A DNA stretch of 64,000 nt. It comes from Bremerella sp. P1. GTDB lineage: Bacteria; Planctomycetota; Planctomycetia; Pirellulales; Pirellulaceae. Position numbers and translations under genes: made by a program. How positions within the stretch are numbered: position 1 is the stretch's first letter; each line of letters begins with the position of its first letter. This document shows, one piece after another, positions 1 to 64,000 of this stretch. Below the pieces are notes generated by a model, which saw only the letters and a program-made list of their open reading frames with translations, was not told the DNA's origin and did not search any database. The stretch spans positions 930,001 to 994,000 of the forward strand of contig NZ_CP118164.1 of assembly GCF_028748185.1 (NCBI RefSeq), read 5' to 3'.

Positions 1-759
1 CTGACCGCGATGGGGGAACTCGTCAGTACGACGACGCACGAATTCAACAACGTGCTGATGGCCGTGATCAACTACGCCCGCATGGGGCTGCGTCATCAGG
101 ACGAGCAAACCCGCAACAACTGCTTTGAAAAGATCGCAGCCGCCGGGGACCGAGCCGCCAAGATCACGACCGGTGTGCTGGCGATGGCCAAGAACCGTGG
201 CGACCGCATGGAGCCAACCGACCTGTCGAAAATCGTCGACGACACCATCGTGCTGCTCGAGCGGGAACTTCGCAAATATCGCATCGAATTAGAATTTCAA
301 AACGAGAACGCTCCCCTGGCAATGGCCAACGGGAACCAGATTCAGCAGGTCCTGTTGAACCTGATGATCAATGCTCGCCAGGCGATGCCTCACGGCGGAC
401 GGCTGATCCTGAAGCTTTCGTACGACAAAGCGAATGACACGGTCGACCTGTTGGTACGCGATCACGGCACCGGCATTCCGACCGATCAACTGCCGCATAT
501 CTTTGATGCGTTCTACACGACCAAAACAGGTCCCGATGAAACGGGCAAAGGGGGAACCGGGATCGGTTTGGCCGCTTGCCGCGACATCATCGAAGCCCAC
601 CAAGGCAAGATCCGCGTGCAAAGCACCGTGGGGATGGGAACCGCCTTCACGATCCGAATTCCGGCCGCTGCCGTGAACCCTACGCCGACCTCAACTGTCT
701 CCAGCGGCGTACCGATCGCAGGCAGCGAAATGCTTCCCACGTCGCCTGTGAGGCACTAA
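1..759 (+). CDS. Sensor histidine kinase, C-terminal part (5' truncated by window edge)
   Basis: The frame is open from base 1, so the N-terminal sensor part lies outside the window. What remains is a transmitter module. An H-box-like segment with THEFNN near residue 15 carries the likely phospho-accepting histidine. The HATPase domain follows with its N-box (NQIQQVLLNLMINARQ), G1 box (DHGTGIP), F-box (IFDAFYTT) and G2 box (GKGGTGIGLAAC). The protein would autophosphorylate on His and pass the phosphate to a response regulator that is not seen here. The Pro/Ser/Thr-rich tail of about 30 residues after the kinase core is probably disordered. Function of the missing input domain is unknown. Confidence 0.93.
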   Translation: MTAMGELVSTTTHEFNNVLMAVINYARMGLRHQDEQTRNNCFEKIAAAGDRAAKITTGVLAMAKNRGDRMEPTDLSKIVDDTIVLLERELRKYRIELEFQNENAPLAMANGNQIQQVLLNLMINARQAMPHGGRLILKLSYDKANDTVDLLVRDHGTGIPTDQLPHIFDAFYTTKTGPDETGKGGTGIGLAACRDIIEAHQGKIRVQSTVGMGTAFTIRIPAAAVNPTPTSTVSSGVPIAGSEMLPTSPVRH

Positions 760-799
760 GCAAGTTTGATGCTTCATGGCAAGTTCATGAAATTCGGAC

Positions 800-827
800 T
801 TGTCACAAACGAAAACGCGCACATAAT
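800..827 (+). promoter_or_regulatory. Candidate sigma-70 promoter for the aroF leader
   Basis: A -35 element TTGTCA (800-805) and a -10 element CATAAT (822-827) each match the consensus at five of six positions and are 16 bases apart. Transcription would begin near 834, which is right at the start codon of the leader peptide (835), so that mRNA would be leaderless or nearly so. This fits the absence of a ribosome binding site before 835. Inferred from sequence only. Confidence 0.55.
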
Positions 828-834
828 AACCGAT

Positions 835-906
835 ATGAACAGCTGGCAGTTTACTTTTGGATTCTACTTTCCCTACTTTCCGAGTAGGGCCGAGGATTCT
901 GTGTAA
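835..906 (+). CDS. Putative aromatic-rich attenuation leader peptide upstream of aroF
   Basis: ATG at 835 opens a 23-codon frame ending in TAA at 904-906. Codons 4 to 15 include one Trp, five Phe and two Tyr (core WQFTFGFYFPYF), a composition far from chance and typical of leader peptides that sense charged aromatic tRNAs. Four of the five Phe codons are TTT. The frame lies just downstream of a good promoter and 29 bases before an intrinsic terminator, and the next gene makes DAHP, the first committed intermediate of Phe, Tyr and Trp. The stop codon sits in the segment that can pair with the terminator arm, as classical attenuation needs. Translation itself is not shown. Confidence 0.62.
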   Translation: MNSWQFTFGFYFPYFPSRAEDSV

Positions 907-934
907 ACTGCTAACTGCAAAACGCGAGAACTCC

Positions 935-972
935 AAAAGCCCTGAATCGGAAAGCGATTCAGGGCTTTTTTT
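935..972 (+). terminator. Intrinsic terminator, probable attenuator of aroF
   Basis: A perfect 14-base-pair stem (935-948 with 956-969), loop of seven bases, followed by a run of seven T (966-972). A competing pairing is possible: GATTC at 895-899 with GAATC at 944-948, extendable with mismatches to 895-904/939-948, which would block the stem. An upstream stem, 846-854 with 903-911, in turn uses the leader codons and enclosed hairpin 871-877/883-889. This is the arrangement of a ribosome-mediated attenuator. It could alternatively just end transcription of the upstream kinase gene. Confidence 0.8.
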
Positions 973-1034
973 GTTTCTATTGCCAACTTTAAGACCTGAC
1001 ACCTCACCAAACTAAAGCCTGGGAAGAGAAAGCA

Positions 1035-2060
1035 ATGATCATCGTTATGAAACGGGACGCCACCGGCGACATGATTCAACATGCCGCCGAAAAAGTCGAG
1101 AAATTAGGGCTCAAAGCCCACGTCATCGAAGGGACTGAAAGGACCGTGATCGCCGCAATTGGCGACAAACGCGAAGAAATGCGGGAGTCGTTCGAGACCG
1201 TCACAGGTGTCTCGAAGGTCGTACCGATCCTGGCCCCTTACAAGGTCGCCAGTCGCGAAGTGAAGCCAGAGCCAACGCTCGTCAAAGCCGGTAGCCTGGA
1301 AGTCGGCAACGGCAAGTGCGGCGTCATCGCGGGTCCCTGTAGCGTGGAAAGCGAAGACCAGATTGTCCAGACTGCCAAAGCAGTGAAAGCCGCAGGAGCC
1401 ACGGCGCTGCGTGGGGGAGCGTTCAAGCCACGCACGAGCCCTTATTCCTTCCAGGGTCTGAAAGAAGATGGCCTGAAGATGCTGGCCACAGCACGCGAAG
1501 AAACCGGCCTGGCCGTTGTCACGGAAGTGGTCGCGTCGGAAGACGTTAAGCTGGTTGCCAAGTATGCTGACGTATTGCAAATCGGTGCCCGCAACATGCA
1601 GAACTACCGCCTTTTAGAAGAGGTGGGCCGGGTCGATCGAGCCGTACTGCTCAAGCGTGGACCTTCCGCTACCATCGACGAACTGCTTCTGGCTGCCGAA
1701 TACATTCTCAACGAAGGCAACAGCCGCGTCATGCTGTGCGAACGCGGGATTCGCACCTTCGAGTCGCACACGCGGTTCACGCTTCCTCTGGCTACGGTGA
1801 CTTACCTTCATCAGAAGACGCACCTCCCGGTGGTCATCGATCCTAGCCACGGCACCGGCCATGCTTCCCTGGTCCCCGACATGTGCGTTGCCAGCGTGGC
1901 AATCGGCGCTGACGGCATCATCGTGGAAGTGCATCCCGAGCCTGACGAAGCCATGAGTGACGGCTATCAATCGCTTGATCTGCCTACCTTCGCGGAAACG
2001 ATGAAACGCTGCCGCGCGGTGGCAAATGCCGTGGGAATTCAGTGCGGTGCCGACGTGTAG
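1035..2060 (+). CDS. aroF: 3-deoxy-7-phosphoheptulonate (DAHP) synthase, AroF family with N-terminal regulatory domain
   Basis: Condenses phosphoenolpyruvate and erythrose 4-phosphate to DAHP, the first step of the shikimate pathway. At 341 residues it has the two-part build of the Thermotoga-like class: an N-terminal ferredoxin-like domain (about 1-75, beginning [11 protein letters not shown]) that usually mediates feedback inhibition by Tyr or Phe, then the TIM barrel. Visible active-site motifs are [43 protein letters not shown] and [11 protein letters not shown] weak GAGA-type ribosome site precedes ATG 1035. The gene stands alone behind the leader and terminator at 835-972, so it may be controlled twice, by attenuation and allosterically. 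Confidence 0.96.
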
Positions 2061-2102
2061 GCCAAGAGGTGTCCAGGCTTGTGGACGATGGAAGATCTCC
2101 GT

Positions 2103-4217
2103 TTAGTTGGAGATCTTCCTTTGCAGAGCGAACTGAAGCCGCTGATGATCGTCTTTCGACAGAAGGGCAATCAGGTGTTTACTGACGGGATCGTACTGCA
2201 AATCGCCGTAGCCTGTTTTACGAAGATCACTCAGTTCGCGTTTGGCATTGTTAATCAGTGCCGCAGCTTCCGACTTACCCAGCTGAAGCTTGCTCACATC
2301 GTAGAACTCCAGCCAAGGCATGATAGGCGTAGTACGCGAGCTGACCAGTTGAACCGTCGTGGCATTGATCGGTAGCGTTTCCAGTTTCCAGGCTTGGCAG
2401 AACTGCTCGAGCGCCTGCTGAGTGGTAACGCCGGGTGCCGTTAATGTCACCGGTGTGGCTGGACCGAGCTTGTTCATCGCCAAAGAGTCCCAATCGCACA
2501 AAATGGTCAGACCACTCTTCTTCTCAAGTTGATCGACCACTTTGTAAAACGGCGTCGGCACGACAATTTGCAGCTTCACATCTTTTTGCAGTGCCGGCGA
2601 TAGCTGATCGCTACGCAGGGTCAGGTCGAACAACTCTTTCGAGAAACTACTACGCTGCGGAAGTCCGCGAGCAATTCGTAGCTTTTCCAAAAAGACCACT
2701 GCTTTGAAGTGCGCCACTTCGCTTTGCGTGATCATGATCTTTCCTGGATCGATACGATAAAGGCCGTCCCCGCGGGATTGCTTCCAGGAAAGGGGCTCGA
2801 CCAGGTGTGTCATGAGGTAGGCGATGTCGGCAACTTCTTGCTGATTCGCGGCCAAGTCATCAACCAACAACTGGGCCACGCGTTTGTGGCCATCCAATGG
2901 CTGCGTGATACGTAGCCGGGCACTCTTATCGGTCGCTTGAATCTCGAGACCGAACGGACGGACAGCCGAATTCAAAATACCTTCGATCGATGTCTGCGTC
3001 TGTTTGACGGAGATGGGCGTCTTGGCATTGATGTCGGCCGATGCCAACGCGATTGGATCGAGCGTGACCGGCACGGTGCTCATCTGCGTCACAAAGGAAG
3101 CAAACTCATTGAGCGGCATGTTGTCGAATTCAATCCGCACAATCGGATCGCCCAGCCGTTGAGCGACATCCACCTCCGGAATCGGAGGCACAAGTTCCGG
3201 TGCCGTCGAAACATCGACTTGCGGCATGGCTGGCATAGCATCCGCAGGTCCAGGATTGGTACTGGCGGATTGCTCGAAGGCTTCTGAATCGAAAACAGGG
3301 AACGCCTCGCCAAACACTTCATACAGTGGGTCGTCCTTGAGTTCCAGAATCGAAGGCTTGGCGTCGGCGACCTTCGGCTTGCCATCGTCAGTGGTCGGCA
3401 TCTCTTCCGTCGGATTTCCGGCAGGCGTTGTCCCTGGAGGATCGTCGAACAGGAACGGATTCTCTTCGCTGGGCATCATCGGCTCAGTCGACTCTTCGGC
3501 AGTTGCCTCCGGTAAGGTCTTCTCTTCTGCTGGAGACTCCTCGGTGGCAGGTTCCGACTCGACCGGTTCTTTGGCTGGTTCTTCCGGCGTGGGCTGCGGC
3601 GTTTCTTCGACAGGAGTCGGTTCTTTCTCGGCAGGTGGTTCTTCCTCTGCCGGCGACTCGAACTGGGCTACCTGGGTCGGTTCTGGCTCTTCCGGAACGA
3701 CAGGCGCCGGTTGATCATTTCCCGAAAAGACGGCGTACCCAATTACCGCGAATGTTACGATGGCCATGACCGACGTCCCGCCGATCAGGGCCATATTCCG
3801 CATCTTGCTGACCGAAGCACTATCGGAAAAACGGTTGACCTCGGCCGTTGCTGCTTCGGCAGGCTCGGCACTGGGCGAAGTCGGTACCGTTTCTTCGGCT
3901 GCCGGCGAACCGGCTAACATCTCGTCAAGATTATCGAATGCCGCATCCGAGCTAGAAACCTCAGTCGGGGTTGGCTCAGGTGTCGGCGTCTCTGGTGCGG
4001 GAGTTTCCGGAGCAGGAGCTTCTGGCTGAGATGCAATCGGCGCAGCGACAGGTGCGGCCTTCGACTTCGACTTATCCGTCGATCCAGGCGAATCGGGCGC
4101 GGCGATCTCGACCATACTTCCACACTTCGGACAGTTGACAATCTGACCGATGAGCGAACGGCTGGTCACCTTCAGGCGAGCAGCACAGGTCGGGCATTGA
4201 ACTCGGAATAGGGTCAC
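2103..4217 (-). CDS. Zinc-ribbon membrane protein with C-terminal STN-like modules
   Basis: Function unknown. The start is a zinc ribbon (C8, C11, C29, C32), followed by an acidic Pro-rich stretch, one transmembrane helix around residues 145-167 (ALIGGTSVMAIVTFAVIGYA), a long Pro/Glu/Ser/Thr linker, and an exported C-terminal half. That half holds segments like the short N-terminal domain of secretins and TonB receptors, for example IRIEFDNMPLNEFASF-type sequence near 370 and a second near 560. GTG 4217 is taken as start because AAGAG lies before it and the ribbon then begins at residue 5; TTG 4235 in the same frame is the alternative. It follows the pseudokinase gene by about 25 bases, so the two are probably one operon. 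Confidence 0.82.
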   Translation of the reverse strand: MTLFRVQCPTCAARLKVTSRSLIGQIVNCPKCGSMVEIAAPDSPGSTDKSKSKAAPVAAPIASQPEAPAPETPAPETPTPEPTPTEVSSSDAAFDNLDEMLAGSPAAEETVPTSPSAEPAEAATAEVNRFSDSASVSKMRNMALIGGTSVMAIVTFAVIGYAVFSGNDQPAPVVPEEPEPTQVAQFESPAEEEPPAEKEPTPVEETPQPTPEEPAKEPVESEPATEESPAEEKTLPEATAEESTEPMMPSEENPFLFDDPPGTTPAGNPTEEMPTTDDGKPKVADAKPSILELKDDPLYEVFGEAFPVFDSEAFEQSASTNPGPADAMPAMPQVDVSTAPELVPPIPEVDVAQRLGDPIVRIEFDNMPLNEFASFVTQMSTVPVTLDPIALASADINAKTPISVKQTQTSIEGILNSAVRPFGLEIQATDKSARLRITQPLDGHKRVAQLLVDDLAANQQEVADIAYLMTHLVEPLSWKQSRGDGLYRIDPGKIMITQSEVAHFKAVVFLEKLRIARGLPQRSSFSKELFDLTLRSDQLSPALQKDVKLQIVVPTPFYKVVDQLEKKSGLTILCDWDSLAMNKLGPATPVTLTAPGVTTQQALEQFCQAWKLETLPINATTVQLVSSRTTPIMPWLEFYDVSKLQLGKSEAAALINNAKRELSDLRKTGYGDLQYDPVSKHLIALLSKDDHQRLQFALQRKISN

Positions 4218-4242
4218 GCGATTACTCTTGCACAAGAAGAGG

Positions 4243-7200
4243 CTATGGGATCTTAAACACGTCAGGCAACGTGTAGTTGTTCTTTTGCGCGGCTGCGCGG
4301 GTAGTGACTACCAGCTTCTTTTCTTCGTCAGGACCATCCATGGGGTGAATAACGTAAATCAGTTTCTGTACTTCTGAATTCGCACCCGGCGAAGGCTCGG
4401 GATTGGCTCGCACCAGCAGTTGAGCAAGGATGTCACCGACCGGTTTGTTGTCGTGCGTGAATTCCTTGATTTCTTTATTCCGGGTGATGCCGTCCAGCTG
4501 CAGGTCGCCTCCCTTGATATCGATTGGAATGCCTGCTTCCTCGCCAATATCACGCAGCGCGAATTCGAGCGAATTCTGCGGGAATGAAATGCTCATCTTG
4601 CTGGCCAGCTTCTCTTCGATCGTCTCGGGAGTCTTGGCTGCTGGCATCGGAGCGCCGCTGGCCGGACCGGCAGCACCGGTCGTGTTGGCGGCGAGCATCA
4701 ACTCGGCACCGGCGACCATGTTTTGACCGGCAGCCGAAGGAAGCATGATGTTGACGACCGCCTGGTTGGCGTCCACGCCGGTTCGCGATTGCTGGTAAGC
4801 ATACTGAACCATGTTCGGGAAGCGAGAAGCCAGTCGACGCCAGTAGGGCGTAGGATTCAGCGAGGGCACAGCATCTTCCAGCTTGCGTGAAACGCCGTTG
4901 ATCTTCTCTTTTACCGAATTCGCCAGGCTTGGTGGATCCAAACTGAGCGATCCCATGCACCGCATCTCAAGGTACAGGTTTTGCCCCAGATGCCCACTCA
5001 CGAGAACCGCCCGGATGCCTTCGCCCAGGAAGTCCTTGACACCAGCAGAACCAGCTGCGAGTTCCCCTCGCATCACTTGGCTACCTGACGATGCCAGGAA
5101 CTGCGGTTCGACCAGCAGGCTCACCGTTTGTTGATCGTCCGATTCACGTCGGAGCTGTTCCAATTCACGCGTCAGCTGAGGTGCGGCAACGCCCCGCTGG
5201 ACAATGGCCTCGACGACGGCCTTCGAGCCGGCAACAAACTGGCTATCTTCCTTCCCCGGCATCGGCATGACAGTCCAGCCTTTAACTTCGTACATCGCAG
5301 GGATGCCACTGCCGGAAGGATTAGGATTACCCCACAGAGAAAGCAGGTTGGTTCCTCCTTTGAGCTTCGCAACCAGACAAGGAGGTCCCCCAGCGGTCGA
5401 AGGACCGAAGCTGACCGTGAGCGTCTCGAGTTGTTCGAAGCGGACGCCCAACTCCCCTTCTAGCTGCTCGCGCAACGCAGCGAAGTCTGGTCCCATGGCC
5501 CGCAGAATCCGGTCTCCTTCGGGATTGCCGGTCAGGTCGCTCGCTCGCACGACTAGCGCCAGGCGGGTATCACTTGGGACGCCAGTCAAGTCGATTGGCT
5601 GGCCATCGGTCGGCGAAGCCCACAATGTTTGGCCATCGTCTTGCACCAGTTGCGGTCCGGTTGGTGTTGCAGGCGGTGGATTGTTACCGGGAGTCGGTTC
5701 GACCGGAGGTGTATCTGGGTTTTCTTCGGGCGGATTTTCGACCTGCTCGCCATTGTCGGCGATGTCATCACCCGGGAAGAGGATTCCATAGCCATAAATT
5801 CCGCCCACAAGCGCCGCGATCGCCATCACACCCAACACAACCAAGCTGGTGATCTTTCGCTGCAACTTGCGTTTGCGAATACGTTCGGTCAAAGCGGTCG
5901 CACGACTGGTTCCTCCCTCTTGGGCTGGCTGAGCCGCAGGGACTGCGGTGGCCACTGCTGCTTGAGGAACCGCGACCGGCACTGCCGGTTGAGCAACGAC
6001 CGGCTGAGGTGGCCCCGCTTGCGGTGGTGCAGCCCCAGGGAACGGAGCTGCCGCAGGCGGTACAGGCTGGGGAACAGGTGCCGCTGCCGGGGCCTGACCG
6101 GGAAAGGGAACTGCTGCCGCTGGTGGTACCGCGGCAGGTGCAGCCGACGGCGCTGCGGCATCATTGGCATTGGCGGTCAGAAACTGCAGGTAGCTGCCCA
6201 TCGTCGGCAGAGCATCAGCGATCGGAGGTGAAAGCTGGCCGGCATCGACAAACGGTCGGAGTGCCTCGGCAACGTCCTGCGCACTTTGGTAGCGACCACC
6301 AGGGTTCTTGGCCAACAGATACTGGATGACCTGCATCAAGTTGCCCGGAATGAACGGCGGCGAAGGAACCTGGCTACTGGCGTGCTGCTGAAGTCGTTCG
6401 GTAATGCTTCCCTCGACAAACGGCTTGCCGGTCAGCAGGTCGAACAGGATCGCACCCAACGCATACAGATCGCTTAGCTTGGTAGGGGCGGTGCCCGCTT
6501 GCTGGAGTTCTGGTGCGGCGACATCCGCCAATGCGTTTAAGCGTTCGGCTTGCGCTTCATCCGCCCATGGAATCGCTTCCACTGGACGCACCGGCAGATG
6601 CAACAGCTTGAGGTTGCCGGTTGGTTCCAGCCAAAGTTGGTTCATGGTCAGGTCGCCAAAGACCATACCCTGGCTGTGGACCTGCGTGGCACCAAGGGCC
6701 GCCTGGCGAACCAAGCGAGCGCAGTCAGGCGTCGGAATCGGTACTCCGTCACCGGGACGGCTTTCGGCTAACAGGTTGCCATCGAGTTGTTCGGTGATCA
6801 GGTAGCTGCGTTTGGCTCCCTGACGCAAGTGAAAGCAGCGAATCAGATGAGGATGCGGCACAGACGATCGCAGCTTGCACATCTGCTGAACGATCGGGAA
6901 GCGGACGGTATCTTCCTGGATTTCAGGGGCAATCGGATGCAGCCACACGGGATGCCCGGATGCGGTGTGCTTTCCGGCGTAGGTTCCTTGCAGCGGCCCT
7001 TCTTCCAATCGATCGGTGATTTGATATTCACCGATGTTGATGGCTTTCGCACGACCAGCCAATAGCACGCGAGCCTGATACGTGGTGAGGTGCCCACCTT
7101 TGACCAGCCAGGTAGCGAGTGCCCTGGCATCGCCATTCTTGGACGTCTGCTGATATTGATCATGCAGCGGCTTACAGGCCTCTTTGGTCATTAGGCCTGA

Positions 7201-7245
7201 TTCGAGAACCAGCTTCCAGAAGTCGTTCGTCTTGGTAACTTGCAT
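4243..7245 (-). CDS. Pseudokinase-like membrane protein (degenerate Ser/Thr kinase domain)
   Basis: A 1000-residue protein. Residues about 70-335 align with the Hanks-type kinase fold: a glycine-loop remnant (LEEGPLQGTYAG), a helical lobe ending SDLYALGAILFDLLTG, and the final NPGGRYQSAQDV helix. Key catalytic features are lost: no VAIK lysine (PVWLHPI), HRD replaced by FGD at 196-198, no lysine after it, and no DFG (KLLHLPV). A Pro/Ala-rich linker (360-450) leads to a basic segment and one transmembrane helix (about 465-490). The exported part ends in an STN-like module near 885-945. It probably acts as a scaffold or sensor rather than an enzyme. First gene of a two-gene unit with the zinc-ribbon protein downstream. 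Confidence 0.85.
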   Translation of the reverse strand: MQVTKTNDFWKLVLESGLMTKEACKPLHDQYQQTSKNGDARALATWLVKGGHLTTYQARVLLAGRAKAINIGEYQITDRLEEGPLQGTYAGKHTASGHPVWLHPIAPEIQEDTVRFPIVQQMCKLRSSVPHPHLIRCFHLRQGAKRSYLITEQLDGNLLAESRPGDGVPIPTPDCARLVRQAALGATQVHSQGMVFGDLTMNQLWLEPTGNLKLLHLPVRPVEAIPWADEAQAERLNALADVAAPELQQAGTAPTKLSDLYALGAILFDLLTGKPFVEGSITERLQQHASSQVPSPPFIPGNLMQVIQYLLAKNPGGRYQSAQDVAEALRPFVDAGQLSPPIADALPTMGSYLQFLTANANDAAAPSAAPAAVPPAAAVPFPGQAPAAAPVPQPVPPAAAPFPGAAPPQAGPPQPVVAQPAVPVAVPQAAVATAVPAAQPAQEGGTSRATALTERIRKRKLQRKITSLVVLGVMAIAALVGGIYGYGILFPGDDIADNGEQVENPPEENPDTPPVEPTPGNNPPPATPTGPQLVQDDGQTLWASPTDGQPIDLTGVPSDTRLALVVRASDLTGNPEGDRILRAMGPDFAALREQLEGELGVRFEQLETLTVSFGPSTAGGPPCLVAKLKGGTNLLSLWGNPNPSGSGIPAMYEVKGWTVMPMPGKEDSQFVAGSKAVVEAIVQRGVAAPQLTRELEQLRRESDDQQTVSLLVEPQFLASSGSQVMRGELAAGSAGVKDFLGEGIRAVLVSGHLGQNLYLEMRCMGSLSLDPPSLANSVKEKINGVSRKLEDAVPSLNPTPYWRRLASRFPNMVQYAYQQSRTGVDANQAVVNIMLPSAAGQNMVAGAELMLAANTTGAAGPASGAPMPAAKTPETIEEKLASKMSISFPQNSLEFALRDIGEEAGIPIDIKGGDLQLDGITRNKEIKEFTHDNKPVGDILAQLLVRANPEPSPGANSEVQKLIYVIHPMDGPDEEKKLVVTTRAAAQKNNYTLPDVFKIP

Positions 7246-7534
7246 GCTTGTTTGCGATCAGTCTCGGTTGTTCCATTGCGACGCGGACCGCACGGCTGCC
7301 CCTCGCCCACCAGTACGGCATCTGGACTAGACTGCTTCCAGTGGGCGTAAACCGTTTTCCGTCAACCTATTAGTGTACCGCGCACGCTGCTCGAAGAGCA
7401 AAACTTCGGTCAGGTTTTCACGGCTTGTCCGATAGAAGCCTGAATGCCCCGAAATACCCGAACAAGCGTCAGAATCGTGCGGCCAAAATGGCTTGCTCAC
7501 GATGCCCTTCCGTCCTCAGTCGCCGCAATGGCAA

Positions 7535-8578
7535 CTACGCCATAGCGGGCAGCGTTTGTTTGATAACATCAATCGCTGCATCGACTTGCAGCATGGAGAC
7601 GTCTAAATGGGTTACCATGCGTATCTTCTGGGGGGCAACCGAGAGGACTTCGACGCCCCGCTCCGAGAACGCGGCTTGAAGCTGTGCGGCGGTGCCCAAC
7701 TCCGGATCGATACTGAAGATCACGATGTTTGTCTCGACCGGGTCGACATCCAGCGAGAGCCCCTCGGTCTGGCGGACGGCCTCCGCCAACTTAGCGGCCT
7801 TTTCATGATCTTCCGACAATCGTGCGACGTTGTTCTGCAATGCATACAAGGCACCGGCCGCGATGATTCCGGACTGACGCATCCCGCCGCCAAACAGCTT
7901 GCGGGCTCGCTTTGCCTCCTTGATGAAGTCCGCCGGCCCGGCCAACGCACTGCCGACTGGCGCCCCCAGCCCTTTGCTAAAGCAGACGCTGACGCTGTCG
8001 AACATCGCACTCCAGTCGGCCACCGAGATGCCTGTGGCCGCTGCCGCATTGAAAAGACGAGCTCCATCGAGGTGCGTCTTCAAGCCGCCAACCTTCGCCC
8101 AGTCGGTGATCTTCTGAACGGTCTCAAACGGCTGGACTTTGCCGGAACCACGATTGTGGGTGTTCTCCAGGCAGACCAGCTTCGTCCGCACCAGGTGATC
8201 ATTTTCAGGCCGGATCTTTCCCTCGAACTGCTCTAGCTGCAAGACTCCGTTCTCGCCGGGCAGCGTGCGAGCCACCACGCCGCTTAGCTGCGCGAAGGCT
8301 GCCTGTTCGTAGTTGTAGACGTGGCAGTTTTCCTCGCATAAAAATTCGTCGCCAGGCTGACAGTGCAAGCGGATCGCAATCTGATTGGTCATGCTTCCCG
8401 ACGGCATGTAGATCGCGGCTTCTTTGCCGAGCATCTCAGCGGTGAGTTTCTCGAGCCGCTCGGTCGTCGGATCGATATCGATGACAGCGTCGCCCACTTC
8501 GGCCTGGGCCATGAATTGCCGCATGGCGGGACTGGGCTGGGTAACCGTATCACTGCGAAGATCAATGGGATAAGTCAT
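7535..8578 (-). CDS. ltaE: Low-specificity L-threonine aldolase
   Basis: PLP-dependent fold-type I enzyme that splits L-threonine or L-allo-threonine to glycine and acetaldehyde. The 347-residue length is normal. Recognisable are the N-terminal LRSDTVTQPSPAM, the GDE and HxxN..E region around LCEENCHVYNYE, the ENTHN motif, the cofactor aspartate in HLDGARLFN, and the Schiff-base lysine in CFSKGLGAPVGS. Start ATG 8578 gives the standard MTYPIDLRSDTV opening. It sits alone, downstream of the DUF1559 gene's terminator. Confidence 0.94.
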   Translation of the reverse strand: MTYPIDLRSDTVTQPSPAMRQFMAQAEVGDAVIDIDPTTERLEKLTAEMLGKEAAIYMPSGSMTNQIAIRLHCQPGDEFLCEENCHVYNYEQAAFAQLSGVVARTLPGENGVLQLEQFEGKIRPENDHLVRTKLVCLENTHNRGSGKVQPFETVQKITDWAKVGGLKTHLDGARLFNAAAATGISVADWSAMFDSVSVCFSKGLGAPVGSALAGPADFIKEAKRARKLFGGGMRQSGIIAAGALYALQNNVARLSEDHEKAAKLAEAVRQTEGLSLDVDPVETNIVIFSIDPELGTAAQLQAAFSERGVEVLSVAPQKIRMVTHLDVSMLQVDAAIDVIKQTLPAMA

Positions 8579-8613
8579 GGCGAGTTGGGGTAACCTTCGA
8601 AGGTGGGATGAAA

Positions 8614-8642
8614 AAGCCTCTCTACATTTTGCAGAGAGGCTT
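8614..8642 (-). terminator. Intrinsic terminator after the DUF1559 gene
   Basis: Ten-base-pair inverted repeat (8614-8623 with 8633-8642) with a nine-base loop. Read on the minus strand it is followed by a T-rich run, so it ends the transcript of 8682-10418 before the threonine aldolase gene. Confidence 0.8.
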
Positions 8643-8681
8643 CGTGAGTGCCAAGGATATTATCAGAATTCGATTGTGGTC

Positions 8682-10418
8682 CTAGTCCTTCGGAAACTGG
8701 ATCGGATTTCCATCGCTGCGCTGGAACCAGTTCTTCAGGAAGTCGGCACTGGCATTCTTGCTGATGAAACGGATGCTTGCGTCACAGCAAAGACCGTTGA
8801 ATCCACCCGGCTGAGCTTCACCCAGCGATTTCCAAACGTTCATCAGGTCGACTTCCAGATCGCTTGGTTTGGTCCAGATGACGGCGTCTTCGTCGTTGAC
8901 TTCGACAAGCATCGCGGTGTTGGATGTGCCGTCGGTGATATTGTAAAGCCCAAGTCCTTTCGTGAACTTCTCCCCTGCTGGGGTCGGCTTGGGGTTTGGC
9001 TGGAAGACCATTTCTTTCCCGACAGGTACCAGGTAGGTCGTGTATCCCTCGGGTGCCGTGCTATTGGCACGACGATAAATCTCCGGCATTTGCTTGATGA
9101 ACTGCTTGTTATGTTCGCTGTCCCAAGGTTCATCCATACGAAACTGTTCAAACATCGCGTTTTGCTCGATGAACGGCAAAATCATCACACGCCACGAAAG
9201 AAGTGGCTTTCCTTCAGCATCTGTTTTCGCGTAAGCCGGAAGTCCACCAAACGTGTCATGGAAGTTGTACATCGCGATGCCAATCTGCTTCATGTTATTG
9301 GTCGATTGCACACGACGGGCGGCTCCTCTAGCCGCTTGAACGGCCGGCAATAACAGAGCGACCAGGATACCGATCACCGCGACATTCGCGCCCATGATGC
9401 TTTCATCGTCTTGTTCAAACTTCAAGACAAGCGAGTTGCCTTCCTTCTTTGGGCGAAGCGCGTCGATCATGCTTTCCGAAACGCGAACCTGGTAACGTCC
9501 CATCGCCGCTTCAACTTCGTCTTCGCTTCGCACGAGCTTGTCGGCTTCCGACAGCATGGTCTGCTTTGCCAGTTCTAGGCCAAAGCCAATCATGTCATCC
9601 AGACGCCCGGCGGCCGCCTCGTCAACGCCGTTGATCTTCAGTGTCGCAGCCAACTTGCCGGTGCAGTGGCAACTCAGCGTAATCGACTCGGTATAGTTGG
9701 GTACCTGCTTGTACATGGTGAACGGTGGGGGAATCTCTTGTTGCGACAGCATCCCATTAAGTTGACCGCGAATTGGTTCCATGTTGAATGCGATGTAACC
9801 ATCCGCACCGTCATTGGCTGCGGCCAAGATTTGGGCAGGCTTGGTCAGCTCGGCATTCGGACCGTTTTCAACGATCTCGCCCATCACTCCGAGCGAACCC
9901 AGCATGAAGCTATGTTCGTCCAGCATATGAGCGGCCATGTAATCGAACGGGTAGGCATCGGTGTAAAAGGCTTTGCCTTTGAGTCCGGGAAAGAAATCTT
10001 TGATGTCCTCTTCCTCGGCCATGCCTTCGACCAATTCCTCGATCCCGGCAAAGAAGGTCTCTTCTTTGAGCGTTTCAGATGTCTTAATCACCGAGAACAT
10101 GTCAGGCTGTGGAAAATCAGGCGACGGAGGTGTGATCACGAACGTAATCGACGTGATCTTCATGGGATCGAAGCCCAAATACTTCTTACCGAACGCTTCC
10201 GCGACTTCGACCGGATAGGCCTTCACCATCGGATTGGTTAGAAATCGATCGGCTTGCACAAACCCGATGCCGACCGCGTTTGCCGGAACATAGCTCAAGC
10301 CCGGAAGCGTTTCTTCGGTAGCCGGGGTAGCAGCCTCCTGAGCCATCAACAACTGCGGCGGAAAAGCCATCGTTGCCGTTAAAAAGCCGATCAAAAGGGC
10401 ACTTAGTACGTGTCTCAT
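8682..10418 (-). CDS. DUF1559-family protein with a large N-terminal extension
   Basis: Exported protein of unknown function, 578 residues. A signal peptide (about 1-26, ending LLMAQEA) is followed by a 300-residue region unlike the usual family. Only at 346-372 comes the pilin-like hydrophobic segment ([19 protein letters not shown]) that in most DUF1559 proteins is the N-terminus, then [18 protein letters not shown], the [12 protein letters not shown] block, the DGTSNT block and a final H-type domain with the substrate-like CDASIRFIS. The order suggests fusion of another secreted domain in front of the DUF1559 core. Stands alone with its own terminator. Confidence 0.88.
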
Positions 10419-10583
10419 GGTTACTTCGCCTCCGCGCTTGCCATGTTGCCAATAGATAAGAATCGCTCCACGAAACGTTGGTTATAAACCTATCTGAAGG
10501 GGCCTTCGAGCGCTTTTTGATGAAGTTTTTACGGCCTTCGCTCTGCTTAACAGCACTATGCCATCTAGCCACTGGCACGTACG

Positions 10584-12794
10584 ATGAAGAATTCCACTGA
10601 CTTTGCCAGGGTGCTTAAGCGCGTGAATCCATCCAATCCCCTCCAACTTCTGGCCACCACGGCGTTTGGCATCGAGGCCGTCACGGCCCGCGAACTGCAA
10701 ACACTAGGCTACGAAACCGAGATCCTCGGTTCCGGTCGCGTTCGCTTCGGCGGCAATTACACCGACGCGATGAAGGCGAATCTGCACCTGCGGACGGCCG
10801 ATCGTGTGTTGGTTGAAGTGGCCCAGATTCCCGCCGGCGATTTCGATGCTTTGTTCGAGGGTGTCAAAGCGCTGCCGTGGGAAACCTTCATCGATGCCGA
10901 AGGGGCTTTCCCAGTAAAAGGACGCAGCTACCAATCGCAGCTTACCAGTGTCCCCGCCATTCAACGCGCCACCAAAAGAGCCATCGTCGAGCGGCTTCAA
11001 TCGGCCTATGGCGAGAAGCTGCCGGAATCGGGCGCGACCTATACCGTGGACGTGGCCATCGCCAAGGATGTCGCCACGCTGACGATCGACACCTCAGGTG
11101 CAGGGCTCACACGGCGTGGCTATTTGGATTCCGAGCGACGCTCGCCCATGAAACCGACGCTTGCCGCGGCCCTGATCCAGCTAAGCCACTGGAATCGCGA
11201 GCGACCACTGGTTGATCCTTTCTGTGGAAGTGGCGTCCTGCTGATCGAAGCGGCGATGATCGGTCGTAATATGGCGCCTGGTCTCCTCAGAGATTTCGCG
11301 TTGATCGAATGGCCGGCGGTCGATCAAGAGGCGTGGCTCGACTTGGTGGAAGAAGCCCGATCCCAGATACTCGACACGCTACCCGAATCGATCATCGGCT
11401 ACGACGAAGATGCCTCGGCGCTTCGCCTGGCTCGGCAACAAGCGATCTCGGCAGGCGTCGACAGCAATATTCACTTCCAGCGTCAAGCGTTCAGCGAGCT
11501 GACCAGCAAACGCAAGTATGGCTGTCTGATCACCAGCACCCCGTACGACGACCACTCGCGTGCCCGACGCGCCCAGTGGGATTTCTACCGTGGTTTTCCC
11601 GATGTACTGCGGCAGCTACCAACCTGGTCGCACTTCATCCTCACGGCATTTCCCGAGTTCGAGCGAGCCATGGGGCAAGAAGCGACCCGGCGCCGCAAGA
11701 TGTACAACGGGCGGACCGAATGTCACTACTATCAATATCACGGGCCTCCGCCACCGAAAGCAGGCGACGAGTCCTCCCCGGAGCCGAGCGAAGAAAAGCC
11801 GAAGCGTACTTTCACGCCGGCGTTTGGTGGACTCGATGACAAGGCCAAAGAACAGGCCCAACTGCTGAAGAACCGGCTCGCCAAGCGGGCTCGGCACTTT
11901 CGTCGCTGGCCGAAGCGAGGGATTCACTGTTATCGCTTGTACGAGCGCGACATTCCTGAGATTCCGTTGGTCATCGACATCTATCACGATTACCTGCACA
12001 TCACCGACTACGATCGTCCGCACGATCGAACGCCGGCTCAATATGCTGACTGGCTCGATCATCTGACGGAAGCGGCTCGCGAGGTGCTGGAGATCCCCGA
12101 AGGGCATGTCTTCGTCAAGCATCGCACGCGGCAGTCTGGCACATCCCAGCACGAGAAAGTCTCGGAGGACTCGAAGATTGTGGTCGTGGAAGAAGGGGGC
12201 CTGAAGTTCGAGGTCAATCTTTCCGACTACGTCGACACGGGATTGTTCCTCGATCATCGCAATCTGCGTAGCCAGTTTCGGGAAGAAGCCGCCGGCAAGC
12301 GGGTCCTGAACCTGTTCTGCTACACCGGGGCATTCAGCGTTTATGCGGCGGCCGGCGGGGCGACCTCGACAACCAGCGTCGACCTGAATGCCAATTATCT
12401 GGACTGGGCTGGCAGAAACTTCCAACTCAACGGTCTATCGATCGCCAAACACCACTTCATTCGCAGCGATGTGATGGAGTACCTTCGCAACCAAAAACCG
12501 GAACCCAAGTTCGACCTGGCGATTGTCGACGTGCCGACCTTTTCCAACAGCAAACGCACCGACGACGTATGGGACGTCCAAGAGGACCACGTCGAGCTGA
12601 TCGGCCTGACGCTGAACCTGTTGAGCGAAGGGGGCGTCCTATATTTTTCGAACAACTTCCGCCGCTTCAAGCTCGACGAAGAAGCCTTACAGAACGTGCA
12701 GATCCGGGAGATCTCAAAGCACACCGTACCGGAAGACTTTCGCAACCAGCGCATCCACCGCTGCTGGCGAATGGTGCGGAAGACAGGGGAGTAA
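10584..12794 (+). CDS. rlmL: Bifunctional 23S rRNA guanine methyltransferase RlmKL
   Basis: Modifies 23S rRNA at G2445 (N2) and G2069 (N7, E. coli numbering). The 736 residues hold, in order, a THUMP RNA-binding domain (to about 170), a first Rossmann methyltransferase domain with DPFCGSGVLLIEAAMIGRN, an acidic Pro-rich linker near 390-415, and a second methyltransferase domain with LFCYTGAFSVYAAAGGA and the catalytic-region DVPTFSNSKR. E. coli RlmL is about 700 residues. The start ATG 10584 lacks a clear ribosome site. Well separated from neighbours, with a palindromic repeat immediately after the stop. Confidence 0.94.
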   Translation: MKNSTDFARVLKRVNPSNPLQLLATTAFGIEAVTARELQTLGYETEILGSGRVRFGGNYTDAMKANLHLRTADRVLVEVAQIPAGDFDALFEGVKALPWETFIDAEGAFPVKGRSYQSQLTSVPAIQRATKRAIVERLQSAYGEKLPESGATYTVDVAIAKDVATLTIDTSGAGLTRRGYLDSERRSPMKPTLAAALIQLSHWNRERPLVDPFCGSGVLLIEAAMIGRNMAPGLLRDFALIEWPAVDQEAWLDLVEEARSQILDTLPESIIGYDEDASALRLARQQAISAGVDSNIHFQRQAFSELTSKRKYGCLITSTPYDDHSRARRAQWDFYRGFPDVLRQLPTWSHFILTAFPEFERAMGQEATRRRKMYNGRTECHYYQYHGPPPPKAGDESSPEPSEEKPKRTFTPAFGGLDDKAKEQAQLLKNRLAKRARHFRRWPKRGIHCYRLYERDIPEIPLVIDIYHDYLHITDYDRPHDRTPAQYADWLDHLTEAAREVLEIPEGHVFVKHRTRQSGTSQHEKVSEDSKIVVVEEGGLKFEVNLSDYVDTGLFLDHRNLRSQFREEAAGKRVLNLFCYTGAFSVYAAAGGATSTTSVDLNANYLDWAGRNFQLNGLSIAKHHFIRSDVMEYLRNQKPEPKFDLAIVDVPTFSNSKRTDDVWDVQEDHVELIGLTLNLLSEGGVLYFSNNFRRFKLDEEALQNVQIREISKHTVPEDFRNQRIHRCWRMVRKTGE

Positions 12795-12888
12795 CCACAG
12801 ATGGCACGGATAACCACTGACAAATGATCTCGACAACGGATATCGATGCCCAGCTCCTATCCGTGACTATCGGTGAAATCAGTGGTTA
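12791..12888 (+). repeat. Intergenic inverted repeat, 'taaccac' family
   Basis: TAACCACTGA (12811-12820) pairs with TCAGTGGTTA (12879-12888), and GCACGGATA with TATCCGTG further in, forming a large imperfect stem directly after rlmL. The wording resembles the second member at 30018-30224. Confidence 0.6.
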
Positions 12889-13012
12889 ATCCCCTCCCCC
12901 AGATTCGGGAATCGACAAGGATTCGCCCCTTTCCACTGAGTGCCTCGTGCAGCAAAATAGTATGTTTTCCCAATACTGAGACCGTTTGCTATCCAGCCCC
13001 CAGAAAGCCGAA

Positions 13013-14377
13013 ATGGATCTGAAGTCGAAAATCGCCCGGATTGATACCCGGCACGACGACGTCGAAGCACAATTGCAACAGGTACGCGATAAGCTCAGCC
13101 CTAAGGGGGATGTTGTCAGCGAAGCGGGTCGCAAGCGGACGATGGAAGTATTTGGTGAACCTCTCAGCCCACTGCAGGTGGTGCAGAGAATCTGTGCGGA
13201 CGTCGAAAGCGACGGGCTGGCTGCTGTGCTCGAATACGGCAAGGCCCTGGACGGCAAGCAGCTATACGCTTCGACCATTCGCGTCTCCGACGAAGAACTA
13301 CGCCTGGCCCACGAAGCGGCCGATCCTGCGTTTCTGCAAACGATCCGCGACATTCGCGAAAACATTCTGCGTTTTCAAACGGCCATCCTGCACAAGGACG
13401 TTGAAGTCCCGATCGAACATGGTGGCAAATTGCGTCATCGCTATGCTCCGCTCAAGCGAGTGGGCATCTGCGTGCCAGGGGGCGCGGCGGCTTACCCGTC
13501 GACCGTTCTCATGACGGCCGTTCCGGCACAAGCCGCTGGGGTGGAAGAACTCGTCGTGATCGCTCCGCCAACTCCGTTTGGTTCATACAACTTGGATCTC
13601 CTGGCAACCTGCGCGGAACTGGGCGTGAAGGAAGTTTACCGTGTCGGCGGAGCCCAAGGTGTGGCCGCCTTGGCCTACGGCGTCGAAGGCCTTCCGAAGG
13701 TGCAGAAGATTGTCGGGCCTGGCAACTTGTTTGTGGCGCTGGCCAAGAAGCATGTCTTCGGCGAAGTCGACATCGATTCGATTGCCGGACCAAGCGAAGT
13801 GGTCGTGGTAGCCGATACGACGGCCAAGCCTGAATATATTGCCGCCGATATGTTGGCCCAGGCCGAACATTCGCCTGGCAGTAGCGTCCTGATCAGTTGG
13901 GACGAGTCTCTGATCGATGCCGCGCTGACAGAACTGGAGAAACAAGTTGCCGTTTTGGAACGCTGCGATTTGACGGTTCAAAGCCTGATTGACTTCGGCG
14001 CGGTTATTGTCACTCAAGACGAAGACGAGGCCTGCCGCATCGCCACCGAGCTGGCTCCGGAACACCTACACATCACGACGACCGATAGCGAAGCGACCGC
14101 TGAGAAGATCCTCACCGCCGGTGCGACCTTCCTGGGTAACTACACTCCGGTTGCGCTGGGTGATTATGCGGCTGGTCCATCGCACGTTTTGCCGACCGGT
14201 GCCACAGCCCACTGGGCAAGCGGGCTATCGGCCAACGACTTCCTGCGTTCGCGCAGCGTGATTCACTTCACCGAAGATGGCCTTAAGGCGATCGCCCCGT
14301 TGGTCACCACGCTGGCCGACAAAGAAGGTCTAACTGCACACAAGCGAAGCGTCACGATTCGCACGGAATCTGAATAA
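13013..14377 (+). CDS. hisD: Histidinol dehydrogenase
   Basis: Catalyses the last two oxidations of histidine synthesis, histidinol to histidinal to histidine, with NAD and a bound zinc. Motifs seen: VCVPGGAAAYPST-type nucleotide/substrate loop (CVPGGAAAYPSTVLM), IVGPGNLFVALAKK, IAGPSEVVVVAD, AEHSPGS and the GDYAAGPSHVLPT zinc-site region. ATG 13013 (MDLKSKIARI) is preferred to the in-frame TTG 12986. It heads hisD-hisC-hisB, with gaps of only 15 and 21 bases after it, so the three are one operon. hisG and the remaining his genes are not nearby in this window. Confidence 0.96.
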   Translation: MDLKSKIARIDTRHDDVEAQLQQVRDKLSPKGDVVSEAGRKRTMEVFGEPLSPLQVVQRICADVESDGLAAVLEYGKALDGKQLYASTIRVSDEELRLAHEAADPAFLQTIRDIRENILRFQTAILHKDVEVPIEHGGKLRHRYAPLKRVGICVPGGAAAYPSTVLMTAVPAQAAGVEELVVIAPPTPFGSYNLDLLATCAELGVKEVYRVGGAQGVAALAYGVEGLPKVQKIVGPGNLFVALAKKHVFGEVDIDSIAGPSEVVVVADTTAKPEYIAADMLAQAEHSPGSSVLISWDESLIDAALTELEKQVAVLERCDLTVQSLIDFGAVIVTQDEDEACRIATELAPEHLHITTTDSEATAEKILTAGATFLGNYTPVALGDYAAGPSHVLPTGATAHWASGLSANDFLRSRSVIHFTEDGLKAIAPLVTTLADKEGLTAHKRSVTIRTESE

Positions 14378-14392
14378 CACACTGGGAACACC

Positions 14393-15451
14393 ATGGGCTA
14401 CTTTCGTCCTGAGATTGAAGCGATCGCTGGTTACAAGCCGGGCGAACAACCGCAAGGCGGGAAGTTCATCAAGCTGAATACCAACGAAAACCCCTACCCT
14501 GCCTCGTCAAAGGTCGCCGAGGCCATTCGTCAGCGTCTGGATCAGGGCCTGGAGAAGTACCCTGATCCGATCGGGACGGCGTTTCGCATTCGCGCGGCGG
14601 AAGTGCTCGGGGTTGAGCCCGACTGGATCCTCTGCGGCAACGGCAGCGACGATATCCTGACCATCCTCACCCGCGGTTTCGTTGGCGATGGCGAATGGCT
14701 GCGGCTACCGACGCCCAGCTACATCCTCTACAAGACACTGGCCGAGATCCAAGGGGCCGATAGCGAAGAGATCCAGTTCAATGAAGATTGGACCCTGCCT
14801 GAATCATTCGGCACCGCCAGCAATCACCTGAAGCTGGCCTTCCTGCCCAACCCTAACAGCCCCAGTGGAACGGTCGTTCCTAAGGAGCAACTGCGAACGA
14901 TTGCCGACTCGCTTCCCTGCCCCATTTTAATCGACGAAGCGTATGCCGATTTCGCCGACGACAACTGCATCGATCTCGTGAAAGAAAACGAGAAGATCAT
15001 GGTCTCGCGGACGCTCAGCAAGTCGTACGCCCTGGCCGGCCTCCGCTTTGGTTTTCTGGTGGCCCAACCGCAGATCATCGAGCAGTTGATGAAGGTCAAA
15101 GACAGCTACAACTGCGATGCCCTTTCGTTGGCTGGCGGGCTGGCCGCGATCGACGATCAGCAGTGGGTCGCTGAAAACAAAGCCAAGATCGTTGCCACGC
15201 GAGCCCGCATGACGAAGCGGCTACGCGAGATGGGCTTTACGGTGCCGGATTCGCAGGCCAACTTCGTCTGGGCGACGCAACCAGGCGTCAAACTCAAACC
15301 GATTTACGAATTCCTCAAGCAGAACCACGTTCTGATCAGATACATGCAATACCCAGGAATTACCGAGGGAATTCGGATCTCGGTCGGCACCGACGGTCAA
15401 ACCGACGTATGCTTGGACTTGATCGAGCAGTACCTTCAGCAGAACTCATAG
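14393..15451 (+). CDS. hisC: Histidinol-phosphate aminotransferase
   Basis: PLP-dependent transamination of imidazole-acetol phosphate with glutamate in histidine synthesis. The 352-residue fold-type I enzyme shows the N-terminal KLNTNENPYPAS substrate motif, GNGSDDIL, PNPNSPSG, the DEAYADF aspartate motif, and the Schiff-base lysine in TLSKSYALAGLRFGF. A C-terminal arginine for carboxylate binding is likely in EGIRISVGT. Middle gene of the hisDCB operon. Confidence 0.96.
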   Translation: MGYFRPEIEAIAGYKPGEQPQGGKFIKLNTNENPYPASSKVAEAIRQRLDQGLEKYPDPIGTAFRIRAAEVLGVEPDWILCGNGSDDILTILTRGFVGDGEWLRLPTPSYILYKTLAEIQGADSEEIQFNEDWTLPESFGTASNHLKLAFLPNPNSPSGTVVPKEQLRTIADSLPCPILIDEAYADFADDNCIDLVKENEKIMVSRTLSKSYALAGLRFGFLVAQPQIIEQLMKVKDSYNCDALSLAGGLAAIDDQQWVAENKAKIVATRARMTKRLREMGFTVPDSQANFVWATQPGVKLKPIYEFLKQNHVLIRYMQYPGITEGIRISVGTDGQTDVCLDLIEQYLQQNS

Positions 15452-15472
15452 AACCCGCATAATCGCTCGCCC

Positions 15473-16066
15473 ATGACTCGCACCGCCAAAATCGAACGCG
15501 ACACGAACGAAACCCAGATCAAGCTCGAGCTGAACCTCGACGGCTCCGGCAACTTCTCCGGAAGCACCGGCGTGGGCTTCTTCGATCACATGCTGCATCT
15601 CTTCACGCGGCATGGCTGTTTCGATTTGTCGGTCGATGTGAAAGGGGACCTGCACGTCGACCAGCATCACACGGTCGAAGATACCGGCATCTGCATCGGC
15701 CAGGCGATTCTGCAGGCGATCGGCGACAAGAAGGGGATCCGTCGCTACGGTCACTTCTCGCTGCCGATGGAAGAAACCCTGTGCAGCACGGTCTGGGACT
15801 TAAGCGGCCGGTATTACCTGGTGTTCAATGCCCCGTTCACGACCGAAAAGATCGGCGACTTCGATACCGAACTGGTCGAAGACTTCTGGCAGGCCCTGGC
15901 CGCCAATGCCCTGTGCAACTTCCACGTGAACATCCATTACGGCCGCAACAACCATCACATCAGCGAGGCGATCTTTAAGTGCGCCGCGCGAAGCTTACGG
16001 ATGGCTGTCGAACTCGACCCACGTTCCCCAGGCGTGCCAAGCACCAAGGGAACGTTGAACTCGTAG
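15473..16066 (+). CDS. hisB: Imidazoleglycerol-phosphate dehydratase
   Basis: Mn-dependent dehydration of imidazoleglycerol phosphate, monofunctional form (197 residues, without the HisB phosphatase domain of enterobacteria). Conserved metal-binding histidine motifs are visible: [29 protein letters not shown] and [17 protein letters not shown]. The C-terminus ends with [11 protein letters not shown]. Last gene of hisDCB; its stop lies seven bases from the stop of the convergent M60 peptidase gene, with no terminator between. Confidence 0.97.
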
Positions 16067-16073
16067 GCGTCAA

Positions 16074-17702
16074 CTAAGTTCCCTTAGCCATCGCCTCTTT
16101 CATCATGGGTGATTCCCAAGCAGGAAGCGACTTCACTTCTGCCAGGGCAGCGTCATTAACCTGGACACCCCACTCGGTAAAGTAAGGCCCCAAGTTGCGA
16201 TTGGTCGCATGGGACATGCGGATCAGGAAATCGCTGGCCCGGTCGACATCCGACTTGGGATGTTGGTCGAGCGGTAGTTCACGGTACTCGCGAAAGACCT
16301 GCTTGAACGGTTCCCAGCCAAACTCATACGAAAGCATCGTGTAGAAAGCCAGACGTTCGAACAGGGCTCCGTTGACCGTCATCCAGTTCCGCTCTTCAAT
16401 CGGGCGGCTCAAGTACCGCCGAGCATTCTCGACCACGGTCTCGCGTGTCGCACGATCGTGAGTACGTCCATTCACTTTCTCCAGCGCGTATGCAGCAAAG
16501 ATGTTGACGGTCACTTCGCCGGTGCGTTGATAGGTCCAGGCACGATGCTGGTGCAGATGCCCCAACTCGTGAGCATGGCCCCACTCAGGCTCACCGCGGA
16601 CAATCGCTTCGGCCCAGCCGTGCGGAGCATTGATCGGATAGCCGGCAAAGGCCGCGCCCCAGTTCACGTGGGCATCGATCAAGAAGCGATGCGGAAACGG
16701 CTTCGTCTTCGGTCGGCCTGACAGTTCGCTCATGGCGTCGATCAGTGCGTCCCATTTCTCCATTGCCAGGTCTGGCGTATCGAGTCGGCGGACAAACTTC
16801 GATGGCAACGTGAAGATCACCTTATCACTACCAATCTCGGCATAGGGTGCCGGATAGCTGCGGATGGTGGCTCGCCACTCTTGGACGTTCGTTTCGCCAT
16901 GCACATAACGCGGAGCCTGGACTACGTTGGAAAAACGTAGCTGAACCATCTTCTTGGCTGGTGGATCATAGTGGTCGACCAGGTCGTAGATATCACTATT
17001 CTTAGCCAGAAACGTCTTGGCCTTCGGAGTCGGCAATTCGACGTACAGCAAGCCACCGAAGGAACAAGCGACCTCGGTCGTTCGCTTCTTCAACTCGTAA
17101 ACGCGATCGATCTTCGGAAAACGATTCAGTCGCGAGTGGCGTGGAATGTCGATCGTGGTGCTATTGGCACCGATCCGCAGCTTCCAACCGGCGTCGACAT
17201 ACTCTTCCGGAATCATCACATGCACGACTTCCCCTGGCGGAGCGTAAAGCCCGGTACTCTGCCAGCGATACGAGTTCGCATCGATCTCGCAAAACTGAAC
17301 CTCAGGCTTGATCGCCCGATGGATGGTGCCGGGGAACTTATCGGCCGAAGGATGCTTCTTCAATTGATCGGGCGGAAGCACACTGCCTGCCAGTTCGGCT
17401 TCGACGATCATTCGCAGCGCGACTAACGGATGCTCGAGAACTTGAAAGCGGTTCTCCTTCTCGGGACCGATCTCAACGGCCGGAACCTCTTTCAACTTGC
17501 CAATCAGCTGCTGCATCGCGCCGGTCGAGCGAAACCCGGAGCGGGCCTCCTTAATGACGGCCTTCTTCACCGACACAAACTCGTCTTCGGTAAGCTTCTC
17601 TCCCTGGGCTGCTTTTTGCAGTTCTGCGTCACTTGCAGCCAAGCACACCGTGGTCATCCACAGCCCTAGCAACAAGCCAGACAGAACGCGAACCAACCCC
17701 AT
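16074..17702 (-). CDS. Secreted M60-family (enhancin-like) zinc metallopeptidase
   Basis: The HELGH zinc motif in GHAHELGHLHQHRAWT, followed by the family's downstream glutamate/asparagine region (VTVNIFAAYALEK), identifies a peptidase M60 (gluzincin) domain, a family that attacks glycoproteins. The N-terminal half is a beta-rich domain with YAPPGEVVHVMIPEE, typical of the family. ATG 17702 is chosen because it gives a clean signal peptide (MGLVRVLSGLLLGLWMTTVCLA); the frame remains open to 17819 with 39 more residues that do not look like a signal. Likely acts outside the cytoplasmic membrane on host or matrix glycans. Convergent with the his operon. Confidence 0.87.
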   Translation of the reverse strand: MGLVRVLSGLLLGLWMTTVCLAASDAELQKAAQGEKLTEDEFVSVKKAVIKEARSGFRSTGAMQQLIGKLKEVPAVEIGPEKENRFQVLEHPLVALRMIVEAELAGSVLPPDQLKKHPSADKFPGTIHRAIKPEVQFCEIDANSYRWQSTGLYAPPGEVVHVMIPEEYVDAGWKLRIGANSTTIDIPRHSRLNRFPKIDRVYELKKRTTEVACSFGGLLYVELPTPKAKTFLAKNSDIYDLVDHYDPPAKKMVQLRFSNVVQAPRYVHGETNVQEWRATIRSYPAPYAEIGSDKVIFTLPSKFVRRLDTPDLAMEKWDALIDAMSELSGRPKTKPFPHRFLIDAHVNWGAAFAGYPINAPHGWAEAIVRGEPEWGHAHELGHLHQHRAWTYQRTGEVTVNIFAAYALEKVNGRTHDRATRETVVENARRYLSRPIEERNWMTVNGALFERLAFYTMLSYEFGWEPFKQVFREYRELPLDQHPKSDVDRASDFLIRMSHATNRNLGPYFTEWGVQVNDAALAEVKSLPAWESPMMKEAMAKGT

Positions 17703-17941
17703 ACGAACAGGTTTCAAAACTTGAAAAAACAAACTATTTGCCTTACTTTCCCGGGATATCATTCCGTATAAGAAAAAGCGCGACGTGGAAGGAACGGTGA
17801 TTATGCCGTGCGACTTCATTTATGACAAGCAAAAGTCCACGGCTGGTGTTTTAAGAACCAAACGGAACTCCAATTCGTCTTTCTTAAAGTGCGTCTAGAG
17901 CACAAACTAGGTTGTTGCTTTCCCCGTAAAGGAATCTCGTC

Positions 17942-18754
17942 ATGTGGCAACGTTACGCGTCGATTCTGATCGTTTTTGCCTGCTCGGCTTCGCTAGTGTG
18001 CCCAGCGATCGCTGTTGCCCAGTCGCCGGAAGGCAATGCGAAAGTAATTGTGGTCGAGCTCGATTCGCTGGCTTTGCCCAAGCGAGAAGGCGACCTACTG
18101 GCATGGATTCACTTCGGATCCATCAAATTTGGTGGTACCGATCCGATCTACCGAATACGCGTGCTGAAGGACGGAACGGCCATCGTGCCCAAGGATAACC
18201 GCGAGCGAGAGTCACGGCTGAAGCTTTCGGATGATGAGATCGCGGCGTTACGAAAGACACTCCTGGAAGATGCGACCATCCAGCATATTTCAGGTGCCTG
18301 GTTTAACGGTCAAGGGAACCGCTGGGATGGGAGTCAGGACTGTTATCTGCTACGCGACGAAGAGAAGGTCATCACGCTGACCTGTGAATATGGCTGGCCT
18401 TCGGCGACCGCCCATCGAGATCACATGATCCGACGTTACCAACAAGTAATGCAAACCTATACCGATTTGATTGGCCTGGTCAGAGCCGGAGGAAAAGAGG
18501 CCATTGCCCGGCAAATTCCGCTGGCCAACGAGGGGCTCAAAAAGTATTCGCCGGCGTCGACCCCATTCACCATCGATGACTTCTCGTTTGGCGAAAACTT
18601 TACCGATGGACATCGCCGACTGACCTTCGTTCGCGAGAAAGAGATCGAAGATGGTCAGTGGGAGAAAGTCCGCGTCGAAGTCCTCGTGCCCGATGAAGGG
18701 AAGCCTCGCCTGGGCGATATCACCATCAACGGCAAGCGAATCAGGCCCTCGTAG
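17942..18754 (+). CDS. Secreted protein of unknown function
   Basis: 270 residues with a signal peptide (about 1-27, cleavage near AIAVAQS). AAGGA lies eight bases before the ATG. No catalytic motif or known domain is recognised; the mature part is mixed alpha/beta with many charged residues and a C-terminal stretch VRVEVLVPDEGKPRLGD. It is 105 bases from the next gene on the same strand and could share regulation with the paired STN-like proteins, but that is a guess. Confidence 0.75.
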   Translation: MWQRYASILIVFACSASLVCPAIAVAQSPEGNAKVIVVELDSLALPKREGDLLAWIHFGSIKFGGTDPIYRIRVLKDGTAIVPKDNRERESRLKLSDDEIAALRKTLLEDATIQHISGAWFNGQGNRWDGSQDCYLLRDEEKVITLTCEYGWPSATAHRDHMIRRYQQVMQTYTDLIGLVRAGGKEAIARQIPLANEGLKKYSPASTPFTIDDFSFGENFTDGHRRLTFVREKEIEDGQWEKVRVEVLVPDEGKPRLGDITINGKRIRPS

Positions 18755-18859
18755 GTTTGGCCGGGATAAAACAAACCAAATCGTTGCACGCAATTCTCCC
18801 CTCGGCTAGGGTGATACCGGACCTCCATCCCTCCCCTGCTCCGAACCGAGGAGTTTTCG

Positions 18860-20638
18860 ATGCGCGCGTTTCCCTTTTCGGCTCTGCTGCTCGTATTCTT
18901 CGTTTCTCCGACATGGGCCCAAGAAGAGCCTGGCGAAGCGTTTCGCTCGATTAAGATCGTCGCTGACCCCGCAGCCCAAGCTTCCCAAGCCCAGGTCCAG
19001 CGATGGCACGAAAAGTTGCGAAACGCGAAATCCGAACTCGAGGTCATCGACTCACCTTTGAGTGACGCGCTGCAGTTTGTTTCTGAGCAGGCGGATATCC
19101 CCATCCGCGTCGACCAACGAGCACTCGATGATATCGGAGTTGCGGGCGACGTGCCGGTCAGCTTGAATGCCCGCAACATCTCGACGCGGTCCCTGCTAAG
19201 ACTCCTCTTGCAAGAGCTTGACCTGACTTATCTGGTCGATTCAACGGGCGTGGTGGTTACCACGTGGGAGGTAGCGGAATCCAGACTGGTTCGCCGTGTT
19301 TATCCTGTCAGTGATCTGATCCACGAAGGTCCCCTATCTGATCCCGATATCTTAATCGGCGTGATCACATCATCCGTCGAAGCGCATCTTTGGGAACACC
19401 TGGGCGGGCCTGGCAGCATTTCGTGTTTTCAGAAGAGCCTGATTGTCGATAGCACCGATCTGGCCCACCGCAACATCGAAAGCTTGCTCACACGTTTACG
19501 TGAAGTGAAAGAGCTATCGAGTGATTCTTATACCACAGCCTCCGTTTCGGTCTTTCCTTCTCAACAACAATCAGCGGATCTCGAGGCCAAACTCAACTCA
19601 ACCCACGTTCCCATCGAGTTCATCGACGTATCGCTGGAAGAAGTGACGGACTTTCTCTCGGATGTGAGCGAGATCCCGATTCATCTCGACCGGCGAAGCC
19701 TGAGTGATGTTGGGTATTCAACCGACCTGCCGATCACGATCCAGGCGAAAGAGCTGTCGGTGAAGCAGACGCTTACGATCCTCTGCCAGCAGCACGATCT
19801 TGGTTGGCATCCCGTCGATGGAATGATCGTTATGACTTCATCGACCTATGCCCAACGCGCATGGGAAATCCGAGTCTATCCGGTACGTGATCTCGTTTGG
19901 CACGGGCTCGACATTCGAGATCCGGAACTCCGCCAACAGCTTTGGCAGGCCACTCGTAGTCTCCCAAGTACCGTAAATCATGCCGCCGGGCGGGCCAACT
20001 TGAAGACGACCGATCTGCCCAAACTACCCGACTTCGGTGGCTTAGTCGATTCAATCACGACAGCAATCGAGCCTGAAACGTGGGAACATCTGGGCGGTCC
20101 GGGTTCGATTACATACTATCCGATGTGCGACTGCCTCGTTGTAAGGCATCACCGCGCAATGCACGAGAAAGTTGCCGAACTGCTACATCAACTCCGTTCG
20201 CAAGAGAACGCGGTTGATACCGAGACGCTGACCCAGCAAATCGAGCAAATTCGCAGCCAGTTGTTGACGGTCAAATATGTCCCGTACCAGGTGACCGATA
20301 CTTCATCAGACTTCACCCGTGAAGACTTCCAGGCCATCGGACGTCAGGTCGAACAGCTTATCGTCGCGGACACCTGGAACAGCGACGACTATTTCATCCT
20401 TGCGACTCAAGCGGGCCTCATCATTCGTCATACTCGCGAAGTGCACGAGAAAATCGGAGAGTTTCTCGACCAGGTCGGTATCGGCTTGCCTGCCCCATCC
20501 CTTAGCAGCGATCGGTCCCCAGTCAACGCGCATGGAAGCTCAGGCCCAAACGCTTCCTCAGGCTTTGACGCCGAAGCTCAAGGCATGGGTTCGCCATTCC
20601 AGAACTCGGTCAACGGCCAGCAAGGCGGATTCTTTTAA
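18860..20638 (+). CDS. Secreted protein with tandem STN-like (secretin N-domain-like) modules, copy 1
   Basis: 592 residues, signal peptide 1-20 (ends TWA). Two copies of a roughly 200-residue module follow. Each has an STN-like part (SPLSDALQFVSEQADIPIRV at 65-84; VSLEEVTDFLSDVSEIPIHL at 257-276), then DxRxLxDxG, a YPVxDL motif (148-153 and 340-345), and WEHLGGPGSI (178-187 and 408-417) leading to a helix with HxxxxxLLxxLR. A third, degenerate module lacking its first part spans 470-540. The tail is Ser/Gly-rich and ends GGFF. Function unknown; the modules recall secretin or TonB-receptor periplasmic domains. A GAGG site precedes the ATG. The next gene begins seven bases later and is a paralogue. 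Confidence 0.85.
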   Translation: MRAFPFSALLLVFFVSPTWAQEEPGEAFRSIKIVADPAAQASQAQVQRWHEKLRNAKSELEVIDSPLSDALQFVSEQADIPIRVDQRALDDIGVAGDVPVSLNARNISTRSLLRLLLQELDLTYLVDSTGVVVTTWEVAESRLVRRVYPVSDLIHEGPLSDPDILIGVITSSVEAHLWEHLGGPGSISCFQKSLIVDSTDLAHRNIESLLTRLREVKELSSDSYTTASVSVFPSQQQSADLEAKLNSTHVPIEFIDVSLEEVTDFLSDVSEIPIHLDRRSLSDVGYSTDLPITIQAKELSVKQTLTILCQQHDLGWHPVDGMIVMTSSTYAQRAWEIRVYPVRDLVWHGLDIRDPELRQQLWQATRSLPSTVNHAAGRANLKTTDLPKLPDFGGLVDSITTAIEPETWEHLGGPGSITYYPMCDCLVVRHHRAMHEKVAELLHQLRSQENAVDTETLTQQIEQIRSQLLTVKYVPYQVTDTSSDFTREDFQAIGRQVEQLIVADTWNSDDYFILATQAGLIIRHTREVHEKIGEFLDQVGIGLPAPSLSSDRSPVNAHGSSGPNASSGFDAEAQGMGSPFQNSVNGQQGGFF

Positions 20639-20644
20639 CGATCG

Positions 20645-22420
20645 ATGGAACGTCCTATGTTACCACCGCTATTTGTTGCACGAACGTTGCTTCGCACCGT
20701 TGCCATCGTCTGCCTGATCGGCTCTGTGCTGGGTCATTCGGCATTCGGTCAATTCGGTGGGCCGTCGCAGGCAGACCCCGATCCCATTGTTCTTCCCAAC
20801 ACCAATTCTCCAGAGTATCAACAGATCGACGCGATGGAGAAGCGCGTTCAAGCCGCGCGGCTGAGCCTGCAGGTTGTCGACATTCCACTTCAGGAAGTGG
20901 TCCAGACATTTACGCAGCGGACCGGCATACCGATGCGGATCGACGAGAGAGCGCTCGAAGATGTCGGGCTCAGTGCCGACGTTCCGATCACGTTCAACAT
21001 GCCTGAGATCGCGGCAGAGACGCTGCTTTACTTGATGCTCAAAGAGCTGGACCTGGTCTATGTGATGGATACGGGCAGTGTTGTTATCACCACGCCAGAG
21101 GAAGAAGAATCGAACCTGCGCACGAAGTTTTACGCCGTCGAAGATCTCTTCAACGATCCTAATCCCAACTTCGATATCTTGATCCAAATGCTCACCACGT
21201 GCATTGATCCCGAATCGTGGGAAGAACTGGGGGGCCCTGGCAGCATCGCACCGCTTCGTAACGGCGTCATCATTACGCAGAGCTATCAAAACCATCGCCG
21301 ACTTCAAGGTCTCTTCGCGACGTTGCGTCGTGTACAGAAGTCCCCTCGGCAAGCCGGCCTTCCGATGATGAAGTCGATTTCCCCCTATGGTCCGCAGGCC
21401 GAAAAAGTCGAACGGCAACTGCGTCAGGCACGTACGACGATCACTTTAACAAACGCCCCGCTTGAAAGTGCGGTCGCCGCCATTTCAAAATTCGGTCGCC
21501 TACCCATGATGATCGATAATCGTGCCTTGGAAGATATTGGATTGTCGAACCGCACCCCTGTCACGTTGAAACTGAGCGATGCCAGTATCGATTACATGCT
21601 CGATGTTCTCGGCGAGAAACTCGAATTAACGACGGTGATCTTCGGAGAAGTCGTAATTGTCACCACACCGGAAGAAGCCGAAAGCGAACTCGAAACGCTT
21701 GTTTACCCGGTTAAGGACCTCGTGCGATACGATCCTAACACCGGAAAAGAACGGACCAAACGGAATGTATCCGGCGAGTTCGACATCTTGATTGAGGCTA
21801 TTACCACTACGGTCGAGCCCGAGTCATGGGAAGAATTGGGAGGTCCGGGTTCGCTGGCACCTTTCCCCTACACCGATTGCCTGGTCGTCACGCAATTGGG
21901 TGACGTTCACCGCAAAGTCGCTGAGCTTCTGGAACAAGTCCGCACCGCGAAACCGAAAAAGACGTCTCCCCAGTCCTTGAATATCATTCCTCGATCGATG
22001 CCAGCTCCTATCAGCCGGCCCGCCGATGTTTCGGAACCTCACGTTGGCGAAAGCATTATCGTGGTCTCATACACACCAGAGGAGTCTCGCGCCGGGGAGT
22101 TCTCCCGAGAAAAGTTTGCCCGCATCGCCGAGCGTTTGAAGCAGGTCGTTGCTCCGCAAAGTTGGGCGGACGATGAGTACTTCGCCGATGCGACCCACAG
22201 TGGCGTCTTCGTTCGCCAGAGCCGCGATGTGCAGCGTACCGTCGCAAGTTACCTGGCCAGCCAAGGCCTCAATGCACCACCGCTCGAGGAAGACGTACCA
22301 GCGGAAGAGTCATCTCCGGATGAACCGACGCCGACAACGGATCAGCAGAATGAGTCGCCTACTGTTAACCCCAGCCCACCAACGTTTAATTCGAGTGAAG
22401 GTGGGGGCGGTTTCTTCTAG
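20645..22420 (+). CDS. Secreted protein with tandem STN-like modules, copy 2 (paralogue)
   Basis: 591 residues with the same layout as the preceding gene: signal peptide (about 1-35, ending SAFGQ), modules at about 70-230 and 258-435 with IPLQEVVQTFTQRTGIPMRI, ERALEDVGL, WEELGGPGS and YPVKDLV, then a third partial module near 465-550 and a Pro/Gly tail ending GGFF. The two proteins clearly derive from a gene duplication but have diverged throughout. ATG 20657 (MLPPLF) is an alternative start. Only six bases separate the two genes, so they are co-transcribed and their products may work together, perhaps as a hetero-oligomer. Function unknown. Confidence 0.86.
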   Translation: MERPMLPPLFVARTLLRTVAIVCLIGSVLGHSAFGQFGGPSQADPDPIVLPNTNSPEYQQIDAMEKRVQAARLSLQVVDIPLQEVVQTFTQRTGIPMRIDERALEDVGLSADVPITFNMPEIAAETLLYLMLKELDLVYVMDTGSVVITTPEEEESNLRTKFYAVEDLFNDPNPNFDILIQMLTTCIDPESWEELGGPGSIAPLRNGVIITQSYQNHRRLQGLFATLRRVQKSPRQAGLPMMKSISPYGPQAEKVERQLRQARTTITLTNAPLESAVAAISKFGRLPMMIDNRALEDIGLSNRTPVTLKLSDASIDYMLDVLGEKLELTTVIFGEVVIVTTPEEAESELETLVYPVKDLVRYDPNTGKERTKRNVSGEFDILIEAITTTVEPESWEELGGPGSLAPFPYTDCLVVTQLGDVHRKVAELLEQVRTAKPKKTSPQSLNIIPRSMPAPISRPADVSEPHVGESIIVVSYTPEESRAGEFSREKFARIAERLKQVVAPQSWADDEYFADATHSGVFVRQSRDVQRTVASYLASQGLNAPPLEEDVPAEESSPDEPTPTTDQQNESPTVNPSPPTFNSSEGGGGFF

Positions 22421-22432
22421 TCGCGATTCGGT

Positions 22433-23755
22433 TTAGTAGCGACGCGTCAGCAGAATCGCGATTTCGCTATCGAACAGCTTGTTTTCGCCATCTTTCAACG
22501 GAGCCACGGCGGCGGCCGTCAGCAGGTAGTTGTCACCCAGCTGAAAGCGAAGACCCGCGGTTGCATTGAGCACATCGATACGATTGAACGGGTTGGTCAC
22601 CACGTCGCCCATCGTAGGACCTGCACTGGCCGTGTCGGTATCGTTGATGGTGGTCGAGTAGTGAAGTTCGCCGATCACGGCTGCACGGCGGATGAATCCG
22701 CATCCACTGCAATCTTCGTAGAACCAGTGACCCAGCGAGTAGTCGAGATACAGGAAGTTCTGTTCCTGATATCGGCCGAACTTAATGTCACTCCCCCCCA
22801 TATCATCTGGCAGGAGAAATGTCGTCCCGTTTACATCAAAGTCAAGCTGCATGATGGCGGTCGACCAGGTGCGTGACGAGTGCTGACGATAGTAAGCGAT
22901 AAAGGGCAGCAAGTGGACCGACTGGTTGTCGACAACCGCGATGAGATTGCCCGTTCCATCCAGAAGTTCACCGTCTGCTGCCGTTGGCAAATTCAGGGTC
23001 AGACCAGCAGTGATCGCCGACTGATCGCCACACTGGTACAAGATGCTTTTGAAGACCAAATTCAGGTTACCGAACTCGACCGCCGATTGATCGCCCGATG
23101 CGTTTAACTGTTGCGACCTGTCAAGGCCACCAACAATCGGCAGGCGGAATTCAATCGAGGAAGAACCATTAAGGATGGTCTTTTCCAAGCCGAGCGTAAC
23201 GCGGTCTACATCGATTCCTTCGCGGCTAATGTTGCGGACCGGCTGGCTGAAGTGGTTGTAATTGACGAACCAACGATCGACAGGAATCGGGCTCACGTTT
23301 TCGGTAATCTTGTAGCGACGATCGCCACCACCGATTGGAATGTTGAAACCATCTTCTGGCAAGGTACCGCCGTAGCTAGGACCGGCGATGCGTGCCGTGT
23401 TGCCGAAGAAGTCACCGATCGTCGCATCGCGAAAACCCATGCCTTCGGAAGCGGAAGCAAACTGGGTCGATGTAGCGAACGTGGTCGCTGGCGACGGCAT
23501 TGGCGGAAGATCATCGGCCGGCTGCGTCAGATCATCCGTCATGGGCATGTCGTCCATCGGAATCTTCGGTGCCTGCGAATCATCGTCGCTCGGAGCCTGG
23601 TAGTAATGGCCCGGCGGACACGGCGAAGGAGGACAGGGACTCACGCACTCGCATTTCTTCGGAGCGCAAGCGCAGTCAGCTGCCAGACTCGATGAAATCG
23701 AGGCCATTGGAGCCATCAGGGCAGCCAGCGCCACCATCCAAGAGCGGCAATCCAT
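22433..23755 (-). CDS. Probable outer-membrane beta-barrel protein
   Basis: 441 residues from ATG 23755, which has AAGGA eight bases upstream and a signal peptide (MDCRSWMVALAALMAPMASI, cleaved near SSLAADC). The mature N-terminus is Cys/Pro-rich (CACAPKKCECVSPC) followed by an acidic linker. From about 180 on, alternating short strands and glycine turns (IEFRLPIVGG, LNLVFKSILY, TAGLTLNLPTA, LLPFIAYYRQHSS) end in a final aromatic-terminated strand (EIAILLTRRY), as expected for a porin-like barrel inserted by the BAM complex. Transported substrate unknown. It converges on the STN-module genes with only 12 bases between stops. Confidence 0.72.
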   Translation of the reverse strand: MDCRSWMVALAALMAPMASISSSLAADCACAPKKCECVSPCPPSPCPPGHYYQAPSDDDSQAPKIPMDDMPMTDDLTQPADDLPPMPSPATTFATSTQFASASEGMGFRDATIGDFFGNTARIAGPSYGGTLPEDGFNIPIGGGDRRYKITENVSPIPVDRWFVNYNHFSQPVRNISREGIDVDRVTLGLEKTILNGSSSIEFRLPIVGGLDRSQQLNASGDQSAVEFGNLNLVFKSILYQCGDQSAITAGLTLNLPTAADGELLDGTGNLIAVVDNQSVHLLPFIAYYRQHSSRTWSTAIMQLDFDVNGTTFLLPDDMGGSDIKFGRYQEQNFLYLDYSLGHWFYEDCSGCGFIRRAAVIGELHYSTTINDTDTASAGPTMGDVVTNPFNRIDVLNATAGLRFQLGDNYLLTAAAVAPLKDGENKLFDSEIAILLTRRY

Positions 23756-24549
23756 GAGTTCGTCCTTGATTCGGTTCAAACGATTAGGGTGTTCACTACG
23801 TCCATGCGCGAACGCAGCCGTTGTAGTCATTTCTCGGCATCCCCCACAGTGACTCTCCATGCTTCCATCGTGGGAATTATTGGAGAAACCAGAATTAATC
23901 GACTTCTCGATTGTGCCAACCGGCAAACCTTATCTAGAGCCCGGAATCGCAGCGAATTTGCTAGCAGATAAATCCGTGAACCGATCAACAGCCGCAAATC
24001 GAATGGCAACCCGCAAGCAATAAATCGCGAAATAGATCTGACTCGATTCAGGCTTTGACCTCACTCCCAGTTCGAAGGGAGACCGCGGTTGAAGAACGCG
24101 TCTGGACCGCCTGCAAGCGATTAAGAAACCAATAAGAGGACTCCAATCACGACGGGAAGCCGCTCCGTTGTCAAGAATCTGCCCCCTTAGCCAGGAACTT
24201 TCATCGCCAGCTTTCACGCTGCGCAAAGCGAAGGAAATGCTGCGCACAAACGAGAGTTCCATTGATCACACCACCTACTCAAAGGGCAACTTTTTTTACT
24301 TCAGATCCACAAAAATGTCTTCACAGTCACATTTCAATAGGCTTCATTTTCGCTTCATGATTCCCAATTAGCTTCCGTTGCATCACGAGCCCAGTCCTGG
24401 GAACGGACCCAGGAAAAGCGGATGAGCTCGGTAAGAAGAAGAGGCCGCGATCTGCCGCATTCCTTAATTAATTGAACGGCATGCCCGCCAACACGCTGTC
24501 CCACCTAACATGGCGTGCAATCGCGAAAGTACAGGAATCATTGAAGTCC
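23756..24549. other. 794-base region without a recognised gene
   Basis: Divergent upstream region of the barrel protein (minus) and the DUF1559 prepilin (plus). Short frames here lack ribosome sites and coding character. A small seven-base-pair hairpin is at 24395-24401/24408-24414, and 24290-24360 is AT-rich, so promoters and a long leader for the prepilin gene may be here. No terminator or known RNA was identified. Confidence 0.6.
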
Positions 24550-25548
24550 ATGTTCCACTCCCCAAAGCTGCAAACGTCCCCTCGTACTGGTTTCACACTG
24601 GTCGAATTGCTGGTGGTGATCGCCATCATCGGTATCTTGATCGCCCTGTTGCTGCCTGCGGTACAGCAAGCTCGTGAAGCCGCACGCCGCATGCAATGCA
24701 CCAATAACCTCAAGCAAATTGGTCTCGCATTCCACAACTTCCAAGACACTTACGGGCACCTTCCTTTTGGCGGCGCCGATAAGAACAGTTCGGTACCGCT
24801 GGGCGACTCCGGCGACTGCTGCTCGGCCACTCAGATCGACTACCTGAACTGGACCTATCACATCATGCCGTTTCTCGAACAGCAGAACCTGTATGACCTG
24901 GGCGACAAGAATGATGTCGGCAACTCGGCAAGCATCATCGCCCGTAACCCAGTGTTCGGTTTTTATTGCCCCTCGCGTCGCGCTCCGACCGCCTACAGCG
25001 GATACTACCGGACGGACTACGCCGGAAACGGTGGCGAATGGCACGATGATGGTGCCAACAAAGGAACCAGCCCCGGCAAGAAGGGTGTCGTCGTGAACAA
25101 CAAGCTCGGCAAGGAAATGGTGATCGAACGTATTCAAGACGGTTCGTCCAATACGATCATGGTTGGCGAAAAAGCACTTCACCCCGACGCTCATGGTAGC
25201 GAAGGTGGCGACAACGAACGCTACGTCAACGCCGGTTGGGACCAATGTGTCATCCGCTGGGGTGCCCGCTACGACAAAGACAACGCGGTATCGATCGGTT
25301 TGCCTCCGATCCCAGATACCCAATCGGTGCATAAGAATGACTCGGGATCTTGGGTCTTCGACAACAGTGCCCTGAGCCACGGTGGCGAGTTCGGTCAGTG
25401 GCACGCCTACTTCGGCTCGTCGCACCTGGGCGTGACGAACTTCTGCCTGGCCGATGGTTCCGTCCGCTCGGTTCCTTTCACCGTGGACCAAGAAGTCTTC
25501 CGTCGTGCGTCGCTGTCGAACGACTACGAAGTCTTTGAATGGCCGTAA
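24550..25548 (+). CDS. DUF1559-family prepilin-like protein
   Basis: 332 residues. A type IV-style class III signal (short basic leader, then G14-FTLVELLVVIAIIGILIAL) predicts processing by a prepilin peptidase between G14 and F15 with N-methylation. After the helix come LPAVQQAREAARRMQC, NNLKQIGLAFHNFQDTYG, the YHIMPFLEQQNLY block, the DGSSNTIMVGE block and the FCLADGSVRSVPFT C-terminal tag region. These are hallmarks of the very expanded planctomycete DUF1559 family, whose cellular role is not established. ATG 24550 is chosen because earlier starts (TTG 24472, ATG 24481) would put 26 or 23 extra residues in front of the leader. A lipoprotein gene follows. Confidence 0.9.
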   Translation: MFHSPKLQTSPRTGFTLVELLVVIAIIGILIALLLPAVQQAREAARRMQCTNNLKQIGLAFHNFQDTYGHLPFGGADKNSSVPLGDSGDCCSATQIDYLNWTYHIMPFLEQQNLYDLGDKNDVGNSASIIARNPVFGFYCPSRRAPTAYSGYYRTDYAGNGGEWHDDGANKGTSPGKKGVVVNNKLGKEMVIERIQDGSSNTIMVGEKALHPDAHGSEGGDNERYVNAGWDQCVIRWGARYDKDNAVSIGLPPIPDTQSVHKNDSGSWVFDNSALSHGGEFGQWHAYFGSSHLGVTNFCLADGSVRSVPFTVDQEVFRRASLSNDYEVFEWP

Positions 25549-25640
25549 GCGAAGACGCCGTCGGGTTCCCCCTTCCCCTCAAGCCTCCTCGCGATGAAAT
25601 GATGTCGCGAGGAGGACTTCCCCGCTTAATCGATTGAAAG

Positions 25641-25835
25641 ATGCAAACGATGAAACTGTTGAATATCTCTCTACTGCTACTGGGATCCTGGACGCTGGTT
25701 GGCTGCGGATCGAGCACGCCTACCGACCTGGTCACGGAACTCACGCCGGAAGAAGAAGCCGCCATGAAGGCTGAAGTCGAAGCCGTCGAAGCGGATGAAG
25801 CCGCCCAGCGACGACCAGCGAAGAAATCTCGCTAG
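25641..25835 (+). CDS. Small lipoprotein
   Basis: 64 residues: a hydrophobic leader with a lipobox LVGC (Cys near residue 22), then a short, very acidic and alanine-rich stretch (EEEAAMKAEVEAVEADEAAQ) ending in a basic tail RRPAKKSR. Lipid attachment to a membrane facing the periplasm is expected. Its place 92 bases after a DUF1559 prepilin, on the same strand, is a pairing often seen in planctomycetes, so the two may act together. ATG 25650 (MKLLNIS) is an equally good start. No known domain. Confidence 0.75.
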   Translation: MQTMKLLNISLLLLGSWTLVGCGSSTPTDLVTELTPEEEAAMKAEVEAVEADEAAQRRPAKKSR

Positions 25836-25844
25836 AAAAGAAAA

Positions 25845-25873
25845 AGGCCCGGCGATGGATCATCGCCGGGCCT
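25845..25873 (-). terminator. Bidirectional terminator between lipoprotein and Rrf2 genes
   Basis: Perfect 13-base-pair stem (25845-25857 with 25861-25873) and a three-base loop. On the minus strand the stem is followed by TTTTTCTTTTC, so it mainly ends the Rrf2 transcript; on the plus strand it probably also stops the lipoprotein transcript. Confidence 0.85.
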
Positions 25874-25892
25874 CTTCTACGCACGGTGCTGG

Positions 25893-26345
25893 CTACTGCT
25901 TCTTATTCGAGGGCCGAGCCGAGGGAAACTCGCAAAGCGGAATGCTGGTGGTCGGTTCGGCGATCACTTCGGCCAAGGTCGTATCGTTGAACGCTTCTTC
26001 CACGCTGGCCATGGCGTTATCTAAACGGCGATGAAGAGGGCACAAGTTCTTGCCGTGTGCCTTTAAGCCTAACGGACACGAGGAAATCCGCACGATCGGG
26101 TCGACCGCGTTGACCACTTCCAGAATCGTCAACTCTTCCGGCGACTTGACCAGCGAGATCCCGCCGCCAACCCCCCGCTGCGACTTCACGACCCCGGCAC
26201 GGACTAATCCCTGCAAAACCTTCGACAAATACGCAATCGGCACCTTGGTGCTGTTCGCAATTTCTTCGGTGGTAGAGCTTCCCGGAGCTGTGTAGGCCAG
26301 GTGGCAGACAGCTCGCAGCGCATATTCAACGGTTTGTGAAAACAT
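25893..26345 (-). CDS. Rrf2-family transcriptional regulator (NsrR/IscR-like)
   Basis: 151 residues from ATG 26345, giving the family's typical opening MFSQTVEYALRAVCHLAY. The winged helix-turn-helix spans about 10-70, with TTEEIANSTKVPIAYLSKVLQ as positioning and recognition helices and RGVGGGISL as the wing. Family members sense NO or Fe-S status through a cluster bound by three cysteines. Here only two are present in that loop (CPLGLKAHGKNLC), so cluster binding may be altered or use another ligand. It is divergent from a protoglobin gene, with a palindrome between them, suggesting that it controls that gene and itself. Confidence 0.9.
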   Translation of the reverse strand: MFSQTVEYALRAVCHLAYTAPGSSTTEEIANSTKVPIAYLSKVLQGLVRAGVVKSQRGVGGGISLVKSPEELTILEVVNAVDPIVRISSCPLGLKAHGKNLCPLHRRLDNAMASVEEAFNDTTLAEVIAEPTTSIPLCEFPSARPSNKKQ

Positions 26346-26411
26346 CGATTTCCCACACCAGGAGCAAAACTGGACATTGACATCCAATTATTCGAATCGT
26401 AGATTGGTAGA

Positions 26412-26441
26412 ACAATTCAGGACATCGGTATCCTGAATTGT
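26412..26441. promoter_or_regulatory. Perfect palindrome, candidate Rrf2 operator
   Basis: ACAATTCAGGA (26412-26422) and TCCTGAATTGT (26431-26441) are perfect inverted repeats of 11 bases with an eight-base spacer, centred in the 149 bases between the divergent Rrf2 and protoglobin genes. No T-run follows on either strand, so it is not a terminator. The position fits a shared operator for a dimeric regulator. Confidence 0.72.
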
Positions 26442-26494
26442 ATCCGCCCCATCCAGTTTAGCCTAAGATTATCACTTACTCGATTGGGTTAGCC

Positions 26495-27085
26495 ATGAAA
26501 CAGATCGACGAAGCACGTTTGGAATCAGATTTGGCCTATCGTTTCGGCTATTTGCTCGAATTCGTAGGTTTTGGTGGGGACGACATCGAAGCCATTCATG
26601 GGGCTGCTGGGGCACTTGCTCCCCTGGTTCCCTCCTTGGTCGATGCCGTTTACGACAAACTCCATGGCTACGATGCCACTTGGCGACACTTTGTGCCCCG
26701 CCAGCACGGCTACGAAGGGGATGTTCCGACTTCGGTCGAAGAACTTTCCATGGATCACGAGCAAATCAAGTTTCGCAAGCAGCACCTGGCCCGCTACTTG
26801 GAATCGCTGGTCACTAAGCCGTACGACGAAAAGATGCTGGTCTATCTGGACACGGTCGGCAAAATTCATACGCCGGCAGCTGGTAGCAAAGAACTGGATG
26901 TGCCCCTGGTGCAGATGAACGCCTTGATGGGCTTTGTGGCCGACGCTTTGATCGCCACCATCACCGGCCTGGGTCTCGACCGGGAAACCGAAGTGAAAAC
27001 CTTGCGGGCGTTCAACAAGCTGCTCTGGCTGCAGAACGACCTGATCAACAAACATTACGTACCAGTTCGCGAATCAGTGGCCTAG
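26495..27085 (+). CDS. Protoglobin-domain heme protein
   Basis: 196 residues, made of a single all-helical protoglobin/globin-sensor domain without any fused output domain. Features include the long N-terminal Z/A helices (RFGYLLEFVGFGGDDI), VDAVYDKLHGYDATWRHF, the likely proximal histidine H97 in FRKQHLARYLESLV, and the GKIHTPAAGSKELDVPLVQM stretch typical of the family. Expected to bind O2, NO or CO at a b-type heme in the cytoplasm. The divergent Rrf2 gene and shared palindrome suggest NO- or redox-responsive expression. A strong terminator follows. Confidence 0.88.
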   Translation: MKQIDEARLESDLAYRFGYLLEFVGFGGDDIEAIHGAAGALAPLVPSLVDAVYDKLHGYDATWRHFVPRQHGYEGDVPTSVEELSMDHEQIKFRKQHLARYLESLVTKPYDEKMLVYLDTVGKIHTPAAGSKELDVPLVQMNALMGFVADALIATITGLGLDRETEVKTLRAFNKLLWLQNDLINKHYVPVRESVA

Positions 27086-27140
27086 GAAGGGCCATTTCGC
27101 GAAGTAGCAAGGCAACCAGGCTGTTGCCTTGGCCCCACGT

Positions 27141-27179
27141 AAAAAGCGGTTACCGGCAAGAAGACGGTAACCGCTTTTT
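27141..27179 (+). terminator. Bidirectional terminator after the protoglobin gene
   Basis: Perfect 15-base-pair stem (27141-27155 with 27165-27179), nine-base loop, A-run before and T-run after. It separates the protoglobin gene from the convergent MscS gene and can serve both. Confidence 0.9.
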
Positions 27180-27198
27180 TATTTCTTGAGCTGCCACC

Positions 27199-28095
27199 CT
27201 AAGCCGATTGTTTTTCCGTTTCCTGGAACAAGTGCACGTCGCGCTGTGGGAATGGAATATGGAATCCTTCTTCGTCCATACGCACCTTAATCTCTTCCAC
27301 GATATCGCATCGCGTCGCCCACCAATCGGAAGTTTGTACCCAGCCGCGAACCTTAAAGATGATCGCGCTATCGCCTAGCTCAAAGACACGAACTTCGACG
27401 GCAGGGTCTTTTAAGATCCGCTCGTCCGCTTCCAGGATTTCGATGAAAAGCTGTTTCACGGCACGAATGTCATCGTTGTAGCCACAACCAATTTCCAGAT
27501 CGATCATACGCGTCGCATGTCCGGTAAAGTTGGTAATGATGTCGCCGGTGATCTCGCCATTAGGAATGATCACCCGCTTGTTGTCGATCGTTCGCATCAC
27601 GGTATGAAAAATATGTACTTCCTGCACGATCCCGGTCGCACCGCCGACTTCCACGAAGTCTCCCACCCCGAACGGTCGGAACAAAATCAACATGATGCCG
27701 GAAGCAAAGTTCGATAGCGAGCTTTGCAGCGCCAGGCCAATCGCCAGACCAGCAGCACCCACGACCGCGGCCAGGGAAGTCGTATTGATCCCCAACTGAT
27801 TGAGCGCCGCGATCACCACCAGGCCGATCATCAGGGCGTAGGCGATGTTCGAGAGAAATCCTGAGAGCGTGTTATCGATTCGACTACGGTTCAGGGCTCG
27901 ATTGAACAAGCTGCGAAAGACCCGCGCGGCGACCCAGCCTGCAAAGAGGACCACAATCGCCGCAATCACGTTGGTGATCCAGATAGGTCCCTGCTCGACT
28001 ACAAAGTTCGAGGCTTCGTTGTAGAACTCCGACAGGCGGGTAATCGCGTCTTGAGGTTCTTTCGCGTCGGGAGCGGCCTGGGCAAACAGCAACAT
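27199..28095 (-). CDS. mscS: Small-conductance mechanosensitive channel, MscS family
   Basis: 298 residues from ATG 28095, which has GGAGA upstream; TTG 28113 is a longer alternative. Three transmembrane helices are seen: TM1 ITNVIAAIVVLFAGWVAARV, TM2 SNIAYALMIGLVVIAALNQL, and the pore-lining TM3 with its Gly/Ala pattern (LAAVVGAAGLAIGLALQSSL) followed by SNFASGIMLILFRPF. The cytoplasmic beta domain contains GDFVEVGGATGIVQEV and RVIIPNGEI. Heptameric channels of this kind release solutes during osmotic downshock in the cytoplasmic membrane. Confidence 0.95.
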   Translation of the reverse strand: MLLFAQAAPDAKEPQDAITRLSEFYNEASNFVVEQGPIWITNVIAAIVVLFAGWVAARVFRSLFNRALNRSRIDNTLSGFLSNIAYALMIGLVVIAALNQLGINTTSLAAVVGAAGLAIGLALQSSLSNFASGIMLILFRPFGVGDFVEVGGATGIVQEVHIFHTVMRTIDNKRVIIPNGEITGDIITNFTGHATRMIDLEIGCGYNDDIRAVKQLFIEILEADERILKDPAVEVRVFELGDSAIIFKVRGWVQTSDWWATRCDIVEEIKVRMDEEGFHIPFPQRDVHLFQETEKQSA

Positions 28096-28192
28096 GGATC
28101 GTTCTCCGGTCAATCAGATGGGCATAGTGTATAGACGATGCCTCCGATTATCAGCAAGGCGCGCGCCAAGCCAAGATCAATCCAAGAAACGA

Positions 28193-28226
28193 GTCAGGCC
28201 GCTGCTTATGCCCACAGCGGCCTGAC
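28193..28226 (-). terminator. Probable terminator of the sialate O-acetylesterase gene
   Basis: Perfect 12-base-pair stem (28193-28204 with 28215-28226) with a ten-base loop, 31 bases past the stop on the minus strand, followed by a modest T-rich stretch (TCGTTTCTT). Confidence 0.65.
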
Positions 28227-28256
28227 GATCGATTTAGAACTACTTAAGGAGGCGAA

Positions 28257-29828
28257 TTACTTCGCGTCCTTGGTGACTCCATCCCAGTCATCCGTACGGA
28301 ACGGGGTGGCTGGCAGGCCTTGGGCGTTCTGCAAGTTCGACACGGGGTTATCTCCCCAGGCATAACGAACGGCAACAGGCGCTTTCACTTCATCGCTGGA
28401 AACACGGACATGGGTTCCATCGACGATCGTTGCCTTGGCGTTGACGAATTTCTTATCTTCGCCTGCGATCGTGAAGCCCTGCAGGGCACGCGTATCGAAA
28501 TAGTCGAGCTGGCTACCGTAGGTATCAAACTCGAGCACGATCGCACCACCGTCGACCTTCATCGACTTGTAGCGTGGGCTTTGGCTGACGATTTTGTAGC
28601 CATACTCGTTGGCCAAAGCCAGGCGAGCCAAACGCTTGGCGACGTCTTGCTTGTTTTTGGGGTGAATGTCCTCCGCTTCGCCCAGGTCGATGATCACCGC
28701 TTGTCCCGTGTTCGGAAGCTTGTCGAGCGTCATCGTCTGTGCTTCACGCAGTTCGGCCCAGGCACTGTCGCCTGGTTCCGAGCGTTCCTGCAGGAAGTCA
28801 GCCAACTGGACCCAATAGAATGGGAACTCGTCCTGGCCCCACTTATCGCGCCAGTTCTGAATCATCAGTGGGAACAAGTCGCGATATTGATAGGCACGAC
28901 CAGCGTTCGATTCGCCTTGGTACCAGACCACGCCACGGATGCCGTAACCGATGATCGGATTCAACACGCCGTTGTATAGGTTGGCTGGACGATGCTGATT
29001 GGTCAGTGGGTTACGTGGCGCACGTGGCTGGCCGCCTGGCTGTGGCTTGCCATCCTTCTTGGCCTGGGCAGCTTTCTCTTTCCAAGCTTCCAGGTTCTTC
29101 TTGTATTGTTCGATCGCTTGCTCGTGGTTGTAAGTCGCTTCGGTCTTTTCCCAGCGTGCCAACAGTTCATCGAACTTGCCACTGCTCTTGAGCAGATCAC
29201 GCTCAACCCACGCTTCCGCCGAAGAACCACCCCAAGCGTTGTCGATCAGGCCAACCGGCACGTCCAGTGTTTGATGAATCTGGCGACCGAAGAAGTAGCC
29301 CACTGCAGAGAAACTACCGACCGTGTCTGGCGTGCAAGCTTCCCACTTGCCGTTGAAGTTGTCTTGTGGGTCTTGCGTACCTACTTGAGGAACGCTGATG
29401 AAACGAAGTTGTGGGTAGTTAGCCGTCAACTTTTCGATGTCGGCATCGTTCGACGAGTTCACGTCCCATTGCATGTTCGATTGGCCGCTGCAAACCCAGA
29501 CTTCGCCAACCAGCACATCGGTAATCACCTTTTCGTCGTCGCCGCTTCGGATAACGACTTCATGAGGACCACCGGCAGGTAGCGGCTTCAGTTCGGCTTT
29601 CCACTTACCATTGTCGTTGGCCGTGATGGTCGTTTTTTGATCACCTAACGTGACCGTCACTTCCGCGCCCTTATCCGTGGTGCCCCAAATAAAGATGGGC
29701 TTATCACGCTGCAGTACCATGTGATCGGTGAACAAATTCGGCAGCGCCAATTCCGCTTGCACGGAACCAATCAGAAGAAACGCGAAAAGCGTGGCAAGCG
29801 TGCCACTCTTCAACCAATGCGAAGTCAT
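28257..29828 (-). CDS. Secreted sialate O-acetylesterase (SGNH hydrolase)
   Basis: 523 residues from ATG 29828, with GGAG nine bases upstream and a signal peptide ending LLIGSVQAE. The N-terminal beta domain ([21 protein letters not shown]) is typical of the family. The SGNH catalytic motifs are split as usual by an inserted domain: serine in [19 protein letters not shown] for the oxyanion region, and DIHPKNK with the catalytic Asp and His. These enzymes remove acetyl groups from sialic acids or other acetylated sugars, fitting the polysaccharide-degrading habit of planctomycetes. A Lys/Gln-rich helix near 235-280 is an unusual insertion. Confidence 0.92.
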
Positions 29829-30017
29829 GTGGGTATCTCCAGGTAGGAAATCAGGAACAGTTGGTAAGGCAAGACCGATCACTATAGCACAGCCAGAATC
29901 GAGAAACAGCCAGTTAAAAAAGGCGCCAGATGCTCTTATTTGAGGGTGAAACGGCTACGATTTTGCGCCAACAACTAAAGCTGGGGGCGATCGTAAGTGG
30001 CTCGAAATTAAGAAAAG

Positions 30018-30224
30018 TTAGCCACAGAGCACACAGAGGTCACCGAGGAGACGGAAGACGGCAGCAGACGACAATGAGTTCAGCCCCTATTCAATATCCG
30101 CTTGTGCCCGTGGTCACCCATATTTAAGACAAACAACCCTGCCCATATCCGTGTTCATCTGTGTAATCCGTGGTTCGTTTCCTCTTCTTCTCTGCTCTGT
30201 GATCTCGGTGGGCTCTGTGGCTAA
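30018..30224 (+). repeat. Large intergenic inverted repeat, 'ccacagag' family
   Basis: A 13-base perfect inverted repeat, TTAGCCACAGAGC (30018-30030) with GCTCTGTGGCTAA (30212-30224), with further imperfect pairing inside (CACCGAGGAG with CTCGGTGGG). It fills most of the 570-base gap between the sialate esterase and DUF1080 genes. The rest of that gap shows no gene. The wording (CCACAGAG, CCGTGTTCATCTGTG) resembles the repeat at 12791-12888. Confidence 0.7.
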
Positions 30225-30398
30225 TCCAAATACTCCCTCCAGGATAGATTTCCCTTGATCATCTACCCTCATGAAACCGAGCCAATGACGCCGCAAACCA
30301 AGGGATAGACACCGCATAGAAACTCAACTATTCTGAATTCGGTTAGCACCCTCGTCCCACGCACATCCCCAACAAGATCAGTTAAGGATATTTCCCCC

Positions 30399-31094
30399 AT
30401 GAGCCGACTTTGGATCACCCTTCCCTGCCTCACCCTGATGCTATTGGCCGCCGGTACCGTTCGCGCCGAGAACGAAGAAAAGTTCGTACCGCTTTTCAAT
30501 GGAGAGAACCTGGATGGTTGGGTTCAGAATGGTGGCAAGGCTGAGTACACCGTAGAAGACGGTGTGATCATTGGTACTTCGGTCCCTAAGACTCCTAACA
30601 GTTTCCTTTGCACAGAAAAGAAGTACGGCAACTTCATTCTCGAAGTGGAATACATGGTTGATCCGCTGCTCAACTCGGGTATTCAGATCCGCAGCAATGT
30701 TTACGACGAACCTAAGACCTACAAGACCGACGAAGGCAAAGAAGTTAAGGTCTCGGCCGGTCGTGTGCATGGCTACCAGGTCGAAATCGATCCTTCGGCT
30801 CGCGCTTGGAGTGGTGGTATCTACGACGAAGGCCGACGCGGTTGGTTGTTCAACCTGAAAGACAAGCCTGAAGCCCAAAAGGCATTCAAGCAGAACGAGT
30901 GGAACAAATACCGCATCGAATGCCGTGGTGACTCGATCAAGACCTGGATCAATGGCGTACCGGCTGCTGATCTGACCGACGGCATGACCGCCGAAGGTTT
31001 CATTGCCCTGCAAGTGCACGGTGTGGGTGGCGACGAAAAGAAAGTCGGCAAGCAGATCAAATGGCGCAACGTGAAGATCATCGAACTCGACTAG
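30399..31094 (+). CDS. Secreted DUF1080 / 3-keto-disaccharide hydrolase domain protein
   Basis: 231 residues with a signal peptide (ends AAGTVRAEN) and one complete laminin-G/GH16-like DUF1080 domain: FVPLFNGENLDGWVQ, VEDGVIIGTS, FILEVEYMVDPLLNSGIQIRS, VHGYQVEIDPSARAWSGGIY, EWNKYRIECRGDSIKTWING and the closing GFIALQVHG. Members hydrolyse 3-keto-glycosides or bind sugars; the substrate here is unknown. AAGGA lies upstream of the ATG. Single-gene unit with a strong terminator. Confidence 0.9.
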   Translation: MSRLWITLPCLTLMLLAAGTVRAENEEKFVPLFNGENLDGWVQNGGKAEYTVEDGVIIGTSVPKTPNSFLCTEKKYGNFILEVEYMVDPLLNSGIQIRSNVYDEPKTYKTDEGKEVKVSAGRVHGYQVEIDPSARAWSGGIYDEGRRGWLFNLKDKPEAQKAFKQNEWNKYRIECRGDSIKTWINGVPAADLTDGMTAEGFIALQVHGVGGDEKKVGKQIKWRNVKIIELD

Positions 31095-31127
31095 TTTCGA
31101 TCGCTTCACTGACGCTTTCCTCAATTG

Positions 31128-31165
31128 GCCAGGCCGCGGATAACTTCGCGGCCTGGCTTTTTTTA
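31128..31165 (+). terminator. Intrinsic terminator of the DUF1080 gene
   Basis: Eleven-base-pair GC-rich stem (31128-31138 with 31147-31157), eight-base loop, and eight T (31158-31165). Confidence 0.92.
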
Positions 31166-31297
31166 TAGGTCAGCATTCAATTGGGTAAACGAAAAACGTT
31201 AAGATGCCCAAATCAATGTCTCCATCGGCGCACCTTGACGACTAGTTCATGAGCGACGGTGGTCCCATTACCCCTGCGAAGAAGAAACGCTCGCCGC

Positions 31298-32083
31298 ATG
31301 TTCCTGACCGAACCGAATCAAACCCCTTACGATCTCCACTTCTCGTTGTTCAGCGTCCCCGTGCGTGTCCATCCATTGTTTTGGCTGGTCGCCCTGCTGA
31401 TGGGATTCAATGGAGGCGATCCGAAGACTGTGCTGTTATGGATCGTGGCGGTCTTTGTTTCGATCTTGGTGCACGAGATGGGACATGCCCTGGTCATTCA
31501 ATGGTATGGCTGGTCCCCCAGTGTCGTACTCTATTCCTTTGGCGGATTAGCGATCCATAACCCGCACATTCAGTCGAATTATGGTCCCGGAAGGGGCAGA
31601 CGTAATAAATGGACGCAAATCATTATCAGCCTGGCAGGCCCCGGAGCCGGCTTCCTCTTGGCAGGACTGATCGTGGCGGTTACCTGGGGCACGGGAATTG
31701 CTCAATTTCACGTATTCACCTTTGGTGAAACCTTTGTTCCCAATGGCTATACGCTGATCCCTGGCGAACGATTGATGCAGTATCCCTACGTGACGACCCT
31801 GCTGCTACAGATGTTGTACATCAATATCTTTTGGGGATTGGTCAATTTACTGCCAATCTGGCCGCTGGACGGCGGCAAGATCTCGCGCGAACTGTTTCAA
31901 ATGGCCGACGGCGGGATGGCCATCCGCAATTCGTTAATCCTTTCCATCATTTGTGCCGTTGGAATCGCGATCCTGGGCTTTCGAAATGACCTTCGATTCA
32001 TGGCCATCTTCTTTGCGTTCATGGCGATTCAAAACTATCAAGATTTAAGCGGACCCAACCGAAGTGGAGGCAACCCTTGGTAA
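31298..32083 (+). CDS. Site-2 protease family membrane metalloprotease (M50)
   Basis: 261 residues from ATG 31298; an upstream in-frame start at 31259 would add 13 residues unlike a membrane protein. The zinc-binding HEMGH lies in transmembrane helix VSILVHEMGHALVIQWYG, and the third ligand in NLLPIWPLDGGKI, the family's second signature. Four to six membrane helices are predicted. Substrate unknown; relatives cut membrane-bound regulators or signal remnants. The stop overlaps the next gene's start by seven bases, implying translational coupling to an SGNH-like hydrolase. Confidence 0.92.
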   Translation: MFLTEPNQTPYDLHFSLFSVPVRVHPLFWLVALLMGFNGGDPKTVLLWIVAVFVSILVHEMGHALVIQWYGWSPSVVLYSFGGLAIHNPHIQSNYGPGRGRRNKWTQIIISLAGPGAGFLLAGLIVAVTWGTGIAQFHVFTFGETFVPNGYTLIPGERLMQYPYVTTLLLQMLYINIFWGLVNLLPIWPLDGGKISRELFQMADGGMAIRNSLILSIICAVGIAILGFRNDLRFMAIFFAFMAIQNYQDLSGPNRSGGNPW

Positions 32084-32874
32084 GCGAAGCAAACGACCAA
32101 CTCGAACGGCATCGTTTGATTGTGTTGGGTGCCAGTAACGTTGCGAAAAGTTTAGAGGTGCTGCTCAACGTGGCACCGCACATGATTGCCAAGCCGTTGG
32201 AAGTCTACGCGGCGATCGGTCGAGGGCGTTCTTACGGCACCGAATCCAAATTTCTTTTTCGAAGACTTCCAGGAATTTTGGAAAGTGAACTTTGGCCTGC
32301 TTTGGAAAGCAGGGCAATTTCCGCAAAGACAAGTTGTGTCATCACCGACATCGGTAACGACCTTCTCTACAGTCGTACGGTTGATCAAATTATTGATTGG
32401 TTAGAGCAGTGCATCATCCGTTTGCGACTAACCGCAGGACCGATTGCGATCACCGGAATTCCACTTGCCGGCGTTCGAACTTTAGCGCCCTATAAGTTCC
32501 GCGCACTACGCACGTTTATGTTCCCTGGTTCGACTTTGCAACTCGCTACCGTGCAGCAGCGCGCCGAAGAATTAGATGGCCGTTTGCAAGAGCTGGCTAA
32601 AGACGACGACATCACGTTTATCCCGCAAAAACCCGAGTGGTATGGCTTTGACCCCATTCATTGGAGACAGCGCAAACGTCCTGAAGTTTGGCACACGATT
32701 CTTACCGCGCTAGGTCACTCATCGTTCGATTACACGCGCGTTGAGTCGACCTTCTTTCATGAGATGAAACATTGGATGACGCGCCCTCACAAGCGCACTC
32801 TCTTTGGTCAAGAGCAATCAAAAACGCAGCCCGTGATTCAGCGCGGCGCACATCTTACGGTTGCGTTGTACTAA
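32077..32874 (+). CDS. SGNH/GDSL-like hydrolase, coupled to the site-2 protease
   Basis: 265 residues from TTG 32077, chosen because GGAGG lies six bases before it and it overlaps the upstream stop. SGNH-like blocks can be traced: block I as LIVLGASNVAKSLEVLL, block III as ITDIGNDLLYS, and a block V-like DPIHWRQRKR with the Asp-x-x-His pair. No signal peptide. Codon use looks more AT-rich and the 3' end and following spacer carry many GCGCGC words, unlike the neighbours, so horizontal acquisition is possible. Enzymatic activity is unproven. Confidence 0.75.
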   Translation: MVSEANDQLERHRLIVLGASNVAKSLEVLLNVAPHMIAKPLEVYAAIGRGRSYGTESKFLFRRLPGILESELWPALESRAISAKTSCVITDIGNDLLYSRTVDQIIDWLEQCIIRLRLTAGPIAITGIPLAGVRTLAPYKFRALRTFMFPGSTLQLATVQQRAEELDGRLQELAKDDDITFIPQKPEWYGFDPIHWRQRKRPEVWHTILTALGHSSFDYTRVESTFFHEMKHWMTRPHKRTLFGQEQSKTQPVIQRGAHLTVALY

Positions 32875-33235
32875 GCGCGCTGCGCGACGCGATTAGGTGT
32901 TGTTGGTTTGCTTCGCGCGCGATGAAGAACGCATAGCGCGCGTTGCTCTTCTTGACGCGACCGCCATTTTTTCTCAAAGAACTTTCAAGATGCGTGTGTT
33001 GAGATGTGGAAAACGTGTTGCAAAAAAAACGAATATACGTACAACTTACCTCAGCTTCTTTTGTGAATGGCCTTATTAAAGGCACCGGGCTGCATCGGAA
33101 GCTGCACTGCCCACAGGGCGCCCGGGTAGATTTTTAAGTTTGTTGCAACCTCGCGAAGTGATGAACGAGTTCGATCGGTTCGACCTTCTTTCATCATCAC
33201 GCGAACAGCAACGTGATCTTACGGAGGACGTTTAA
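32875..33235. other. Intergenic region before the histone-like gene
   Basis: 361 bases without a gene. The first part is full of GCGCGC words; the middle (32965-33060) is AT-rich with A-tracts and is the likely promoter region for the downstream gene, though no clear -35/-10 pair could be fixed. GGAGGA at 33223-33228 is the downstream gene's ribosome site. Confidence 0.5.
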
Positions 33236-33520
33236 GTGGCCACAAAGAAGAAAACCGTGAAGAAGGCGGCACCTAAAAAGAAGGCAACCAAAAAGGCTGC
33301 TCCAAAGAAGGCTGCCAAGAAGACGGTTAAGAAGAAGACCGTCAAGAAGGCTGCTCCTAAGAAGGCTGCCAAGAAGACCGTCAAGAAGAAGACCGTCAAG
33401 AAGGCTGCTCCTAAGAAGGCCGCCAAGAAGACCGTCAAGAAGAAGACCGTGAAGAAGGCTGCCCCAAAGAAGGCCGCTAAGAAGAAGACTGTCAAGAAGA
33501 AGACTGCAAAGAAGAAGTAG
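33236..33520 (+). CDS. Lys/Ala-rich histone H1-like nucleoid protein
   Basis: 94 residues composed almost wholly of Lys, Ala, Thr, Val and Pro. From residue 20 on, an 18-residue unit (KAAPKKAAKKTVKKKTVK) is repeated three times perfectly and a fourth time imperfectly, and the DNA repeats are nearly identical. The composition and PKKA motifs match the C-terminal tail of eukaryotic histone H1 and bacterial Hc1/AlgP-like proteins, which bind and compact DNA without sequence specificity. Start is GTG 33236 with a strong GGAGGA site. A perfect terminator follows. Role in condensing the planctomycete nucleoid is an inference. Confidence 0.85.
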   Translation: MATKKKTVKKAAPKKKATKKAAPKKAAKKTVKKKTVKKAAPKKAAKKTVKKKTVKKAAPKKAAKKTVKKKTVKKAAPKKAAKKKTVKKKTAKKK

Positions 33521-33593
33521 TCGAAAGACTCGCTTCGAAGAAAAGTAGGACCACGGTCGTCCAACTTTTCCCTCAGCAAGATCACAACGAGAC

Positions 33594-33624
33594 AGAGCCG
33601 TTTTCTAACTTAGAAAACGGCTCT
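33594..33624 (+). terminator. Terminator of the histone-like gene
   Basis: Perfect 15-base inverted repeat (33594-33608 with 33610-33624) followed by a T-rich AGCATTTTCTT. Effective loop is about four to six bases. Confidence 0.85.
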
Positions 33625-33648
33625 AGCATTTTCTTGTGATCCCATTCC

Positions 33649-33678
33649 GGTCCCCTCGCCCCAGGCGGGGAGAGGGAA
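33649..33678 (+). repeat. REP-like GC-rich palindrome (gtcccctc...gagggga family), single
   Basis: CCCCTCGCCCC facing GGGGAGAGGG in the short gap between convergent genes. Same core as the elements at 39001, 49787, 50196, 54092 and 63381. Confidence 0.7.
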
Positions 33679-33692
33679 CTGGAAGTTGTTAT

Positions 33693-34760
33693 CTACAATA
33701 CAGTTAGCGAAGGGATCGGCGGCTTCTCGGCGGCCGAATCGGCCAACTGCTTCACCAGGTTGTACGCCAGCTTCTCGAACCGAGGTGCGGTGACTTCATT
33801 CTGCAGGACGTCACTGGTCTTTCCGGCGTCCCCCTGCTCGCGAATGGAGATGGTAATCGGTACGTCGCCCAAAAACGGCACGTCCAACTCCTTCGCTTTC
33901 TTCTCGGCGCCACCTCGTCCGAAGATGTCCCATTCCTTGCCGGTGTCGGGGCAAACGAAGCCGCTCATGTTCTCGACCATCCCCAGAACCGGGATCTTCA
34001 CTTTACGGAACATGGCCACCGCTTTGATCGCATCCAACAGCGCGACCTCCTGCGGCGTGCAAACGACCACGCTGCCGGTCAGTGGCAATAGCTGACTGAG
34101 CGTCAAAGCAATATCACCCGTGCCTGGTGGCATATCGATGATCAAGTAATCGAGCGGTCCCCAATCGGTATCCCGCAGGAACTGAGTCACCGCGCCGTGC
34201 AACATCGGACCGCGCCAGATCACCGCCTCGCCAGGCTCGACGATCAAGCCCATCGAGATGACCTTCATGCCATCGACTTCTTTTGGCTGAATCCGTTTTT
34301 CGATCACCTCAGGCCGACCACTTACACCCAGCAGATGCGGAATGCTCGGTCCGTAGATGTCGGCATCCATCAAACCAACCTTGGCACCCGATTTCTTCAG
34401 TGCGTAAGCCAGGCACGACGCGACGGTGCTCTTGCCCACACCACCTTTACCGGAACCAACCGCAATCACGCTGCGAGCCGTAAGACCAATCTGACCGATC
34501 GGTTCGATCTTGCGTTGGTGTTCTCGCAGTTGGACGTTCACTTCCGTCAGATCAGGCACCGCTTTGAGCACCTGTTGCTTGACCAGCTCTTTCGTTTCTT
34601 CCCACAGTGGAGCACTATGCGTGGTCAATTCCAGGATGAACGATGCCTTGGTACCGGTGACGTCGACTTCTTTGACCTGATCGGTGGTCGTAATCGAACG
34701 ACCGCTGTACGGGTCTTTGATACTTTCAAGGGCTTTGATGACTTGTTGGACATCAGCCAT
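33693..34760 (-). CDS. Mrp/ApbC-type P-loop ATPase (Fe-S cluster carrier)
   Basis: 355 residues from ATG 34760, which has AAGGAG nine bases upstream. An N-terminal MIP18-like domain (about 1-85) precedes the deviant Walker A GSGKGGVGKSTVAS, then DADIYGPSIPHLLG and the Walker B-like DYLIIDMPPGTGD. Relatives carry or insert Fe-S clusters as dimers. The usual cluster-bridging CxxC is here CPDT (NMSGFVCPDTGKE), leaving one cysteine. A cytosolic role in Fe-S maturation is still most likely. Convergent with the histone-like gene. Confidence 0.92.
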   Translation of the reverse strand: MADVQQVIKALESIKDPYSGRSITTTDQVKEVDVTGTKASFILELTTHSAPLWEETKELVKQQVLKAVPDLTEVNVQLREHQRKIEPIGQIGLTARSVIAVGSGKGGVGKSTVASCLAYALKKSGAKVGLMDADIYGPSIPHLLGVSGRPEVIEKRIQPKEVDGMKVISMGLIVEPGEAVIWRGPMLHGAVTQFLRDTDWGPLDYLIIDMPPGTGDIALTLSQLLPLTGSVVVCTPQEVALLDAIKAVAMFRKVKIPVLGMVENMSGFVCPDTGKEWDIFGRGGAEKKAKELDVPFLGDVPITISIREQGDAGKTSDVLQNEVTAPRFEKLAYNLVKQLADSAAEKPPIPSLTVL

Positions 34761-34847
34761 GGAGAACTCTCCTTCGAGCGGAAGCAAAGGGCAAGACATT
34801 CAAGCCTTGCCGGAAGCGCATTGATTGGGATTGATTGTTGTCGGCGG

Positions 34848-35291
34848 CTACCAGGGAAGCCATTGGAGTGGGTCGTTATGGTCGGCCGGTTGGTCTTCAG
34901 GCTCAGGCAACTGGTTCAGGAACCGCTCGATCGTGCGGCGGATCACTGGAAGCGATCTCGGCCCGATAAAAACGAACCCACTGCCCATCTCCCAACAGGC
35001 TCGATGCCATGCTTCCATCCGCTCGTCTAAAAGCAGAAAGACATGACACGCCGGCCAGCGTTGGCGAACTTCGGCAACCTGACGCAAACGAGCCGCGACC
35101 TGAGCCGCCGTCATCGAACTCCGCAAGGCAACCATCAACAGCCGCTGACTTTCCTCAGAAAGCAGCTTGGTGACCTCGGATGCTACGCGAACCTCGACCA
35201 AACCAACCCTTGCGGTCGGCGAGAGCCCCCGTAACCGGGGAGCCCAGCATGGTTGCGGTTCGTATAGTAAACACCGGCCCGATAAATCCAT
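34848..35291 (-). CDS. Protein of unknown function downstream of a degenerate NtrC-like regulator
   Basis: 147 residues, not recognised. The pattern of hydrophobic strands separated by helices (LLMVALRSS, HVFLLLDERM, SGFVFIGPRSLPVIRRTIERFL) recalls a receiver domain lacking the phospho-acceptor aspartate. The C-terminus is acidic and Pro-rich. It starts 69 bases after the regulator gene on the same strand, so the two are probably co-transcribed and may interact. The gene is supported by frame length and by its position rather than by family knowledge. Confidence 0.6.
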   Translation of the reverse strand: MDLSGRCLLYEPQPCWAPRLRGLSPTARVGLVEVRVASEVTKLLSEESQRLLMVALRSSMTAAQVAARLRQVAEVRQRWPACHVFLLLDERMEAWHRACWEMGSGFVFIGPRSLPVIRRTIERFLNQLPEPEDQPADHNDPLQWLPW

Positions 35292-35359
35292 GAAAACCCT
35301 TATTCATCGTAAAAAGCGAGGCCACAAGTGACAACCACGCGAGATCCGCGTCGTACCAC

Positions 35360-36733
35360 TCATTCGAGCCCCCATTGCTCGATCCGACGATGCAGTCGAG
35401 CCCTGGAAATGTTGAGCATATTGGCCGCCTGGGTCTTATTTCCCTTGGCCGCCTTCAGTGTTCGCAGCAAAATCTCTCGCTCGTAAGCCTCTAAAGCCGC
35501 GTCCAGATCGATCGACTCGGGCTCCTTGGCTTCCAGCTTTTTATGCGGCGCCCGGGAGACGACCGCCGGGAAGTCGGTCACATCCAACGTAAACCCGGTT
35601 GCCGTTTGGTGGGCCACGGTCAGCATCTCGTTCAGCTGATCGATATTGCCGGGCCATTCCTGCTGCTGCAAGCGATCGATCGCTTCAGCCGAGATCGATT
35701 GAAGCTGGCGATCGGAAGGGATGTTCAGTTCTTCGACCATGGCCTGGGCGATGTATGGTATGTCTTCCGGCCGATCACAGAGCGGCGGCAGTTCGATCTC
35801 CAAGGTCGAAATCCGAAACGCGAGGTCTTCGCGAAACTGCCCACGTCGCGCAAGTTCCAAAAGAGACTCTTGGGACGTCGACAGAATCCGCAGGTCGACC
35901 CCAATCAAATCCAACATGTGCAACAGTTCGGTCTGCGAGCCTAGATCAAGCTTCTCGGCATTCAATAGCACCAGCGACGCATGGGCAGAGTCTTCTTCGT
36001 CTTCGCAGCGGTTGGCAAACGCGCGAATTGTTGTCTGCATGATCTCGGCGTCCATCAGTTCGCCTTCGATCGTAATCACCGGGCCTGCGTGACCTGGGTT
36101 GGAAGCGTAACAGATCGTACGAGCGACCTGCTCGCGACCTGTACCTTGCTCGCCGATCACCAGGACCGGCACGCGCGACTGCGACGCCAGGTCGACCAGG
36201 CGTCGCACGCGGATCATCGCCGTGCTTATCCCGACCAGGTGACTGACGGAATACCGTCCGCGATACTCGTGACGCAATGCCTGGAGCGTGGCATGAATCT
36301 CTTCCTGCGGCTGTAGCGGTCCCCAGTGCGGAAACTTATCAGGCGGCGCGAGCATCACCACCACGTTGCGAACCAAGCCCATGGCTTCCGTGTCTGGCGC
36401 GTCGGTGATCGGGTAGAAGACGCCGCGCCATCTGGTTGCGGTCGCATCCGCCCCCGAAGCCAACGTAATGTCGCGGGTAGCCACTTCCCCCAACCAAACG
36501 TTGGAAGCAGGACAAAGGTCGGAAACCAACTGCAGGGCTTTCGGCAATTGCCCCAGGCCATGATACCGGGCCGTTTGCTCCAAGAGTTCGTCGCGCGAGA
36601 CGCCCAGCGCTTTCTCGGCGGCCGCGTTGATGTAACGAACCGTGTTACCTTCACCAAACAAAACGACCGGCCAGGCACAAAGGTCGAACGCCTGGATCAA
36701 AAACGTCGTCGGTTTACGGGGAGTCGATGGCAC
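35360..36733 (-). CDS. NtrC-like regulator with PAS, degenerate AAA+ and Fis-type HTH domains
   Basis: 457 residues. A PAS-like sensor (about 12-130, with GEGNTVRYINAAAEKALGVSRDEL) is followed by an AAA+ domain (160-390) and a Fis-type helix-turn-helix (about 415-457: NKTQAANMLNISRARLHRRI). The AAA+ part is impaired: Walker A has Arg in place of Lys (GEQGTGREQVAR), Walker B is LVLLNAEKL without the DE pair, and the GAFTGA loop that contacts sigma-54 is missing. The R-finger region FREDLAFRISTLEIELPPL is kept. It probably binds DNA as a sigma-54-independent regulator. Downstream is an unknown 147-residue gene. Confidence 0.87.
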   Translation of the reverse strand: MPSTPRKPTTFLIQAFDLCAWPVVLFGEGNTVRYINAAAEKALGVSRDELLEQTARYHGLGQLPKALQLVSDLCPASNVWLGEVATRDITLASGADATATRWRGVFYPITDAPDTEAMGLVRNVVVMLAPPDKFPHWGPLQPQEEIHATLQALRHEYRGRYSVSHLVGISTAMIRVRRLVDLASQSRVPVLVIGEQGTGREQVARTICYASNPGHAGPVITIEGELMDAEIMQTTIRAFANRCEDEEDSAHASLVLLNAEKLDLGSQTELLHMLDLIGVDLRILSTSQESLLELARRGQFREDLAFRISTLEIELPPLCDRPEDIPYIAQAMVEELNIPSDRQLQSISAEAIDRLQQQEWPGNIDQLNEMLTVAHQTATGFTLDVTDFPAVVSRAPHKKLEAKEPESIDLDAALEAYEREILLRTLKAAKGNKTQAANMLNISRARLHRRIEQWGLE

Positions 36734-36864
36734 CAGTTAATGTCCACAGGGCTTTAGGCGGCGAAACAAACATGTTTTTGCCAAACTTCGTATTATAAAC
36801 CAGGTCAACAAACCGCGTGGGATGCTTGTTATAAAACCTGTAAACCAGAACAATGGTAACTTTT

Positions 36865-36938
36865 AAGTTTTCAGTGTTCCGTTTTCAGTGCAAAAGCGCT
36901 GTTCTTCTCTCTTGCTGAAAACGGAACACGGAACACTT
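36865..36938 (+). repeat. Intergenic inverted repeat, 'gttttcagtgttc' family, complete
   Basis: A 24-base arm (36865-36888) is exactly matched in inverse by 36915-36938, with a 26-base centre containing AAAGCGCT. The arm contains GTTTTCAGTGTTCCG. It ends 25 bases before the M20 gene. Relatives occur at 39309, 41985 and 56346. Confidence 0.85.
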
Positions 36939-36963
36939 CAAACGAAATCCGAAGGATTTACCA

Positions 36964-38148
36964 ATGCCGATGGATGTGGTGGAACTAACGCAGCGACTCG
37001 TGCAGGTTCCCAGCGTCAACCCGATGGGGCACAAAGTCGACCAGCCCGAGATTCAGCTCGAGCATCGCGTAGGCGATCTGTTGGAACAAATCTTCCAAGA
37101 GATCGGCGTCGAGTACGAACGCATCGAAGTCGCCCCACAACGTGACAACGTCATCGCCTGCCTCCCGGGGACGTCGGACAAGATCGTTGTGCTTGAAGCC
37201 CACCAAGACACCGTTCCCGTCGAAGGAATGACGGTCGATCCATTCGGCGGCACCCACGTCGAAAACCGCATCTACGGTCGCGGTTCCTGCGATGTGAAGG
37301 GCGGCATGGCAATGTGCCTGGCCGTTCTGTCGCGACTCAAGGAAAACCCAGGCGAGAACCAACCGACGGTCCTGGTGGCCTGCACTGTCAACGAAGAGTG
37401 CGGCTTCACCGGTGCCCGGCACCTGGCCAGCACCTGGCACAACAGCAACTCGAAGTTGATCTCGAAACTGCCTGATGCCGTCTTCGTTGCCGAACCAACG
37501 TTGATGAATGTGGTCGTTTCGCACAAAGGTGTCATCCGCTGGCGATGCCATGCCCTGGGGCAAGCCGCCCACAGTAGCCGGCCATCGGTCGGCGATAGCG
37601 CCATCTACCGCATGGCCGACGTCCTGAAGATCATTCGCGAGTACGAACAAACGGTGCTGGCCAATGCTCCCGAGCAAGGTGCGCTCGGTCCACCAACGAT
37701 CAGCGTGGGCACGATCTCCGGAGGCGTGAGCGTCAACACGGTGCCTGACTGCTGCACGATCGAGATCGACCGTCGCGTCCTGCCAGGTGAATCGCAAGAG
37801 GAGGTCCGCCAGGAAGTGATCGACTATATCGCTTCCAAGATCGACGATCCCGAAAAGGTTCAGCACGACCCACCCTACATGAGTTCGCCCGGCTTGCCGC
37901 TGGCCGAGTCGAACCAGGCCTTGGCCAGCCACATCGCCGACGTCGCGAAAGACTTTGGCGTAACCAGCGAGTTCATGCAGGTTGCCTATGGAACCGATTC
38001 GCCGGCGTACTTCGCCATCGGCGTACCCTCGGTCGTCTTCGGTCCCGGCTCACTGGCCCAGGCTCACACCAAGGATGAGTTCATCGAAGTCGAACAGCTT
38101 TACCAGGCCACAGATATCCTGGAAGCCGTTTGCCGCAAGTTCGGCTAA
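36964..38148 (+). CDS. M20-family metallo-deacylase (ArgE/DapE type)
   Basis: 394 residues, no signal peptide. The di-zinc site residues are visible: HxD in LEAHQDTVPVEGM, the bridging Asp in GRGSCDVKGGMAM, the catalytic and metal Glu pair in VNEECGFTGARH, a ligand in VFVAEPT, and the last His in GSLAQAHTKDEF. A dimerisation domain is inserted in the middle, starting at HKGVIRWRCHALGQAAHSS. The family hydrolyses N-acyl amino acids, as in arginine (ArgE) or lysine (DapE) synthesis; sequence alone does not separate these. AAGGA is upstream of the ATG. Confidence 0.93.
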   Translation: MPMDVVELTQRLVQVPSVNPMGHKVDQPEIQLEHRVGDLLEQIFQEIGVEYERIEVAPQRDNVIACLPGTSDKIVVLEAHQDTVPVEGMTVDPFGGTHVENRIYGRGSCDVKGGMAMCLAVLSRLKENPGENQPTVLVACTVNEECGFTGARHLASTWHNSNSKLISKLPDAVFVAEPTLMNVVVSHKGVIRWRCHALGQAAHSSRPSVGDSAIYRMADVLKIIREYEQTVLANAPEQGALGPPTISVGTISGGVSVNTVPDCCTIEIDRRVLPGESQEEVRQEVIDYIASKIDDPEKVQHDPPYMSSPGLPLAESNQALASHIADVAKDFGVTSEFMQVAYGTDSPAYFAIGVPSVVFGPGSLAQAHTKDEFIEVEQLYQATDILEAVCRKFG

Positions 38149-38387
38149 GAAGAAGACCTAAGCATCTCACGTAAAAAAATCTCTGCGCGCACTATCTTAC
38201 GGATGCGCTTCGGTGCTAAATTACCCACATAAGACCTCGCAGCATTCTCGCTCCGGGGTGACACGCGAATCTTACCGCGGTGTACCACTGGCCTACGGCC
38301 GGTGTCTTCCAAGCGAAATTACCGCTTGCACGCTTCCCCCATATTCACCCGAAGCATAGGCCAATACTCCACGAGAAAGTCTTCACT

Positions 38388-38993
38388 ATGTCATCAGCAA
38401 GCCAACAACCTGAAAAAAGCGGATCGCGCTCGCAAGAGAACGTTCCCCAGGTGGTCGTGCGCGCTGGGAAGACCTTTCTATGCTCGTCCTGCGGGACGCT
38501 AGTGGAAGTGCCAGCGGATGTCGTGGGGCAGTTGGTAGTTGCCGTCGGTCATTCTCCACAGGATTCGTCCGAAGGTGCCCCAGTAGTTCAGCAAGAGCGT
38601 GCAGTTGATGACACGCCCGAGCGATCGACCGGGCAGAAGTCCCGACCTGCCAGACCAGCCCGCCCGAAGCAACCCACGCGGGATTCTTTCACGGGCCAAA
38701 CCATCGACGGGCTACGCGTACCGTCCTCCCAAGAATTAGACCGCGCGCTGGCGTGGGTCTCGTTCCACCTGAAGGTCCTCGACCGTCAAGGGAGCGAAAT
38801 CAAGCGATTGAAGAAGCTGCTCAAACAACAGCCAACCGCCCAGGTGCCATGCCCACGTTCGGCCGGGCATGCGAAGAAGGTCACGCTACAAGAAACGCAC
38901 GAGTTTCCGGGGCAACGCTTGCAGGAACATGCCCAAGCAGACCAGGGCATGGCAGCCAATCGAGACAACCAGCACAAACGCGGACCACCCTGA
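38388..38993 (+). CDS. Hypothetical protein with a CxxC knuckle and coiled coil
   Basis: 202 residues from ATG 38388, with GAGAAAG before it (GTG 38280 would add 36 residues that do not look conserved). A short segment FLCSSCGTLVEVPADVVG resembles half of the zinc ribbons at 2103-4217 and 59365-60321 but has a single Cys pair. A low-complexity Arg/Pro/Lys stretch follows, then a helix likely to form a coiled coil (LDRALAWVSFHLKVLDRQGS) and a Gln/His-rich end. Function unknown. It has no close neighbour on the same strand downstream. Confidence 0.6.
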   Translation: MSSASQQPEKSGSRSQENVPQVVVRAGKTFLCSSCGTLVEVPADVVGQLVVAVGHSPQDSSEGAPVVQQERAVDDTPERSTGQKSRPARPARPKQPTRDSFTGQTIDGLRVPSSQELDRALAWVSFHLKVLDRQGSEIKRLKKLLKQQPTAQVPCPRSAGHAKKVTLQETHEFPGQRLQEHAQADQGMAANRDNQHKRGPP

Positions 38994-39000
38994 CAATCCT

Positions 39001-39170
39001 GTCCCCTCTCCCTCGCAGGGAGACGGCCAGGGTGAGGGTTTCTTGAACGACCTTCACCCGACATCGTCAGACAGAGTTCCCAATCAATTGGAACTTAGTT
39101 TTCGTATGCGCTGCCAACACGCGACATGCCCCTCACCCTAACCCTCTCCCCTCAGGGGCGAGGGGACCGG
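39001..39170 (+). repeat. Facing pair of REP-like palindromes
   Basis: Left unit 39001-39040 reads GTCCCCTCTCCC...GGGTGAGGGTT; right unit 39129-39170 is its approximate inverse, CCCCTCACCCTAACCCTCTC...GAGGGGACC. The two arms point at each other across about 90 bases. It lies in the 385-base gap between two convergent genes that otherwise holds no gene. Confidence 0.8.
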
Positions 39171-39256
39171 AACGCGGGTGCGGATTCATCACCACCTGGG
39201 TGCCATGCCCAAGTCTGCTTGGGCGTGCGGCCGCTGCGTGCGCGCATGCAAAAAGA

Positions 39257-39282
39257 CGAGAGCCTGTGCGGGCAAGCTCTCG
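39257..39282 (-). terminator. Probable terminator between convergent genes
   Basis: CGAGAGC (39257-39263) pairs with GCTCTCG (39276-39282) with a 12-base loop. On the minus strand it is followed by TCTTTTTGC, so it fits the end of the 39379-39702 gene. Confidence 0.55.
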
Positions 39283-39308
39283 CCTTTTCAGTGTCTTCAA
39301 AATTGAGA

Positions 39309-39371
39309 GTGTTCCATCCAGGAGAGACATAAGTCTTCTCTTACTGAAAACGGAACACTGACAACTTCCAA
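39309..39371 (+). repeat. Degenerate copy of the 'gttttcagtgttc' inverted repeat
   Basis: The right arm ACTGAAAACGGAACACTG (39343-39360 region) is preserved, while the left arm is reduced to AGTGTTCCATCC. It directly follows, in reverse sense, the stop of the minus-strand gene at 39379. Confidence 0.6.
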
Positions 39372-39378
39372 CTGCCGA

Positions 39379-39702
39379 CTAAAACACGTCCAGCAGGAAG
39401 TGGTGACCCGAGTGATACAGACGACCGTTCGGGTACGGGTTCTGCCACTGTTCGTTGTAGACTGGGATTCGCATTTCGGTTGGGTAGCGGTAGTACAGGC
39501 TCTCGCGGCTGCGATAGTACTCGGCACCCTGGAAGTTTTGGGGATAGTAGACGTAGGGATAGTGATAGAAACGCTCCCAGTCGTAGCTACCGTAGGTTCC
39601 GCCCCAAACGCGGCTGTATGCTTGGTCGCCAGCTTCAACGCTGGAGAAAGTCACCGACATCGAAGCGGCAATGATCAGACCAAATACGATGCGTCGAAAC
39701 AT
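39379..39702 (-). CDS. Small secreted tyrosine-rich protein
   Basis: 107 residues, with a strong AGGGGG site before ATG 39702 and a signal peptide (MFRRIVFGLIIAASMSVTFS, cleaved near VEAGD). The mature chain of about 83 residues is very rich in Tyr, Arg, Pro and Asn (RFYHYPYVYYPQNF, YYRSRESLYYRYP) and has no cysteine. It resembles planctomycete surface proteins of unknown role rather than an enzyme. Single gene. Confidence 0.78.
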   Translation of the reverse strand: MFRRIVFGLIIAASMSVTFSSVEAGDQAYSRVWGGTYGSYDWERFYHYPYVYYPQNFQGAEYYRSRESLYYRYPTEMRIPVYNEQWQNPYPNGRLYHSGHHFLLDVF

Positions 39703-39877
39703 CGATGATCCCCCTAATACTCAGTTGTGGTTCACTGGAAGTCGTGGCCAATCAACCACGCTCCCCACGGACACGGAGACATGCCGCACCTTAAGCATCG
39801 GCGCGTCGGGAAGCAGGAATTAAGCGAAAATCCCGCAGAACCGGTACCACACTCAAATTAGGGAGAACGCTGCGCTG

Positions 39878-40870
39878 CTAGCTCGCCGCGAACAGGGCAT
39901 TACAGAATGCTTCAGGGTCGAAGCGTGTGAGGTCTTCCGGCTTTTCGCCCACCCCAATGAACTTAACCGGCAACTCGAATTCCTTGCGGATCGGCACCAC
40001 GACACCACCCTTGGCGGTTCCGTCGAGCTTGGTCAGCACAATGCCGGTGCACTGGGCGGCTTCCGAGAAGCCCTTGGCCTGGCTGATACCGTTTTGGCCG
40101 GCGGTGGCATCCAACACGAGCAAGACTTCATGCGGAGCATCTTCGATCTTCTTGCCAATGACACGACGCATTTTGTCCAACTGCGTCATCAGGTTCTTCT
40201 GCGTTTGCAGACGACCCGCCGTATCGATGATGACCACGTCGGCGTTTTGATTGATCCCTTCGTCGACCGCGCGAAACGCCACGCTGGCCGGGTCGCTGCC
40301 GGCTTCGCCGCGGATAATCGTCGCACCGAGTCGTTCGGCCCAGATCGAAAGCTGCTCGGATGCCGCGGCACGGAACGTATCGCCGGCCCCCAGCACCACG
40401 GAGTTGCCTTGGTCGATGAACCAGCGTGTGAGCTTGGCAATGGAAGTCGTTTTACCGGCACCATTCACGCCGACCACCAGAATCACGGTCGGACCAGCGG
40501 CAGCCATTTTGATCGGCTCTTGGTCCTGCTGCATCAGACTAGCGAGTTCTTCCTGGATGTTCTTCAGGATGTCCTCGGTATGGACGACGCGGCCGCGGAA
40601 GTCGCGGGCAATGCGGTCCTTGATCTGGTTGGCAGGCCCGGCCCCCATATCGGTACGAATGAGAATCGCGAAGATCTCGTCCAACAGTTCTTCGTCGACC
40701 AGGCGACCTTCCGCTTTGAAGAGGTCGCGGATGTCGGTGTTGAGCAGTCGTCGCGTTTTCTCGAGACCTTGCCCCAAGCGACCAAAGAAACCGGCTTCCT
40801 TTTCTGGAGCGGCTTCCGCCGAGGTCGTTTCCGCGTCTTCTTTCTTTTTACCGAATCCGAATATGCCCAT
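39878..40870 (-). CDS. ftsY: Signal recognition particle receptor FtsY
   Basis: GTPase that docks SRP-bound ribosomes at the membrane for co-translational insertion. The 330-residue protein has a short, charged N-terminal region (MGIFGFGKKKEDAETTSAEA) instead of the long A domain of E. coli, then the N domain and the G domain with GVNGAGKTTSIAKL (G1), GDTFRAAASEQL, DTAGRLQTQKNLM (G3), TKLDGTAKGG (G4) and GVGEKPEDLTRFDPE. Probably the last gene of ribH-nusB-ftsY on the minus strand. Confidence 0.97.
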   Translation of the reverse strand: MGIFGFGKKKEDAETTSAEAAPEKEAGFFGRLGQGLEKTRRLLNTDIRDLFKAEGRLVDEELLDEIFAILIRTDMGAGPANQIKDRIARDFRGRVVHTEDILKNIQEELASLMQQDQEPIKMAAAGPTVILVVGVNGAGKTTSIAKLTRWFIDQGNSVVLGAGDTFRAAASEQLSIWAERLGATIIRGEAGSDPASVAFRAVDEGINQNADVVIIDTAGRLQTQKNLMTQLDKMRRVIGKKIEDAPHEVLLVLDATAGQNGISQAKGFSEAAQCTGIVLTKLDGTAKGGVVVPIRKEFELPVKFIGVGEKPEDLTRFDPEAFCNALFAAS

Positions 40871-40967
40871 CGCTACGAATCAATCCTGTTCCCCTGGGTG
40901 GGGTGAATGGTTCCATTGGTCCAATGCCAATGTAGCGGAATCGCCGCTGATTGTCTGCCACCGCGGA

Positions 40968-41393
40968 CTACGCAGGCTCGCCACCTTCGGCTTGGATACT
41001 TTTGAGAATTCGATCGAGCAAGCCGTTCACAAACTGCGGACTGTGCTTACCACCGAAGCGTTTGGCCAACTCGACCGCTTCGTTAATCGCGACACGCGCT
41101 GGCGTGTCAGAGTAGATGATCTCGAACGCACCGAGTCGCAACAAGTTACGATCGGTCGCGGCCATTCGGCGGAGGCTCCAGTTGTCGGCAAAGCGTTCCA
41201 ACTGCATGTCGATCTTCTTGCGGTGTTCGCGAGTTCCGACCAGCAGATAACGACCGAACTGAATCAGGTTTTCATCATGCTTCAAACGCGCACGCAGAAA
41301 CTCGTCGGCCAGACGCGGGTCTGCGTCGGGATTGAGATCCTCTTGATAGAGGATTTGAAGAACAACTTCACGTGCTCGACTACGTCTTGCCAT
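40968..41393 (-). CDS. nusB: Transcription antitermination factor NusB
   Basis: 141 residues, the normal length. It binds boxA RNA with NusE (S10) for rRNA antitermination. Seen: the Arg-rich start ARRSRAREVVLQILYQED, the central WSLRRMAATDRNLLRLGAFEI and the conserved VAINEAVELAKRFGGKHSPQFVNGLLD. Between ribH and ftsY, the common ribH-nusB linkage of bacteria. Confidence 0.96.
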   Translation of the reverse strand: MARRSRAREVVLQILYQEDLNPDADPRLADEFLRARLKHDENLIQFGRYLLVGTREHRKKIDMQLERFADNWSLRRMAATDRNLLRLGAFEIIYSDTPARVAINEAVELAKRFGGKHSPQFVNGLLDRILKSIQAEGGEPA

Positions 41394-41497
41394 GGGAATC
41401 TAGAGAATGCCTCGTCTCGAATACGTCTTGCCGGCACACGATGCGATTTTGGGATTTCGCCGGCCAGATTGGTTGAATTATAGCGAGAGTGGCCTGC

Positions 41498-41980
41498 TCA
41501 GGGTTTCGACTCAGGCAGATTTCGCAGAAGTCCCATCATTTCCAGGGCCGCTTCGGCTGCCTCGACCCCCTTATTACCGACGGCTCCCCCTGATCGGCTG
41601 ATCGCTTGTTCGACCGTATTGCAGGTCAACACGCCAAACGAAACCGGGATTTGACACTCCATCGCCAGGTTGCCCAGCGTTTGGCTGACCTGGGTATTGA
41701 TGTGCACGTCGTGCGTCGTTTCCCCTCGGATGACACATCCCAGACAAATCACGGCGGCGTATTTACCGCTCCGAGCCATCACCGCGGCGGCCAAAGGAAT
41801 CTCCCAGGCACCCGGGACCTTGGCCACATCGATGTCGGCTTCGGAAAATCCACGGCTCTCCAACGTCTGCAGCGAACCGGTCAGCAACTTATCGGTGATC
41901 GAGATGTTGTAGGTCGAAACGACAATCGCCACGCGGTCGCCCGTGGGGCGGTAATCGGTTCCGGAGTAAATGTTAGGCAT
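41498..41980 (-). CDS. ribH: 6,7-dimethyl-8-ribityllumazine synthase
   Basis: 160 residues. Forms the lumazine ring from the pyrimidinedione and the four-carbon phosphate in riboflavin synthesis. Motifs: VAIVVSTYN for substrate, KVPGAWEIPLAAAVMAR, CLGCVIRGETTHDVHI with the catalytic His, and SFGVLTCNTVEQAI. The C-terminus AGNKGVEAA-type segment (AVGNKGVEAAEAALEMM) is conserved. First gene of ribH-nusB-ftsY; an inverted repeat sits just upstream. Confidence 0.97.
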   Translation of the reverse strand: MPNIYSGTDYRPTGDRVAIVVSTYNISITDKLLTGSLQTLESRGFSEADIDVAKVPGAWEIPLAAAVMARSGKYAAVICLGCVIRGETTHDVHINTQVSQTLGNLAMECQIPVSFGVLTCNTVEQAISRSGGAVGNKGVEAAEAALEMMGLLRNLPESKP

Positions 41981-41984
41981 GGGA

Positions 41985-42117
41985 AGTTTTCAGTGTTCAG
42001 TGTTCAGTTTTCAGCAAGAGAGAGAAATTGGGGCGTCTCTCACCAGCGAAGCCTTCGAGGCGCGAAGAGACGACATGCTCTTGCCCACTGAAAACTGAAC
42101 ACTGAATACTGAAAACT
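41985..42117 (+). repeat. Long copy of the 'gttttcagtgttc' inverted repeat
   Basis: Left arm 41985-42020 (AGTTTTCAGTGTTCAGTGTT onwards, ending GCAAGAG) and right arm 42078-42117 (CTCTTGCCCACTGAAAACTG onwards) form an extended imperfect stem of over 30 pairs around a 57-base centre. It fills the gap between rho and ribH, and may act as a processing or pausing structure in a shared transcript. Confidence 0.85.
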
Positions 42118-42186
42118 ATGTGCCAACTCCCTCTCGCGGTACTGCCGAGAGGAAGTCACGAATTGAATAGAGGCATAAAGCGTGCG

Positions 42187-43812
42187 TTACTGCACATTCA
42201 TGCTCATGAGAAACTCAGCGTTGGTCTTGTTCTTGCTCATGTGACCGAGCAGGAACTCCATCGCGTCGGGTGGGTTCATTTCGTTGAGAACCCGACGCAG
42301 GATGCAGACTCGGCGGTATTCTTCCGGATCCATCAGCATCTCTTCGCGGCGTGTACCGCTGGCGTTGATGTCGATGGCCGGCCAGATGCGACGATCGACC
42401 ATACGGCGATCGAGCACGATTTCCTGGTTACCGGTTCCTTTGAATTCCTCGAAGATCACGTCGTCCATACGGCTCCCGGTATCGACCAGGGCCGTGGCGA
42501 TGATCGTCAGCGAGCCACCCTCTTCGACCTTACGGGCCGAACCGAGGAAACGCTTCGGACGCTGCAGAGCGTTGGCATCCAGACCACCGGAAAGGAGCTT
42601 GCCCGAAGGGGGGCATTCGCTATTCCAGGCCCGTGCCAGTCGCGTGATCGAGTCGAGGAAGATGACCACGTCAGTCCCGAATTCGACCATTCGCTTGGCC
42701 TTTTCGATGACCATTTCGGCCACTTGAACGTGACGCGACGGCGGTTCGTCGAAGGTCGAGCTAATCACTTCGCAGTTCGGTCCTTTGACCTGCCGCTCCA
42801 TGTCGGTGACTTCCTCAGGACGCTCGTCGATCAGCAGCATGATGCAGTAGGCATCGGGGTAGTTCGTCAGAACTGCCTTGGCCATGTTCTGCATCATGAT
42901 CGTCTTACCGGCCCGCGGAGGGCTGACAATCAGACCACGCTGACCGAAACCGATCGGCACGATCAAGTCGATGATTCGGCCGCTGTATTCGTCAGGGGTC
43001 GTCTCCATCCGGATCCGATCGTCCGGGTGCAGCGGAGTGAGGTCGTCGAAGAAGACCTTCTGGGCTGCGACGTTCGGGTCCTGATAGTTGACCGCTTCCA
43101 CACGCAACAGCGCGAAGTAGCGCTCGTTTTCCTTCGGTGGACGGATCTGTCCGGTGACGATGTTACCGGTCTTCAGGCCAAATCGGCGGATCTGGCTAGG
43201 AGAGACGTAGATATCGTCTGGGCAAGACAGATAGTGATAGTCGGGGCTACGCAGGAAGCCGAAGCCATCGGGTAGGATTTCCAGCGTTCCTTCGCCGTAC
43301 ATCAGGCCCGACATCTTCACGCGTTCTTTGAGGATACGGAAGATCAGGTCCTGGCGGCGCGAGCCGGAAACGTCCTCGAGGTTCTCCTTGCGGGCCTCTT
43401 CGATCAGATCCTGCATCGACATCTTCTGCAGTTCGGCGATATGCACTTCGCTGTGCTTGAGCTGTTCGAACTGCTCGTCGTCTTCTCCTTGATCGCCACG
43501 ATGCTTCCCGCGAGCGATCTGCTCGGCCAGGGACATGGGCTCGGGGCCATCGTCGTAATGGTTGTTATTGTTGCGGCGGTTCGAACCGCGCGACGAGCGA
43601 TGCCCGTCTGATGCGTGGTTCGAGGATGAGTCTGAAGGTTGGGGCGAGTTGGGCATGGGATGATTGTTTTGATCCGAAGTAGCCTCATCGGTTTCCGGCA
43701 TGATGCCGGCACCAAATGCGTTGGCGTCTTTCGAGACCCGGGACGTTAACTTGTTATTCGAATTCGAATTGTTATTTGTATTTCGGTTTGTTGTCGTGTT
43801 TCTGTGTGCCAT
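42187..43812 (-). CDS. rho: Transcription termination factor Rho, with Asn-rich disordered N-terminus
   Basis: Hexameric RNA helicase that ends factor-dependent transcription. About 95 N-terminal residues are low complexity, with Asn runs ([14 protein letters not shown] and [13 protein letters not shown]). Standard Rho follows: [20 protein letters not shown], the primary RNA-binding OSB domain ([20 protein letters not shown]), Walker [16 protein letters not shown], Walker [17 protein letters not shown], the Q/R loops, and [15 protein letters not shown]. At 541 residues it is over 100 longer than E. coli Rho. The AT-rich codons of the Asn stretch differ from the rest. Monocistronic or leading into ribH. 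Confidence 0.97.
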
Positions 43813-44197
43813 AGGAGAATGTTCTCCAAGAGGAGTTTCCTGGCCAGAGTTGTCTAAAGGAATGTCCCTTAACCAACTACTCAGACCGGCTACCTAACGA
43901 AGCGGTTCCACTAAAAAATCGGCATGAAGGGCGTCTTCGGTGGACGCAGGCTGTTCCAGGATGAGGAGGAGACTCTTTCGTTGTAGCAAAACGCTCGAAA
44001 GTTCGCGAGGCGATAATCGCAGGAATCGCAGTCTTCGTAAATGGTTGTAAATTAAAGGGGTAACGATAATTCGGGCTGCTATCGACGCAGGCAATTTCTT
44101 GACCCCCACCTTTGCAGTAAGGTGGGTTTCATCGCCACTAAAATTCCCCTCGCTCTTTCGCAGCCCAATGCGACGAAAAGGAAAATCTTTGGGGAAG
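43813..44197. other. 385-base gap between coaE and rho
   Basis: Leader and promoter region of rho on the minus strand. One clear hairpin, CCCACCTT (44105-44112) with AAGGTGGG (44119-44126), lies soon after the coaE stop and could weakly end the polA-coaE transcript; no T-run follows on the minus strand. A 113-codon frame here overlaps coaE and looks non-coding. Confidence 0.5.
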
Positions 44198-44827
44198 TTA
44201 ACGCGGATTCCCGCGAGGCCCTGGCGGGGGAGCAATACACCGATCCCAAAAGGCTCGGATCGCTGCTTGTAGCTGGGATAAGTCGTCGTCGTTGGGGATC
44301 TCGATGTCAGCGAGCTTTCGCTTGACCTCTAATTTTTCCTGCGCGGCCTCACGAATGTCAAACTCATTTTCTGTCCAGTTTCGCGCAAGAGCACGTTCCA
44401 GGCGTTTTTCCCGCGAGGCATCCACATAAAGAACATAGTCACAATGGCGTATCCAGCCCGCCTTAATCATGACCGGTGCATCGACCACAAATGCTGGTGC
44501 TCCAGCGACTTCCGCTGCCTGGAGGGCCGCTTCCAGCTGCTGACCGATCCGTGGATGCGAGATCTTTTCGAGGTCGGCCAGAGCCTGACGATGCTGGTCA
44601 GAGTCGCCAAAAACAAGCTGTGCAATTTTCGGCCTTAATACGTTCCCTTGATCGTCAAATACGGCGGAAGAAAACCTCGCTCGGATTTCCTCCTTCACCT
44701 CAGGCATCTCCAGAACGCAATGTCCGGCCTTGTCGGCATCGAAGACAACCGCACCTAAATCGCGCAAGGCCTCCGTTGCGGCACTCTTGCCGGACGCGAT
44801 ACCACCGAGGATTCCGATCGTTTTCAT
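44198..44827 (-). CDS. coaE: Dephospho-CoA kinase
   Basis: 209 residues from ATG 44827 (six-residue longer start at 44845 is possible). Phosphorylates the 3'-OH of dephospho-CoA, the final step of coenzyme A synthesis. The P-loop GILGGIASGKSAATEAL, the VVFDADKAGH motif with the catalytic aspartate, ISHPRIGQQL, FVVDAPVMIKAGW and the RNWTENEFDIREA lid arginine are present. It lies 105 bases after polA on the same strand, a linkage seen widely in planctomycetes and other bacteria. The C-terminus is Pro/Arg-rich (CIAPPPGPRGNPR). Confidence 0.95.
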   Translation of the reverse strand: MKTIGILGGIASGKSAATEALRDLGAVVFDADKAGHCVLEMPEVKEEIRARFSSAVFDDQGNVLRPKIAQLVFGDSDQHRQALADLEKISHPRIGQQLEAALQAAEVAGAPAFVVDAPVMIKAGWIRHCDYVLYVDASREKRLERALARNWTENEFDIREAAQEKLEVKRKLADIEIPNDDDLSQLQAAIRAFWDRCIAPPPGPRGNPR

Positions 44828-44932
44828 GATGTGACTTGCCGACAAGCTTCCGATTGGGGAGTGAGGGTAATTGCTAACCGCCCTCTCGTTTTTTTCGTCC
44901 GCCGCATACTGAGCTTGGTGGACACTTACCCA

Positions 44933-47788
44933 TCAGCCATCTAAATCGACCGGTTCGCACTCGGCCCAGTTCTGCCCCGACTCGACATCGACCACCAGCG
45001 GAACATCCAACTCGACCGCCTCGGTCATTTCCGGCAGCATCAACTTCACCAAAGATGGCACTTCTTCCGGGGGTGCTTCAAAAACCAGTTCGTCGTGAAT
45101 CTGAAGCAGAAGTTTCGACTGCAGGTCGGAAGCCGACAATGCCTTGTGAACGCGAATCATGGCCAGCTTAATAATGTCCGCCGCCGAACCTTGGATGACC
45201 GTATTTACCGCGGTCCGTTCGGGCATGAGTAACTGACGCGCCATCCGGTCACGCTTCTGCGGAGAGCGTACGCCGTCGATCTTACGGCGGCGACCCAGAA
45301 TCGTTTTCACGAAACCATCCTTGTAGCACTGCTGCAGGGTGTTCTCCATGAAATCGTCGACGCCTGGGTATTTGCGGAAGTAAGCATCAATAAAGCCGAA
45401 TGCTTCGTCCTTCTCGATATCCAGGCTCTTGGCCAGGCCGAATGCGCTTTGGCCATAGACGATTCCAAAGTTGATCGCCTTCGCGCTGCGGCGTTCGTTG
45501 GAGGTCACCTCTTCCAGCGGAATCCCATACACCTCCGACGCGACCTTGGCGTGAATGTCTTGATTGTTTTGATACGCCTCACGCAAAGCTTCGTCTTTAG
45601 AGTAATGTGCCAGTACACGCAGTTCGATCTGCGAGTAGTCGGCACAGACCAACACCCAGTCCTCGCGACTGGCTTTGAAGGCCGAACGAATTTCTTTCCC
45701 TTCCTTGGTACGGATCGGAATGTTCTGCAGGTTCGGTTCATTGGAACTCAGTCGCCCTGTCGCGGCCACCACCTGGTTGAACGACGTGTGCACAAGGTTG
45801 GTCTTTGGGCAGATCATGTTCGGCAGGGCATCGATGTACGTGTTCTTCAGTTTGGCGTATTGGCGGAAGTCGATGATCTTCTGCGGCAGCGGATCTTGCT
45901 TGGCTAACTGCTCCAACACTTCAGCATCGGTTGATGCGCCGGTCTTGGTCTTCTTGATGACCGGCAGGTTTCGTTTCTCAAACAGGATCTCGGCCAACTG
46001 TTTGGGCGAGGCAATGTTGAACGGCTGCTCGGCGATCTCGTAGATCTCTTTTTCGAGCCCGTCCAGACGCTCGCCGTAAGCGTCGCTCAGGTTCTTGAGA
46101 CGCTCGGTATCGACGCGGATGCCGTTGGTTTCCATCTCGACCAGGACATCGATCAGCGGGACTTCAACATCGTCGAACAGATCGGTCAGGCCTTCTTCTT
46201 CCAGTCGCTCGCCCAGAATCTCGTACAGCCGCAGCGGAATGTCCGCGTCTTCACAGGCATAGTACGAGACCTTTTCCAGCGGCACCTGGCTCATCAGGAT
46301 CTGCTTCTTGCCGGTGCCGATCAACTCGCTGATCTTGACCGTTTCGTGCTGTAAATAGCGACGGGCCAGTTCGTCCAGGCCGTGCGATCGTGCGCCGGCT
46401 TCCAACAGGTAATGGGCGATCATCGTATCGAAGTCGACGCCGGCCAGGTCGATGCCGACACCGCGAAAGACAATCTCGTCGTACTTCAGGTTCTGGCCGA
46501 GCTTCTTGATGTTTTCGTCTTCGAGTACTGGCCGAAGCAGTTCGATCGCTTCTTCCAGCGGCAGGCTCGGGTCTTCTTCCGGTGTTTGAATTGGAATGTA
46601 CCGCGCGGTGCCGGGCTTCCAGCAAACCGAGATACCAACTAGGTCGGCCCAGCGAGGGCTGGTATGCGTGGTCTCGGTATCGATCGAGATGCGTTTCTGC
46701 TTGCGGAGTATCTCGACCAGTTCTTTCAGCTGATCGATCGTTTCGATGGCCTGGTAGTCCAGCGGTGTTGCTTCCAGCGCGCTGGTCTCCGCCTGCCCTG
46801 CTGCTCCGCTTGAAAGGGACAGAAGTTGTTTCGACAGCGTGCGGAAGCCAAACTCGTCGCACAGCTCTTCACATGCCTGACCATTAACCGGCGTGACGAC
46901 GTACTTGTCCCACTCCCAGGTCAGCGGCACATCATCGCGGAGGCGAACCAGCTCTTTGCTGACCAGCGCCAGTTCGCGGCCATTGGTGATGTTCTCTTTG
47001 CGTTTCTTGCCGGAGATCTTATCGACACTGTCGAGCACTTCTTCCAAGGTGCCAAACTGATTGAGCAGATCCTTGGCGATCTTCGGGCCAATCAAGGGAA
47101 TGCCTGGCACGTTATCGACCGAGTCACCGACCATCGCTTGAAAGTCGACAACCTGGTCGGGACGAACGCCCCAGTCTTCCATCAATGATTCGGCCGTGTA
47201 GAAGGCATCCTTCCGCACATTGAACAGCCGCACATTGTCGGTGATCAGCTGGCGGCAGTCTTTATCGGTGGTGACCAGGGTGCAGCGGCCCCCCTTCTCT
47301 TCCACGACTTTCGCGGCGGCAGCCAGGACGTCGTCGGCCTCGAAGCCTTCGTACTCGAGCACCGGGATCGTCATCGCTTCCAACAGCCGCCGGATGCCGG
47401 CGATCTGCGAAGGCAATTCGACTGGCATTTCGTCGCGGTTGGCTTTGTACTGGTCGTACAGCTCGTTGCGGAAGGTCGGCCCCGAGAGGTCAAACGCACA
47501 GATCAAATAGTCAGGCTTCTTCTTTTCCAGCAGGAAGACCATATCTCGGGCGAAGCCATAGATGGCCGCCACCGGCTGGCCGGCCGGACCGGTCATGGGT
47601 GGGATCGCGTGGAAGACCTGGAAGATCAGCGAGTGCGAGTCGACAATCCAGACCTCTTTGTCCTTCAAATCGCTGGGATCGCCGACATCGGCCGGAGCAG
47701 CCGTGGGCTGGGGAATTTTTTCCGAAATTTCCTGCGTCTCGTCCGTGTCGAAACTTAGCGACGTTTGCCGCGTGCGATTTTTCATCAT
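44933..47788 (-). CDS. polA: DNA polymerase I
   Basis: 951 residues. About 45 extra disordered residues precede the 5'-nuclease domain (VDSHSLIFQVFHAIPPMTG, EGFEADDVLAAAAK, TTDKDCRQL, GIPLIGPKIAKDLL). The 3'-5' exonuclease appears active, with DxE in ISIDTETTHTSP, NLKYDE and YACEDADIPL. The polymerase has motif A CADYSQIELRVLAH, the O-helix RRSAKAINFGIVYGQSAFG with the dNTP-selecting Phe, and motif C LLQIHDELVFE. Thus all three activities for Okazaki fragment maturation and repair are kept. Followed by coaE. Confidence 0.97.
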   Translation of the reverse strand: MMKNRTRQTSLSFDTDETQEISEKIPQPTAAPADVGDPSDLKDKEVWIVDSHSLIFQVFHAIPPMTGPAGQPVAAIYGFARDMVFLLEKKKPDYLICAFDLSGPTFRNELYDQYKANRDEMPVELPSQIAGIRRLLEAMTIPVLEYEGFEADDVLAAAAKVVEEKGGRCTLVTTDKDCRQLITDNVRLFNVRKDAFYTAESLMEDWGVRPDQVVDFQAMVGDSVDNVPGIPLIGPKIAKDLLNQFGTLEEVLDSVDKISGKKRKENITNGRELALVSKELVRLRDDVPLTWEWDKYVVTPVNGQACEELCDEFGFRTLSKQLLSLSSGAAGQAETSALEATPLDYQAIETIDQLKELVEILRKQKRISIDTETTHTSPRWADLVGISVCWKPGTARYIPIQTPEEDPSLPLEEAIELLRPVLEDENIKKLGQNLKYDEIVFRGVGIDLAGVDFDTMIAHYLLEAGARSHGLDELARRYLQHETVKISELIGTGKKQILMSQVPLEKVSYYACEDADIPLRLYEILGERLEEEGLTDLFDDVEVPLIDVLVEMETNGIRVDTERLKNLSDAYGERLDGLEKEIYEIAEQPFNIASPKQLAEILFEKRNLPVIKKTKTGASTDAEVLEQLAKQDPLPQKIIDFRQYAKLKNTYIDALPNMICPKTNLVHTSFNQVVAATGRLSSNEPNLQNIPIRTKEGKEIRSAFKASREDWVLVCADYSQIELRVLAHYSKDEALREAYQNNQDIHAKVASEVYGIPLEEVTSNERRSAKAINFGIVYGQSAFGLAKSLDIEKDEAFGFIDAYFRKYPGVDDFMENTLQQCYKDGFVKTILGRRRKIDGVRSPQKRDRMARQLLMPERTAVNTVIQGSAADIIKLAMIRVHKALSASDLQSKLLLQIHDELVFEAPPEEVPSLVKLMLPEMTEAVELDVPLVVDVESGQNWAECEPVDLDG

Positions 47789-48021
47789 GCCAACTGCGTT
47801 AGGGGGAAGCCGAGAGCCGCTATGAGCTGCGATCCTGCACGTAGATTATTGTGCAGTAACGAGTTACGAACAAGAAGCCACCCCCAAACACCTAATTTCT
47901 AAGGCTTTCGCAATTTCATCATCACTCCCTGAAGGAACGTTGCCAAAAAACCCCATGTTGCCCCAGGTCAACATTTCCATAAATCCTTTGTCATACAACG
48001 ACTTACGAAAATTCCATTTCG

Positions 48022-48050
48022 TTGACTTCTACCCAGAACGCGTGTACACT
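48022..48050 (+). promoter_or_regulatory. Candidate sigma-70 promoter with a long leader
   Basis: TTGACT (48022-48027) and TACACT (48045-48050), 17 bases apart, the best consensus match in the 499-base gap before 48288. The mRNA would carry a leader of about 230 bases, including a hairpin AAAGCCC...GGGCTTT at 48131-48147. The remaining part of the gap upstream (47789-48021) is the polA promoter region. No gene is seen in it. Confidence 0.6.
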
Positions 48051-48287
48051 TACGGTGCTGGCAAGACTTTGACCAGCCAACCACTCATCCCAATCGCTAA
48101 TCCATCCAGCGGTTCACAAGTCCTTAAGCTAAAGCCCAGGCGGGGCTTTGGTCTTAACTTGTTCACGTGATCCCTACCATCGGCTGGATTGGCATTTGCC
48201 CTAGCTTTGACTAATTTAGGCAAACTGGGGAGACCCTAGTTCCACGACCCGTCTCCCTTTACTTGTCCCCTCAGGAGAGTTTCGCTC

Positions 48288-49688
48288 ATGGCAGCCCGTG
48301 ACAATCAAGGTCTTCAAATCGCCGTGATCCTTATGGTCATGCTGGTGGTCGGTTTGGGTATCACGACCGGCGTGTTCTACAACGCAAATCTGAAAGCCCA
48401 GACAGACGCGAAGGATGCCAACGCACGTGCCCAGACTGAATCCTCGAAGTCGCGTGAGTACTTGCTCGAACGCAACCGTCTGAAGGTCATGATCGGTCAT
48501 ACCGACGAAACGACCATGGACGAGATCGAAACGCAGTTCACCAACGACGTCGCCGCGTTTGTGGCTGACGAGAATGGAACTCCTGCCGACGTTCAGGCTT
48601 TGAACTACCGCAAGATCCCGGTCGAACTTCGCAACAAGTACGCCACGCTCGAACAGCAGTTGGCATCGGCCCGTGCCCAAGTGAATGCCCTGACGGCCGA
48701 ACGCGATTCGATTCGTACCACGGCCGATTCCGCCGTCGCCAAAGCAAAGTCCGAAAAGGATGCCGCCGAAGCCAACCTGCGTAAGATGACCGCCGACTAC
48801 CAGTCGGAACGCCAATCGCTGCAAGACGACCAGAAGAAGGTTCTTGCTTCCAAGCAAGCCATCGAAGGACAAGTTGCCCAGGTGACTGCCAAGTTCACCC
48901 AGGAAAAGAAAGCCTTGGATAAGGAACTCGCCGACAAGCAGAACCTCATCGCCGGCCTTCAGAAGGTGAATGAAGACCTGAAGCCAAGCATCACCGATCG
49001 CCCTGATGGCAAGATCGTCTGGTCGAACCAGCGGGAAAAGACCGTTTGGATCAACCTCGGTTCGCAAGACTTGCTGCGTCCGCAGATGACCTTCAGCGTT
49101 TACCCTGTCGGTCAGGAAAACCTGCGTGACGCTCCGGTGAAGGGTAAGATCGAAGTCACCAAGATCCATGACGGTCACCAGGCGGAAGCCCGGATCACCG
49201 ACTTTGACCTGGCCAATCCGATCATGCCTGGCGACACCATCTTCACGCCAACCTGGACCCCAGGACACCCTGAAAAGTTCGCTGTGGTCGGTTACATCGA
49301 CATCGATGGCGACGACAAGGACGACACCGATGACCTTCGCCAGATCATCGAAACCTCCGGCGGTATTGTCGCTGCTTACGTCGATGAAAGTGGAAGTATC
49401 AAGGGTGCAATCACCCCAGATATTCGCTACCTGATCCTTGGTAAGCGTCCAACCGAAAAGACCGCCGAAAACAGCCTGACCGCTTACTCGCAAATGAGCG
49501 AAGCAGCCCGTGCTAACGGTATCCAGGCCATCCGCGTCGACCAGTTCATCGACTGGGCCGGCTACGTCGGAGCGGAAGAACTCGTCCGCCTGAACGCCGC
49601 CTCGAAGCTGGAAGAACTGGAAGCTCAGGCCGAGAAGGAAAAGGCTGGTTTCCAGAAGCGTCGCCCAAGCGGCAACAGCGCCTTCTAA
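48288..49688 (+). CDS. Membrane-anchored coiled-coil protein of unknown function
   Basis: 466 residues. After a short N-terminus a single transmembrane helix (about 11-32: IAVILMVMLVVGLGITTGVF) leads to a long coiled coil (about 35-245) rich in Ala, Lys, Glu and Gln. A globular domain of some 190 residues follows (KIVWSNQREKTVWINLGSQD, then a GDTIFTPTWTPG stretch and a region like a BRCT or VWA-type Rossmann core, VVGYIDIDGDDKDDTDDLRQ). AGGAG precedes the ATG. Anchored in the cytoplasmic membrane with the coiled coil outside or inside. Planctomycetes have close relatives but no function is known. Strong terminator follows. Confidence 0.88.
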   Translation: MAARDNQGLQIAVILMVMLVVGLGITTGVFYNANLKAQTDAKDANARAQTESSKSREYLLERNRLKVMIGHTDETTMDEIETQFTNDVAAFVADENGTPADVQALNYRKIPVELRNKYATLEQQLASARAQVNALTAERDSIRTTADSAVAKAKSEKDAAEANLRKMTADYQSERQSLQDDQKKVLASKQAIEGQVAQVTAKFTQEKKALDKELADKQNLIAGLQKVNEDLKPSITDRPDGKIVWSNQREKTVWINLGSQDLLRPQMTFSVYPVGQENLRDAPVKGKIEVTKIHDGHQAEARITDFDLANPIMPGDTIFTPTWTPGHPEKFAVVGYIDIDGDDKDDTDDLRQIIETSGGIVAAYVDESGSIKGAITPDIRYLILGKRPTEKTAENSLTAYSQMSEAARANGIQAIRVDQFIDWAGYVGAEELVRLNAASKLEELEAQAEKEKAGFQKRRPSGNSAF

Positions 49689-49723
49689 AGCGATTCGTCC
49701 TAAGAATTGCATCCAAGCAACGA

Positions 49724-49755
49724 ATAAAAGCCGAGATGAATATCTCGGCTTTTAT
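49724..49755 (+). terminator. Terminator of the coiled-coil membrane protein gene
   Basis: Perfect 13-base-pair stem (49724-49736 with 49743-49755), six-base loop and TTTTATC tail inside the 3' arm. Confidence 0.88.
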
Positions 49756-49786
49756 CATGCGCAGATATAACCAAGCCTCTCGTTAC

Positions 49787-49819
49787 TGTCCCCTCTTCCC
49801 GCAGGGGCGAGGGGACAGG
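49787..49819 (+). repeat. REP-like palindrome, single
   Basis: TGTCCCCTCTTCCC facing GGGGCGAGGGGACAGG; the family core without the long flanking arms. Lies just before the UPF0145 gene. Confidence 0.75.
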
Positions 49820-49859
49820 ATTAGCATTGCGTCACGAGCATGTCAGTAAGGAGCACCCA

Positions 49860-50186
49860 ATGATCGTCACCACTGGCAACGAGGTCGAAGGACAACGTGT
49901 TGTCGAGTACCTGGGCCTGGTCCGAGGAATCGTCGTCCGGTCGCCGAGCATTGCTCGCGGCTTCATAGGCGGCCTCCGGTCCATCGTCGGCGGGAACATC
50001 CCCGAGTACGCCGCCGTGTGTGAGGAGGCCCGTCAGCACGCCTACGACCTGATGCTGCAGCATGCCCGCCAGGTCGGGGCCGACGCGATCATCGGGACGC
50101 GGTACGATGCTACCGAGTTCGCCCCTGGCGCGACCGAAGTCTTGGCGTACGGAACAGCGGTGAAGATCCAGCCGAATGCAGACTAG
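49860..50186 (+). CDS. UPF0145 / YbjQ-family protein
   Basis: 108 residues from ATG 49860, with AAGGAG eight bases upstream. The full family pattern is present: MIVTTGNEVEGQRVVEYLGL, GIVVRSPSIARGFIGGLRSI, a helix with CEEARQHAYDLMLQHARQVG and ADAIIGTRYDATEF. These small proteins form pentameric beta-barrel-like assemblies and have no proven function, though metal binding has been suggested. Flanked on both sides by REP-like palindromes. Confidence 0.93.
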   Translation: MIVTTGNEVEGQRVVEYLGLVRGIVVRSPSIARGFIGGLRSIVGGNIPEYAAVCEEARQHAYDLMLQHARQVGADAIIGTRYDATEFAPGATEVLAYGTAVKIQPNAD

Positions 50187-50195
50187 CGCCTTTCC

Positions 50196-50230
50196 GGTCC
50201 CCTCTCTCTTCCCAAGGGGCGAGGGGACAA
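50196..50230 (+). repeat. REP-like palindrome, single
   Basis: GGTCCCCTCTCTC facing GGGGCGAGGGGACAAG, directly after the UPF0145 stop and before the convergent minus-strand gene. Confidence 0.75.
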
Positions 50231-50300
50231 GATGAAGAGCATGGGCGCATCTACGAGAGTGTGACGTCCGATCGACTCGGCGAGGATTCCAAAGACTTGG

Positions 50301-50777
50301 TTAGCCGATCGAGGCTTGCTGGTGCACGCTGCTGTCGGAAGCGATGGCCTGTTTCCAGAGATGGTAGCCGAAGAACTCTTCTCCGAGCGCGGCCAGCTGG
50401 CCATGCAGTTCATGGAACTTCTCGAGCTTCATCGCCGAAACGAGAAGACTCGGATCGCAGAAGATGCTTGCCGGGTGCGTTAGCTGAAGCTCGCGGCCAA
50501 TCTTCTTCAGCAGCGACGAATCCTTGCTGCTCAGCTCATGCTTCTTGCACAGGTCCGAAAACAACCGCTGGGGGTTGTCGACGTTCCAGGCGTTCTCGGT
50601 TTCCTGCCAACGCGTCAGAGCCCAAATGAGGGAAGCGATCACCAAGACCACCAAGGCCAGGATGATGAAGTGTGGGAGATTGAAGTGCGCGTTCTCGGCG
50701 CGGAAGTGCTCGCCCATGGCGGAAAAATCCACCGGCGGCTGATCGGCCAGAATTACGAGTTGCCAAAGTGATGCCAT
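50301..50777 (-). CDS. Single-pass membrane protein, partner of the HEAT-repeat protein
   Basis: 158 residues. A short N-terminal part precedes one transmembrane helix (about 35-53: FIILALVVLVIASLIWALTR) and a soluble C-terminal domain with helices (NPQRLFSDLCKKHELSSKDSS, then SLLVSAMKLEKFHELHGQL). AGGAG lies ten bases before the ATG. It starts only 12 bases after the HEAT-repeat gene, so they are co-transcribed. No known domain; a role in a membrane-bound complex with the HEAT protein is a guess. Confidence 0.8.
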   Translation of the reverse strand: MASLWQLVILADQPPVDFSAMGEHFRAENAHFNLPHFIILALVVLVIASLIWALTRWQETENAWNVDNPQRLFSDLCKKHELSSKDSSLLKKIGRELQLTHPASIFCDPSLLVSAMKLEKFHELHGQLAALGEEFFGYHLWKQAIASDSSVHQQASIG

Positions 50778-50789
50778 GGGTCTTCGCTC

Positions 50790-52445
50790 CTAAGTCGTGA
50801 CCTGTTCACCGGCGACCGGAGCTTCGATCGACGGCACAGCCACTTTGTTTCCAGCGATGCGACGCAGGCTTGCCTCGGCGTTCTCTCGAACACGCACATT
50901 TCGGTCGAGCATGGCCTGGCGAAGGGCCGCCACCGAAGCGGACGAAGGACAACGGGCCAGAAGATTAGCCGCTTCGGCACGCAGGAAATGATCTTCGTGT
51001 TGCAAGGCCTTGATCAGGTCAGACTCCATGTCGAGATGATTCTCCATCACCTCGATAATCTTCAACGCACGCAGGCGTCGGTAGCTCGCATCGTCGACCA
51101 TCTCGTTGGCCAACAGGCGTTGGGTGTTCACGTCGATTCCGCGAACCAGGCGTCCGGTGTTCTTTTGGGCGTCCAGGCTCATCTTGTCGAAGGCCGACAG
51201 GAACCGAGGAAAATTGAACTCGGCCAGGGAATTGCGCACCGTATCTTTCACGATCAGCTGTGGACTATCTAAGTGCTGCAGCAGTAGTTTGATCGCTCCG
51301 GGAATTCCTCGCGGGCGTAATTGGCGGAGGGCTTCGGCACGCACGCCTGCGTCAGGATCGCTGACGGCATCCAGAATCAGTTGGTTGGTACTTGGGTCGA
51401 TATAGCTGGCCAGTTCTTCGAGAGCTGCCAGGCGTCCGCTGGAATGCTGCGAACCGGCCATCATCAGCAGTAGATCGTACAGCCGCTCGGAACCGATCGA
51501 AGTGCACATAGCCATGTGCACCGCGGCAGCCTGCTGCAGGCCATTGAGCTTCTCGAGCACATGGCGATGCTCTTCGGCCCAGGCCACCTTCGTCAGCTTG
51601 GCCAGGTTGCGGCGGACGGTGTCGTTCACGCCTCCGTGAATACGCGTTGTCAATTCCGACATGAATGCCGGATCGTGCCGCAGTCCCACGATGTTGAGCA
51701 CCGGCATGGCGGGGTGCATATCGGTCAGTGAGCTGAGCACCAAGTCGATGATTTCAGGACGCGAACTGTGCCGCAGGAAGCGGATGATAGCTGTGTGTGC
51801 GGGATGCTTGGCGTTGTTCCAGGCTTCGCGAAGGAGTTGATTCTCGCGAGTGACGAGCACCAGGAATGCTTCGAGGATGGCCACCGATTCGTGCTGCTGG
51901 TAGTGACTGATGCAGTCTCCCAGCGAATCGATTGCCCGGCTGCGAACCGCTTCGCCACCCTTCTTGGAATCACCGACGCGAAGGTCTTTGCGGAGACTGG
52001 CCGCCAAGTGCACGAGCGTGTTGCCAGCCGAGTCGCGGTACGAGTGGCCAGAATCACGAACGATCAACGCAAGCGATGGGATCAGTTCGTATTCGGGAAC
52101 CTGATTCAAGACCTCCAGCCCCAACGCGAATTGCTCGTGGTCGCTGGAGTGAATCAGTTCGCGGACGGCAATCTCGAGCGAGATGCCGGAAAGTTCGATC
52201 CAGCTACGCTGAACCGGTGTGAACTTGCGCCAACGCTGCACGAGAGCCCGTTGGGCGACGACGTGACGTTGATGCAGCAGAGCGGAAAGAGCTCCCTCGC
52301 GCACTTCCGAATACGGCGAGTCCAGCGCGTCTACCAACACTGGGACCGCCGCATGGTTGTCCGTGTTGGCAAATAGCTGAAAGGTTTTTTCGATTCCGGA
52401 GGGCACGCTACGATTCCCGCTGCATGTCTGAGTGGTTCCGAACAT
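50790..52445 (-). CDS. HEAT-repeat protein
   Basis: 551 residues from ATG 52445; the frame continues to 52553 with residues unlike the family. From about residue 30 to the end the chain is a series of paired helices typical of HEAT or PBS-lyase repeats: HAAVPVLVDALDSPYSEVRE, EIIDLVLSSLTDMHPAMPV, ILDAVSDPDAGVRAEALRQL, AAALRQ-type endings such as SVAALRQAMLDRNVRVRENA. Such solenoids bind other proteins. The last repeat leads to a short unstructured C-terminus. Immediately followed by a small membrane protein. Confidence 0.85.
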   Translation of the reverse strand: MFGTTQTCSGNRSVPSGIEKTFQLFANTDNHAAVPVLVDALDSPYSEVREGALSALLHQRHVVAQRALVQRWRKFTPVQRSWIELSGISLEIAVRELIHSSDHEQFALGLEVLNQVPEYELIPSLALIVRDSGHSYRDSAGNTLVHLAASLRKDLRVGDSKKGGEAVRSRAIDSLGDCISHYQQHESVAILEAFLVLVTRENQLLREAWNNAKHPAHTAIIRFLRHSSRPEIIDLVLSSLTDMHPAMPVLNIVGLRHDPAFMSELTTRIHGGVNDTVRRNLAKLTKVAWAEEHRHVLEKLNGLQQAAAVHMAMCTSIGSERLYDLLLMMAGSQHSSGRLAALEELASYIDPSTNQLILDAVSDPDAGVRAEALRQLRPRGIPGAIKLLLQHLDSPQLIVKDTVRNSLAEFNFPRFLSAFDKMSLDAQKNTGRLVRGIDVNTQRLLANEMVDDASYRRLRALKIIEVMENHLDMESDLIKALQHEDHFLRAEAANLLARCPSSASVAALRQAMLDRNVRVRENAEASLRRIAGNKVAVPSIEAPVAGEQVTT

Positions 52446-52671
52446 CAGTGATCGAAACTTGGGGCAACTACAGGAAAACCTAGTTTTCCCCACAGATATG
52501 AGCCGTGAGAAACCGCATGAAATCGAATTCCCCCTTCGGGGCGGGCCGTACAATCGTTACAGACAGAACGATGGACAGCCTCTGTAGGGGGAATCCGCGA
52601 TGAAAAAAGCCTCTCGCAGACCCCCAAATGGCGGCACACTACGAATTAAACCGTAACAAGCGGTTTTGGCC

Positions 52672-53994
52672 TCAGATATTGAACTGACGCAGCACCAAAT
52701 CGCAGACGTCGGTATCGGCCATTGGGGTCTCGGGATAGACGCCCTTTTGGTTGGAAAGCAGGACGCCTCGTTGGGCTTCTGTTTTGGCCGGAGCACCGTG
52801 CGAACCCTTGACCAGAGTCGCGTCCAACGGGATCGATTTGGTGGCCATGTCGACATGCAGTTCGACCGGGTCGTAGCCGGGCTTGCGGTGGATATCGACC
52901 GTGCGAGCAAACTTGGGGGCGTTGGCATCGTCCAGCCAGTAGTAGTAGGCCTGCCAACTGTTGGCGGTCGAAACGAGGATGACGTCGCCACTTCGCTCGT
53001 GATTGAGGAAGTACTTTTCGCGATCATCGCCGGCGAGGACTTCTGCAATTCCTTCCTGCCCCTCGAACAGCTTGACGACCTTGTCGATCGTTGCCTGATC
53101 GCGATCTTTCACGTAGATATGCGAGAGTTGGTGATCGGCCACGGCAAACGCGTTGCTGCCGCGGTAGTCGATCGTCTCCCCTTCCTCGCCGCTGTTGACC
53201 TTCAACAGGTCTGCTTCTCGCAGTACGCGGTTGGGGTAGGTGACATGATCGACGGGCACAATCGTGTATTCGCTGGCCACCAAAATCAGCACATCGTCGC
53301 CGTAGGCTTCTTTCAAACCGGCAAACATCTCGCCCAGGACGACGTCGAGCTCTGCCACGGCCTTCATCGCCGGTTCGCTATCGGGACCAAGCTTTTGGGC
53401 CTGATAATCGAGGTGCGGCAGATAGATGTAGAAGAAGTTTGGCTTGTGCTTCTTAGCGGTCAGCACGGCCGTGTCGGAAATCCACTTGGTCGAAGGAATC
53501 GAAGCAAGCGGGCCCCAGAAGAACTTCAGCGGGAAGTGACCATACTGTTCGAGCAAATCACCGTAGTACTCGGTTGGCCGCGTGTAGCACCACAGCGATT
53601 CGCTGCCGTCGGGGTTATGCACAGGGGCCGGCATGCAGACGTAATCGGCATTACAGCGTTTGCTGAGCATGGGGAACCACACGGCCGACGTGAGCGATGG
53701 ATTGTGCTTTTTCAGCGTGTCCCAGATCTGAGGTTGTTCGATTGCTTCGTTGCCCATGGTCCACAGTTCGACCTCCCCCTTTTCGCGGTCGTACCAGCCG
53801 TTGGCCACAACTCCGTGATCGACCGGCAGCATGCCAGTCATGATGTTCGTTTCGACGCACAACGTCACCGCGGGAAAGCTCGGCACGAGCGTGGCTTTGT
53901 CCCCTGCTTCGGTTAGCGCCGTGAGATTCGGCATGTGGGCAACGTCTGAGGCTCGCAATCCGGGGATGGAAAGAAGAACAACGTTGTCGGCCAT
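52672..53994 (-). CDS. Alkaline-phosphatase-superfamily phosphodiesterase (EboF-like)
   Basis: 440 residues, no signal peptide. The type I phosphodiesterase/nucleotide pyrophosphatase fold is shown by the N-terminal MADNVVLLSIPGLRASD-type metal site, the nucleophile Thr in SFPAVTLCVETNIMTGMLP, and later metal ligands LPHLDYQAQ and SEY/DHQLSH (NAFAVADHQLSHIYV) plus the C-terminal GSHGAP. Likely cuts phosphate esters or nucleotides in the cytoplasm. With the TIM-barrel and UbiA genes behind it, it resembles eboF of the ebo cluster. Confidence 0.88.
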   Translation of the reverse strand: MADNVVLLSIPGLRASDVAHMPNLTALTEAGDKATLVPSFPAVTLCVETNIMTGMLPVDHGVVANGWYDREKGEVELWTMGNEAIEQPQIWDTLKKHNPSLTSAVWFPMLSKRCNADYVCMPAPVHNPDGSESLWCYTRPTEYYGDLLEQYGHFPLKFFWGPLASIPSTKWISDTAVLTAKKHKPNFFYIYLPHLDYQAQKLGPDSEPAMKAVAELDVVLGEMFAGLKEAYGDDVLILVASEYTIVPVDHVTYPNRVLREADLLKVNSGEEGETIDYRGSNAFAVADHQLSHIYVKDRDQATIDKVVKLFEGQEGIAEVLAGDDREKYFLNHERSGDVILVSTANSWQAYYYWLDDANAPKFARTVDIHRKPGYDPVELHVDMATKSIPLDATLVKGSHGAPAKTEAQRGVLLSNQKGVYPETPMADTDVCDLVLRQFNI

Positions 53995-54091
53995 GGGGGT
54001 GCTCGCTCAGTAAGGGGCAGGGTCGGGAGTCAATTCGCAATCAAGTCACTCTAACCCGAGATCCAGTGCGAGAAAACCAGGGCAACTCTCA

Positions 54092-54279
54092 TGTCCCCTC
54101 GCCCCTGAGGGGAGAGGGTTAGGGTGAGGGGTTCTTCACGGGCGATAGAAGTGCATCGAGGATGACTCACTGCAAGTCAGGATGCGAGTGAGAGAAACAC
54201 GTTAGAGCGACGACGCGTGACCCTGCTTCGCCCCCTCACCCTAGCCCTCTCCCCCGGGGACGGGGGCGAGGGGACAGGA
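54092..54279 (+). repeat. Facing pair of REP-like palindromes
   Basis: Left unit 54092-54131 (TGTCCCCTCGCCCC to GGTGAGGGG) and right unit 54231-54279 (CCCCCTCACCCTAGCCCTCT to GGGGACAGG) face each other across about 100 bases in the 310-base gap between the phosphodiesterase and isomerase genes, which holds nothing else. Confidence 0.85.
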
Positions 54280-54304
54280 TGCGCTGGGGCACTTTCTAAT
54301 TCGC

Positions 54305-55138
54305 TTAGATCAGCGGCTTCAAGAATTCGTACGACAGCTTGGCCAGGTTGGGGCCGTCGTGGCTGTGCCGGCTCAGTTCGACGTTCACACAGCCCTGGTA
54401 GTCGATTTCTTTGAGAGCCTTAAAAATCGGCGGGAAGTCGATCTCGCCTTCACCGAACGGCAGGTGTTCGTGGACGCCGGCGTTCATGTCTTCCAGGTGA
54501 ATATTAACGATACGGTCGGCATAGCGGCGAATGTAATCGGCGATGGGTGTTTCGCCTTGGCAGTGTAAATGGCCGATGTCGAGCGTGAGCTGAAAGTTCG
54601 GAGCATCGATCCGCTGCTGAAGTTCGTCGAACTTCTCCATCGTATCGATCAACATGCCAGGCTCCGGCTCGAAGCCGATCGTGACGTCACGCTCGGCGGC
54701 ATAGTCGAGCACAGGTTCGAGCGACGCGACCAATCGATCCATGGCTACGTCATACGAGACGTCGTCCAGTAGACGGCCTGACCAGACCGAAACGCAATCG
54801 CTCTTGAGCGTTTGGGCCGTATCGATGCAGTGCCGCATGAACTCGTAACGCAGGTCGCGTCCTTTCGCTTCCGGGCTGATAAAGGTCGGCTCGTGCTTGC
54901 GGCGCGGATCCAACAGAAAGCGAGCCCCGGTCTCGACGACCGAGCGCATCTTGGCTTCTTCGAGTGTCTTGGCCAGAAGATCGACCTGACGCGTGGCAAG
55001 ATAGGTGTTACCGAACGGGGTAAGGGTCAAATGGTCGATCGTCAGGGCAATCGCACGGTAGCCGATCTCTGCCAGGATTTCCACGGCATCGAACGGGTCG
55101 TGATGCGCGAGTCCATTCGTGTTGTAACCTAGGATCAT
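54305..55138 (-). CDS. Sugar-phosphate isomerase/epimerase-like TIM-barrel protein
   Basis: 277 residues of the xylose-isomerase-like AP2EC fold. It opens with MILGYNTNGLAHHDPFDAVE, then shows metal-site features ETGARFLLDP, SGRLLDDVS, the Glu in IGFEPEPGM, the Asp-x-Gly-His motif LTLDIGHLHCQG, and HLEDMNAGVHEHLPFGEGEI with the last His and Glu ligands. The substrate is unknown. It lies between the UbiA gene and the phosphodiesterase gene on the same strand, in the way eboE does, although it is shorter than typical EboE. Confidence 0.9.
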   Translation of the reverse strand: MILGYNTNGLAHHDPFDAVEILAEIGYRAIALTIDHLTLTPFGNTYLATRQVDLLAKTLEEAKMRSVVETGARFLLDPRRKHEPTFISPEAKGRDLRYEFMRHCIDTAQTLKSDCVSVWSGRLLDDVSYDVAMDRLVASLEPVLDYAAERDVTIGFEPEPGMLIDTMEKFDELQQRIDAPNFQLTLDIGHLHCQGETPIADYIRRYADRIVNIHLEDMNAGVHEHLPFGEGEIDFPPIFKALKEIDYQGCVNVELSRHSHDGPNLAKLSYEFLKPLI

Positions 55139-55245
55139 TCCTGACTAACCCTTCGACCTTACGATGTCGCTGCCTGGTTTGCTATTCCGCGCGGTGCAAG
55201 GTTGGCCAACCTTGTTCGCTGTGCCCCACGACGATGTCGATCTCA

Positions 55246-56256
55246 TTATGTTGAATACATCCAACGACGAAGCCCCAGCATGGGAAACAACAGGGCAACA
55301 ATCACGACCGACCAAATCGTTCCGCATACCGCTAGGGTAATCGCTGCGTCATAAAAAATCAGCGATAAGATCGCTTGTTTAATCGTTAATTGCACGTTTC
55401 GCGGCTCGGGGTAACAAACGGCGAGAACCATTCTGCGCCCCAAGGCCAAACTCAATAATACCAAAATCCCCCACAGCCCGAATGATTTCGATGGGTCGAT
55501 ATCAACGATCGACGGCTGAAACCAGGGCAAAATGCCCAGCATGGCGATGCCTGCGAGCATCAAAAACGCCCCCAGGCCCAGCATGGCTCGGCTGCTGACG
55601 ACCGCTTCGGTTCTCGCAAACCAGGTTACGCCGACAATGTATACGCCAATGCCGCCAGCAAAGATCAGTTGGCCCGCGTCATAACCCAAGATCTGCCAGC
55701 TGTCGCTGAAGGGATTCTCTTTGGCAAGGCTCATCCCCAGCAGAATATTGAAAAAACGACATGCTCCCATCATCCAAGGAGCTAAGGCCGTCCGTTTGAG
55801 CACTGCGTCGTAGGCGACCACGCAAATGGAAAGACAAGCCGCCACGGCACCGCCTCGCCAGGGAATCGCGGCGTAATCGACGTAAGCATAGCCGCCCAGC
55901 AAGGCTACCAGCGTCCCCACGACCAACATCGAAAAACCAGCGAGCATCGCCGTCTGAGCGGAAATCGCCCCGGAAGGAATCGGGCGATCAGGCCGCTCCT
56001 GGGCGTCGACGTCGCGGTCGTAGTAGTCGTTCAGGATCATCCCGGCCGAGTAGATCAAGCTTGAAGCCAATACCAGGCAGACGAAGATGACCGGAGCGTT
56101 CAGATTGGTGACGCCACCATTGGCAAAGGCCGAGACGATGAAGAAGCCAGCAAAGATATCAGCCCACGCCGTAAACAGGTTCGGCAGCCGGCACAACTTG
56201 CCAAACGCAAGCCAGGCTGGGTCAACCGGCGTCTCTGGTGTCGTCGAATCGTCCAA
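55246..56256 (-). CDS. UbiA-family prenyltransferase (EboC-like)
   Basis: 336 residues with eight or nine transmembrane helices. The first Asp-rich motif is NDYYDRDVDAQERPDRPI, which binds the diphosphate of a prenyl donor with Mg. The second is less clear (the region after AYDAVLKRTALAPWMMGACR), with the conserved FFNILLG. Start is TTG 56256; no in-frame ATG exists before the first helix. It heads the three-gene unit with the TIM barrel and phosphodiesterase. Relatives modify quinones, chlorophyll or, in ebo clusters, an unknown acceptor. Confidence 0.88.
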   Translation of the reverse strand: MDDSTTPETPVDPAWLAFGKLCRLPNLFTAWADIFAGFFIVSAFANGGVTNLNAPVIFVCLVLASSLIYSAGMILNDYYDRDVDAQERPDRPIPSGAISAQTAMLAGFSMLVVGTLVALLGGYAYVDYAAIPWRGGAVAACLSICVVAYDAVLKRTALAPWMMGACRFFNILLGMSLAKENPFSDSWQILGYDAGQLIFAGGIGVYIVGVTWFARTEAVVSSRAMLGLGAFLMLAGIAMLGILPWFQPSIVDIDPSKSFGLWGILVLLSLALGRRMVLAVCYPEPRNVQLTIKQAILSLIFYDAAITLAVCGTIWSVVIVALLFPMLGLRRWMYST

Positions 56257-56345
56257 GGGGCGTCTCGTGATAGCTTTTAATGCGCGATGGGATTAGGTCT
56301 GTGATTTTACGTTTTTGCGTAAGAAGCGTCGAGGAGACCCAATCA

Positions 56346-56380
56346 ACTCTTACTGAAAACTGAAAACCGTAAACTTCCAC
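56346..56380 (+). repeat. Partial copy of the 'gttttcagtgttc' repeat
   Basis: Only the right arm type sequence is left (TTACTGAAAACTGAAAACCG then AAACTTCCA). It lies between the clpX terminator and the UbiA gene. Confidence 0.5.
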
Positions 56381-56395
56381 TTGGAAAAGAAAAAA

Positions 56396-56423
56396 CCCCC
56401 GCGTCGGGCGATTGACGCGGGGG
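56396..56423 (-). terminator. Intrinsic terminator of clpX
   Basis: Ten-base-pair GC stem (56396-56405 with 56414-56423), eight-base loop, and a T-run (TTTTTTCTTTT) on the minus strand, 38 bases past the clpX stop. Confidence 0.9.
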
Positions 56424-56460
56424 TGCTTAGAAAAGGAGGGGCTTAGCAGGAGACAATCAC

Positions 56461-57750
<1,290 letters not shown>

Positions 57751-58119
57751 GAATTAACTCCTTTCGGCTTCGCTTGGAACAGCAACTGGCAGCGGTGTCG
57801 GGACCTTGAGGTGATTCTCTTGATGCTAATGCCGGCCAGGGCTGTTGTTATTTCCACGTGCTGCTCGACTGGCCATGGCTTATCGAAGCCGTTTGGCCTG
57901 GGGGCATCCTTGTCCGCAAAGAGTTCGAGCCGTATTCTTCAGCCGCAGTCGTCGCTCTTAAGTAAGAAAAACGTCCTACGCTGATACCGCTTCGCAAGGG
58001 CGAAGAGAGAATCACTAAAGTGATCCTCATTGGTTGGCCTCCCAGGCACCACACCTCGCAATACGAAACGATGTTTTGGTTTGTGCGATTGTTGTTCGCA
58101 AAAACCAGACAAATAATCC
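57751..58119. other. 369-base upstream region of clpX
   Basis: No convincing gene. An imperfect 11-base stem (58078-58088 with 58096-58106, one mismatch) lies just after the SHOCT-gene stop but has no T-run. The clpX promoter should lie here; no -35/-10 pair stood out. Confidence 0.45.
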
Positions 58120-58413
58120 CTAATCGGTCTTGCTTGCATCTTCGGTAAAAACGACTTCCGCTTCTTCCGAAACTGTTGCAGGCTCTTGGATTCGGGCTGA
58201 CATGTCCGTTTTTATCTTTCGGAATTCCTCGTCCGATAGCTCACCCCGTGAATGCATTTCGCGGAACTTTGATAGCATCGTGTTGGGGTGGTGTTGGTCC
58301 TCGTCCGAGTATTCGCGCCATTTTCTCAGAAGGTGAAACGTTAGTGCCAGTCCTAGGATGCATACGGCTAATAGGAATACTGCGAATGCTAACTGCAGGT
58401 ATTGATTTTCCAT
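58120..58413 (-). CDS. Small membrane protein with SHOCT domain
   Basis: 97 residues: one transmembrane helix (about 7-27: LAFAVFLLAVCILGLALTFH), a charged linker, then a SHOCT-type short helical hairpin (MLSKFREMHSRGELSDEEFR, about 46-68) and an acidic tail. SHOCT motifs are usually found at the ends of bacterial proteins and probably mediate oligomerisation. Upstream of clpX on the same strand; no functional tie is shown. Confidence 0.82.
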   Translation of the reverse strand: MENQYLQLAFAVFLLAVCILGLALTFHLLRKWREYSDEDQHHPNTMLSKFREMHSRGELSDEEFRKIKTDMSARIQEPATVSEEAEVVFTEDASKTD

Positions 58414-58638
58414 CGCGAACCAGGAAGTACTAACTCGTCATTACCTACCCATGCCGCAAGCGTACCGATAGCGCGGGCAGGCCTTCAAATCCTTATTATT
58501 TCCATAAACGGCAACCTCGTCCAATCATTCGCCCGGATTGCCCATGCCCAATCGGCAAATTGACAAGGCCAGCCGCGGGCAGATAGGCTAACCCTACTCG
58601 TATCTTCTTGCTTGAAGACCATTTAGGGCGACCAGATC

Positions 58639-59286
58639 ATGCCACGTGAAGCAACCGTTCAAAAAATCTCGTCCACGGGAATTGTCGCCGTTATCCGCGC
58701 GGACAATGGGGAAATCTTGGCGGATGTGACTCAGGCCCTGATCGACGGTGGGGTCACTGCTATCGAAGTGACCTTTACCGTACCCAAGGCCCACAAGGTA
58801 TTAGAGTACGTCGCCGATCGATTCGGGGACCAAATCGAGCTCGGAGCGGGCACCGTCCTCGATGCCGAGACGGCTCGCATCGCGATCCTGGCCGGGGCTG
58901 AGTTTATCGTCTCGCCCATTGTCGACCTGCCGACCATCGAGATCAGCCACCGGTACGACAAAGCGATGATGGCCGGAGCACTTACCCCCACCGAAGTGGT
59001 CCGAGCCTGGCAAGCCGGATCGGACGTGGTGAAGATCTTCCCGTCCGACCTGACCGGACCCAGCTATCTGAAATCTTTGAAAGGTCCCCTGCCCCAGGTT
59101 CGCATGATGCCAACAGGCGGGGTCAATCTGGATACGGCCGAGGCGTTCCTGAAAGCAGGTGCGTGTGCTTTGGGAGTCGGCGGCTCGCTCGTTGAGAAGT
59201 CGGCAATCGAAAGTGGCAACATGGATCGCATTCGCGATCTGGCCAAGCAGTATGTCGAGATCGTCCAGCGATTCCGGGCCCAATAG
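58639..59286 (+). CDS. eda: KDPG/KHG aldolase (2-dehydro-3-deoxyphosphogluconate aldolase)
   Basis: 215 residues, class I aldolase TIM barrel. It splits 2-keto-3-deoxy-6-phosphogluconate to pyruvate and glyceraldehyde 3-phosphate in the Entner-Doudoroff and uronate pathways. The catalytic Glu is in AIEVTFTVPKAH, GAGTVLDAETARIAI follows, the Schiff-base lysine is in DVVKIFPSDLTGPSYL, and the phosphate loop is MPTGGVNLDTAEAFL with GVGGSLV. A possible TTGACA -35 element lies at 58560-58565. The related Entner-Doudoroff dehydratase gene is not in the window. Confidence 0.94.
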   Translation: MPREATVQKISSTGIVAVIRADNGEILADVTQALIDGGVTAIEVTFTVPKAHKVLEYVADRFGDQIELGAGTVLDAETARIAILAGAEFIVSPIVDLPTIEISHRYDKAMMAGALTPTEVVRAWQAGSDVVKIFPSDLTGPSYLKSLKGPLPQVRMMPTGGVNLDTAEAFLKAGACALGVGGSLVEKSAIESGNMDRIRDLAKQYVEIVQRFRAQ

Positions 59287-59364
59287 TTGTTCCCTGCGTA
59301 GGGGCCCGATACGATGAGTTGAAACCAATCGTCGTTGGCTCATCTTCCCCAGTCCGCAGCGCAC

Positions 59365-60321
59365 ATGCCCATCTCCTTTGATTGTCCTCATTGCGGGACC
59401 CACATGAAGGTCCTCGACCGCTATGCCGGCCAAACCGGACCATGTGCCGTATGCGCAAAGACAATCACCATTCCAGGAGACCCCAACGCGGCGGCCGAGC
59501 CTGGGCAATCGAAGGTAACCACCACCAGTTCGTCAGAAGACAACAGCGGCGTGGCCTTGGGAACGCTGATCGGAATTCTGGGCGGATCGGTTGCCTTCTT
59601 CTCGGTGATCTTTCTGACCCTGGTTTTGATCTTCCGGGTCGCAGTTCCGGCAGCCACTCAGATGCGAACCAACGCTTTAAATCGGGCTTCGCTGGACAAG
59701 ATCGAGCGAATCACCCAGGCGCTCAACGCGTACCATGACATTCACGGATCGTATCCGCCGGCCTATTTCACCGATGACAAGGGAGCACCGACGCACTCGT
59801 GGCGGGTGATGATCCTACCGCAGTTGAATCGCAATGATCTGTACAAGCAATACAACTTTGACGAGCCCTGGAACTCGCCGACCAACATCAACGTGACCAC
59901 GCGGATGCCGGACGTTTTTCGCAACGAACTCGACAACTCGTCGAATTCCACTTCGACCAACTTCGCGGCCGTGGTGGGTAAGCGGACGATGTTTCCGCAC
60001 GAGAAGTCGACAACCCGGTCGCAGGCCATCGACGACCCGAATACGGTGCTGATGGTCGTCGAAGTGCATGGTCTCGGTTTCGACTGGACCGACCCGACTC
60101 AGAACTACAATCTCGACAGCCCGCAGGGCACGATGATTATCGACAACAACCGGCAATCGACGACGGCAAGCAAGTCGACGTTGACCGGTAACCTGGGTGT
60201 GATGAGTGGCGATACGTACCACGCCAACGAAAACACCTCGGTCACGCTTCTACAAGGGATGGCCACGCGCAGTGGCAGCGAAGATATCGGCTACGAAATG
60301 GACCTGCTCGACCAGCCGTGA
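59365..60321 (+). CDS. DUF1559-like protein with N-terminal zinc ribbon
   Basis: 318 residues from ATG 59365; TTG or ATG at 59335 would add ten residues before the ribbon. A zinc ribbon (C7, C10, C27, C30) is followed by an acidic linker, one transmembrane helix (about 62-92: GTLIGILGGSVAFFSVIFLT), and an exported DUF1559-type core: [39 protein letters not shown], and a DDPNTVLMVVEVHG block in place of DGTSNT. The zinc ribbon matches that of the 2103-4217 protein. Function unknown. Confidence 0.85.
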   Translation: MPISFDCPHCGTHMKVLDRYAGQTGPCAVCAKTITIPGDPNAAAEPGQSKVTTTSSSEDNSGVALGTLIGILGGSVAFFSVIFLTLVLIFRVAVPAATQMRTNALNRASLDKIERITQALNAYHDIHGSYPPAYFTDDKGAPTHSWRVMILPQLNRNDLYKQYNFDEPWNSPTNINVTTRMPDVFRNELDNSSNSTSTNFAAVVGKRTMFPHEKSTTRSQAIDDPNTVLMVVEVHGLGFDWTDPTQNYNLDSPQGTMIIDNNRQSTTASKSTLTGNLGVMSGDTYHANENTSVTLLQGMATRSGSEDIGYEMDLLDQP

Positions 60322-60473
60322 GCGTTACGTATTAAGCGACTGGTACGAGCCGTACGACCGGCACAGCTTGCCAGCCTTCACTGACGCGTATCATGAGAGC
60401 GACCCTATCAAGCGGACGACTCAACGACCGATAGACTGTGTTGTCGTGTCCTCTATCGTTTAAAGGGTCGTTC

Positions 60474-62228
60474 ATGTTTGCCAAATCAGGCTTGCTCGCT
60501 GCCACGGCTGGCGTACTAGCATCGATGCTGGCATTAGGTCCGCAGGTGCTATCAGCGCAGGCCCATCGGCCCGCTGGCGCTACTGCTTCCGATGGCGGCC
60601 CCGTGCTGACCCGACAGATGGAGTTTGGCATTCCTTACCAGGTCGATGCCCCTGGCTCGACGCCTGAAGTCCAGCTGATGGTCTCGAACGACCGCGGCGT
60701 GAACTGGATTGGCTATCACCGCCAATCGGCCCAGCAAGACCGCTTCGTCTTTCAGGCCCAGTCCGATGGCGAGTATTGGTTCGCGATCCGAACCTTCGAT
60801 GCCAGCGGCCGACCGACCGAAAACAACGGTTACTTCAAGCCTGAGTTAAAAGTCGCCATCGACTCTCAGACACCGGAAGTCTCGATCAAAGCGCAAGCAC
60901 TCGAAAGTGGCGAAGTCATCGTCCAGTGGACGATTCAAGATCCGGCCATCGACTCGGAACATATTCAGCTAAGCTATCAGTCGTCGCCTCAGTCGCCGTT
61001 TCAAACCGTGCAGGTCGATGCCTCGAAAGCATATCAAGCCGATGGCATCATTGCCGGCGAAACGCGATTCTTTCCGATCGCCACCGACCGCGTCATGCAG
61101 ATCCGCTTGGATGCGTATGACAAAGCGGGCAACGTAGGTTTTGCTCAGCAGTCCGTTTCGGTACCGCTGGTCGCCCAAAAGCCCAACTGGAATGGTGTTC
61201 CGCGGCCAGCCCCCGGCAAGGCCGGTCCTGCCCAGGATTCGCTGGCCGGCGGTAACATCCCGGTCGATCCGTTCCAACAGCGCCGCATCGAGATGCCAGA
61301 GCCACCCAAGCAAGCCGTGCCGTGGCCGACGGACAACGTCCTGCCGCGACCAGAAGCCCAAGCCAATAACAATCCCATGCAGCCAGGTATTGGTACTCAA
61401 CCACCGCAGCCATTGGCCGGAATGGGTGCTCCACCACTGCCACAAAACGTGGACCAGCGCTTCAAGCCGGCCAGCATGAAGATGGAACCACCGGTCGCTT
61501 CTTCCAGTCAGCCAGAACGCCCCACCGTCCGAGCGAACTCGACGGTCGGCCTTCCGCCCGGTGTTTCGCCCCAAGCGATCAACCACAAAGGCTTCGCCCT
61601 GAATTACGGAGTCGACACGGTCGGCCCTTCCGGCATCGGCCAGATTGAACTGTGGGTTACCCGCGACGGTGGCGAAACCTGGGAACCAGGCGGTACCGAT
61701 CCCGATCGTCAAAGCCCATTCGATGTCGAGGTACAGGCCGAAGGGACGTACGGCTTCCGCATCGTGGTCGAAGGGGGCAACGGCCTGACCGGACGCCGAC
61801 CACAACCGGGCGACCTGGCCGATATTTGGGTGAACGTCGACCTGACGAAGCCGATCGCCACGATCACGAACGTGGTTTACGGTGAAGGCCCGCACGTGGG
61901 TCACCTGGACATCAGTTGGAGTGCCACCGACGCCGACCTGGCCGATCGACCTGTCTCGCTGTACTACGCTTCGTCGGCCGATGGCCCCTGGAAGCCGATC
62001 GCGGAAGAGATTGCCAACTCGGGGCAGTACATCTGGAAGATCACCCCGGACGTGCCGGCCGATATCTTCCTGAAAGCGATCGCCCGAGACCGCTCTGGCA
62101 ATGTAGGCGAGTTCGTTCTGAAGCGGGCCATCGCCAACGACGGACTCGTTCCCCGAGCTCAAATTCGCTCACTACAGCCGATTTCCGGCCAGAATGATCA
62201 AGCGGCCATGCCGTTCACGATTCGCTAA
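60474..62228 (+). CDS. Large secreted protein with beta-sandwich (Ig/FN3-like) repeats
   Basis: 585 residues from ATG 60474, with a signal peptide (MFAKSGLLAATAGVLASMLA, cleaved near VLSAQA). Beta-rich repeats recur: MVSNDRGVNWIGYHR early and VTRDGGETWEPGGTDP later, with the DxGxxW pattern of sialidase-like/Ycf48 blades or Ig-like domains, and twice a KPTATI/DSQTPEVSIKAQ type start followed by KAGNVGFAQQS / RSGNVGEFVLK ends. A Pro/Gln-rich linker separates the halves (about 245-365). Probably extracellular and adhesive; no enzyme motif. Followed 47 bases later by holA. Confidence 0.85.
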   Translation: MFAKSGLLAATAGVLASMLALGPQVLSAQAHRPAGATASDGGPVLTRQMEFGIPYQVDAPGSTPEVQLMVSNDRGVNWIGYHRQSAQQDRFVFQAQSDGEYWFAIRTFDASGRPTENNGYFKPELKVAIDSQTPEVSIKAQALESGEVIVQWTIQDPAIDSEHIQLSYQSSPQSPFQTVQVDASKAYQADGIIAGETRFFPIATDRVMQIRLDAYDKAGNVGFAQQSVSVPLVAQKPNWNGVPRPAPGKAGPAQDSLAGGNIPVDPFQQRRIEMPEPPKQAVPWPTDNVLPRPEAQANNNPMQPGIGTQPPQPLAGMGAPPLPQNVDQRFKPASMKMEPPVASSSQPERPTVRANSTVGLPPGVSPQAINHKGFALNYGVDTVGPSGIGQIELWVTRDGGETWEPGGTDPDRQSPFDVEVQAEGTYGFRIVVEGGNGLTGRRPQPGDLADIWVNVDLTKPIATITNVVYGEGPHVGHLDISWSATDADLADRPVSLYYASSADGPWKPIAEEIANSGQYIWKITPDVPADIFLKAIARDRSGNVGEFVLKRAIANDGLVPRAQIRSLQPISGQNDQAAMPFTIR

Positions 62229-62275
62229 TCGATCCGCTGGTAGTCAAATTGCCCTGCACCGGGTAACTTGGTGCC

Positions 62276-63376
62276 ATGGCAAATACGGTTCACGCGTTCG
62301 ACTTTCTCGACTCCGACGCGACGTCCATTCCCTCGGTTTGTGTCGTCTTCGGTCGCGATGCCTTTCTGCGCGGGCTCGCCGCGGAGAAGATCCGCAAAGC
62401 CGTCCTGGGGGACGATCCCGATGTTCCTTACGGCAAGCTGGCCGGAAACATGGTCACGTGGGTCGATGTGGCGGACGAAGTCTCGACGGTAAGCCTGTTC
62501 GGGGCTTCCGGACGACGGCTGGCGATCGTAGATGATGCCGACCCGTTCGTGTCTCGCTATCGAGACGAACTGGAAGGGTTTCTGGAAAAGAAACGCCCCG
62601 GCGGGGTACTCGTTCTGCAGGTCGAGAAGTGGGCGGCTAATACGCGGCTCTACAAGAAGTGCAACGAGGTCGGCCTTCAGGTTCAGTGCAACCCGCCCGA
62701 AAAGAAAGCCGGTAAGAAGACCTCGCTCGACATGGACCTACTGAGCAAGTGGTTTGTTCGCCGCGCGAAAGAGGAACACGACGCCAAGCTCAACGTCGGG
62801 GCCGCACACCTCTTGGTGGAACTTCTGGGAACGGAACTGGGACTGATCGATCAGGAGGTTGCCCGACTGTCTCTCTTCGTTGATCCTCACGAGGCGATCA
62901 ACGAAGACCTGGTCCGCGAACAGGTTCACGGAGGTCAGCTGCAGGAGATCTGGCACCTGGTCGATGCGGCGGTCGAAGGCAAAACAGCTGACGCGTTGAA
63001 TCAGCTCGATCGGCTGTTCCAATCGGGCGACAAGCCGCAGAAGCTGTACGGTCAAATTGCCTGGAGCCTCCGCCGCTTCGCTGCTGCCACACGTATCTAT
63101 CAGCGGGCCCGACGCCGCGGCGATGCGGTCAGTCTGCGGGATGCCCTCAAAGAAGCTGGCTTCCCGAACTGGCCCAAAGCCCTGGAAGAAGCCCAACGCC
63201 GGCTGTTGGCCCTCGGCCAAATCCGCGGGGGACGTCTTTATCGGCAACTGCTGGAACTCGATATGTCGCTCAAAGGAAGCCACTCGCAAGAGGCCCGCGG
63301 CCGGTTGGCTTTGGAGAAGCTGATCGTATCGTTCTCAAAAGCGATGGATCCACCACGAGCTACCGCTCAGCGATAA
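62276..63376 (+). CDS. holA: DNA polymerase III delta subunit (clamp loader)
   Basis: 366 residues. Opens the beta clamp during clamp loading. The AAA+-like N-terminal domain begins VCVVFGRDAFLRGLAAEKIR with LAGNMVTWVDVADEVSTVSL and SGRRLAIVDDADPFVS, then FLEKKRPGGVLVLQVEKWA. The lid and collar follow, with GLIDQEVARLSLFVD, EIWHLVDAAVEGKTADALNQ and the final ALEKLIVSFS. No functional Walker A, as usual for delta. Confidence 0.9.
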   Translation: MANTVHAFDFLDSDATSIPSVCVVFGRDAFLRGLAAEKIRKAVLGDDPDVPYGKLAGNMVTWVDVADEVSTVSLFGASGRRLAIVDDADPFVSRYRDELEGFLEKKRPGGVLVLQVEKWAANTRLYKKCNEVGLQVQCNPPEKKAGKKTSLDMDLLSKWFVRRAKEEHDAKLNVGAAHLLVELLGTELGLIDQEVARLSLFVDPHEAINEDLVREQVHGGQLQEIWHLVDAAVEGKTADALNQLDRLFQSGDKPQKLYGQIAWSLRRFAAATRIYQRARRRGDAVSLRDALKEAGFPNWPKALEEAQRRLLALGQIRGGRLYRQLLELDMSLKGSHSQEARGRLALEKLIVSFSKAMDPPRATAQR

Positions 63377-63380
63377 AATT

Positions 63381-63485
63381 TTCCCCTCTCCCTTCCCAAG
63401 GGAGAGGGCTAGGGTAAGGGTTGGGAAGCGGGTATTCTGTTCGCCCCTCACCCTCCCCCTCTCCCCCAAGGGGCGAGGGGACAGG
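63381..63485 (+). repeat. Facing pair of REP-like palindromes
   Basis: Left unit 63381-63421 (TTCCCCTCTCCCTTCCCAAG to AGGGTAAGGGTT) and right unit 63443-63485 (GCCCCTCACCCTCCCCCTCT to GAGGGGACAGG) facing across about 20 bases, directly after the holA stop. Confidence 0.85.
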
Positions 63486-63623
63486 AAACGGTCGCAGCTA
63501 GCACCCATCGACAATCTCCCGTCGGTATCTCTTGCTTCAATCTTGAGGTTTTCCTACTATCCGCCGACCGTTTCTTGGAAGAAGGCTTGCGCCCGCGCGC
63601 GCCATCAACGGAAGCTCGAGCGA

Positions 63624-64000
63624 ATGATGTCGAAGATTATCCTCCCCTGCGTTGTCTCCCTGACCGTCCTTCTGACTGGCTGCATGAGCGGCTGGAATCG
63701 TGGTATGAATGAGTCGAGTTCGCTCAACTCGTACCTCAATCAGCAAGCGGCTCAGTCGAAACCGGCGGCGCAGAAATCGACCATGCCGGAAACCGAGAAA
63801 GCCAAGCAGCACGAGTTGGCCAAGTCGGAAAGCAGTGACGTTTCCCTCGGCAAAAAGCTGGCAGCCAAGTTAGCCGCCGCCGCCGAGAAAGCACCAGCGG
63901 AGTCGGCACCCGAAGCGACGAGCTATGCAGCCCGCGTCAAAGCGTTGTCGTTGCCGGCGGATGACAAGCAGCAAATCCTCAGCGAGTTCGCTTCGGCCAG
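63624..64000 (+). CDS. Lipoprotein, 3' end beyond the window
   Basis: ATG 63624 opens a frame that runs off the window. The 125 residues seen start with a signal and lipobox (MMSKIILPCVVSLTVLLTGC, lipidated Cys at 20), followed by Ser/Asn- then Ala/Lys/Glu-rich sequence with helical character (LGKKLAAKLAAAAEKAPAES). GGAAG lies ten bases upstream. No domain is recognisable in this part. Membrane-anchored, periplasm-facing protein of unknown role. Confidence 0.75.
   Translation, partial: MMSKIILPCVVSLTVLLTGCMSGWNRGMNESSSLNSYLNQQAAQSKPAAQKSTMPETEKAKQHELAKSESSDVSLGKKLAAKLAAAAEKAPAESAPEATSYAARVKALSLPADDKQQILSEFASA

Follow-up and report, generated by a model that had tools for sequence, protein, structure and literature searches.

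What controls aroF, the gene at the entry to the shikimate pathway, in the planctomycete Bremerella sp. P1? The window considered here is a 64,000-nucleotide stretch of DNA from this bacterium (its genome is a single contig of 6.96 Mb); positions are counted from its first base, and all features described lie on the forward strand. An earlier note on this DNA, made from the sequence alone, had called the gene a DAHP synthase gene and had read the bases ahead of it as an attenuator that works through a ribosome translating aromatic codons. The gene call is borne out by domain matches at 1035-2060 (PF18152 plus PF00793, and TIGR01361), which describe a DAHP synthase with a ferredoxin-like domain, the enzyme of the first step of the pathway. 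From the domain make-up, we take it to be of the type I-beta class. The attenuator itself is also very probably real: we put the probability that aroF is controlled by ribosome-mediated transcription attenuation, through a leader reading frame at 835-906 and an intrinsic terminator at 935-972, at roughly 0.88. The basis is the open reading frame, its control codons, the terminator, a covarying antiterminator, and the spacing between promoter and ATG, that is, sequence comparison and computed folding, from which we infer the start site, translation, stalling, and read-through of the leader.

The leader reading frame and its reach

Upstream of aroF lies the frame that the earlier note had pointed out, 23 codons and a TAA stop at 835-906, encoding the peptide MNSWQFTFGFYFPYFPSRAEDSV. 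Eight aromatic codons crowd codons 4 to 15: Trp at codon 4, Phe at codons 6, 8, 10, 12, and 15, and Tyr at codons 11 and 14. From the sequence and from per-codon folding, these (W4, F6, F8, F10, Y11, F12, Y14, and F15, at 844-879) are the predicted control codons. The cluster exceeds what chance gives for its sequence; eight or more aromatics in 14 codons never arose in 2,000 shuffles of the 400 nt upstream of aroF, and seven or more arose once (1/2,000). Profile searches with Pfam and NCBIfam placed the leader peptide in no family.

Do relatives keep such a frame, as the attenuator proposal would have it? All nine genomes of the genus, this one included, have both the aroF orthologue and the leader. 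The genus consensus is M-N-[NS]-W-Q-F-[TY]-F-G-[FY]-[FY]-[FY]-[PST]-Y-F-P-S-R-A-E-D, with an extra N in two sequences, and the control codons differ between genomes by exchanges of Phe and Tyr and by synonymous substitutions. In the family, Pirellulaceae, 119 genomes were searched and 114 had some match; the 79 orthologous upstream regions used (at least 68% identity) comprise nine from the genus and 70 others, among them four (L024, L035, L043, and L078, in our numbering of loci) that were kept even though the match does not start with ATG, GTG, or TTG. An open reading frame with at least five aromatics in 14 codons precedes aroF in 57/79 of these, compared with 56/790 dinucleotide shuffles (7%) and 4/79 on the reverse strand. 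At a threshold of at least seven aromatics, the counts are 36/79, 0/790, and 1/79, respectively. Because each leader was picked as the most aromatic frame of its region, the shuffles were handled identically.

The terminator travels with the frame. A leader (here at least four aromatics) with a terminator no more than 110 nt downstream occurs at 58 of the 79 family loci, which represent 32 genera, and the distance from leader stop to terminator stem has a median of 29 nt and a range of 21 to 53 nt. At three of the other 21 loci a terminator is present but no such leader, and at the remaining 18 no terminator was detected. Between genera, little of the peptide is conserved beyond its aromatic richness and a Gly/Arg-rich end, as the examples MRNYFYTYFWFFFSLRGRRAGGGI and MTTLRSYYFYFWFFFTLAGRGEEGAM illustrate. 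Phe, Tyr, and Trp are all encoded in the leaders of 26/32 genera, which suits a DAHP synthase because the enzyme feeds the synthesis of all three. In five genera (g12, g37, g38, g39, and g46, loci L067, L071, L075, and L079-L087), neither an aromatic leader nor a terminator was detected at any sampled orthologue of aroF.

Outside the family, the picture thins with distance. A phylum sample of 244 genomes (family included) gave 177 with a DAHP synthase match at an E value of 1e-80 or better. From the top of the match list, 60 outside-family loci were picked by hand, not at random, and at least five aromatics were found at 32/60, several of these being weak calls; the fraction is 3/3 for the same order and 11/12 for other families of the same class, and one locus with only 61 nt of upstream sequence (L185) was scored as a miss. 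Among named loci from many phyla, 23 of the best 80 (of at least 594) pass the same threshold, a number to be read knowing that some loci with exactly five aromatics may do so by chance and that at least four of the 80 (L088, L089, L090, and L107) are genomes counted elsewhere too. The clearest leaders of non-planctomycetes among these 80 belong to Geomonas propionica, a Geobacteraceae, a Calditrichota, an Acidobacteriota, and a Chloroflexi genome. Aromatic leader frames before DAHP synthase were seen at L106, L108, L115, L159, and L160, from Geobacteraceae, Calditrichota, Acidobacteriota, and Chloroflexi. With a terminator finder slightly more permissive than the one used for the family, the Geobacteraceae locus L115 is the only clear non-planctomycete case that combines a nearby terminator with strong pairing (-20.3 kcal/mol); at the others, the terminator is distant or absent or the pairing is weak.

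Where would the leader transcript begin? The promoter that the earlier note had placed upstream of the leader is of the sigma-70 type, with TTGTCA at 800-805, CATAAT at 822-827, and a spacer of 16 (800-827 overall), and it has 10/12 consensus matches. On its own this match is weak, since shuffles already give 0.5 promoter-like sites on average and one was found here; the site is seen, with small changes, in 9/9 same-genus genomes. At 43/58 leader loci the in-frame ATG sits only 6 to 7 nt past a -10 box (accompanied by a -35 box), and for this reason the leader mRNA is probably leaderless. A gap of 5 to 8 nt is found in 26/32 genera and in 96/2,900 shuffles; no promoter was found at 6/58 loci, and the gap is longer at 9/58. 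The usual distance from a -10 box to the start would put the 5' end of the transcript at the ATG or one base before. In the window, transcription is expected to start at 834-835, i.e., at the leader ATG, and the frame is probably translated from a leaderless mRNA. Leaderless leader peptides are on record elsewhere, namely, trpL of Sinorhizobium meliloti (PMC7298713) and trpL, leuL, and ilvL of Streptomyces lividans (PMC8079986). These are described as likewise lying at the extreme 5' end of an attenuated transcript, but they come from other phyla and concern other amino acids than the aroF leader does, and their 5' ends have been mapped, whereas the start of the aroF leader is deduced from -10 spacing.

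Terminator, antiterminator, and ribosome position

The strong terminator that the earlier note had described holds up well. At 935-972, a stem of 15 pairs (935-949/955-969) is followed by a T-rich tail (-24.3 kcal/mol, z -7.2) and ends 62 nt before the aroF start; it is kept in 100% of pair cells in 9/9 genus members. Its 5' arm and loop are also the predicted partner of the antiterminator. The RNA from 815 to 985 as a whole folds with a z of -7.9, and two further hairpins come from genus comparison and folding. The stem 846-854/903-911, proposed earlier and recovered here (P1), encloses the antiterminator strand and may sequester it or act as a pause hairpin. Compared within the genus only, P1 has 85.2% of cells paired, and two sequences carry changes at both bases of one pair. 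Inside it, a small hairpin (871-877 with 883-889; 92.1% of cells paired in the genus, with one more pair added in the 815-985 fold) would hide the antiterminator strand in ribosome-free RNA. The joint covariation score of P1, the inner hairpin, and the terminator, for the genus only, is 0.069, no higher than the 0.071 of a version slid by +1; the same structures have 93.8% of cells paired versus 56.7% when slid.

Which segment, then, competes with the terminator? The earlier note had chosen 895-904, around the leader stop, as the partner of 939-948. That pairing was rejected: 8/10 pairs are possible, two never form, and 76.7% of cells are paired in the genus, versus 98.4% for an alternative further upstream. 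The alternative strand, here called X, is 876-890, in which 876-883 pairs with 947-954 and 885-890 with 939-944, as folding and covariation indicate. X corresponds to leader codons 14 to 19 and pairs with the 5' arm and loop of the terminator. RNA 876-954 by itself folds as the antiterminator (-32.3 kcal/mol, z -6.3), while RNA 835-954 folds into P1 and the inner hairpin, which hide 876-890. Window bases 874-896 are invariant across the nine genus genomes, unlike the control codons. Of the three stems that the earlier note had proposed to test for compensatory changes, P1 offers a single pair, 895-904/939-948 is the pairing rejected above, and the terminator pairs are kept throughout the genus.

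Within the nine genus genomes, no covariation of the antiterminator pairs was found. Between lineages, X and the terminator 5' arm do covary. When X was paired with its own terminator partner or with partners swapped in from other loci, the energies were -18.5 versus -16.1 kcal/mol for the 32 family genera, -18.5 versus -14.0 kcal/mol for 27 loci outside the family, and -18.6 versus -14.9 kcal/mol for all 59 loci, each difference being reached in 0/20,000 permutations. As controls, a shuffled X gained only 0.2 to 0.5 kcal/mol, and the 57 nt preceding it gained nothing. No more than 5/32 genera (median rank, 8.5), 4/27 outside loci, and 7/59 loci overall have their own strand as the top partner, since a GGGC/GCCC core common to many lineages makes foreign partners fair as well. 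At 35/58 family loci, 12 or 13 nt separate the end of the aligned strand from the leader stop, and the strand's position is more variable in relatives from the order and class than in the family.

How would the ribosome choose between the two folds? Folding was computed codon by codon at 25 C, with a masked ribosome footprint of 31 nt that was our own choice. In the window, the terminator 5' arm is paired upstream at 0.59 with the A site at codons 2 to 11, 0.51 at codon 12, 0.39 at codon 13, and about 0.2 at codons 14 to 19; between codon 20 and the stop it recovers to 0.46-0.51, and in ribosome-free RNA it is 0.25. Because of the recovery from codon 20 on, our probability for the mechanism was lowered from 0.9 to 0.88. 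With this footprint, stalls at W4 to F12 leave the antiterminator open, and stalls at Y14 and F15 do not. The low point at codons 14 to 19 also differs from the earlier idea that a ribosome at the stop covers the antiterminator segment, which is not borne out because X sits inside the leader frame, upstream of the stop. Across 31 genera, pairing of the 5' arm averages 0.62 when an aromatic codon is in the A site versus 0.44 in the codons that follow, and it is higher on the aromatic codons in 27/31 genera (Wilcoxon p, 1e-5) and reversed in 4/31. By these models, stalling on the early aromatic codons would open the antiterminator, and a ribosome that moves on would mostly close it for a while. 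In the full-length RNA at equilibrium, the terminator is preferred at every ribosome position in 6/6 loci tried, and the switch must therefore be kinetic. In three of these six (L066, L059, and L041), the ribosome-free RNA has an antiterminator value of 0.62 to 0.75.

A proposed mechanism and its rivals

The sequence of events would run as follows. Transcription would start at the leader ATG or one base before it, allowing a ribosome to load at the very 5' end of the RNA. A shortage of an aromatic aminoacyl-tRNA would stall the ribosome at codons 4 to 12, where it would cover the 5' strands of both P1 and the inner hairpin and leave 876-890 free. Once 939-954 has been made, the free strand would pair with it and tie up the terminator's 5' arm, and RNA polymerase would continue into aroF. 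When aromatics are plentiful, the ribosome would move on and cover 876-890 while the terminator is being synthesized, and transcription would stop at about 970. In the absence of translation, P1 and the inner hairpin would hide 876-890, and the terminator would form as well. Judged by the codons and the folding models, the attenuator very likely senses charged tRNA-Phe and tRNA-Tyr and probably tRNA-Trp.

Could the same parts have a duller explanation? One is that the terminator merely ends the transcript of an upstream histidine kinase, with the short frame incidental and aroF under another promoter. The order of the genes would allow it, as a kinase-like frame ends at 759 and the terminator stem (935-969) comes after, but the kinase is separated from the leader by a promoter-like site, the spacing between leader and terminator is kept in 32 genera, and the terminator 5' arm covaries with the leader frame, all of which leaves this account hardly credible. 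It is nearly as improbable that the RNA is controlled by a bound ligand or protein (riboswitch, T-box, or TRAP-like) and that the frame is a passenger. The strong folding of the leader is what such an RNA would display; yet what is kept across genera is the aromatic reading frame and not an RNA core, and the leaders of leuA and of citramalate synthase in the genus (described below) carry Leu and Ile/Val codons instead. The four Rfam matches in window positions 1 to 3000 are also neither T-boxes nor riboswitches, and all score below gathering.

Is the peptide itself the point of the leader? A product active in trans, besides or instead of attenuation, has a precedent in peTrpL of S. meliloti, a leader peptide made from a small leaderless frame and described as acting in trans (PMC7298713). 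The aroF leader peptide is unconserved between genera except for its aromatic richness and Gly/Arg-rich end, however, and within the genus the DNA of that end does not vary where it pairs with the terminator; we regard a trans-acting peptide as unlikely. A role of the stalled ribosome in translation of aroF or in Rho-dependent termination, rather than intrinsic termination, would fit the few relatives, e.g., L170, L180, and L207, in which an aromatic leader was found but no terminator was detected. It squares poorly with a strong intrinsic terminator 62 nt before aroF in 9/9 genus members, the 5' arm of which is the very partner of the antiterminator, and we hold it to be very improbable.

Leaders at other genes and their meaning

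Is aroF alone in this? At leuA, all nine genus loci (L246-L254) carry a Leu-rich leader and a terminator; in Bremerella sp. P1 itself, the leader region lies at 1192-1320 of locus L250, and the leader is MNQNLLLLQLLLITSGC. In the five leuA loci inspected, the end of the leader pairs with the terminator 5' arm across the stop codon. In the family (L281-L309), a Leu leader followed by a terminator was counted in 23/30 loci, without a shuffle control. Citramalate synthase (TIGR00977) has a terminator at 8/8 genus loci (L255-L262; own genome, L258 and L322), and a frame rich in Ile, Val, and Thr precedes it in the four that were inspected; in the family, an Ile/Val leader and then a terminator were counted in 11/30, again without a shuffle control and with 2/30 scored as misses because they lacked usable upstream sequence. 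Aromatic attenuators at trpE and prephenate dehydratase were sought in the genus and rejected: no frame with at least five aromatics and no terminator was found in the 700 nt upstream of the match at 8/8 and 9/9 loci, respectively. Ahead of ilvB (L263-L271), most of the nine genus loci have a short frame, ..PILIVWTNVP or similar, about 130 to 220 nt upstream, which is possibly another leader peptide; no terminator was detected near it.

The enterobacterial trp and pheA operons are controlled by leader-peptide attenuators, and the aroF leader shares their logic: a short frame with codons for products of the pathway, mutually exclusive antiterminator and terminator, and the position of the ribosome as signal. 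Unlike those, the planctomycete leader targets DAHP synthase and encodes all three aromatics. Its antiterminator strand is part of the leader frame itself, made up of distal codons ahead of the stop, whereas that of trp follows the leader stop. Membership in the Rfam family Phe_leader (RF01859) was considered and rejected, as 834-975 scores 19.2 bits, below the gathering score of 55 (E value, 6.6).

What is known of similar leaders elsewhere? The nearest published relative found for the same gene is the uORFC-13-1 motif of Acholeplasma, a predicted upstream frame and terminator ahead of aroF proposed to respond to the supply of aromatics (PMC8632094). Compared by its description, it is like the planctomycete leader in combining frame and terminator at aroF; it is reported from Acholeplasma and unassigned environmental sequences only, with at least one Phe codon, and the section on it names neither Trp nor Tyr codons nor any planctomycete. 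The same paper cites a hypothesis of aroF attenuation in Escherichia coli. Leader peptides have been predicted at trp, leu, ilv, and cys genes in Actinobacteria (PMC1262725) and at hisS in Firmicutes (PMC2965389), which share the class of mechanism at genes other than aroF; neither paper has the string "Planctomyc" in its main text. In Planctomycetes, short leader genes near start codons have been described and explained by re-initiation (PMC4833913), in a paper whose main text does not contain "aroF." The earlier note knew of no described planctomycete case, and among the matches listed from titles and abstract beginnings of open-licence PubMed Central papers, a scope that leaves aside the 2010 Lopatovskaya survey cited in PMC4833913, none describes a leader-peptide attenuator in a planctomycete.

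How far might the finding extend? Shikimate entry may be under a leaderless, three-aromatic leader with an in-frame antiterminator across much of the Planctomycetota and in some Geobacteraceae, Acidobacteriota, Calditrichota, and Chloroflexota, and together with the leuA and citramalate synthase leaders, this would make up an attenuation regulon that needs transcription-translation coupling; we give this broader proposal about even odds. Such a regulon would be genomic evidence for coupling, since attenuation works only with ribosomes that closely follow RNA polymerase. If the attenuator reading is right, leader-peptide attenuation is extended to a phylum for which the literature searched gave no description, the enzyme at the entry of the shikimate pathway comes under control that senses all three aromatic end products, and a geometry is added in which the leader's own distal codons serve as the antiterminator. 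The planctomycete cell plan is debated, and spatially segregated transcription and translation have been reported for Gemmata obscuriglobus (Gottshall 2014, as cited in PMC5394234 and PMC6212462). The presence or absence of these leaders in Gemmata itself would be telling for coupling, and the attenuators would make transcription-translation coupling in the Planctomycetota directly testable.
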